From contig DASVTZ010000072.1 of the NCBI GenBank assembly GCA_036387335.1, forward strand, positions 1 to 32,862: a stretch of 32,862 nucleotides of DNA, given 5' to 3'. This DNA is from Longimicrobium sp. Lineage in GTDB: Bacteria; Gemmatimonadota; Gemmatimonadetes; Longimicrobiales; Longimicrobiaceae. Each line of letters begins with the position of its first letter. Position 1 is the first letter of the stretch. The notes under the pieces were generated by a model. It saw nothing but the letters and a program-made list of their open reading frames with translations. It did no database searches and was not told the DNA's origin. A program made the translations under genes and the position numbers. This document shows, one piece after another, positions 1-32,862 of this stretch.

Positions 1-1
1 G

Positions 2-1684
2 GTGCAGGACTTCATCATCCTCTTCGCATCCATGCGCCGCGACGGCAAGTCGCTGGGGCAGATGGCGCGCGAGGAGATCAACACGACCGCCGGGTTGATC
101 TCCATGGTGGCCGTCCTCGCCATCATGGCGATCCTGCTGGCCGTGCTCGCGCTCATCGTCGTCAACGCGCTGGCGCATTCGCCCTGGGGGCTCTTCACCA
201 TCGCCTGCACCATTCCCATCGCCCTGCTGATGGGGTGGTGGATGCACGCCTTCCGCCCCGGCCGCGTGGGCGAGGCATCCGCGATCGGGGTGGTGCTGGT
301 GATGGCGGCGGTGGTGGCCGGCGGCTGGGTGGCCAGGAACCCGGCGTGGGCCGCCGTCTTCACCGTCGAGAAGACGACGCTCGTCTGGCTGATGGCCGCG
401 TACGGCTTCGTCGCGTCCGTGCTCCCGGTGTGGGTCCTTCTCTGCCCGCGCGACTACCTGAGCACCTTCCTCAAGATCGGCACCATCCTGGGGCTCGCGG
501 TGGGGATCCTGGTGTCGCTCCCCGTCATCCACATGCCGGCGATGACGAAGTTCGTGGATGGCACGGGGCCCGTGTTCAGCGGCAAGCTCTTCCCCTTCGC
601 CTTCATCACCGTGGCGTGCGGGGCCATCAGCGGCTTCCACGCGCTGGTCGCCAGCGGCACCACACCCAAGATGCTGGAGCGCGAGTCCGATGCGCGCCTG
701 GTGGGCTACGGCGCCATGCTCATGGAGTCGTTCGTCGGCGTGATGGCGATGGTCGCGGCCTCCATCCTGGAGCCGGGCGTCTACTTCGCCATCAACGCCC
801 CCGCCGGCGTGGTGGGCGCCACCGTGGAGACGGCCACGCGCACCATCGCCACCTGGGGCTTCGTGGTCACCCCCGAAGACATGACGCGCCTCGCCGCGCA
901 GATGGGCGAGACGACGCTCCTGGCACGCACCGGAGGCGCGCCGTCGCTGGCGGTGGGGATGTCGCAGATCTTCAGCGGCGTCTTCGGCGGGTCGGGGATG
1001 TCGGCGCTCTGGTACCACTTCGCCATCATGTTCGAGGCGCTCTTCATCCTCACCACCATCGACACCGGCACGCGCGTCGGCCGCTTCATGCTGCAGGAGC
1101 TGCTGGGGCACGTGTGGAAGCCGCTCGGGCGCACCTCGTGGTACCCCAGCATCGTCCTTTCCAGCGGGCTGATCGTCTTCGGCTGGGCCTACTTCCTCTA
1201 CCAGGGCGTGGTGGACCCGCTGGGCGGCATCAACTCGCTCTGGCCCCTCTTCGGCATCTCCAACCAGCTCCTGGCCGCCGTCGCGCTCTGCGTGGGGACG
1301 ACGGTGCTAATCAAAAGCGGCAAGGCGCGCTTCGCCTGGACGACGCTCCTGCCGCTCGCCTGGCTCTGCGCCGTCACCTTCACCGCCGGCTGGCAAAAGG
1401 TCTTCGCCGCCGACCCCAAGCTGGGCTTCCTGGCCCACGCCGCCATGATCCGCGACAAGCTCGCCGCCGGCCAGCTCCCCCCCGGCGCCAAGACCCTCGC
1501 CGACGCGCGCCACATGATCTTCAACGACCGCCTTGACGCCGTCGTCGCGCTCGCCTTCATGGCCGTCGCCGTGCTGGTGATCGTCGTCTCGGTGCGCGAG
1601 TGGCTGCTCTTGCTCCGGCACCGCAAGCCTGCGGTGCTGTGCGAGGCGCCGTTCGTGGCGAGCGGGCTGGTGGCGGGGGATTGA
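2..1684 (+). CDS. cstA: CstA-family carbon starvation / pyruvate-peptide transporter (5' truncated by window edge)
   Basis: This is the C-terminal ~560 residues of an inner-membrane CstA/BtsT family transporter. The family imports pyruvate and has been linked to peptide uptake during carbon starvation. The window opens inside the gene at the conserved segment VQDFIILFASMRRDGKSLGQ, which lies roughly 130 residues into full-length family members of about 700 aa, so the GTG at position 2 is an internal valine and not a start. About ten or more hydrophobic segments follow, with conserved stretches such as ACGAISGFHALVASGTTPK, FSGVFGGSG, ALFILTTIDTGTRVGRF and LWPLFGISNQLLAA. The frame closes at TGA 1682-1684, immediately before the compositional change that opens the accessory island. 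Family assignment is secure. The real substrate (pyruvate or peptides) cannot be read from sequence. Confidence 0.93.
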   Translation: MQDFIILFASMRRDGKSLGQMAREEINTTAGLISMVAVLAIMAILLAVLALIVVNALAHSPWGLFTIACTIPIALLMGWWMHAFRPGRVGEASAIGVVLVMAAVVAGGWVARNPAWAAVFTVEKTTLVWLMAAYGFVASVLPVWVLLCPRDYLSTFLKIGTILGLAVGILVSLPVIHMPAMTKFVDGTGPVFSGKLFPFAFITVACGAISGFHALVASGTTPKMLERESDARLVGYGAMLMESFVGVMAMVAASILEPGVYFAINAPAGVVGATVETATRTIATWGFVVTPEDMTRLAAQMGETTLLARTGGAPSLAVGMSQIFSGVFGGSGMSALWYHFAIMFEALFILTTIDTGTRVGRFMLQELLGHVWKPLGRTSWYPSIVLSSGLIVFGWAYFLYQGVVDPLGGINSLWPLFGISNQLLAAVALCVGTTVLIKSGKARFAWTTLLPLAWLCAVTFTAGWQKVFAADPKLGFLAHAAMIRDKLAAGQLPPGAKTLADARHMIFNDRLDAVVALAFMAVAVLVIVVSVREWLLLLRHRKPAVLCEAPFVASGLVAGD

Positions 1685-1840
1685 GATCGACAGCTAAATT
1701 AGACGACTACCTCGGCCGCCTGACGAGACTGAACGCGAGGGGCTAACAAGGTGAGCGCGTGCGTGCTAGCTTCACTTAAGCGCAGTCTTAGCGACCTCCT
1801 CATTTTTATTCTACCTTACCTTCCAACGCGCTTGAGGCAA

Positions 1841-2431
1841 ATGCCCGATGATCCGGTCATCATAGAGCGAATAGCAAGGTTTAAAAACGACCTTGCGCTT
1901 ATGAACCCGCCTCAACTCGTCAGGAAGTATGTCGCTTTTGGCGATGCGTACATCCTCCCAGATGACCAGTTTTTTTCATTGAAAGAGGAAGTGGCCCACC
2001 ACTTCCAAGTTCACCCGAACCAAGTGTTCTTAGTCGGTTCCGCGAAGCTCGGATTCAGCATTGCGCGTAGAAAGCGATATAGACCCTTCACAGACACTTC
2101 CGATATCGACGTGGCGGTAGTATCAGACCGGCTCTTCGACGGCATCTGGGAAGATGTATTTCGCTATCGATACCAAGTAGGATACTGGCCTCAGGAGAGC
2201 GAGTTTAAGAACTATCTCTTTCGCGGCTGGATCCGTCCAGACAAGCTTCCGCCGGCGAACTCATTTCGACTGGGGGCAGAATGGTGGGCTTTTTTCAGCG
2301 AACTTACGAGTAGCGGACGATACGGTGTGTACAAGATCGCTGCAGGGCTGTACCGTTCGGATTTTTTCTTTGAGAGTTACCAGAGCATTTGCGTAAGCGA
2401 ATGCCAAGAGGAGGCGAGAATACAGCCATGA
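1841..2431 (+). CDS. Nucleotidyltransferase-fold protein, first gene of an NTase/DUF262 pair
   Basis: A 196-aa protein with a Pol-beta-like nucleotidyltransferase signature: VGSAKLGFS (Gly66-Ser67) followed about 20 residues later by DTSDIDVAVVS, whose Asp88 and Asp90 would be the metal-binding pair. The rest is a conserved-looking aromatic region (YLFRGWIRPDKLPP, EWWAFFSEL, YGVYKIAAGLYRS) that I do not recognise as a named domain. Its stop overlaps the start of the DUF262 gene as ATGA (2428-2431), which implies translational coupling and a joint function. Start choice is uncertain. ATG 1841 gives a compact N terminus leading into RFKNDL. An in-frame GTG at 1751 has a better ribosome-binding site (GAGGGG, 8 nt spacing) and would add 30 hydrophobic residues. 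Composition is much more A+T-rich than the flanking genes, with codons such as ATA, TTA and AGA, which suggests horizontal acquisition. No substrate can be inferred; a tRNA- or protein-modifying NTase or a signal synthase are all possible. Confidence 0.8.
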   Translation: MPDDPVIIERIARFKNDLALMNPPQLVRKYVAFGDAYILPDDQFFSLKEEVAHHFQVHPNQVFLVGSAKLGFSIARRKRYRPFTDTSDIDVAVVSDRLFDGIWEDVFRYRYQVGYWPQESEFKNYLFRGWIRPDKLPPANSFRLGAEWWAFFSELTSSGRYGVYKIAAGLYRSDFFFESYQSICVSECQEEARIQP

Positions 2432-3453
2432 GAACGACCGCCACGAACCGTAAGCTTAGGACGCTCCTGACGGGGATCCGAAGCGGAGCACTAATTCCAC
2501 GCCCTGAGTTTCAGCGCCGCCTCGTTTGGTCTAACCGGCACAAAGTAGCCTTCATCGGAACAGTGCTCGATGCTTATCCGTTTCCAGAGATCTACATTGC
2601 TGCCGGCCATGTGGACTCAGAGACAGGAGAGGGTACAGAGATGCTGGTTGATGGGCAGCAGCGCATCACCACTCTCTACCAGTATTTCCACGCATCCTCA
2701 GAGCTGAAGCTGCCGGCTGAGATCCCACCTTACTCCAACCTGTCCGAGGACGCGAAGATGGCGTTTCTCGAGTATGACGTGGTAGTACGAGACCTCGGAC
2801 CCATGGGAATTCCGGAAATTAAGGAGATATTTACAAGGATCAACTCGACAAACTATGCACTGAATGCGATGGAGATACAAAACGCCCGATTCGAGGGCGA
2901 CTTCAAGAAGTTTGGGGAGACGCTAGCAGAAAACCCGTTCTTCGAGCGTCACCGGGTCTTTAGTGCAGCTGACATTCGCCGGATGCACGATCTGCGCTTC
3001 GTGTTGACACTCGTTGTGACCATACTTTCCACATACTTCAACCGAGATGACGAACTCGACGCGTACTTGGCGAGGTTCAATGATGAATTTAGCGAGCGGG
3101 AACGTGTCACCCAAGAGCTCACTTGCGTTTTCGCCTATGTCGACAGTCTAGATTTTGATCTTAGAAGCCGAGTTTGGAGAAAACCAGATCTTTTTTCGAC
3201 CCTAGTTGAACTTCATCGTGTCCTCGTGAAAGGTACGCGCGTTCCGGAGGCGGAAGCAGTCGCCCCAGAGTTGAAGAAGTTCTTCGCGAGAGTAGAATCT
3301 ATCAACGAATCGGATGAAGCCGATTCGGAGTTGCTCGCTTACTATAAGGCCTCGATTCAGGCAACGAACGACCGTAGCAGCAGAATCACACGTGGGGCTA
3401 TTATCCAGAGGGTCATCCGAGAGGCGTCAGGTGGGCAATTAACCGTGCTTTAG
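2428..3453 (+). CDS. DUF262 (GmrS/ParB-like) domain protein, second gene of the NTase/DUF262 pair
   Basis: A 341-aa protein with the DUF262 (GmrSD N-terminal, ParB/sulfiredoxin-like NTPase) hallmarks in order: IPRPEFQRRLVW (residues 23-34), LDAYPFPEIYIA, the defining DGQQRITTL (75-83), and EIFTRINSTNYALNAMEIQ near residues 135-155. In GmrSD, SspE and BrxU this fold uses DGQQR in nucleotide hydrolysis that gates a DUF1524 HNH nuclease. Here no HNH or DUF1524 signature follows; the C-terminal ~170 residues are helical-looking and unrecognised, ending in RGAIIQRVIREASGG. The start was chosen at ATG 2428 because it overlaps the upstream stop by ATGA; TTG 2389 and ATG 2401 are in-frame alternatives. 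The gene shares the low G+C of its partner. The pair is most simply read as a defence-type module in which the NTase replaces or supplements the usual nuclease half. That role is inference. Confidence 0.85.
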   Translation: MRTTATNRKLRTLLTGIRSGALIPRPEFQRRLVWSNRHKVAFIGTVLDAYPFPEIYIAAGHVDSETGEGTEMLVDGQQRITTLYQYFHASSELKLPAEIPPYSNLSEDAKMAFLEYDVVVRDLGPMGIPEIKEIFTRINSTNYALNAMEIQNARFEGDFKKFGETLAENPFFERHRVFSAADIRRMHDLRFVLTLVVTILSTYFNRDDELDAYLARFNDEFSERERVTQELTCVFAYVDSLDFDLRSRVWRKPDLFSTLVELHRVLVKGTRVPEAEAVAPELKKFFARVESINESDEADSELLAYYKASIQATNDRSSRITRGAIIQRVIREASGGQLTVL

Positions 3454-3773
3454 GTCCCATTGCGGCGAGCCGATCTTCAATTCGGCCACCAGCCGGTGGT
3501 GCCGAGCGATCCCGGAACGCGGCAACTGTGTAGCCGTTTGGCTGCAGGAGAAGACTGCCCGTGCAACCAGGGGCGGGTTTGCTATAGGCGCGGAAACCTG
3601 CGGCTCTACATAGGCCTTTGCGACATCCACGCCGCGCATGCCCATTTTTCTGGGAGCGAGGTGACGACTCAGCGCATGAAGAGCTACGTTCCCGGGCTGT
3701 TTGATTCGGCTCGGAAGGGGCATAATTGTCACTGCACATTCTTTTTCCTCGCGCTTCAGCGGATGGGGGGGGA
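3454..3773. other. Gene-poor stretch between DUF262 gene and eroded antitoxin; possible transposase debris
   Basis: No convincing gene is seen in these ~320 bases. A plus-strand frame from 3460 is rich in Cys, His and Arg and resembles no family. On the minus strand a 68-codon frame from ATG 3645 to the TAA at 3439 begins MGMRGVDVAKAYVEP. This recalls the first RuvC-like strand of IS110-family transposases (G-[IV]-D-[VI]-[AS]-K), but the remaining residues do not follow the family, so at most it is an eroded end. The base composition is intermediate between the A+T-rich module upstream and the G+C-rich chromosome. Confidence 0.35.
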
Positions 3774-4040
3774 GTGACCGGAATCTGGGACGCGGTCGGG
3801 CAGGATCTCCGTTTGGGAGTGACGACCTCCCCGCAGGCCGACGATGCAGCGGGCGGCCTCTCTGATGTTGAGCACGCGTGGGAGGGTGAGATCCGGCGCC
3901 GGTTGGCTGAGATCGAGGCGGGCACGGCGGACTTAATTCCCGCCGAAGATGTCTTCGCGGAACTGCGCCGCCGTCGCGCCGCGCTGGAGGACGATGGCGA
4001 CAATGGCCAACCCCGGAGAACCGTCTTCGACCAGATCTGA
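3774..4040 (+). pseudogene. N-terminally eroded addiction-module (RelB/TIGR02574-like) antitoxin
   Basis: The C-terminal half of this 88-codon frame, VEHAWEGEIRRRLAEIEAG followed by TADLIPAEDVFAELRRR, matches the typical end of small 'putative addiction module component' antitoxins (AW..EI.RRL.EI..G....IP.EEV...L). The expected N-terminal helix block, usually a run like LPPEERAELAEELL..SLD, is absent. The preceding residues are unrelated, and I did not find the block in the other two frames. GTG 3774 and GTG 3819 are possible starts, neither with a well-placed ribosome-binding site. No RelE/ParE-type toxin follows; the next gene is another antitoxin. It is best read as a remnant of a toxin-antitoxin locus. 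A short functional protein cannot be excluded. Confidence 0.55.
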
Positions 4041-4113
4041 GCACGAGACGGTGAGCGACTGGCGCATCGGCCCCTCCTTGTGACTCCGCTCAGCCCCTTC
4101 TGTGGGTGAGGTG

Positions 4114-4138
4114 CTTGTACGTATATTATACGTACAAG
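4114..4138. promoter_or_regulatory. Perfect 25-nt palindrome, likely autoregulatory operator of the antitoxin
   Basis: CTTGTACGTATA and TATACGTACAAG are perfect 12-bp arms around a single central T at 4126. The site ends 16 nt before the GTG start of the antitoxin at 4155 and contains a TATATT/TATTAT stretch that could serve as a -10 box. Ribbon-helix-helix and AbrB-type antitoxins repress their own operons by binding such palindromes as dimers. The operator role is inferred from position and symmetry. Confidence 0.7.
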
Positions 4139-4154
4139 TAACGGGAGGTGCTAA

Positions 4155-4385
4155 GTGCAGAAGAAGCTCACCATCACGATGGACGAGGTAGTCTATGACG
4201 GCCTCTACCGGACCGTAGGGCCCCGTCGCATCAGCCAGTTCATCGAGGGACTGGTTCGGCCCCATGTGGTTGAAGCGGGCCTGCTGGCGGCGTACGCGGA
4301 GATGGCCGCGGACGAAGCGCGCGAGTCTGAGGCAGAGGACTGGTCCAACGCCCTGCTGCCTGATGTAGACAACCGAATTCGGTGA
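4155..4385 (+). CDS. MazE/ribbon-helix-helix-like addiction-module antitoxin (orphan)
   Basis: A 76-aa protein starting MQKKLTITMDEVVYDGLYR, a short beta strand followed by helices (ISQFIEGLVRPHVV), then an acidic tail (MAADEARESEAEDW). This is the usual architecture of a MazE/VapB-like RHH antitoxin whose C terminus wraps its toxin. GTG start, with a strong ribosome-binding site GGGAGG at 4143-4148. The stop overlaps a GTG (GTGA, 4382-4385) that would be the natural coupled start of a toxin. That frame encodes only VKWVKAPCLS before TAG 4412-4414, so the toxin has been lost or truncated. The palindrome at 4114-4138 is its probable operator. It could persist as an orphan regulator or anti-addiction factor. 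Confidence 0.75.
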   Translation: MQKKLTITMDEVVYDGLYRTVGPRRISQFIEGLVRPHVVEAGLLAAYAEMAADEARESEAEDWSNALLPDVDNRIR

Positions 4386-4431
4386 AGTGGGTGAAAGCGC
4401 CCTGTCTGTCGTAGGTGTGGAGATAAAAGGC

Positions 4432-4451
4432 GGGACCGCGGCCGCGGTCCC
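4432..4451. terminator. Bidirectional hairpin between convergent genes
   Basis: GGGACCGCGG/CCGCGGTCCC is a perfect 20-nt palindrome lying between the antitoxin (plus) and the DUF5916 gene (minus, ending 4482). It has no long T tract, as is common in G+C-rich genomes. Confidence 0.6.
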
Positions 4452-4481
4452 ACCCCCTATCTCTACGTCCGTGCTACAGCC

Positions 4482-6872
4482 TCAGCGGCGGAACAGGTAG
4501 CTGATCTTGAAGAACAGCCCGTCCGCGCGCGGTTGGAGGCCGGCGAAGCGGAAGGCTTCGTCGTCGGTGACTTCGCGGCCGTAGCCGAGGAAGGCGACGG
4601 TGCCGGGGGAGGGGCGGTAGCTCAGGAGGAGGTCCAGGCGCAGCGGGTTGAGCTGCGGCTCCGAGTACGACGGGAGGTTGCCGCGGCGCACGCGGAACGG
4701 CTCGCCGTCGCGCAGGTACTCGCCGCCGTCCGGGGCGCGCAGGACGTCGACCTCCTCGACGGAGTACTGTGCCAGACCCCGTACGGCCAGGGCGCGGGTG
4801 AGCTGGTACTCCACGCGCAGCCGCGGCACCAGCGCCCGCGAGTAGCGCGAGTCGTCGGAGGCGCGGCGGAGGACCGAGTAGCGCAGCCGGCCGTCCACCC
4901 GCAGCGACGGGGTGGGGCGCAGTTCCACCGCGGCCGCGATGCCGCTCTCCGCGCCGCGCGTACCCTCCGCGAAGATGGGGGTGGCGCCTGCGAAGAGCTC
5001 CACGGCGATGTCCGCGGTCTTGAAGTGCGACGACTGCGCCTGCAGCGAGATGCTGTGCAGCCCGCCCATGCGCGGGTTCGGCCCGATCAGCGAGTCGCCG
5101 GTCTCCGTGCGGCCGTCCGGGCCGGTGCGCGAGAAGCCCGCGTAGTCGGCGAGGTGCAGGGTGTAGAAGGCGCGGTCCACGCCCAGCTCGACCTCCAGGT
5201 TCCCGCGCAGCGACGCCTTCGCCTCCACGGAGAGCGACCCCTCCACGGCCTCGTCACCACTCCAGAAGCCGCGCCCGTCCCAGTAGCGGCGGCCGCCCTG
5301 GCGCAGGTCGAGGCGCTGGAGGAGGGCGCCGCGCGCGCCGTACCAGGAGACGCGGTTGCCTCCGGAGATCTCCGTGATCCCACGCCGGCGCACGAAGCCG
5401 GTTTCGGTGCGGAAGCTGGAGGGGACGTCGCGCAGGGTGGCGAGATAGCCCCAGCGCCGGCCCGTGCGGTCCAGGTAGAGGTTGGCGATGTGCCCCACTT
5501 CGTCGTCGGTCGACACCGCCTGCCTCGCGCCGGGCGCTCCCGCCGAGTCGCGCCCGAAGGGGTCCGCGACCCACGAGCGCGTCCAGCTCCCGCCGCCCAG
5601 GATGCCCGCCGTGTACACACCGCCGAAGCGGATGCGCGCATCGGCCGCCGCCACGTGGTTGAAGGCGTCGCCGGTCTGGCGGCTGGTGGCGAGCGCCCCC
5701 AGCGTGGAGCCCGACGCGCCCACGTCGCGGCGCACGCGCGCGATGTGGACGACCGCCCGGTCTGCGCGCGGGGCGAAGCGGGCGGGTCGCGAGAGCGGGG
5801 CCTCGTCCACCGCGCCCAGGTACGCCAGGTTCAGCGCCCCCACCTTGCCGGTGAGCCGCGCGCCCACCGCCGGGTCCACCACCGAGCGGGTGTAGACCAG
5901 CGTCTCCGGCGTGGAGAAGAGGTCCGCGCCCTCCAGGAAGAACGGGCGCTTCTCCTGCAGCGAGATGGCGAAGCGCTCGTTGACGGTGATCTGGTCCGCG
6001 TCCGCCTCGATGGTGGAGAAGTCGGGGTTGATGGTGGCGTCGAGGGTCAGCTCGCTGGTGATGCCGTACTTGACGTTCACCCCCAGGTCGGGCTCGGTGG
6101 GGCCGCGCCGGAAGCCGTTCTCGCCGGTGCTCCCCTCGCGGCGCGCGGTGAGGGTGGGGTTGGCTTCGAAGAGGCGCCCCGGCCGCAGCCCGCGAATGCC
6201 GCGCAGCGTTCCGCTCTGCGCCAGCTCCGACGGCGTGCTCTGCAGGCGCGGCGCCCAGCTTTCCTGCGCGGCGGTGGCGGGGAGCACGCGGATGACGTTG
6301 AAGCCCCAGCGCTGCTCGCCGCCCGCGGGAAACTTCAGGCTCTTGAGCGGGATGCGCAGCTCCACCTCGTAGCCGTCGCCGGTGAGGCGCCCGCGCGAGT
6401 CGAAGAGGAAGTCGGGGGCGAAGTCCGTCCCGCGTCCCTCCGCCAGGATGCCATCCTGCTGGATCCCCAGCGGGTTGACGTAGAAGACGAAGGCGCGGCG
6501 CTGGTCCGCGAAGGTGTCCAGCAGGATGCGGACGTGGTCGTCGCTGGTGATCTGGTCGCGCTCGGCGAGCGTGGAGCGGATGCGCGACGGCTCGGCGGCG
6601 TACGCGCGCACGCCGATGTAGAGGTCGCGCGGCGTGTAGAACACGCGCACCTCCGTCCGCTCCGACGCCGGTGACCCCTCCGCCGGGCGGGACTGCGTGA
6701 AGTCGCCGAGGAGCGCCGCGGTGGACCACGCCTCCTCGTCCAGCCGGCCGTCCACGCGGATCTGCGCCGATTCCAGGCGCGGCGGGTCGGCCACGCGGGG
6801 AGTGCCGCGCAGGGTATCTTCCTGGAAAGGCGAAGCCGCCACGATTGCGGCGGCCAGGAGCGTTGCCATCAT
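4482..6872 (-). CDS. DUF5916 outer-membrane protein with N-terminal CBM9-like domain
   Basis: A ~796-aa exported protein. A short signal peptide (MMATLLAAAIVAASPFQ) precedes a carbohydrate-binding-family-9-like domain: IRVDGRLDEEAW near residues 40-50, EVRVFYTPRDLYIGVRAY and DDHVRILLDTF. A conserved VNPLGIQQDG segment and a long C-terminal region with DLGVNVKYGITSELTLDATI and KRPFFLEGADLF are typical of DUF5916 proteins and are predicted to form an outer-membrane beta barrel; the chain ends KISYLFRR with a terminal aromatic/Arg. Length matches the family (700-900 aa). The start is ATG 6872 (or the adjacent ATG 6869, or GTG 6878), supported by a promoter 23-60 nt upstream. DUF5916 has no assigned biochemical role. 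Binding of a surface glycan is inference from the CBM9-like part. Confidence 0.88.
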   Translation of the reverse strand: MMATLLAAAIVAASPFQEDTLRGTPRVADPPRLESAQIRVDGRLDEEAWSTAALLGDFTQSRPAEGSPASERTEVRVFYTPRDLYIGVRAYAAEPSRIRSTLAERDQITSDDHVRILLDTFADQRRAFVFYVNPLGIQQDGILAEGRGTDFAPDFLFDSRGRLTGDGYEVELRIPLKSLKFPAGGEQRWGFNVIRVLPATAAQESWAPRLQSTPSELAQSGTLRGIRGLRPGRLFEANPTLTARREGSTGENGFRRGPTEPDLGVNVKYGITSELTLDATINPDFSTIEADADQITVNERFAISLQEKRPFFLEGADLFSTPETLVYTRSVVDPAVGARLTGKVGALNLAYLGAVDEAPLSRPARFAPRADRAVVHIARVRRDVGASGSTLGALATSRQTGDAFNHVAAADARIRFGGVYTAGILGGGSWTRSWVADPFGRDSAGAPGARQAVSTDDEVGHIANLYLDRTGRRWGYLATLRDVPSSFRTETGFVRRRGITEISGGNRVSWYGARGALLQRLDLRQGGRRYWDGRGFWSGDEAVEGSLSVEAKASLRGNLEVELGVDRAFYTLHLADYAGFSRTGPDGRTETGDSLIGPNPRMGGLHSISLQAQSSHFKTADIAVELFAGATPIFAEGTRGAESGIAAAVELRPTPSLRVDGRLRYSVLRRASDDSRYSRALVPRLRVEYQLTRALAVRGLAQYSVEEVDVLRAPDGGEYLRDGEPFRVRRGNLPSYSEPQLNPLRLDLLLSYRPSPGTVAFLGYGREVTDDEAFRFAGLQPRADGLFFKISYLFRR

Positions 6873-6901
6873 CTGCACACTGGGCGTTCGGGAAGGTGCA
6901 A

Positions 6902-6930
6902 ACTATAACCACGCCGCGCCGCCCGGTCCA
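6902..6930 (-). promoter_or_regulatory. Sigma70-like promoter of the DUF5916 gene
   Basis: Read on the minus strand: -35 TGGACC (6930-6925), 17-nt spacer, -10 TATAGT (6907-6902). Transcription would start near 6895, giving a leader of about 23 nt. Confidence 0.5.
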
Positions 6931-7015
6931 CCCGGCCGATGACCTGTCGCGATCGCGCGGAGCGCATCATCTTGGGTCCACGCCCGCGCTTTCCACCCCC
7001 TCCGGGACTCCATCC

Positions 7016-7699
7016 ATGCCCCGCAGCCGCTGGAGACTTGCCGCCTTAGCCATCCTCCTCTCGACGATGGCATGCAGCAGCAGCGTTCCGCCTTCGCCAC
7101 CCGTGCCGGAGCCGGCCCCCGCGAGCGCCCCGGGCGACGCGCCGCGGCAGACGCCGCAAGGGGAGCGGCTCCTGGTGAGGCGCGCCGAGCTGGAGCTGTC
7201 CGCGCATCAGCCCGACTCGCTCGCCCCTCGCGTGGCGGAGATCATCCGCGGCGCCGGCGGGTTCGTGGCGAGCTCGGTGGTGGAGGAGGGGCACCGGCTG
7301 CGGATGTCGCTGCGCGTGCCGTCCCCCGCACTGGAGCCGACGCTCACGGCGCTTTCCGCGCTCGCCGAGGTGGAGCGGAGGGAGATGTCGGCGGTGGACG
7401 TGACGGAGCAGGTGTTCGACCTGGAGGCCCGGCTGCGGAACACGACGGCGGTGCGCGACCGTCTTCGCCAGCACCTGCAGCGCGCGGCGGGGGTGGGCGA
7501 CATCATCGAGGTGGAGCGCGAGCTGGGGCGGGTGCAGGCCGAAGTGGAGGTGCTGGAGGGCCGCCTCAAGCGGATCCGCGAGGAGGCGGCGCTGTCGCAG
7601 ATCACGCTGGAGGTCCACCAGAAGCGCATCCTGGGTCCGCTGGGCAAGCTCCTCGAAGGGATCGTGTGGTTCATCTCGAAGCTATTCGTCATCCGCTGA
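7016..7699 (+). CDS. DUF4349 domain lipoprotein
   Basis: A 227-aa lipoprotein. The start at ATG 7016 gives a clean signal sequence (MPRSRWRLAALAILLSTMAC) with lipobox STMAC and Cys20. A low-complexity Pro/Ala linker follows, then a DUF4349 domain: LLVRRAELELSAHQPDSLAP, GGFVASS, RMSLRVPSPALEPTLTAL, VTEQVFDLEARLRN, then a coiled coil around VERELGRVQAEVEVLEGRLK and a final hydrophobic segment LEGIVWFISKLFVI that may anchor the C terminus in the membrane. DUF4349 proteins are envelope proteins of unknown function. The gene is divergent from the DUF5916 gene and is followed 23 nt later by the VOC gene, with which it may be cotranscribed. Confidence 0.85.
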   Translation: MPRSRWRLAALAILLSTMACSSSVPPSPPVPEPAPASAPGDAPRQTPQGERLLVRRAELELSAHQPDSLAPRVAEIIRGAGGFVASSVVEEGHRLRMSLRVPSPALEPTLTALSALAEVERREMSAVDVTEQVFDLEARLRNTTAVRDRLRQHLQRAAGVGDIIEVERELGRVQAEVEVLEGRLKRIREEAALSQITLEVHQKRILGPLGKLLEGIVWFISKLFVIR

Positions 7700-7722
7700 G
7701 CACCCTACAACGCAGCCGCGCA

Positions 7723-8154
7723 ATGAGCGATGACCGACCGATCCCGGACACGCCGGGAGACCCGACGGGTGGGTTCGTGGCGCAGAGCCTGGAGGCCTCG
7801 CTGACCGCCGCCGACCTCGAGGCGAGCGCGGCCTGGTACGTGGACGTGCTGGGGTTCAGCCTGGACCACGAGTTCAGGCGCGAGGGAAGGCTCTTCGCGG
7901 TGAGGGTGCGCGCGGGCGCCGTCCAGCTCCTGCTCACCCGCGACGACGGGTCGCGCGGGGCGGAGCGGGTGAAGGGTGAGGGGATCTCGCTTCAGCTCAC
8001 CACCCGCCAGGACGTGGACGAGGTCGCCGCGCGCATCCGGGCGCGCGGCGGCGTGCTGGCGACGGAGCCGTTCGACGCGTTCGGGAAGCGCGCCTTCCGG
8101 CTCCTGGACCCCGATGGATTCCGCATCACCATCTCCTCCCCGGACGCGCGCTGA
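7723..8154 (+). CDS. VOC superfamily (glyoxalase/bleomycin-resistance fold) protein
   Basis: A 143-aa cytoplasmic protein with one vicinal-oxygen-chelate domain: LEASLTAADLEASAAWYVDV and LGFSLDHEFRREGRLFAVRV in the first half; DVDEVAARIRARGGVLATEP and AFRLLDPDGFRITI in the second. The final LLDPDGFRI is the usual family ending. The N-terminal ~15 residues are Pro/Asp-rich and probably disordered. Substrate cannot be inferred: the family covers glyoxalases, dioxygenases, antibiotic-binding proteins and many orphans. It lies 23 nt after the DUF4349 gene. Confidence 0.85.
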   Translation: MSDDRPIPDTPGDPTGGFVAQSLEASLTAADLEASAAWYVDVLGFSLDHEFRREGRLFAVRVRAGAVQLLLTRDDGSRGAERVKGEGISLQLTTRQDVDEVAARIRARGGVLATEPFDAFGKRAFRLLDPDGFRITISSPDAR

Positions 8155-8164
8155 AGCCTGCGCG

Positions 8165-9112
8165 TCACGCACCCGCGGAGCTTCGCCGCGGTACCGGGTT
8201 GCGGATGGGGGGCAGCGTCCGCAGGTAGCGGTAGAGCGCGGCGAGCTCGTCGTCGCTCATGCGGCGGTACTCGCGCCAGGGCATGAACGGGTGCAGCCGG
8301 GCGCCCGCGGGGTCGACGCCGGTGCGCAGCGTGCGCACGAAGTCGCCCTCGCTCCATCGCCCGATTCCCGTGGCGGAGTCGGGCGTGAGGTTCGACGGAT
8401 TCGCCGGGAACGCCGCGGGGGGAGTCGCGTCGCCCGCGTACAGCCGGTCCCGGTCGGCGGCGGACTGGATGCCGCCGCGCGGTGTGTGGCAGTCCGCGCA
8501 CAGCCCCGGGCCGTCCGCCAGGTAGCCGCCGTACTCCGCGGTGGGGCCGGGGCGCGGGGCCATCCCCTGCCGCGGGTGCGCGGGGTGCAGGATGACGGCG
8601 CGCGCCGCGCGGAACACCAGGTTGGGGCTGCTCCTGACCTCGTGGCGCACCGCGGGCTGGCTCTTGAGGTAGCGGGCGATGGCCATCGCGTCGCGCTCGG
8701 ACATGGAGCTCAGCCACTCGTACGGCATCACCGGCGCCAGCAGGCGGCCGTCGCGGCTCACGCCGGTGCGGATGGCGCGCACGATCTCGGCGTCGCTCCA
8801 CGCGCCGATCCCGGTGGCGGAGTCCGGGGTCAGGTTGGCGGCGCGAATCGTACCCAGGCGCCAGTTGCGGAACTCGGCTCCGCCGCTGAGCGGCCCATCC
8901 GCGTTCCTCGTGGCCGGGGGCGCGTGGCAGTGGCCGCAGACGGAGACGTTCCTCACCAGGTGCTCGCCCCTCTGCACCAGCCCCGCCGTGTCTCCCACGG
9001 CGGAGGCGCTGAGCGCGGGGAGAGGCGGCGAAGCGGGGCCGGCGCACCCGGCGACGATCGCGGCGAGCAGCGCAGGGAGGGCCGCGGAGTGCGGCGGGCG
9101 GGGGGTGGACAT
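8165..9112 (-). CDS. Diheme cytochrome c lipoprotein
   Basis: A 315-aa exported diheme c-type cytochrome. The start is set at ATG 9112 because it gives GGAGG with 5-nt spacing and a lipoprotein signal (ALPALLAAIVAGC, Cys23). Heme sites are CGHCH (residues 59-63) and CADCH in the second half. Each domain ends with a near-identical block beginning NLTPDSATGIG, then W(S).(D/G).(I/F)VR..RTGV, then a probable axial Met (VMPYEW, FMPWREY), so the protein arose by internal duplication. The family includes periplasmic electron-transfer subunits of dehydrogenases. No dehydrogenase partner is next to it, so its electron donor is unknown. It is convergent with the VOC gene, only 10 nt apart. Confidence 0.9.
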   Translation of the reverse strand: MSTPRPPHSAALPALLAAIVAGCAGPASPPLPALSASAVGDTAGLVQRGEHLVRNVSVCGHCHAPPATRNADGPLSGGAEFRNWRLGTIRAANLTPDSATGIGAWSDAEIVRAIRTGVSRDGRLLAPVMPYEWLSSMSERDAMAIARYLKSQPAVRHEVRSSPNLVFRAARAVILHPAHPRQGMAPRPGPTAEYGGYLADGPGLCADCHTPRGGIQSAADRDRLYAGDATPPAAFPANPSNLTPDSATGIGRWSEGDFVRTLRTGVDPAGARLHPFMPWREYRRMSDDELAALYRYLRTLPPIRNPVPRRSSAGA

Positions 9113-9226
9113 CGATGCCTCCGGGCACGGGTCCATGGGGTGCAGACTCCATCCCCAATACACCTTTCGCGGCGCCCACAGGCAAGGGTCATGATCGGCC
9201 GCGGGGATCCGTGCCGCAAAAGAAGT

Positions 9227-9256
9227 GGGGCGGGGCCGCGATCGCGGCCCCGCCCC
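9227..9256 (-). terminator. Strong hairpin after the metalloprotease gene
   Basis: A perfect 30-nt palindrome with 15-bp arms (GGGGCGGGGCCGCGA/TCGCGGCCCCGCCCC). It lies 22 nt past the stop of the minus-strand protease gene ending at 9279. Confidence 0.7.
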
Positions 9257-9278
9257 GTCCTGCTTCCGTCCGTGCGGC

Positions 9279-10559
9279 CTAGCGGAAGGCCGCCACCGTC
9301 GCCGCGGTGTTGTTGAGCACGCGCGCGTTGTCCTCGTACGCGGCCGTCCCCATCACCTCACCCGTGGTCGGGTGGGTCTTGAGCGGGCTCGACCAGTACT
9401 GGATGCGCGTGCAGTTGTTGCAGTTGTTGCCGTAGGCCATCACCGTGCGCCAGGCCTTGGACGGCGGAATGTAGCCGTGGCCGTAGGCGTACGGCGTGGT
9501 GGTGGCGTCCATGTAGCGGTCGTGGCGGGCGCTCTGCAGGTGGCCCAGCTCGTGGCCGAACGAGTAGTAGCCCGTGATGCAGGTGTAGTGCGCCACGGCG
9601 AACGCGGTGGAGGCCGTGGAGCCGATCCCCGCCGCCTGGCCGCACGCCTCGCTGTCGTTCACTACCAGCATCACCATGTCCGCCGCGTACGTGTTGCGCA
9701 GCGTGTGCACGTTGTCCATGATGCCGTCCGTGGTGCTCTTGAGCGCCGTGACGTGCTGGGTGAAGCTGCGGTTGGCCTCGTTGTACGTGACCTGCGAGCT
9801 GTTCACGCCCACCATGTTGATGTTGATGCCGCTGTTGACGTACGACTGGTTGGTCTCGTCCACCGCGAGCTGGATCTGGCTGGCGATGTTGCCCGACGCG
9901 GTCGCGGCCGAGGCGGTGTACACCACCAGGACGTTGATCGTGGTGGCGGCGGCCAGGCTGCTCGTCGCGGCCGGGGCGATCCCCAGCGTGCGCGAGGCCA
10001 GCGGATTGCCGCCGAAGTCCTCCAGCGCGCCGCTCGGGTTGTCGGCCGTATGCTCCTGCGGGAAGCCGCTCTGGTCGATGCGCGAGACGGCGTGCAGCCC
10101 GCCGCCGATCGGCTCGACGGCGTACGACGTGTTGCCCACGCGCACGGTGGCGGTCACGCCGCCTTCCATGAACACCATCTGGACCCAGCCCTCGGCGCCG
10201 CGCACGGGGCCCGCCCACGAGACGTCGTCCGCCGCGCGGTTCACCACGCGCTCCCCGACGGCCACCACCTGAACGCCCGGCGCCACGGCGATGCGCAGGG
10301 CGGCACCGTGCTGGAGCATGCGCCCCGGCGCCGACGCCATGCGGGTAACGTGCACCTCGGCGGTGCTGGAGCGGCCGCGGATGGTGGCCAGACGGTCACG
10401 CTGCCCGGCATTCAGGGTCGGCTGCGAGACGAGCGTGAGGAGGTTCTCCTGCGCCGTGGCGCTCATGGAGTTGCTGGTGTCCGTGGGGGTGATCTCGTCG
10501 CCCTGGCATGCCGCCAGGCCGAACGATGCCGCGAGGACCAACGCGAGGCGTGCTCTCAT
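9279..10559 (-). CDS. Secreted M12-type (metzincin) zinc metalloprotease, lipoprotein
   Basis: A 426-aa surface lipoprotein. The start at ATG 10559 yields MRARLALVLAASFGLAAC with Cys18. The pro-region (~residues 19-190) is followed by a reprolysin-like catalytic domain: INVLVVYTASAA, SYVNSGININMVGVNSS, DMVMLVVNDSEACGQAAG and the zinc site HELGHLQSARHD (His336, Glu337, His340, His346), with the Met-turn at TVMAYGNNC. The consensus is HExxHxxGxxH(D); here the Gly is Ser. The third zinc ligand His and the following Asp are kept, so it should be active. The C-terminal part has several Cys and continues the catalytic domain (IQYWSSPLKTHPTTGEV, matching the typical substrate-cleft end). Probable role: extracellular protein digestion. 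Confidence 0.9.
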   Translation of the reverse strand: MRARLALVLAASFGLAACQGDEITPTDTSNSMSATAQENLLTLVSQPTLNAGQRDRLATIRGRSSTAEVHVTRMASAPGRMLQHGAALRIAVAPGVQVVAVGERVVNRAADDVSWAGPVRGAEGWVQMVFMEGGVTATVRVGNTSYAVEPIGGGLHAVSRIDQSGFPQEHTADNPSGALEDFGGNPLASRTLGIAPAATSSLAAATTINVLVVYTASAATASGNIASQIQLAVDETNQSYVNSGININMVGVNSSQVTYNEANRSFTQHVTALKSTTDGIMDNVHTLRNTYAADMVMLVVNDSEACGQAAGIGSTASTAFAVAHYTCITGYYSFGHELGHLQSARHDRYMDATTTPYAYGHGYIPPSKAWRTVMAYGNNCNNCTRIQYWSSPLKTHPTTGEVMGTAAYEDNARVLNNTAATVAAFR

Positions 10560-10949
10560 GGGGTGCGTACTCCAATGGGTGGGGTGAGGTGGGGATGCAT
10601 CCACGCTCCCGCGGAATGGAGAGCGTCGGATGTTTAGGAGGGTGTAATCGGATGCAGACAATAAGATCACCGATCCGCGCGAAAGTCAAGTGTTTCCCCG
10701 CGGGTAGAACGTATGTGCGGGGCTCGTGATTCGAGCGATCGGTGCGTGCCCCACCCCCACCCATTGGGCGCCGCATTCTACAACGCTCGTTTCCAAACAC
10801 GGGGCGCGCGGGTCTGGCGGATTTCCACTGGATGGTGGGCGCGTGCGTGACTATCCTTGCCCGCGATCCGCCTCGCGGTGTCAGCCCATCGCCGGCTGGC
10901 GCGTTCTCGCGGCGCTGCTCTACCTCTTCTCGCGTTCCGGAGGCCGAAG
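10560..10949. other. Divergent intergenic region between protease and small lipoprotein genes
   Basis: A 390-bp region without a supported gene. On the minus side it holds a good sigma70-like promoter for the protease (separate entry) and a leader of about 90 nt. The plus side has GGAGG at 10938-10942 before the small lipoprotein. The remaining frames lack family resemblance. Confidence 0.5.
10661..10689 (-). promoter_or_regulatory. Sigma70-like promoter of the metalloprotease gene
   Basis: Minus-strand reading: -35 TTGACT (10689-10684), 17-nt spacer, -10 TCTTAT (10666-10661); TTATTG with a 19-nt spacer is an alternative. The surrounding stretch is unusually A+T-rich for this genome. Confidence 0.5.
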
Positions 10950-11327
10950 ATGACAGCTCCTCTCTCGAAGGTCTTGGCCGTGCTCGCGCTCACCGCCGCC
11001 GGGGCGTGCGCGCGCGCGTCCACGCTGGGCGGGCCCTCGGGGGCGCCGTATGCGCGCGGACCGGTCGAGGCGTTCACCCACAGCGCGACGGCATCCAACC
11101 TCCTGGTACGTGGCGGGCCGGGCTCGCGCGAGTCGTGCGGCATCTCCGCGACGGTGGACGCGCGGACGCGCTACTACCAGAAGCAGGCGTCCGGCGAGCT
11201 CCGCACGATTCCCCGCTCCACCGTCGCGGTGGGAGACACGGTGGAGGTGTACGTGGATGGCCCGATCGCGGAATCGTGCCCGCCACAGGGGTACGGCTCC
11301 GCGGTGGTGCGCGTAACCCGGCCGTGA
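10950..11327 (+). CDS. Small hypothetical lipoprotein
   Basis: A 125-aa protein with lipoprotein signal MTAPLSKVLAVLALTAAGAC (Cys20) and ribosome-binding site GGAGG about 7 nt ahead of the ATG. The mature part is short, with two cysteines (RESCGIS and AESCPPQG) that could form a disulfide and a small beta-rich body (TIPRSTVAVGDTVEVYVDGP). No family is recognised; the VGDTVEVYVDG run resembles small OB- or beta-sandwich envelope proteins. The next gene starts 25 nt downstream. Confidence 0.7.
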   Translation: MTAPLSKVLAVLALTAAGACARASTLGGPSGAPYARGPVEAFTHSATASNLLVRGGPGSRESCGISATVDARTRYYQKQASGELRTIPRSTVAVGDTVEVYVDGPIAESCPPQGYGSAVVRVTRP

Positions 11328-11352
11328 TCCGCGTTCGCGCTGGGACCCGCCC

Positions 11353-11640
11353 ATGTGGGCGCTGACGGTCGTCGTGTTCGTCATCTGCATGGGCCCGCCG
11401 GTGATCTTTGGGAACCTGTACTGGTCCCGGATGGCGGCGGCGGTGCGACGCAGCGGCCGCGGCTACGACCGGGTAGGTGGCGGGCTGCGGATCATCGCGC
11501 AGTTCAGAGCGATGATGGAGGAAGAGCAGGACCTCGATAAGAAGCGTGAGTACGCGTCGCTGTTGAGGCGGTTCCTGGTTTCATCGGCTCCCGCGCTGGG
11601 CTGGTTCACCTACCTCGCGTACGTCGCGGCCACCTTTTGA
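11353..11640 (+). CDS. Small membrane protein, two transmembrane segments
   Basis: A 95-aa protein with an N-terminal hydrophobic helix (LTVVVFVICMGPPVIFG) and a C-terminal one (APALGWFTYLAYVAATF), flanking a basic/acidic amphipathic middle (RIIAQFRAMMEEEQDLDKKR). Function unknown. It follows the small lipoprotein by 25 nt, so cotranscription is likely. No clear ribosome-binding site is seen. Confidence 0.6.
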   Translation: MWALTVVVFVICMGPPVIFGNLYWSRMAAAVRRSGRGYDRVGGGLRIIAQFRAMMEEEQDLDKKREYASLLRRFLVSSAPALGWFTYLAYVAATF

Positions 11641-11652
11641 CGCCACGAGCCA

Positions 11653-11820
11653 CTCACGTTAGGGCGCAGCGGGAGAACAACAGAGAAAAGCCTCACACAG
11701 AGGACACAGAAGGAACAGAAAGCCACAGAGAAAACCTTTGTCGGTTCTCTCTGTGGCTCTGTGTCTCTGTGTGAGCTTGCAGTTGCAGTTTCTCTCTGCG
11801 CCTCCGCGTCTCCGCGTGAG
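11653..11820. repeat. Nested hairpin repeat, copy A
   Basis: The inner inverted repeat pairs CTCACACAGAGGACACAGA (from 11692) with CTCTGTGTCTCTGTGTGAG (to 11775). The outer pair is a decayed CTCACG...GCGCAGCGGGAGAA (from 11653) with CTCTGCGCCTCCGCGTCTCC GCGTGAG (to 11820). A GCAGTTGCAG element sits between the right arms. The same architecture recurs at 21408-21581 and, without the inner part, at 30346-30417. Confidence 0.75.
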
Positions 11821-11829
11821 ACCCGCCGT

Positions 11830-12486
11830 TCAGGAAGCCAGGCCGAAGCAGTAAAAGAGCGCGTCGCCGCCGGTGGAGCGAAGGTTCTCCTGGCTGCAGC
11901 CGCGCGACGGGTGCGCGGAGTTCCACGAGGTAGGAGCCTCGCCGCCGCCGGTGCGGTCGTGGTGGCCGACCTGGGCGCTCCCTTCGCCGCCGCTCGTCCA
12001 GTTGGCGCAGGTGCGGTCCTCGCCGGCCGGGAAGGCGGTGCCGTCCGCCCGCGAGCCGGTCAGGATGTCGTGGCGGTTGGGAGTGTCGCCGCGCCCTGAG
12101 ACGACTTCGCCGCGCTCGTTGAGCGACGTCTGCTTGCCGAGGCCGTTGGAGTCCGCGTGCAGCTCGGCGACGCTGGCGGCCACCCGCACGCCGCGCGCGT
12201 TGTGCCATGGGCCGATGCCGATGCGGTCGCGCGCGTTCACGGCCGGCTGCCCGCCCGCGGCCTGCGTGCTCAGGTACGCGCGCCACGTGCGCCCGAGGGT
12301 CCCCGCCGCCTCCGCCAGCCTGCGGCAGTGCTCGTCCGCCCCCGCCAAGCCGCCCAGCGACGCGCCGTTTCCGGGCCCGGCGCTGGTGATGAAGAAGCTC
12401 ATTCCCTTGCCCCCAGCGCTCCCGGGGCCGGCGGTGGCGCACGCGCTGAGGACGGCGGTCAACAGGATGGCGATCTGCGGCTTCAT
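11830..12486 (-). CDS. Lectin-like secreted lipoprotein
   Basis: A 218-aa protein with lipoprotein signal MKPQIAILLTAVLSAC (Cys16) and GGAG upstream of the ATG. The mature sequence follows a bacterial family usually annotated as lectin or endostatin-like: FFITSAGPGNGASLGGLAGA, DEHCRRLAEAAG, RTWRAYLSTQAAGGQPAVNA, RDRIGIGPWHNARGV, then a Trp/Asn/Gly-rich end with paired cysteines (RTCANWTS, RGCSQENL, LFYCFG). The fold is C-type-lectin/collagen-NC10-like and probably displayed on the outer membrane. The ligand is unknown. The gene is monocistronic and ends 10 nt from repeat copy A. Confidence 0.75.
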   Translation of the reverse strand: MKPQIAILLTAVLSACATAGPGSAGGKGMSFFITSAGPGNGASLGGLAGADEHCRRLAEAAGTLGRTWRAYLSTQAAGGQPAVNARDRIGIGPWHNARGVRVAASVAELHADSNGLGKQTSLNERGEVVSGRGDTPNRHDILTGSRADGTAFPAGEDRTCANWTSGGEGSAQVGHHDRTGGGEAPTSWNSAHPSRGCSQENLRSTGGDALFYCFGLAS

Positions 12487-12576
12487 CTAGGTCTCCGGCG
12501 CTCGATGGGACGGCGGCGATGCGCGGGCGCGCTCGCGACCGGCGTGCGACCGCACGAGCGGTGCCGGAGGAACGGC

Positions 12577-12609
12577 GAAGCCCCTCCACCAGGCCGGCGG
12601 AGGGGCTTC
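12577..12609 (-). terminator. Hairpin after the VRR-NUC-like gene
   Basis: Arms GAAGCCCCTCC (12577-12587) and GGAGGGGCTTC (12599-12609) with an 11-nt loop, 19 nt past the end of the minus-strand gene at 12628. Confidence 0.65.
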
Positions 12610-12627
12610 AGGGTGTACATCGGCGCG

Positions 12628-13251
12628 TCAGGCGTAGTCCCAGTGCACCACGGCGAAGGAGTCCACGGTGATGCGCGGGTCGCCGAAGAGGAGGGCGGTG
12701 TGCAGCCAATCCACCTGCGCCGCGCCGACTTCGGACTTGGCGTTGGGCGCGCCGCGCTTCGTCTGCAGGAAGGCGAAATGGCCGTCGCGCCACGCGTACA
12801 CGTCCCAGCACCCAGCGTAGCGCTTCGCCGCCCGCCGCGCGACCCCGGCGAGGACCTGCCGCGGCTCCTCTTCCTCCAGCACGCGGTTGCGTTGCTCCGC
12901 GCGCGGCACGTCTTCCCAGTGCGTGAGGTACTTCCACACTTCGCCGCCCGCGCCGGTGGTGTTCACCCAGCGGCCGCTCCAGCCGTCGCGCTCCAGCAGG
13001 CGCAGCACGGCGAGCTCGGGCATCAGGTGCTCCCCGTCCAGCTCGACCATCGCGGCGGCCTTCCTGCCGAGGTCGTCCACAAAGGGCGCGCCCCGCCAGC
13101 GCGGAAGCCGCAGGAACACGCCGGCCACGTCCGCCACCACCCGGCCGGGCATGTGGACGTGGGTCTTGAGCGGAACGCGGTAGCCGGTCCGCTCCGCCCG
13201 GGGCAGGAGGGCCTGCAGCCAGGGCGGAGACGTGGGTTCGGAGGCGCTCAC
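12628..13251 (-). CDS. VRR-NUC-like (PD-(D/E)xK fold) hypothetical protein
   Basis: A 207-aa protein not assigned with certainty. Its pattern is PELAVLRLLERDGW (residues 78-91), then CWDVYAWRDGHFAFLQTKR (148-166), then AAQVDWLHTALLFG (177-190). This mirrors VRR-NUC nucleases: N-terminal Glu helix, PDL.xW followed by (E)VK, then Q..WL. The catalytic-position residues would be Asp150, Gln163 and Lys165, with Gln in place of the usual Glu; the QxxWL signature is intact. It could be an active nuclease, a non-catalytic DNA-binding derivative, or a restriction-like fold used otherwise. GTG start 13251, without an obvious ribosome-binding site. It lies 33 nt after the stop of the small protein gene upstream, suggesting an operon. 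Confidence 0.6.
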   Translation of the reverse strand: MSASEPTSPPWLQALLPRAERTGYRVPLKTHVHMPGRVVADVAGVFLRLPRWRGAPFVDDLGRKAAAMVELDGEHLMPELAVLRLLERDGWSGRWVNTTGAGGEVWKYLTHWEDVPRAEQRNRVLEEEEPRQVLAGVARRAAKRYAGCWDVYAWRDGHFAFLQTKRGAPNAKSEVGAAQVDWLHTALLFGDPRITVDSFAVVHWDYA

Positions 13252-13284
13252 GGGAGCGGCGGGCTCGCGTGAGCCGGGCCGTCG

Positions 13285-13503
13285 CTACGCCGTCGGGGGC
13301 GACTCCATCCCCGGCGACGAGCCTTCCGCGGAGGGCGCGCCGGACTCGCGGGCGGCCATCCCGTCGCGCTCGCCCTTTTCGCGCGACTGGCGGGTGTACT
13401 GGTCCTCGGTGAAGACGGCGAGGACCTTGTCCAGGAGGGGGCGCGGCTTTCCGTGCACTGCACGCTCGAACGCTTCGGTGTACGCCTGTTTGTTCGCGCT
13501 CAT
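13285..13503 (-). CDS. Small charged protein upstream of the VRR-NUC-like gene
   Basis: A 72-aa protein: a helical N-terminal half (MSANKQAYTEAFERAVHGKP, then LLDKVLAVFTEDQYTRQSRE) and a Gly/Ser/Pro-rich, probably disordered tail. The start is supported by GAGGTGG three nt before ATG 13503 and by an extended -10 promoter about 40 nt upstream. No family is recognised. The distance to the following gene (33 nt) suggests a two-gene operon. Confidence 0.6.
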   Translation of the reverse strand: MSANKQAYTEAFERAVHGKPRPLLDKVLAVFTEDQYTRQSREKGERDGMAARESGAPSAEGSSPGMESPPTA

Positions 13504-13540
13504 CGACCACCTCAGAAACGGGGGATACGGCTGCACCTTT

Positions 13541-13555
13541 CCCAGTATAGCACGC
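13541..13555 (-). promoter_or_regulatory. Extended -10 promoter of the small-protein/VRR-NUC-like operon
   Basis: The minus strand reads TGCTATACT (TG-N-TATACT at 13552-13544), an extended -10 element. No good -35 is visible, which is typical of extended -10 promoters. Confidence 0.4.
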
Positions 13556-13637
13556 GCGCCGCGGAAACACCCGAAGTTTTTTTCGGGATACGATACGCGG
13601 CTGCGCGATCGGCTGCACACCCCGGGCCGTAAAACCG

Positions 13638-13667
13638 TTGTACGCCGCGCCCCCTCGCCTTTACGTT
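13638..13667 (+). promoter_or_regulatory. Possible promoter of the DinB gene
   Basis: TTGTAC (13638-13643), 18-nt spacer, TACGTT (13662-13667), placing a start some 35 nt before the ATG at 13710. Confidence 0.35.
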
Positions 13668-13709
13668 GCGGTCTGATGCTCTTCTCTCCCCCTTCACCCG
13701 CATCGGCAC

Positions 13710-14174
13710 ATGGACGAGCAGCTTCTGGAGACGTGGGCGATCCACAGCCGCATCAACCTGTACCTCCTCGACGCCATCCCCGCGGAGGCGCTGGGCGACG
13801 TCTCGGCTTCGAAGGGGCGGACGGTGGCCGAGCAGTTCGCGCACGTGCACAACGTGCGGCTGATGTGGCTGAAGCAGGCCGCGCCCGAGCTGCTCGCCGG
13901 GCTCGAAAAGGTGGAAAAGACGGACGCGGCCGATCATCTGCGGCTGCGCGCGGCGCTGGAGAGCTCGGCCACCGCCATCGCCGAGCTGCTGCGGCAGAGC
14001 CTCGCGGCCGGCGGCAGGGTGAAGGGCTTCAAGCCGCACGTGACGGCGTTCCTGGGCTACCTGATCTCCCACGAGTCGCACCACCGCGGGCAGATCGCGC
14101 TCACGCTCAAGCAGGCGGGCCATCCGCTGGACAAGAAGACCGCCTACGGCATCTGGGAGTGGGGCGTGCGCTGA
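13710..14174 (+). CDS. DinB/YfiT-like four-helix-bundle metalloprotein
   Basis: A 154-aa cytoplasmic protein of the DinB/DUF664 superfamily. The metal-binding histidines fit the triad: AHVHNVRLMW (His45/His47) and HESHHRGQIA (His121, His125). Family members are putative thiol-dependent transferases or hydrolases (the bacillithiol and mycothiol S-transferases belong here). The specific reaction is not inferable. The preceding start gives a full-length domain. Confidence 0.88.
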   Translation: MDEQLLETWAIHSRINLYLLDAIPAEALGDVSASKGRTVAEQFAHVHNVRLMWLKQAAPELLAGLEKVEKTDAADHLRLRAALESSATAIAELLRQSLAAGGRVKGFKPHVTAFLGYLISHESHHRGQIALTLKQAGHPLDKKTAYGIWEWGVR

Positions 14175-14250
14175 CGGATGCGGCGGGCACGCGCGCCGTG
14201 TAGCTTTGCGGACCGCCTGCAGGGCATCCACGACCTCACACCGACGGGAC

Positions 14251-14547
14251 ATGAACTTCTTCTGCAAGCTGCTGCCGCCGAGGGCCACCTTCGTGATGGA
14301 CATGACCGAAGCCGAGATGCGGCTGATGCAGGAGCACGCCGCGTACTGGCACGATGCGGTGGCGCGCGGCAACGTGATCACCTTCGGCATGGTGGCGGAC
14401 CCGAGCGGCCCGTTCGGAATGGGCGTGGTGGAGTTCGCGAGCGAGGCCGAAGTCCTCGACTTCACCGACGGCGACCCCACCATCCGCTCCGGCCAGGGCT
14501 TCGCCTTCGAGATCCATCCCATGCCGATGGGCGCGGTGCGCGGCTGA
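14251..14547 (+). CDS. YciI-like (YCII domain) protein
   Basis: A 98-aa protein with the YciI fold: NFFCKLLPPRATFVMDMTEA, EMRLMQEHAAYWHDAVARG, then DPSGPFGMGVVEFAS and DFTDGDPTIRSGQGFAFEI. The EH..Y..... G motif with a conserved His (HAAYWHD) and D(P) pair is the family's putative active site. Function in the family is undefined. It starts 76 nt after the DinB gene in the same direction and may share its transcript. Confidence 0.82.
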   Translation: MNFFCKLLPPRATFVMDMTEAEMRLMQEHAAYWHDAVARGNVITFGMVADPSGPFGMGVVEFASEAEVLDFTDGDPTIRSGQGFAFEIHPMPMGAVRG

Positions 14548-14581
14548 AGCGCCCGCCTCAACCCTCAGCCGAGGTTTGCCA

Positions 14582-15097
14582 ATGGATCGAATTCGGAGCC
14601 GGTCGATGGTGCTGGTCCTCGCGGCGGCGATCGCGGCTGGCGCCTGCGCGGCGGGTGCGGCCCCCGCCGGCGCCCCCTCGGAGGCGGGCGTGGTGGAGGA
14701 GGCGCGCGCCTTCATGGATGGCTACGCGCGCGACCTGCTCGCCGGCAACCGCGCGGGGATCTCGGCCCGCTACGACCGGAGCGGCGCGTACTTCCTGGGG
14801 AACGGGCGCAAGGAGTTCGAGCCGTACGACTCGATCGCGGCGCGGTACGGCGGTCCCCAGTGGTCGCCGCCGGCGTCGTTCGAGTGGCGCGACCTGTCGT
14901 TCGAGCCCGTGGGGCCGGACGCGGTGGTCGTGGCGGGGCGCTTCCTCTGGGGCGGGCGCCGGGGGGGCGCTCCGGTGGCGCTCTCGTACACCGGCCTGCT
15001 GCGCCGCCAGGACGGCGTGCTCCGCATCCGCCTGGAAGACGAGTCGGTCGACCCGCGCACCCTGCCGCCCCCGCAGCCCCGCGACACCGCGCGGTAG
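14582..15097 (+). CDS. NTF2/SnoaL-like (DUF4440-type) lipoprotein
   Basis: A 171-aa protein with lipoprotein signal LVLAAAIAAGACAAG and a single NTF2-like cone-fold domain: VEEARAFMDGYARDLLAGNR, AGISARYDRSGAYFLGNGRK, then FEWRDLSFEPVGPDAVVVAG, and ending LRIRLEDES. Such exported SnoaL-like proteins bind small hydrophobic ligands or are stress factors; here the role is unknown. ATG 14582 is favoured over TTG 14576, with GAGG at 14570. Confidence 0.75.
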   Translation: MDRIRSRSMVLVLAAAIAAGACAAGAAPAGAPSEAGVVEEARAFMDGYARDLLAGNRAGISARYDRSGAYFLGNGRKEFEPYDSIAARYGGPQWSPPASFEWRDLSFEPVGPDAVVVAGRFLWGGRRGGAPVALSYTGLLRRQDGVLRIRLEDESVDPRTLPPPQPRDTAR

Positions 15098-15168
15098 CAC
15101 GACGCCGGTCAGGGGGAGGCACGTTCGGGCAGAAATCCGGCGGATGACCGGCGGCGACTGATGTTTTC

Positions 15169-15197
15169 TTGTACGGCGCCGCAAGCGTGTTTATCGT
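15169..15197 (+). promoter_or_regulatory. Sigma70-like promoter upstream of the 15263 gene
   Basis: TTGTAC (15169-15174), 17-nt spacer, TATCGT (15192-15197), giving a leader of about 60 nt. Confidence 0.45.
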
Positions 15198-15262
15198 ACG
15201 GAGTTGCCTCTGGCAGTGCCCTCCGCCGCGTGCAGCACGACACCATCCCCGGAGAGATGACG

Positions 15263-15868
15263 ATGAGCCACGACATACGCAGGAGCAGTCGCCTCGTTCT
15301 GCTGGCCGCCCTGATGACCCTCGTCGCCGGAACCGCGGCAGCCCAGGGCGGCGCGAACAACCGCACGGTCAGCGGCCCCGTATCCGGCTCGCCGTGCGAC
15401 GTGCTGGCGAGCGGCGGCACGGTGTTCGACACGCGCGAGTGCGACCTGCTGCGCTCCACCGGCGTCGTGCGCCACGGCGACCAGTGGACCGCGCTCGCCG
15501 GGCGCACGCTGAGTCTGCGCCTGGTGTCCAAGGACGCCAAGGCGGTGCTGAGCGACGTCCAGGTCGGCGTCTACCGCCCGGGAAGCGACCGGACCCCGGT
15601 GGTGCAGGCGCGCACCGGGGCGGACGGCACCTTTCGCCTCGGGCTCCCAGTGGGGCTGACCGGCCAGTTCCACCTGCTCTCCATGACGGGCGGCGACGCG
15701 GCGGGCCCCGCCGAGATCCTGGTGTGCGACGGCAACGGCAACTGCTTCGAGTTCTGCGAGCTGCCCTCGATGCCGGCCCCCGTCCTGACGCCGATGTGCG
15801 TGGACGAGGCGATCGTCACCCCGATCCTGAACGTGGCATCGAGCAACGGCAGCCCCAGCCGCCGCTGA
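15263..15868 (+). CDS. Secreted protein with carboxypeptidase-regulatory-like beta-sandwich
   Basis: A 201-aa protein with signal peptide (RLVLLAALMTLVAGTAAAQ) cleaved after AQ. The central region (LSDVQVGVYRPGSDRTPVVQ, ARTGADGTFRLGLPVG) resembles the Ig-like carboxypeptidase regulatory or Cna-B fold. The C-terminal part is cysteine-rich (LVCDGNGNCFEFCELP, PMCVDE), with probable disulfides. ATG 15263 is preferred over ATG 15257 because GGAG lies 8 nt ahead. The function is not known. Confidence 0.7.
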   Translation: MSHDIRRSSRLVLLAALMTLVAGTAAAQGGANNRTVSGPVSGSPCDVLASGGTVFDTRECDLLRSTGVVRHGDQWTALAGRTLSLRLVSKDAKAVLSDVQVGVYRPGSDRTPVVQARTGADGTFRLGLPVGLTGQFHLLSMTGGDAAGPAEILVCDGNGNCFEFCELPSMPAPVLTPMCVDEAIVTPILNVASSNGSPSRR

Positions 15869-15888
15869 GCGCACGTCGAACGCATCCA

Positions 15889-15920
15889 CGGCCCGCACCC
15901 GCTCGACGGGGTGCGGGCCG
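15889..15920 (+). terminator. Hairpin terminator after the secreted-protein gene
   Basis: Arms CGGCCCGCACCC (15889-15900) and GGGTGCGGGCCG (15909-15920) around an 8-nt loop, 20 nt downstream of the stop. Confidence 0.65.
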
Positions 15921-15994
15921 CGGTCGTTGGACGGGCATCCGAGTTGCCGCGTCCCCGAGCGGTCACCGCACGCTCGTGCTCACCCGAGAGCCCA

Positions 15995-16690
15995 ATGGCA
16001 TCCACCACCACGCGCGTCTTCCTGGTCCGACACGGCGCCACGGTGCTGAGCGCCGAGAACCGCTTCGCCGGCTCCATCGAGGTCCCTCTCTCTGACGAGG
16101 GGCGCGAGCAGGCGCGGCGGCTGGCGCTGCGCCTGGGCGGCGAGCCGATCGCGGCCGTCTACGCATCGCCGCTGAGCCGCGCGCTGGAGACAGCCCGCAT
16201 CGCCGCCGCGCCGCACGGCCTGCCGGTGACGGCCGATGCGCGGCTGCGCGAGATCTCGCACGGCCGCTGGGAGGAGATGACGCGCGACGAGGTGGAGGCG
16301 CGCTTCCCCGACGAGCTCGCCGGCTGGGAGGCGGACCCGTACACCTTTGCCCCGCAGGGAGGCGAGACCGGGCTGGACGTAACGGCGCGCGCGCTTCCCG
16401 CCATGCTGGAGCTGGTGCGCGCGCACCCCGGCGAGACGATCCTGGTGGTGTCGCACAAGGCGACGATCCGACTGCTGCTCAGCTCGCTGCTGGGCTTCGA
16501 CCCGCGCCGCTACCGCGACAACCTGGACCAGAGCCCGGCCGCGCTCAACATCGTGGACTTCCGCGGCACCACGCGCGCGCGCCTGACCCTCTTCAACGAC
16601 ACCTCCCACTACGAGCACGCCGGCCTCGCCATCCCCGCCATGCCATGCGACCGGCTGTCACGCTGGTGGGACGGGGCGCACATCCCCTAG
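15995..16690 (+). CDS. Histidine phosphatase family (phosphoglycerate-mutase-like) protein
   Basis: A 231-aa cytoplasmic enzyme with the RHG motif VFLVRHGATV (Arg12, His13), the second Arg in YASPLSRALETA (Arg62), the general acid region LREISHGRWE (Glu86) and the second catalytic His in VVSHKATIR (His154). All four elements of the histidine phosphatase active site are present. Candidates include a CobC-like alpha-ribazole phosphatase or a broad-specificity phosphatase (GpmB/PhoE type). No cobalamin genes are adjacent, so the substrate is open. Confidence 0.9.
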   Translation: MASTTTRVFLVRHGATVLSAENRFAGSIEVPLSDEGREQARRLALRLGGEPIAAVYASPLSRALETARIAAAPHGLPVTADARLREISHGRWEEMTRDEVEARFPDELAGWEADPYTFAPQGGETGLDVTARALPAMLELVRAHPGETILVVSHKATIRLLLSSLLGFDPRRYRDNLDQSPAALNIVDFRGTTRARLTLFNDTSHYEHAGLAIPAMPCDRLSRWWDGAHIP

Positions 16691-16730
16691 CGGGCGCCGC
16701 GGCCGCAAGTCGCAGCCATCGAAACATATG

Positions 16731-16759
16731 TTGCGTGCGGAGCAACTTTGTAGTATGCT
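16731..16759 (+). promoter_or_regulatory. Sigma70-like promoter of the RCC1-repeat gene
   Basis: TTGCGT (16731-16736), 17-nt spacer, TATGCT (16754-16759), 55 nt before the GTG start. The same TTGCG(T/C)-17-TATGCT layout precedes the SusC gene. Confidence 0.5.
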
Positions 16760-16813
16760 CCTGGCACTCCGCATCCCCGTACTACCCTTCCGCTCGACCA
16801 CCAGGGACACGCC

Positions 16814-18517
16814 GTGAAGTTCCATCCATATGCCCCTTTCATTGTAGCGCTCGCTCTGGCCTCGGGGTGTGACAGTCCCTCTGGATCGAGTGAGGTCGTT
16901 CCGCCGGTGCCCGGCCCCACGCCGCGCTCCGCGAACCGGCCGGTGAAGATCGACCTGGACAGCCTTCATTTCGTCGTCATAAACTCCCACGCCCAGCTTC
17001 GAGCGGTGGTGCGCGACATCCGGGGGAACGTCGTGCCGAACGCCCAGATCGTGTGGAGCATACAGGGAGAGCCGATCGCGACCATCGATCCGTCGGGTAC
17101 GGTTTCGGTGAAACGGAACGGAAAGGCGAAGGTGATCGCCGAGTCCGCCTACCTGGACGGCACCCGCATCGCCGACACCATACCCCTGGTGGTACGCCAG
17201 GTTGTGACCGGGCTGGCGGTGGTGCCCGGACGGCTGGGGATGTACGTGGGCGACACGGCCGAGATGTCCGTAGTCGCGTACGACGGGCTCCGCTGGCCGG
17301 TGGCGGACGCGGTCGTCACGTGGCGGTCGTCGGCTCCGGGGGTCCTCTCCATCACCCCGGCGGGAGGCGCGACGGGGCTGGCGGCCGGCAGCAGCACCGC
17401 TACGGCGACGGTGCCGACGTTCGCCGGAAACGCGACTCTCTCCACGACCGTGGAGGTGAACGTGGCCGGCGCGGGCACGTACGTACAGGTGCGGTCCGGA
17501 GGTGCGCTGACTTGCGGGCTGGTGCGCGGGGGCGACGTGTTCTGCTGGGGCGAGCGCGGCGGAACGATGCTCTCCGACGGAACGCGCCTTTCCGGCGACG
17601 TGCCCACGCGGGTGAGCACCGAGGAAAAGTTCGTGGCGATCGACGTGGGGTATTTCCACGCCTGCGGGCTGACGGCCACGGGCAGCGCGTTCTGCTGGGG
17701 CGGGAACCTCTTTGGCCAGCTGGGGAACGGCGACGGGGGAACCGAGGGTAGCCGGCGTGACACACCGCAGCGGGTGGCGGGGGGGATGACGTTCACCCGG
17801 ATCGCGGCCGGCGTCACGCACAGCTGCGGGGTCACCGTTGGCGGCGACGCGTTCTGCTGGGGGAGCAACGACTACGGGGAGCTGGGAAGCGGCTCCCCCA
17901 TGTCGGGGAGGTACAACAAGCAGCCGACGCCGGTGGAGGGCGGGGTCAAGTTCGCCGAGATCACCGCGGGGAACCGGCATAGCTGCGGGCTCACCAGCCA
18001 GGGTGCGGCGTACTGCTGGGGAAGCGACGCCGGGCGCAAGCTGGGCACTCCGGAACCCTGGTACCAGGGATTGGCCGTTCCCACCCGCGCGGCCACGGGA
18101 TACGTGTTCAGCGCCATCTACGCGGTTGGCGACCACACCTGCGCGCAGACGGCGCAGAACCTGGTGTACTGCTGGGGCGGGTGGGTCGACTACGTCGCGA
18201 ACATGCCTTCCTCGCGATCCGCCCCGACGCAGATCGGGCCGGGGGTGGAATTCGCCTCCATCGCGGACGGGAACGACTCCATGTGCGGCGTGACCCGAAG
18301 CGGCGCCGCGTACTGCTGGCGAGCGGGTGACGGCGTCCCGCTCGTCCGGGTTCCGGGGACCGTGGCCTTCGCCTCGCTGAGCCCCGGCCGCGACAGGACG
18401 TGCGGGGTGGGCACGGACGCCAGGATCTACTGCTGGGGACCCGGCGGTGTCGGAGGGATGGGCGACGGCCGAAGCACGGGCTCCGCCGTTCCGGTGGGGG
18501 TTTCCCCGCCCTTTTGA
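16814..18517 (+). CDS. RCC1-type seven-bladed beta-propeller lipoprotein with Big-like domains
   Basis: A 567-aa exported lipoprotein (GTG start, AGGGAC upstream, signal ending LALASGC with Cys19). Two bacterial Ig-like (Big_2) domains follow, at roughly residues 45-130 (LDSLHFVVINSHAQLRAVVR) and 130-215 (LAVVPGRLGMYVGDTAEMSV). From ~220 to the end are seven RCC1-like repeats. Each has a Cys-Gly(-Leu/Val)-Thr strand followed ten residues later by (F/Y)CW(G), for example CGLTATGSAFCWG, then G(Q/E)LG.G. Seven regular C-x9-C pairs suggest one disulfide per blade, fitting a secreted protein. Repeats 5-7 are more diverged. Such proteins are common on gemmatimonad and myxobacterial surfaces; binding or adhesion is the likely role. 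Confidence 0.88.
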   Translation: MKFHPYAPFIVALALASGCDSPSGSSEVVPPVPGPTPRSANRPVKIDLDSLHFVVINSHAQLRAVVRDIRGNVVPNAQIVWSIQGEPIATIDPSGTVSVKRNGKAKVIAESAYLDGTRIADTIPLVVRQVVTGLAVVPGRLGMYVGDTAEMSVVAYDGLRWPVADAVVTWRSSAPGVLSITPAGGATGLAAGSSTATATVPTFAGNATLSTTVEVNVAGAGTYVQVRSGGALTCGLVRGGDVFCWGERGGTMLSDGTRLSGDVPTRVSTEEKFVAIDVGYFHACGLTATGSAFCWGGNLFGQLGNGDGGTEGSRRDTPQRVAGGMTFTRIAAGVTHSCGVTVGGDAFCWGSNDYGELGSGSPMSGRYNKQPTPVEGGVKFAEITAGNRHSCGLTSQGAAYCWGSDAGRKLGTPEPWYQGLAVPTRAATGYVFSAIYAVGDHTCAQTAQNLVYCWGGWVDYVANMPSSRSAPTQIGPGVEFASIADGNDSMCGVTRSGAAYCWRAGDGVPLVRVPGTVAFASLSPGRDRTCGVGTDARIYCWGPGGVGGMGDGRSTGSAVPVGVSPPF

Positions 18518-18570
18518 CGCACGCGCAGCTATCGAGTTTACGAAGACGGGAGGTTCGATAGCCCAAAACA

Positions 18571-18606
18571 ATGCGGCCCTGCCAACACACGTTGGCAGGG
18601 CCGCAT
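18571..18606. terminator. Bidirectional terminator between RCC1 and TolB-like genes
   Basis: Perfect 16-bp arms ATGCGGCCCTGCCAAC (18571-18586) and GTTGGCAGGGCCGCAT (18591-18606) with an ACAC loop. It lies between convergent genes and can serve both. Confidence 0.75.
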
Positions 18607-18743
18607 CACGTCCCAAGGGAGATGCCGATGTACCGGGGGTCCCTTCAGGCTCCGCGACAAGTTTACCACACTGACCGACTGAGTGTAAAGGGGTGAAAGG
18701 AGTGCTCCGCGCTTGCACGCCGGCCACTCAGCGCTCCCGGCAC

Positions 18744-19415
18744 TCAGTCCGCCGGGCACTCCGCCCCCGGGCGTCGCAGGAAAGTCGCGCGGAACTCTTC
18801 CGCTGCGGCTTCGCTTTCGGCGACAGGGCCCACTTCGCGGCCGAGCGGCGTGAAGAGCCAGAGCCAGTCGTACGAGCCGCCGGCCACGAAGTAGCGGTGC
18901 TGCTCCACGAGCAGGTGGCCCGCGTACCGGCCCGTGGTCGCCACCTCCAGGCTGTTGCCGGGAACGAGGAAGCGCCGCGCTCCGCTGGCGACATCCACAA
19001 AGTGGACGGCGCCCGAGGTGGCCCAGGCGGAGCTCAGGAAGTAGATCCGCCTGCCGTCGGGCGAGAACTGCGGCGCCTGGAAAGCTGCCAGGGCGCGCTC
19101 CGGAGCGGTGTCGGAGCGCGCCTCGACCAGTTTGCGCAGGCCGCCCCCGCCCGTTCGAACGATCCAGATGGATGACGCGGGAACCCGCCCCTGTGCCGTC
19201 TCGACGGAATCGCGGCGCGCCTCGCGCACGAACACCACCAGGCGCCCGTCCGGCGAGAGGCGCGGCTGCGAGTCGCTGCCAGACGCGGTGAGGCGGCGCG
19301 CCGGGAGATCGCAGCCGGGACGGAAGTACACGTCGCCACCCCGCGCCTCCACCATCTGCGCGGCGGCGGGGGTGGAGAGGAGCGCGAGGATGAGGAGCGG
19401 CGCGATGGGACGCAT
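18744..19415 (-). CDS. Secreted TolB/WD40-like propeller protein (PD40 repeats)
   Basis: A 223-aa exported protein with signal MRPIAPLLILALLSTPAAAQ and at least two PD40 strands, SQPRLSPDGRLVVFVREA and QAPQFSPDGRRIYFLSSAW, of the kind found in TolB and dipeptidyl-peptidase propellers. The body is shorter than a full six- or seven-bladed propeller (TolB is ~430 aa), so it is either a partial propeller that must dimerise or a compact variant. The C-terminal half (HLLVEQHRYFVAGGSYDWLW) lacks the SPDG signature. It is divergent from the M28 peptidase gene, from which it is separated by 160 nt. Confidence 0.75.
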   Translation of the reverse strand: MRPIAPLLILALLSTPAAAQMVEARGGDVYFRPGCDLPARRLTASGSDSQPRLSPDGRLVVFVREARRDSVETAQGRVPASSIWIVRTGGGGLRKLVEARSDTAPERALAAFQAPQFSPDGRRIYFLSSAWATSGAVHFVDVASGARRFLVPGNSLEVATTGRYAGHLLVEQHRYFVAGGSYDWLWLFTPLGREVGPVAESEAAAEEFRATFLRRPGAECPAD

Positions 19416-19575
19416 GGCGGGCTGCGGACGGAGGTGGGCGGGGGCACTCTGGCGCAAGCTGTTCCGGGACACGAGGCGGCGCAAGTCCTGGCAGCGCGCG
19501 CCAGCGGCGGCGATCTTGCTCGTCTGCCGGGACAGCAGGTTCGCCACTTCTCACGTGATTGCAGGAGGGTCCGCA

Positions 19576-21270
19576 ATGAAGCTCTTGAGGTCCACCGTTC
19601 CCCTGCTGGCGCTCGCCGCCTGCGCCACCGCCGCGCCGGAGGGCGGGCCGGGAACCGCGCCGGCCGCTCAGACCGGCACCACCGCCGCCTCGGTGACGAT
19701 CGATCCCGCGCGGCTGGCGGCGCACGTGCGCACGCTGTCGTCGGACGAGTTCCTGGGGCGCGGGCCGGCCACGCCCGGCGAGGAAAAAACGGTGGCGTAC
19801 ATCGCCCAGCAGTTCCAGGCCGCCGGCCTGCAGCCCGGCGGGCCCAACGGGAGCTGGTACCAGGAGGTGCCGCTCCTGATGTCCAACATCGTGGGCACGC
19901 CGGATCTCAGCATCACCGTGGGCGGACGGCGGCAGAGCCTGACGCAGGGGGAACAGATCGCCGTGCGCTCCACCATGCTCAACCAGGACCGCGTCGACAT
20001 CCGCGAGGCGCCGCTCATCTTCCTGGGCTACGGGGTGCAGGCGAAGGAGCGGAACTGGGACGACTTCAAGGGCGAGAACCTGCGCGGCAAGGTGGGCATC
20101 GTCCTGATCAACGACCCGGACTTCGAGACGGGGCAGGGCGACTTCGGCGGCAAGGCGATGACGTACTACGGCCGCTGGACGTACAAGTACGAGGAGGCCG
20201 CGCGGCAGGGGCTCGCCGGGCTGCTGATCGTGCACGAGACGGCGCCCGCGTCGTACGGCTGGGCGACGGTCAAGAACAGCAACACCAACACGATGTTCGA
20301 CATCGTGCGCCCCGATCCGTCGGCGGTGCACCCGGCGCTGGAGGCGTGGATCCAGCGCGACGTGGCGGTGGAGCTGATGCGCGCGGCGGGGCAGGACTTC
20401 GAGGCGCTCAAGCGGCGGGCGCAGACGCGCGAGTTCCGGCCGGTGACGCTGAGCGGCGCCACCTTCTCCGCCAGCTACGGCGTGCGGCGCGCCAACATCC
20501 GCTCGCGCAACGTGCTGGGGCGCCTTGCGGGGAGGACGCATCCCAACGAGACGATCCTGTACGGCGGCCACTGGGACCACCTGGGCGTGGGGCGGCCCGA
20601 TGCGCGCGGCGACAGCATCTACAACGGCGCGGTGGACAACGCCACGGGAGTCGCGGCGGTCATCGAGGTGGCGCGCGCCTTCGCCGCCGGGCCGCGGCCG
20701 GAGCGGTCGGTGGTATTCGCCGCGTGGACGGTGGAGGAGAAGGGGCTGCTCGGCTCCGAGTACTACGCCGCCAACCCCGTCTATCCGCTGGAGACCACGG
20801 TGGCGGGCTTCAACATCGACGCGCTCTCGCCCACGGGACCCGCGCGCGACGTGCTGGTGATCGGCTACGGGCAGAGCGAGCTGGAGGACCGGCTGGAGCG
20901 CGTGCTGGCCGCGAACGGGCGGGTGGTGGCACGCGACCGAAGCCCGGAGGCGGGGTACTTCTACCGCTCCGACCACTTCCCCATGGCCAAGCGCGGCGTC
21001 CCCATGCTGTACGTGGACAGCGGCGAGGACCTGGTGGCCGGCGGCAGCGCAGCGGGCGAGGCGTCCGCTCAGGCGTACACCCGCGACCGCTACCACCAGC
21101 CCGCGGACGAGTTCGACGCGGCGACCTGGAACTTCGCGGGAATCGCCCAGGACGCGCTGGTGCTTTACCGGCTGGGGATGCAGCTCGCCAGCTCGCGCGA
21201 CTGGCCGAACTACCGCACGACGTCCGAGTTCCGGCCCACGCGCGATGCATCGGCGGCGCGCAGGCAGTAG
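19576..21270 (+). CDS. Secreted M28 family zinc aminopeptidase, lipoprotein
   Basis: A 564-aa lipoprotein (start ATG 19576 after AGGAGGG; signal MKLLRSTVPLLALAAC, Cys16). An N-terminal part and a PA-like insert (about residues 120-280, DDFKGENLRGKVGIVLINDP, AARQGLAGLLIVHE) precede the M28 catalytic domain. Zinc ligands in order: His332 in YGGHWDH, Asp354 in GAVDNATG, Glu387/Glu388 in VEEKGLLGSE (catalytic Glu and ligand), Asp415 in FNIDAL and His467 in RSDHFPMA. All the M28 residues are present, so it should be an active extracellular aminopeptidase. Its products are natural feed for the SusC/SusD importer downstream. Confidence 0.92.
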   Translation: MKLLRSTVPLLALAACATAAPEGGPGTAPAAQTGTTAASVTIDPARLAAHVRTLSSDEFLGRGPATPGEEKTVAYIAQQFQAAGLQPGGPNGSWYQEVPLLMSNIVGTPDLSITVGGRRQSLTQGEQIAVRSTMLNQDRVDIREAPLIFLGYGVQAKERNWDDFKGENLRGKVGIVLINDPDFETGQGDFGGKAMTYYGRWTYKYEEAARQGLAGLLIVHETAPASYGWATVKNSNTNTMFDIVRPDPSAVHPALEAWIQRDVAVELMRAAGQDFEALKRRAQTREFRPVTLSGATFSASYGVRRANIRSRNVLGRLAGRTHPNETILYGGHWDHLGVGRPDARGDSIYNGAVDNATGVAAVIEVARAFAAGPRPERSVVFAAWTVEEKGLLGSEYYAANPVYPLETTVAGFNIDALSPTGPARDVLVIGYGQSELEDRLERVLAANGRVVARDRSPEAGYFYRSDHFPMAKRGVPMLYVDSGEDLVAGGSAAGEASAQAYTRDRYHQPADEFDAATWNFAGIAQDALVLYRLGMQLASSRDWPNYRTTSEFRPTRDASAARRQ

Positions 21271-21293
21271 CGCGGCGGCGGCATCGTCGGGGG

Positions 21294-21366
21294 CTCACGC
21301 GAAGGCGCGAAGGCGCAAAGAAAGGATTTCCACGTCTTTCCTTTGCGTCTTTGCGCCTTTGCGTGA
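21294..21366. repeat. Hairpin repeat, copy B (AAAG-type)
   Basis: Left arm CTCACGCGAAGGCGCGAAGG then CGCAAAGAAAGGA (from 21294) and right arm TCTTTCCTTTGCGTCTTTGC then GCCTTTGCGTGA (to 21366). It has the same purine/pyrimidine layout as the CTCACGCGGAG repeats, with A/T substitutions. Directly after the M28 stop; may also terminate transcription. Confidence 0.65.
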
Positions 21367-21407
21367 TACCATTTAGACGATCTCAGTGTGCATTCCGACC
21401 GGCTTTT

Positions 21408-21581
21408 CTCACGCGGAGGCGCTGAGGCGCGGAGAAAAACAACAGCAAAAGCCTCACACAGAGAACACAGAGAAAACTAAAAGCCACAGAGGAAGCCTTG
21501 AGCTGTTCTCTCTGTGGCTCTGTGTCTCTGTGTGAGCCATGCAGTTGCATTTCTCTCTGCGTCTCCGCGCCTCCGCGTGAG
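21408..21581. repeat. Nested hairpin repeat, copy C
   Basis: The outer arms are CTCACGCGGAGGCGCTGAGG (from 21408) and the GCGTCTCCGCGCCTCCGCGTGAG end (to 21581). The inner arms are CTCACACAGAGAACACAGAG and CTCTGTGTCTCTGTGTGAG. The element CCATGCAGTTGCAT lies between the two right arms. It is the best-preserved copy and sits between convergent genes. Confidence 0.75.
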
Positions 21582-21651
21582 ACTTCCGTACGGGGCTTTG
21601 CACAACTCGGGATGACGAATGGTATGACATCCCGGTCGTTTCTCTTCATGC

Positions 21652-23808
21652 TCAGCGCGACTCGGGTTCGAGGCCGGGGCGGTAGCGGCGGATGGTGGCG
21701 CGCTCGATGTCGGCGTCGGTGAAGGCGACGGGCTTCATGCGGTTGGCGGCGAACATCGCGGCCTGGTCGTCGAGGTGCGGCGAGCCGGGGCGGCTGCTCT
21801 GGCCGTACGCCAGCACGCTGTAGGCGCGCACCGGGGTGGTGAACTCCACCGCCAGCACCCACCCGTCGCCCGTGACGGCGGTGCGCGTGCCGTCCGCCTC
21901 TTCGCGATAGCCCAGCACGCGGAAGCACCCCATCAGGCCGCTGCACCCGCCCACCGGCACGTCCACCGAGCCGTGGCGCACGCGGTGCACCCTGCCCCAC
22001 TCCACGTCCACCCCGCCCCACTTGCGCTTCGTCTCCGCCACGGCCCAGGTGAAGGCTTCCACGGCGCGGGCGCCGTCGGCCAGGCCGTGCGGGGTGGCCA
22101 TGGGCTCGGCGGCGGTCCAGGGGCGCCGGAAGAGCGCCTCGGCGGGCGCGGGGAAGCCCACGGATGCGGCGGTGGGGCGCGCCTGCGGGGCCGTCCTCAC
22201 GTAGCGCCACCACCAGGTCTCGAAGAGGAGCCCGCCCCGGCTCTCCGCCGCCACCGTGTTGTCCCACCGCTCCAGCACCGCGACGGCGTCCGCCAGCTCG
22301 CCTGTGGGCGCGGTGGCGCGCACGGCCTTCACCAGGTCTTCCTTGACGCGGTCGGCCAGGATCATCCGCATGCTGTGCTTCATGCGGATCACGTCTTCCA
22401 GCGTCACCTTGCGCGTGTTGTGGAGGAGCTCCAGCGAGTGCTGGCTGCGCAGCCGCAGCTCCACGTCCGGAAAGTTGGCGGGGTAGCGGCTTCGTGGCAG
22501 CGGCTCGTAGAGGTTGGTGAGGTACGGCGGATCGTTCTCGTTGTGCACGTAGCCGCCGCGCGGGTTGAGCACCTGCGGCAGCGAGTCGAAGGGAACCACC
22601 TTGGTCCAGACCTCGGAGCTGCGCGACGCGGGCACCGCGGCCGTGTCGCCGCCGGAGGGGTGCGGAAGGGAGGGGAGGGTGGCGTTCCACACGTAGAAGA
22701 TGTTCCCGTCGCGGTCCGCGTAGGTCAGGTTGGAGGTGACACGCGCGCGCATCTTCATCGCGTTCGTCCACTCCGTCCGATTTCGTGCACGCATCATCTT
22801 CAGGAACTGCTCGCCGCCGCGGAACTCGTCCTCCCCCGCCGCGCGCAGGACGTACACCTTGCCCCCGCCGCGATGGACGACCGGGCCCAGCGGCGAGCTC
22901 CAGGTGTCGCGCGTCTCGCGGCCGATGCCGGGGCCGTTGCGGAAGTCGATCGTCTCCTCGATGCGGCGCAGGGGGACCGAGGCGCCGTCGAAGAGGTAGT
23001 GGTCGGGGCGGGCGGGGTCCACGTCCAGGGCGTAGACCTCCTCCAGGTCGGGGGCGTTGTTGGTGGTGGCCCAGCCCAGGTACGGGTTGAAGCCGCCCAC
23101 CAGCACGATGGGGCCGCCCAGCCGGAAGTCGCCGTAGAAGTCCATGGCGCCGGGAACGGTCACGTGCGCCTCGTAATAGCCGGCGGACCAGGCGAGGTGC
23201 GGGTTGCGCAGCAGGATGGCGCGGCCGGATCGCGTGCGGCTCGGCGCCAGCGCCCACGCGTTGGAGCCGTCCTCGGATGCGGCCGGCGCGGCGGCATCGC
23301 GGCGGGGCGGGACGCCGCGCAGGCGGTCGACCAGGCGGCCCAGGCCGGGGGTGCCGGGGCTGCCCATCCCCTGCGCGTGCACGTCGGCGCCGGTGAAGGC
23401 GGGGCGCACCCACGACGGCACCTCCGCCGCGTGCAGCTCCAGGTAGCGGTTCACGCCGGCGGCGAAGCCCTCGTACATGTCGCGCGTGTCCTGCTCCAGC
23501 AGCGGGAGCGTGGCCACGGCGCGGCGGTGCACGGGGCGGTAGGCGAAGTCCGAGTCCAGGCTGTCCGCGCCGAAGTGGAGGGCCAGCTCGCCGCGCGCGC
23601 GCACCAGCCCCATGACGATGCGCGGGGCGTGGTCCTCCATCTGCACCCACCCCAGCGCAAAGCCGGCGGCACGGAAGTTCTCCGCGCGGATGTGGGGGAC
23701 GCCGTACGCGGTGCGGCGGATCTCGACCTGCCGGGCCAGCTCCGCCTGCGCGCCGGCGGCCGGCGCGTACGCGGCCAGGGCGACAACGACCAACGCTCGC
23801 AGCTTCAT
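21652..23808 (-). CDS. Penicillin-acylase family Ntn hydrolase (N-acyl amide/AHL acylase-like)
   Basis: A 718-aa exported protein. Signal peptide MKLRALVVVALAAYAPAAGA. The family's N-terminal block VEIRRTAYGVPHIRAENFRA is followed by an alpha chain of ~160 mature residues up to the autocleavage site DGSNAWALAPS. Ser182 would become the N-terminal nucleophile of the beta chain (S-N-A-W is conserved in PvdQ, QuiP and penicillin G acylase). Downstream are RNPHLAWSAG, GFNPYLGWATTNNAPD, NIFYVWN and HTYGLPDGA-type segments (here ATPHGLADGARAVE). The substrate cannot be assigned: lactones, beta-lactams, or N-acyl amino acids/lipopeptides. Divergent from the D-aminoacylase-like gene by 150 nt. Confidence 0.92.
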   Translation of the reverse strand: MKLRALVVVALAAYAPAAGAQAELARQVEIRRTAYGVPHIRAENFRAAGFALGWVQMEDHAPRIVMGLVRARGELALHFGADSLDSDFAYRPVHRRAVATLPLLEQDTRDMYEGFAAGVNRYLELHAAEVPSWVRPAFTGADVHAQGMGSPGTPGLGRLVDRLRGVPPRRDAAAPAASEDGSNAWALAPSRTRSGRAILLRNPHLAWSAGYYEAHVTVPGAMDFYGDFRLGGPIVLVGGFNPYLGWATTNNAPDLEEVYALDVDPARPDHYLFDGASVPLRRIEETIDFRNGPGIGRETRDTWSSPLGPVVHRGGGKVYVLRAAGEDEFRGGEQFLKMMRARNRTEWTNAMKMRARVTSNLTYADRDGNIFYVWNATLPSLPHPSGGDTAAVPASRSSEVWTKVVPFDSLPQVLNPRGGYVHNENDPPYLTNLYEPLPRSRYPANFPDVELRLRSQHSLELLHNTRKVTLEDVIRMKHSMRMILADRVKEDLVKAVRATAPTGELADAVAVLERWDNTVAAESRGGLLFETWWWRYVRTAPQARPTAASVGFPAPAEALFRRPWTAAEPMATPHGLADGARAVEAFTWAVAETKRKWGGVDVEWGRVHRVRHGSVDVPVGGCSGLMGCFRVLGYREEADGTRTAVTGDGWVLAVEFTTPVRAYSVLAYGQSSRPGSPHLDDQAAMFAANRMKPVAFTDADIERATIRRYRPGLEPESR

Positions 23809-23897
23809 CCGTCATCCCGGTTTCGAGAGCCCGCGCCGCGGCACTTGTGCGCCGCCCGGCCGCCCCGCATCATCAAGCAACATCCAACTTTCTCGCG

Positions 23898-23925
23898 AAT
23901 ATACCCCGGCGCCCCTGACGCACAA
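23898..23925 (-). promoter_or_regulatory. Sigma70-like promoter of the acylase gene
   Basis: Minus-strand reading: TTGTGC (23925-23920), 16-nt spacer, TATATT (23903-23898), about 80 nt before the ATG. It lies in the 150-bp divergent region with the amidohydrolase gene, so the pair can be co-regulated. Confidence 0.45.
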
Positions 23926-23958
23926 GGACGCGCCGGCGACTCCCCGGAGCCCGTGCCA

Positions 23959-25563
23959 ATGCGCCTCAGCAACCTGCAGCGGCGGGGCCTCGCGGCGGGC
24001 ATCCTCCTCGCCTCCGTCGCGCTGCCGCTGCGCGCGCAGGGCGGCTACGACGTCATCATCCGCAACGGCCGCGTGCTGGACGGCACCGGCAACCCGTGGT
24101 ACCGCGCGGACGTGGCGCTGCGCGGCGGGCGCATCGCGGCCATCGGAGACCTGGCGGGGGCGCGGGCGGCGCGCGAGATCGACGCGTCGGGGCTGTACGT
24201 GGCGCCCGGCTTCATCGACGTGCACACCCACGCCGGCGAGGGGCTCGCCACCCCCGCGCTCAGCCACGGACGCCCGCTCCTGGCGCAGGGGATCACCACT
24301 GTCCTGGTGAACCCGGACGGCGGCGGGGCGACGGACATCGCCCGGCAGCGCGCGGCGTTCGAGGCCGCGGGCATCGGGGTGAACGTGGCGCAGATGGTAC
24401 CGCACGGCTCCGTTCGCCAGCGGGTGATGGGGATGGCGGACCGCGCGCCCACCCCCGCGGAGATGGAGCAGATGCGCGCCCTGGTGCGGGCGGGGATGGA
24501 GGAGGGCGCCTTCGGCATCTCCACCGGGCCGTGGTACGCGCCGGGGAGCTTCGCGAAGACGGAGGAGCTGATCGACCTCTCCAAGATCGTGGCGGGGTAC
24601 GGCGGGGCGTACAGCAGCCACATCCGCGACGAGGCGGACTACACCGTGGGGCTGGTGGCGGCGGTGGACGAGGTGATCCGCATCGGGCGCGAGGCGCGGC
24701 TGCGCGTGGTGGCCACGCACCTCAAGGCGCTGGGGCCGCGCGTGTGGGGCTACTCCGCCGCGCTGGTGAGCCGCATCGACCGGGCGCGCGCCGAGGGGGT
24801 GGAGGTCTTCGCGGACCAGTACCCCTACACCGCCTCCGCCACCTCACTGAGCGGCGCGCTCGTCCCCCGCTGGGCGCTGGCGGGCGGAGACAGCGCCCTG
24901 CGCCGCCGCATCGGCGACCCGGCCGAGGGGGCGCGGCTGCGGGCGGAGCTGCTGGAGAGCCTGGACCGGCGCGGCGGCGCGGATCGCATCCAGTTCCGCC
25001 GCCACCGCCCCGACCCCACCATCGAGGGAAAAACGCTGCAGTGGGTGGCCGAGCGCGGGCGCGTGCAGCCGGTGGACGCCGTGCTCGCCCTCCTGCGCGA
25101 GGGGAACCCCGGCGTCGTATCCTTCAACATGCTGGACGAGGACGTGGACCGGCTGATGCGGCAGCCGTGGATGATGACATCCTCCGACGGCGACCTGGTG
25201 CCGATGGGCGAGGGGGTGCCGCACCCGCGCTCGTACGGCACCTACCCGCGCAAGATCCGCGAGTACGTGGTGGAGCGCGGGGTGATCGACCTGGCGTCGG
25301 CCGTGCGCAGCATGACCTCGCTCCCCGCCACCGTCTTCCGCATCCCCGACCGCGGCGTGCTGCGCGAGGGCGCCGTGGCGGACGTGGTGGTGTTCGACCT
25401 GGCGCGCGTAAACGATCCCGCCACCTTCAGCGACCCGCACCGGCTGGCCGAGGGGATGGTGCACGTCTTCGTCAACGGCGGCGAAGCTATCCGCGATGGC
25501 CGCTTCGGCGCCGCGCCGCACGGGCGCGTCCTTTCCCTCGCCCGCCGCGCGCAGACGCCATGA
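23959..25563 (+). CDS. Exported D-aminoacylase-like amidohydrolase
   Basis: A 534-aa exported metal-dependent amidohydrolase (signal RRGLAAGILLASVALPLRAQ). The typical composite N-terminal beta-sandwich starts at YDVIIRNGRVLDGTGNPWYR. Metal-site elements are DVHTHAGEG (His89, His91), SHIRDEAD, VATHLKALG and the late Asp in SSDGDLVPMG; the C-terminal strand is GAVADVVVFDLARVNDPATF. All fit N-acyl-D-amino-acid deacylases. The family's bridging-Cys motif (GVTTVV.GNCG) reads GITTVLVNPDGGG here, with no Cys. GGAG lies ten nt ahead of the ATG. It precedes SusC by 213 nt and is divergent from the penicillin-acylase-like gene, suggesting joint degradation of N-acylated amino compounds. Confidence 0.9.
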   Translation: MRLSNLQRRGLAAGILLASVALPLRAQGGYDVIIRNGRVLDGTGNPWYRADVALRGGRIAAIGDLAGARAAREIDASGLYVAPGFIDVHTHAGEGLATPALSHGRPLLAQGITTVLVNPDGGGATDIARQRAAFEAAGIGVNVAQMVPHGSVRQRVMGMADRAPTPAEMEQMRALVRAGMEEGAFGISTGPWYAPGSFAKTEELIDLSKIVAGYGGAYSSHIRDEADYTVGLVAAVDEVIRIGREARLRVVATHLKALGPRVWGYSAALVSRIDRARAEGVEVFADQYPYTASATSLSGALVPRWALAGGDSALRRRIGDPAEGARLRAELLESLDRRGGADRIQFRRHRPDPTIEGKTLQWVAERGRVQPVDAVLALLREGNPGVVSFNMLDEDVDRLMRQPWMMTSSDGDLVPMGEGVPHPRSYGTYPRKIREYVVERGVIDLASAVRSMTSLPATVFRIPDRGVLREGAVADVVVFDLARVNDPATFSDPHRLAEGMVHVFVNGGEAIRDGRFGAAPHGRVLSLARRAQTP

Positions 25564-25574
25564 GGTGAAGACTC

Positions 25575-25603
25575 TTGCGCCCCGCCCGAACGGCGTCTAT
25601 GCT
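25575..25603 (+). promoter_or_regulatory. Sigma70-like promoter of the SusC-SusD operon
   Basis: TTGCGC (25575-25580), 17-nt spacer, TATGCT (25598-25603). The leader to ATG 25777 would be about 165 nt, ending in an excellent AAGGAGGTG ribosome-binding site at 25759-25767. Confidence 0.5.
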
Positions 25604-25776
25604 CCGCGCGGGCGTGGCTGGAAACGTTTGAACAGCGCCCCTCACACCGATGGCTCCCCGCCGCCCGGCGGGTCCCCCCCTGGACCGCGGATCGTCCCAC
25701 CCCGCCGGAACGGCACCCCTCGCAGGCCCCTGGTGGGCCCCGGCCGGCTCAGCACTCCCCAAGGAGGTGTTTCAGC

Positions 25777-28700
25777 ATGAGAATCGCTCGTTTTCTCCGC
25801 GCGTGCGCGGTCGCGTCGCTGTTCTGCGTGCTGGGCGCGGGCGCGGCGGCGGCGCAGCAGGGCACCATCACCGGCCGCGTGACCGACGCCCGCACCAGCC
25901 AGCCGGTGCCCTCGGCGCAGGTGCGCGTGGTGGGGAGCAACCAGATGGCGCTCACCAACGCCGAGGGGCGCTACACGCTCCGCGGGGTCGCGCCCGGCGC
26001 GGCCAGCGTGCGCGTGCTGGTGATCGGCTACTCCGAGCGCAGCCAGCAGGTGACGGTGGTTCCCGGCGAGCCGGCGACGCTGGACTTCGCGCTGCAGCCC
26101 TCCGCCATCTCGCTGGCCCCCGTGGTGGTGACCGCCACCGGCGAGCAGCGCCGCACCGAGGTGGGCAACGCCATCGCCGAGGTGCCCGCCGCCGAGCTGG
26201 TGAGGACTTCCGCGGTGAGCAACGTGGGCGACCTGCTGACGGCCCGGGCCCCGGGCGTTACCGTGACGCCGGGCACGCAGACGGGCGCCGGCGTGCGCGT
26301 GCGCATCCGCGGCACCAGCTCGCTCTCGCTCACCAACAACCCGATCTACGTGATCGACGGCGTGCGCGTGGAGGGCTCCACCGGCTCCAGCACGGTGAGC
26401 GTCGGCGGCACGCTGCCCAGCCGCATCGGCGACCTGAACCCGGAAGAGATCCAGTCAATGGAGATCGTGCGCGGTCCGTCGGCGGCGACGCTGTACGGCA
26501 CCGACGCGGCCAACGGGGTGATCGTCATCACCACCAAGCGCGGGGTGGCAGGGCGCACGCAGTGGAGCTACTACACGGAGCAGACGGCGATCCGCGACCG
26601 CAACGACTACCCGAACGCGTACTACGGGTGGCGGGCCACCTCCACGCCCACCAATGGCGTGCAGTGCTTCCTCAGCCAGGTTGCCAGCGGCGCGTGCACG
26701 CAGGACAGCGTCACCGTATACAACCCCACCAAGGACCGCGAGAGCACCCCCTTTGGCGCGGGCTACCGGCAGCAGCACGGGCTGCAGCTTCGCGGCGGGA
26801 GCGAGGCGGTGCGCTTCTTCCTTCACGGCGAGTGGGAAGACGAGGATGGCGTGACGCAGGTGCCGCGGTTCGAGCGCCGATACCTGGCCTCGCGCGGCCT
26901 GTCGCTCCTCCCCGAGCAGGAGAGCCCCAACCGGCTCACCCGCGTCACCACGCGCGCCAACCTCAACTTCACCCTGCCGCACAACGCGGACGTAGCGGTG
27001 AACGCGGGGTACACGTCGCAGGACCTGCGGCTGCCGCGCAGCGACGACAGCGGCACGCCGGGGATCGCGGCCAACATCTACGGCGGGCCCGGCTTCCGCT
27101 ACAACACCAACGCCGCGGGCGACACGCTGTTCGGATGGCGCGAGTTCACGCCGCGCACCATCTACCAGGCGGTGACCAACCAGTCCATCGAGCGGCTGAT
27201 CGGCTCGGTGAACGGCAACTGGCGCCCGCAGGGGTGGCTGGCGCTGCGCGGCAACGCGGGGCTGGACTACACCAACCGCACGGACACGCAGCTCTGCCGC
27301 CTGGCCGAGTGCCCCAGCACCACGGACCGGCAGGGCTTCAAGGTAGACAACCGCACCAACTTCTTTTTGTACACGCTGGACGGCGCGGGCACGGCCACGC
27401 GGCGGTTCAGCGACCGGATCGAGTCGCAGACGACGCTGGGCGTGCAGTTCTACCGCAACATCTTCGACCGCAACGGCGCCAGCGGCACCCAGCTTCCGCC
27501 GGGAGCCACCACGGTGACGGCGGGTGCCATCAAGGCGGCCGACGAGTCGAACAACGAGAGCCGCACGCTGGGCGGCTACGTGGAGCAGCGCCTTTCGCTC
27601 AACGACCGGCTCTTCGTGACGGGCGGCCTGCGCTCGGACCGCAACAGCGCGTTCGGCGCGGACTTCGAGCGCGTGTACTACCCCAAGCTCTCGGCGTCGT
27701 GGGTCGTATCCGACGAGCCGTTCTTCCCCACGCCCACCTTCCTGGGCCAGCTGCGGCTGCGGGCGGCGTACGGCGCGTCCGGCGTGCAGCCCGGCACCAC
27801 CGACGCGGCGCCGTACTTCTCGGCCACGCGCGCGCTGGGCGAGAGCGGCGAGGTGCCTGGCGTGGTGTTCAGCGCCATCGGCAACTCCGACCTCAAGCCG
27901 GAGCGCTCCACCGAGCTGGAGCTGGGGATCGACGGCCGCTTCTGGAACGAGCGCATCTCCACCGAGCTGACGTACTACGACAAGTCGTCCAGGGACGCGC
28001 TGATCGAGCGCGTGCTGCCGCCGTCGCTGGGCACCGGCCTCACGGTGCGCTTCGAGAACCTGGGCGAGGTGCGCAACTGGGGGTGGGAGGCGCTGGTCAA
28101 CGCGCGCATCGTGCAGGCCTCCGCCTTCAACTGGGACCTGACGCTGAACGGCACCACCAACAGCAACGAGCTGATCACGTTGGGCGGGGTGCCCACCATC
28201 ATCAGCAGCAGCACGCTGCGGCAGGCCGAGGGCTACCCGCTCAACGGCTGGTGGTCGCGTCCGCTGAAGAGCTACGAAGACAAGGACGGCGACGGGATCA
28301 TCGAGTACAACGACAACCCCACGCTCAGCGAGATCGTGGTGGGCGACACCGCCGAGTTCCACGGCTACTCGTCGCCGCGCAGGGAGCTCTCCGTCACCAA
28401 CGGCTTCGAGCTGTGGAACCGCCTGCGCCTTTCCGCGCTGGTGGACTACAAGGGCGGGCACCTGGTGTACAACAACACGGAGCGCATCCGCTGCGCCAGC
28501 CGCAACAATTGCGAGAGCCTGGTGGACCGCAACGCGCCACTGGCGGACCAGGCGCGCACCGTGGCGGTGCGGCAGCACCCCAGCCGCACGGTGGCCGGCT
28601 TCTTTGAGCCGGGCGACTTCGTGCGCCTGCGCGAGCTCTCGCTCAGCTTCAGCGCGCCGGACCGCTGGGCCTCGCGCTTCCTCCACAGCCGCGACGTGAC

Positions 28701-28854
28701 GGCCACGCTGGCCGCGCGCAACGTGGGGATCCTGTGGACCAGGTACTCGGGCGTCGACCCGGAGGCGTTCGGCAGCACGGCCGACGCGCCCTCGTCGTTC
28801 CAGGCCTTCGCTCCGCCCACCTACTTCACCTTCCGCCTGAACCTCGGCTTCTAG
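25777..28854 (+). CDS. SusC/RagA-type TonB-linked outer membrane protein
   Basis: A 1025-aa TonB-dependent importer. Signal peptide to AAAAAQ (~residue 28), a carboxypeptidase-regulatory-like domain (GTITGRVTDARTSQPVPSAQ, NAEGRYTLRGVAPG, residues 30-105), then SLAPVVVTATGEQRR and the plug domain (VGDLLTARAPGVTVTPGTQT, VRIRGTSSLSLTNNPIYVID, IQSMEIVRGPSAATLYGTDA, NGVIVITTKRG). The 22-stranded barrel follows, with LKPERSTELELGIDGRFWNE and a terminal FRLNLGF carrying the aromatic C terminus. SusC forms a lidded pair with SusD to take up glycans or oligopeptides. The stop is 1 nt before the SusD start. Neighbouring hydrolases act on peptides/amides and no glycoside hydrolase is nearby, so a peptide-like substrate is inferred. 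Confidence 0.94.
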   Translation: MRIARFLRACAVASLFCVLGAGAAAAQQGTITGRVTDARTSQPVPSAQVRVVGSNQMALTNAEGRYTLRGVAPGAASVRVLVIGYSERSQQVTVVPGEPATLDFALQPSAISLAPVVVTATGEQRRTEVGNAIAEVPAAELVRTSAVSNVGDLLTARAPGVTVTPGTQTGAGVRVRIRGTSSLSLTNNPIYVIDGVRVEGSTGSSTVSVGGTLPSRIGDLNPEEIQSMEIVRGPSAATLYGTDAANGVIVITTKRGVAGRTQWSYYTEQTAIRDRNDYPNAYYGWRATSTPTNGVQCFLSQVASGACTQDSVTVYNPTKDRESTPFGAGYRQQHGLQLRGGSEAVRFFLHGEWEDEDGVTQVPRFERRYLASRGLSLLPEQESPNRLTRVTTRANLNFTLPHNADVAVNAGYTSQDLRLPRSDDSGTPGIAANIYGGPGFRYNTNAAGDTLFGWREFTPRTIYQAVTNQSIERLIGSVNGNWRPQGWLALRGNAGLDYTNRTDTQLCRLAECPSTTDRQGFKVDNRTNFFLYTLDGAGTATRRFSDRIESQTTLGVQFYRNIFDRNGASGTQLPPGATTVTAGAIKAADESNNESRTLGGYVEQRLSLNDRLFVTGGLRSDRNSAFGADFERVYYPKLSASWVVSDEPFFPTPTFLGQLRLRAAYGASGVQPGTTDAAPYFSATRALGESGEVPGVVFSAIGNSDLKPERSTELELGIDGRFWNERISTELTYYDKSSRDALIERVLPPSLGTGLTVRFENLGEVRNWGWEALVNARIVQASAFNWDLTLNGTTNSNELITLGGVPTIISSSTLRQAEGYPLNGWWSRPLKSYEDKDGDGIIEYNDNPTLSEIVVGDTAEFHGYSSPRRELSVTNGFELWNRLRLSALVDYKGGHLVYNNTERIRCASRNNCESLVDRNAPLADQARTVAVRQHPSRTVAGFFEPGDFVRLRELSLSFSAPDRWASRFLHSRDVTATLAARNVGILWTRYSGVDPEAFGSTADAPSSFQAFAPPTYFTFRLNLGF

Positions 28855-28855
28855 G

Positions 28856-30265
28856 ATGACGAATCGGATGAAATCAAGGACCGGGTCCGGCCGCGCGTGG
28901 CTGCGCGGCGCGGCCCGGCTGGCGGCCTGCGTGGTGATGGCGGCCGGAATCGCCGGGTGCGACTCGGAGCTCCTTACCGTGAACGACCCGGACATCATCG
29001 ACCCCTCCGACGTGCAGTCGGCGGCGGGGGCTGAGGCGGTGCGCGTGGGCGCCCTGGCACGGCTGGGCACCGCCACCAGCGGCGGCGGCGACGTCACCGA
29101 CAACCTCTTCCTGCTGGGCGGCCTCTTCGCCGACGAGTGGATCAACGGCGACTCGTTCATCGCGCGGCAGGAGATCGACCAGCGGGTGATCACGCCGGAG
29201 AACAACTTCCTGACGGCGAGCAGCCGCACCCTGAACCGGGCGCGGCTGAGCGCGGAGCAGGCGGTGGCGCTGCTGGCGGAGTTCAATCCCGGCGCGCCGG
29301 GGTGGCAGGTGGCGGAGATGCACTTCGTGCAGGCGTACACCGTCAACCTGCTGGCCGAGCACCTGTGCAGCGGGCTCATCTTCAGCACGGTGGTGGACGG
29401 TCGCGAGCAGTACGGCGCCCCCATCACCACCGAGGAGGCGTACGCGCGCGCCCTGGCCAGCACCGAGGCGGGGCTGGCCCTCCTCCCGGCGTCGGCGAAC
29501 ACGGCCAACGACGTGCGGGTGCGCTCCGCGCTGCAGGTGACGCGCGGCCGCATCCTGATGAACCTCAACCGCCCGGCCGACGCGGCGACGGCGGTGGCGG
29601 GGGTGGCGACCAGCTTCCGCTACCAGATCCTCCACTCGCTGGCGACGGAGTCCAACTACAACGTCATCGCCACGCGCAACAACGTGGACCGCCGCTACAG
29701 CGTGGGGAACAACGAGGGCGGCAACGGGCTCAACTTCGCCACCGCCGGCGACCCGCGCGTGCCGGTGTGCGTGGGCAACGACACGGCGTGCCGCGCCATC
29801 GGCGTGACCAACGCCCGCCGCGACGACCTGCTGCAGCCCTTCCACGTGCAGATGATCTGGCCGACGCGCGACAGTCCCGTGACCATCGTGGGCGGGATCG
29901 AGGCGCGGATGATCGAGGCGGAGGCCCAGCTCCGCGCTGGGAGCACGGCGTACCTCACCACGCTGAACGCGGCGCGGACGACGGTTCCGGGGCTGGCGCC
30001 GCTCGTGCTGCCGGCCACGTCGGCCGGGCGGGTGGACCAGATTTTCCGCGAGCGGGCGTTCTGGCTCTTTAGCCGAGGGCACCGTGTGGGCGACCTGCGC
30101 CGCCTGATCCGGCAGTACGGGCGCGCCAGCGAGACCGTCTTCCCGACGGGCGCGTGGCACAAGAACGATGCGAAGTACGGCCCCGACGTCACCATCCCCG
30201 TGCCGGCCGCCGAGGCGAACAACCCCACCCCCGGCAGCGGCGTCTGCCTGAGCCGCGCAGCCTGA
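28856..30265 (+). CDS. SusD/RagB-type nutrient-binding lipoprotein
   Basis: A 469-aa outer-membrane lipoprotein and partner of the preceding SusC. Signal LAACVVMAAGIAGCDSE with lipobox IAGC, then the family start LLTVNDPDIIDPSDV. The TPR-like body contains LNRARLSAEQAVALLAEFNP, WQVAEMHFVQAYTVNLLAEH, LEASLALLPAS-type repeats (here TEAGLALLPASA) and MIEAEAQLRAGSTAYLTTLN. It ends with VDQIFRERAFWLFSRGHRVG and DLRRLIRQYGR, the usual SusD/RagB C-terminal helices. The start directly follows the SusC stop (TAGGATG), so the genes are cotranscribed. Confidence 0.93.
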   Translation: MTNRMKSRTGSGRAWLRGAARLAACVVMAAGIAGCDSELLTVNDPDIIDPSDVQSAAGAEAVRVGALARLGTATSGGGDVTDNLFLLGGLFADEWINGDSFIARQEIDQRVITPENNFLTASSRTLNRARLSAEQAVALLAEFNPGAPGWQVAEMHFVQAYTVNLLAEHLCSGLIFSTVVDGREQYGAPITTEEAYARALASTEAGLALLPASANTANDVRVRSALQVTRGRILMNLNRPADAATAVAGVATSFRYQILHSLATESNYNVIATRNNVDRRYSVGNNEGGNGLNFATAGDPRVPVCVGNDTACRAIGVTNARRDDLLQPFHVQMIWPTRDSPVTIVGGIEARMIEAEAQLRAGSTAYLTTLNAARTTVPGLAPLVLPATSAGRVDQIFRERAFWLFSRGHRVGDLRRLIRQYGRASETVFPTGAWHKNDAKYGPDVTIPVPAAEANNPTPGSGVCLSRAA

Positions 30266-30288
30266 CCCGCGGTTCCATCTGACACACC

Positions 30289-30319
30289 GAAGGGCCCGGC
30301 CAGTCGCGCCGGGCCCTTC
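30289..30319 (+). terminator. Terminator of the SusC-SusD operon
   Basis: Perfect 12-bp arms GAAGGGCCCGGC (30289-30300) and GCCGGGCCCTTC (30308-30319), loop CAGTCGC, followed by TTCGTTC. Confidence 0.8.
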
Positions 30320-30345
30320 GTTCGTTCATGCACCCAAACAGCAGT

Positions 30346-30417
30346 CTCACGCGGAGACGCGGAGACGCGGGGAGAGCAAAGCAGTTCTCTCTCTGCGCCT
30401 CCGCGTCTCCGCGTGAG
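30346..30417. repeat. Hairpin repeat, copy D (outer arms only)
   Basis: CTCACGCGGAGACGCGGAGA and following bases pair with TCTGCGCCTCCGCGTCTCC plus GCGTGAG (to 30417). There is no inner CACAGAG hairpin. It is followed by GCCATGCAGTTGC (30418-30430), the tail element also seen after the inner right arm of copy C. Confidence 0.75.
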
Positions 30418-30543
30418 GCCATGCAGTTGCTTTTATACCGCCCTCAATGCGCCACCGACGCGCGGAAACGTTTTCGTGGCGCGGCGCGTGCTGGTGCGTC
30501 GGGCCGGCACACGCAACCTACCCGAGAACGCCGTACGAGGCCG

Positions 30544-32589
30544 ATGAGCACCACGCCCGAGACCAACCCCCTCCTGCAGGACGAACCGCTCCCCATCCCC
30601 TTCCACCGCATCCGGGCGGAGCACGTGGGCCCCGGCATACGGGCCGCGCTGGCCCGCGCGGAGGCGGAGCTGGCCGCGCTGGTGGCCGCCCCGGGCGAGC
30701 GGACGTACACCAACACCGTCGGGCGGCTGGAGGAGATCACCGAGCGGCTTTCGCGCGCCATCCGCCCCGCGTCCGTGCTGGTGGGGCTGATGAACACGCC
30801 CGAGATCCGGGAGGCGTACGACACCGTACTTCCCGAGTTTTCCGCCTTTTTCGCCCGCATCGCCCTCAACGGCGAGCTGTGGCGCGCGGTCAAGGCCGCC
30901 GCGGAGTCGCCCGAGGTGGCAACTCTCGACCGCGTGCGCCGCCGGCACCTGGAGAAGACGGTGCGCGCCTTCGTCCGCGCCGGCGCGGACCTGGGGCCGG
31001 CGGAGAAGGAGCGCGTGGAGGCGCTGCGCGTGGAGCTCTCGCGCCTCCAGACCGAGTTCTCCAACCACGTGCTCGACTCCACCAACGCGTGGGAGATGGT
31101 GCTGAACGACCAGGCGGAGCTGGCGGGGCTCCCGGAGTCCGCGCTGACGCAGGCGCGCGCAGCGGCCCAGGCGCGCGGGGTGGAGGGGTGGCGCTTCACG
31201 CTGCACCAGCCGTCGGTGCAGCCCTTTCTGCAGTACGCGGAGCGGCGCGACCTGCGCCAGCGGATCCACCAGGCGTACAGCAACCGCGCTGCCGATGCGC
31301 CGTACGACAACCGTCCGCTGGTTGGGCGCATCCTGGCGCTGCGTCGCGAGCTGGCGCAGCTCCTGGGCTTCCGCGACTGGGCGGACTACGAGCTGGAAGA
31401 GGCGATGGCCCGCAGCGGCGAGCGCGCCATGGCCTTCGAAGAGGACCTCACCGCGCGCACCCGCCCCTTCTGGGAGCGCGAGATCGCGGCGCTCGAGGAG
31501 TTCGCGCGCGACGAGCTGGGCCTCGACCCCCTGCAGCCGTGGGACGTCGCCTTCGCCACCGAGCAGATGCGGCGCGCTCGCTTCGACCTGGATGCGGAGG
31601 AGGTGCGCCCGTACTTCCCCATGGACCGCGTGCAGGACGGCCTCTTCGAGCTGGCGCGCCGCCTCTTCGGCGTCACGGTGAAGGAACGGCGGGTGGAGGA
31701 GGTGTGGCACCCCGAGGTGAAGTACTACGACGCCTTCGACGAGAGCGGCTTGCGGCTGGGCGGCTTCTACACCGACTGGCACCCGCGCGAGAGCAAGCGC
31801 GGCGGCGCCTGGATGAACGGCGTCGTGCTCGGCGGCCCGCGCCCCGGCGGCGGGTGGGACGAGCACCTGGCGATGATCGTGGGGAACATGAGCCCCCCCG
31901 AGGGTGACCGCCCCGCGCTCCTCACCCACCGCGAGGTGGAGACGGTGTTCCACGAGTTCGGCCACCTCCTGCACCACCTCCTCTCACGCGTGGAGGTGCG
32001 CGAGCTGGGCGGGACGCGCGTGCCCACCGACTGGGTGGAGCTCCCCTCGCAGATCATGGAGAACTGGACGTGGGAGCGCCCCGCTCTGGAGCTCTTCGCC
32101 CGCCACTGGCAGACGGGTGAGCCGATCCCGGACGAGCTGTTCGCCAAGATGAAGGCGGCGCGCACCTTCATGGCCGCTTCGTTCCAGATGCGGCAGCTCT
32201 CCTTCGGCACGCTGGACCTGGACCTCCACGTCCGCTTCGACCCGGTGCACGGCGGCGACCCCATCGCCCGATCGCGCGAGGTGCTGGCGCGCTTCCACCC
32301 GCGCCCCGACTTCGCGAACGACCATTTCGTCGCGGGCTTCACCCACATCTTCGCGGGCGGCTACGCGGCCGGCTACTACAGCTACCTGTGGAGCGAGGTG
32401 CTGGACGCCGACGCCTTCTCCCGCTTCGAGCGCGAGGGCCTCTTCAGCCGCGAGGCGGGGAGCGCCTTCGTCCGATCCGTCCTCTCCCGGGGCGACGACA
32501 CCGACCCCGCCGAGCTCTTTCGCGAGTTCATGGGCCGCGACCCCGACCCGGACGCCCTGCTGCGGCGGAACCTGGGGGCGGTGGGGTAG
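30544..32589 (+). CDS. prlC: M3 family oligopeptidase (oligopeptidase A / Dcp-like)
   Basis: A 681-aa cytoplasmic zinc metallopeptidase of family M3A. The helical N-terminal part carries [20 protein letters not shown], as in oligopeptidase A. Its catalytic HEFGH site is at residues 470-474 ([14 protein letters not shown]), with the third zinc ligand Glu499 in [12 protein letters not shown], 25 residues after the second His. Other M3 marks are [20 protein letters not shown] and the C-terminal [20 protein letters not shown]. Length fits PrlC/OpdA (680 aa). No signal peptide. It would complete degradation of imported short peptides. Symbol by family; a Dcp-type dipeptidyl carboxypeptidase is the alternative. 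Confidence 0.92.
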
Positions 32590-32625
32590 GAGACCGCGGG
32601 CCCCCTCCCCCGCTCGTTCCTCGCG

Positions 32626-32657
32626 GCCCCTCCCCCAAAACAACCTGGGGGAGGGGC
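32626..32657 (+). terminator. Hairpin after the M3 oligopeptidase gene
   Basis: Arms GCCCCTCCCCCA (32626-32637) and TGGGGGAGGGGC (32646-32657) with an 8-nt loop AAACAACC. Confidence 0.6.
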
Positions 32658-32691
32658 GGCCTACCCCAACGCTCGCCCCATGAACCGACAC

Positions 32692-32796
32692 CCGGTAGGG
32701 GCAGACCTGCGTGTCTGCCCTCCCTCGCCGCCACACCAAACCCCGCGTCCACGGGCCCCCACCCCGTAGGGGCCGCCCCACGTGGCTGCCCGTGCC
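32692..32796. repeat. Two GTAGGGGC-type palindromic repeat units
   Basis: Unit 1, CGGTAGGGGCAGACCTGCGT then GTCTGCCC (32693-32720), and unit 2, CCGTAGGGGCCGCCCCACGT then GGCTGCCC (32764-32791), align with only a few differences. Each can fold into a hairpin through GGGCAGAC/GTCTGCCC or GG(C)CGCC/GGCTGCC. Repeats of this type are found dispersed between genes in many environmental genomes. No gene is seen in the last 270 bases of the window. Confidence 0.6.
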
Positions 32797-32862
32797 CGCC
32801 CCGGCACCACCCCGCGCACCCGGGCACGAATGCACGCAACCGCCCCTCCCCCGCGGGTGGGG

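Follow-up and report, generated by a model that had tools for sequence, protein, structure and literature searches.

A widespread nucleotidyltransferase–DUF262 gene pair, a probable new system of anti-phage or toxin–antitoxin-like type

Introduction

BrxU and SspE use DUF262 as an NTPase to gate a nuclease. The locus described here raises the question of what a DUF262 protein does when the nuclease is absent and the adjoining gene encodes a protein resembling a nucleotidyltransferase (NTase). We analysed a stretch of 32,862 nucleotides of DNA from Longimicrobium sp. (the window), in which two overlapping genes, here called gene A and gene B, had initially been annotated from the letters alone as a candidate uncharacterised defence module. 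Since the two genes are tightly linked, occur in at least 13 phyla and are found in anti-phage slots of prophages, they probably make up an anti-phage system, or one akin to toxin–antitoxin pairs, that has not been described before.

Results

Locus organisation and chromosomal slot

The features of the locus are collected in Table 1. We confirmed the ATGA overlap of the two genes at 2428-2431, and found that the junction between them varies across the family from an overlap to a gap of a dozen bases. The GC content of the pair is about 52% (50-55%) compared with roughly 70% in the surrounding genome. In the window it is flanked by cstA, by metabolic genes and by an outer-membrane gene of the DUF5916 type. 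No tRNA or structured RNA was found in a search of the window, and a scan of 1600-3800 for promoters and terminators gave signal at chance level. The genome holds nine matches to the DUF5916-type gene (window 4482-6878), and each of the other genomes of the genus holds 6-11.

Table 1. Coordinates of the features of the locus in the window
Feature	Position	Strand	Basis and remarks
Gene A, divergent nucleotidyltransferase-fold protein, 196 aa	1841..2431	+	No curated family above threshold; PHROG 32008; ATG at 1841, TGA ending at 2431
Gene B, stand-alone DUF262 (GmrSD_N, ParB/Srx-fold), 341 aa	2428..3453	+	Pfam, PADLOC, model; ATG at 2428, TAG ending at 3453
ATGA start/stop overlap of genes A and B	2428..2431	+	Read from sequence
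AGGAGG ribosome-binding motif of gene B, within gene A	2409..2414	+	Read from sequence
GS motif, G66 and S67 of gene A	2036..2041	+	Invariant in 82/82 sequences
D-x-D motif, D88 and D90 of gene A	2102..2110	+	Invariant in 82/82 sequences; 20 residues past GS
DGQQR NTP-pocket motif of gene B	2650..2664	+	D75, G76, Q78 and R79 invariant in alignment A7
Foreign segment, about 50-55% GC	1685..3560	.	Surrounding DNA about 70% GC
Unstab_antitox (PF09720) addiction-module antitoxin-like ORF, downstream of the pair	3777..4040	+	Also in G251

In a sister species (G251), whose CstA is 96% identical, the chromosomal slot of the pair is occupied by an MntA-HepT toxin–antitoxin pair. There, an 863-bp segment replaces 1685..3560 of the window and the flanks are conserved on both sides. 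The replacing genes (L184 1870-2506, contig C62) lie between cstA and the DUF5916 gene, with the NTase MntA (PF01909, 7.7e-14) preceding HepT (PF01934, 1e-24). The Unstab_antitox ORF is found downstream in both the window and G251, with 80% DNA identity. Another species of the genus (G347) also carries the NTase–DUF262 pair (L195 1501-3227, contig C71), off the contig that bears its cstA, and this pair was apparently gained independently. The genome of the window itself includes a second cstA fragment, 93% identical and located at a contig end (G000:C35:1-1312, L185), which may point to mixed strains or a contaminated assembly.

Gene A, a divergent nucleotidyltransferase-like protein

Gene A contains GSAKLGFS...FTDTSDIDVAVVS, and the NTase signature that had been proposed for it is present at the residues as numbered (G66, S67, D88 and D90). 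The match of gene A to NTP_transf_2 in Pfam was sub-threshold (E 0.085), and no NTase family scored above the cut-off in Pfam, NCBIfam or PADLOC-DB 2023. PHROG 32008, a phage family of unassigned function, was matched by 86 of the 87 NTase members including the window protein. An AlphaFold2 model of gene A (pLDDT 95.4, pTM 0.90) had no match below E 1 in a Foldseek search of the PDB; the faint matches (E > 1) included terminal nucleotidyltransferases and one CD-NTase.

Five residues, G66, S67, S87, D88 and D90, are invariant in all 82 aligned NTase sequences, and the spacing from GS to DxD is 17-29 residues across the family, mostly 20. This invariance of the nucleotide motif indicates that binding or transfer of a nucleotide is under selection. 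In pol-beta-type NTases, a third metal-binding acid sits in the third core strand. The predicted third core strand of gene A (166-171) has almost no acid across the alignment, and efficient nucleotidyl transfer is thus uncertain. We considered D134, in a GWIRPD motif, as a replacement for the third acid, but this position is acidic in only about 80% of members and therefore provides no universal ligand.

Assignment of gene A to a known defence protein was also rejected, the window protein having no PADLOC match. The oligonucleotide-cyclase models of PADLOC weakly matched a few NTase relatives (best E 2.3e-4) and did not match the window NTase, and a search of named phages with a single NTase query (L124) found no match. 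In addition, gene A was rejected as an MntA. The MntA protein has the motif GSX10DXD plus D71 (PMC7641770), whereas most members of the present family have GSX20DXD and lack the third acid, and gene A is about twice as long. Its match to PF01909 is below the cut-off, and the NTase profile could be matched to a true MntA profile over only 13 columns. The spacing, the missing D71 equivalent and the 13-column match place gene A outside the MntA family, whatever its working mode.

Gene B, a stand-alone DUF262 protein

The initial identification of gene B as a DUF262 protein was upheld, GmrSD_N/DUF262 (PF03235, E 1.4e-21) being the sole domain found by Pfam, with FQRRLVW at residues 28-34 and DGQQRITTL at residues 75-83. 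The D-G-x-Q-R pattern is kept throughout the aligned DUF262 members, as VDGQQR in gene B and as exact DGQQR in 65 of 79 members. The nuclease domain is missing as had been stated: the Pfam scan found no DUF1524 HNH domain in gene B, and a DHIxP pattern occurred in one of the 79 B sequences. PADLOC matched gene B to NsnA over almost its full length (E 5.6e-30), and all 89 of the 89 DUF262 members matched this model, which we take to be a component of Menshen. The AlphaFold2 model of gene B (pLDDT 91.7, pTM 0.68) has a helical C-terminal half, and its closest structural matches were BrxU (E 7e-5) followed by SspE.

Coupling of the two genes

Using DUF262 as bait, we kept the best 80 of 181 relatives on genome contigs, together with 10 viral loci. 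In 76/80 genome loci and 10/10 viral loci, the ORF directly preceding DUF262 belongs to the NTase family. Among the four exceptions, L055 is cut at a contig end yet shows the C-terminus of the NTase, L079 has NTase remnants beside DUF262, L050 has a faint NTase trace at most, and the archaeal L096 has no NTase by its DUF262. Because these loci were picked by their likeness to gene B, the reciprocal search starting from the NTase matters. An NTase profile was run against 764 genomes, 395 from the window's phylum and 369 from the class that includes Shewanella ANA-3, and gave seven true NTase matches; DUF262 lay directly downstream of six of them. A gammaproteobacterial match (L193, E 3.6e-4) resembled an ATPase and was set aside as false. 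Each of 47 pair-bearing genomes gave exactly one match to the profile.

The two genes have also been inherited together. Pairwise distances of A and B were correlated over 73 pairs (r=0.85, against a permutation maximum of 0.13), and the NTase-linked DUF262 proteins cluster on the tree, with 5 label changes compared with a shuffled mean of 26. The adjacency of A and B is far beyond chance and the pair is a real module, so that the coupling proposed in the initial annotation holds from either gene. The nearest genes beyond the pair vary from locus to locus, and the minimal unit therefore consists of two genes.

In one viral contig (L123 5372-5985) the NTase ahead of an intact DUF262 gene is split between two frames, which may reflect a pseudogene, an assembly error or a frameshift. 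In two Poribacteria loci (L050 4407-7029 and L079 4402-6456), DNA-methylase-like and HNH genes are located just upstream of DUF262, and the NTase is decayed or gone.

Other partners of either gene

The seventh NTase of the reciprocal search (G186) follows a gene for a peptidoglycan transglycosylase instead of preceding DUF262, and a relative on an Aliarcobacter plasmid likewise follows a peptidoglycan transglycosylase. In these loci (L006 7352-8606, and L004 from 1183 to about 2800 on the minus strand in G186) the NTase overlaps the upstream stand-alone transglycosylase (PF00912), and the two NTases are 42.5% identical. Here the NTase may belong to a second module, together with an unrelated partner. 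The Aliarcobacter genes have DUF4365, phospholipase D-like and TIR proteins in their neighbourhood.

DUF262 genes were also seen in other company. Klebsiella phage ST16-OXA48phi5.4 (Peduoviridae) carries DUF262 followed by RiboL-PSP-HEPN among genes of the tail region (L132 4884-6787), and on an Asticcacaulis plasmid (L009 5947-8093) a DUF262 gene overlaps a protein-kinase gene.

Distribution and genomic context

Relatives of the pair in genomes span at least 13 named phyla, which are mixed on the tree, and carriage is sparse: 5/395 genomes in the window's phylum, 2/369 in the class of Shewanella ANA-3, and four of 5,426 E. coli genomes, the last by DNA similarity with two queries. The pair is also carried on a 6.2-kb plasmid.

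In E. coli strain 1500, the pair is located between the gpA replication endonuclease and gpQ portal genes of a P2-like element, and a viral contig whose P2-like backbone is nearly identical to that of strain 1500 has a pair in the same slot. The two gpA-gpQ pairs (L129 3286-4880 and L127 5352-7029, respectively) are diverged. This hotspot of P2 also holds old and tin (PMC9122126). In three further E. coli, from pigs, a pair lies inside a prophage-like region. A raw tally of the 141 nearest neighbours of the relatives included some defence genes (methyltransferases, restriction enzymes, ThsB and OloB) as well as three phage integrases, and the Pfam tally of the nearest neighbours was led by TPR and housekeeping families. 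In the window we found no defence island; since the flanking genes are housekeeping genes, the island context that had been suggested for this locus is unsupported.

Discussion

What is new here is that a DUF262 module has a nucleotidyltransferase as its partner, the DUF262 half being of a known kind. Gene B resembles GmrSD, BrxU and SspE in its ParB/Srx-fold DUF262 NTPase domain with FQR and DGQQR motifs, but these proteins have a DUF1524 HNH nuclease, whereas gene B has none and its partner is the NTase directly upstream. Menshen, Dazbog and PD-T4-2 contain DUF262 without DUF1524, have other partners and defend against phage (PMC10952713), and their DUF262 protein stands alone as gene B does. 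However, the DUF262 protein of Menshen pairs with a predicted OLD nuclease, whereas the NTase–DUF262 pair has no third conserved gene, and no OLD-family nuclease was annotated in loci L005, L129, L130 and L131 or among the window neighbours. The NTase did not match the models of Menshen, Dazbog or PD-T4-2, except for a marginal match to PADLOC NsnC in one relative (E 0.0093), which is likely noise.

A further parallel is provided by DUF262 and HEPN genes, RiboL-PSP-HEPN having been reported in a pair with ‘ParB’ (PMC3710099). Such pairs also join DUF262 to one small partner gene and also occur on a Peduoviridae phage, but in them DUF262 is the first gene and its partner has the fold of a HEPN RNase, whereas here the partner is an NTase and precedes DUF262. 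We found no paper on an NTase–DUF262 pair in a literature search that was not exhaustive, and no curated NTase family lies above the cut-off, in keeping with the novelty initially ascribed to the pairing.

The reading that we tentatively favour, with rather less than even confidence, is that the pair is a mobile two-gene conflict module, most likely directed against phages or other mobile elements, with DUF262 as the switch and the NTase as the acting partner. This division of roles is suggested by analogy with the gating in BrxU and SspE, with Menshen, Dazbog and PD-T4-2, and with the design of the DUF262 and HEPN pairs. Once a trigger is met, the DGQQR pocket of gene B would bind and hydrolyse NTP, as in BrxU and SspE. 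The GS/DxD centre of gene A would then place a nucleotide on a host or phage target, which might be an RNA end or a protein, and this transfer would stop the infection. We infer a phage-defence phenotype, control of A by B and a target of this nature.

The defence role proposed in the initial annotation is retained in part: carriage in the gpA-gpQ hotspot and in prophages, patchy transfer and the swap with a toxin–antitoxin pair argue for it indirectly, and a local defence island is absent. Against the favoured reading stand the housekeeping neighbours, the missing third acid, the NTase-first order and the NTase relatives that are linked to transglycosylases.

Antitoxin genes are often the first of their operon. 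A reversal of roles, which we consider unlikely, gains some weight from the order of the genes, the slot swap and the second partner of the NTase. Gene A would in that case be an antitoxin or brake that nucleotidylates or binds DUF262, and gene B a toxic effector, either a ParB/Srx-fold NTPase or a DNA nickase, set free when the cell is infected or the module is lost. MntA-HepT is likewise an overlapping two-gene cassette with the NTase first, and a bona fide example occupies exactly the same slot in the sister species, although a shared slot need not imply a shared mechanism. The NTase-first order with translational overlap and the association of the NTase with an unrelated partner, the transglycosylase, also point this way. 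On the other hand, the partner in MntA-HepT is a HEPN protein with RX4HXY and that of gene A is DUF262, and the NTase is no MntA, with its spacing of mostly 20 rather than 10, its missing equivalent of D71 and a profile match of 13 columns. To our knowledge, no DUF262 protein is a toxin on its own. The reversed roles would nonetheless agree with the finding that MntA adenylylates its partner (PMC7641770) and that a ParB/Srx protein nicks single-stranded DNA and is inhibited by ATP (PMC12839542).

It is less likely still that the pair is selfish or regulatory cargo, serving addiction or the maintenance of a prophage or plasmid, with no effect on phage. The sparse, mosaic and single-copy carriage, the presence of the pair on a 6.2-kb plasmid, the addiction-module antitoxin alongside and the housekeeping neighbours in the window are consistent with such cargo. 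However, two diverged pairs in the anti-phage hotspot of P2, together with the precedent of the DUF262 family in phage defence (PMC10952713), argue against it.

Gene A shares the GS...DxD core with CBASS CD-NTases and terminal nucleotidyltransferases, with a faint resemblance in fold and, in a few relatives, in sequence, but is much smaller, with a three-strand core, no third acid and no significant match. A CBASS-like arrangement, in which a nucleotide messenger is produced or trimmed by the NTase and read by the conserved nucleotide pocket of DUF262, the receptor and effector, is very improbable: the PADLOC cyclase matches that might speak for it are weak and confined to few members, Foldseek found nothing below E 1 in the PDB, the third acid is missing, and no known CBASS effector was found beside the NTase, DUF262 being its sole constant partner across loci.

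A more novel reading, which we regard as doubtful, is an undescribed immune switch in which a divergent two-acid NTase and a DUF262 NTPase control one another through the transfer of nucleotides. The nucleotide might be written by the NTase on the DUF262 protein, on RNA or as a signal, and the DUF262 protein might sense or gate this step. We know of no such wiring in any DUF262 or NTase defence system.

In conclusion, the pair is compact (about 1.6 kb), its E. coli version resides in a P2-like prophage, and a profile could help annotators to find it. DUF262 recurs as a switch across bacterial immune systems and is best understood so far where it works with nucleases. The widespread and tight pairing with an NTase outside the curated Pfam, NCBIfam and PADLOC models suggests that nucleotide transfer, too, can be driven by DUF262 switches or can drive them.
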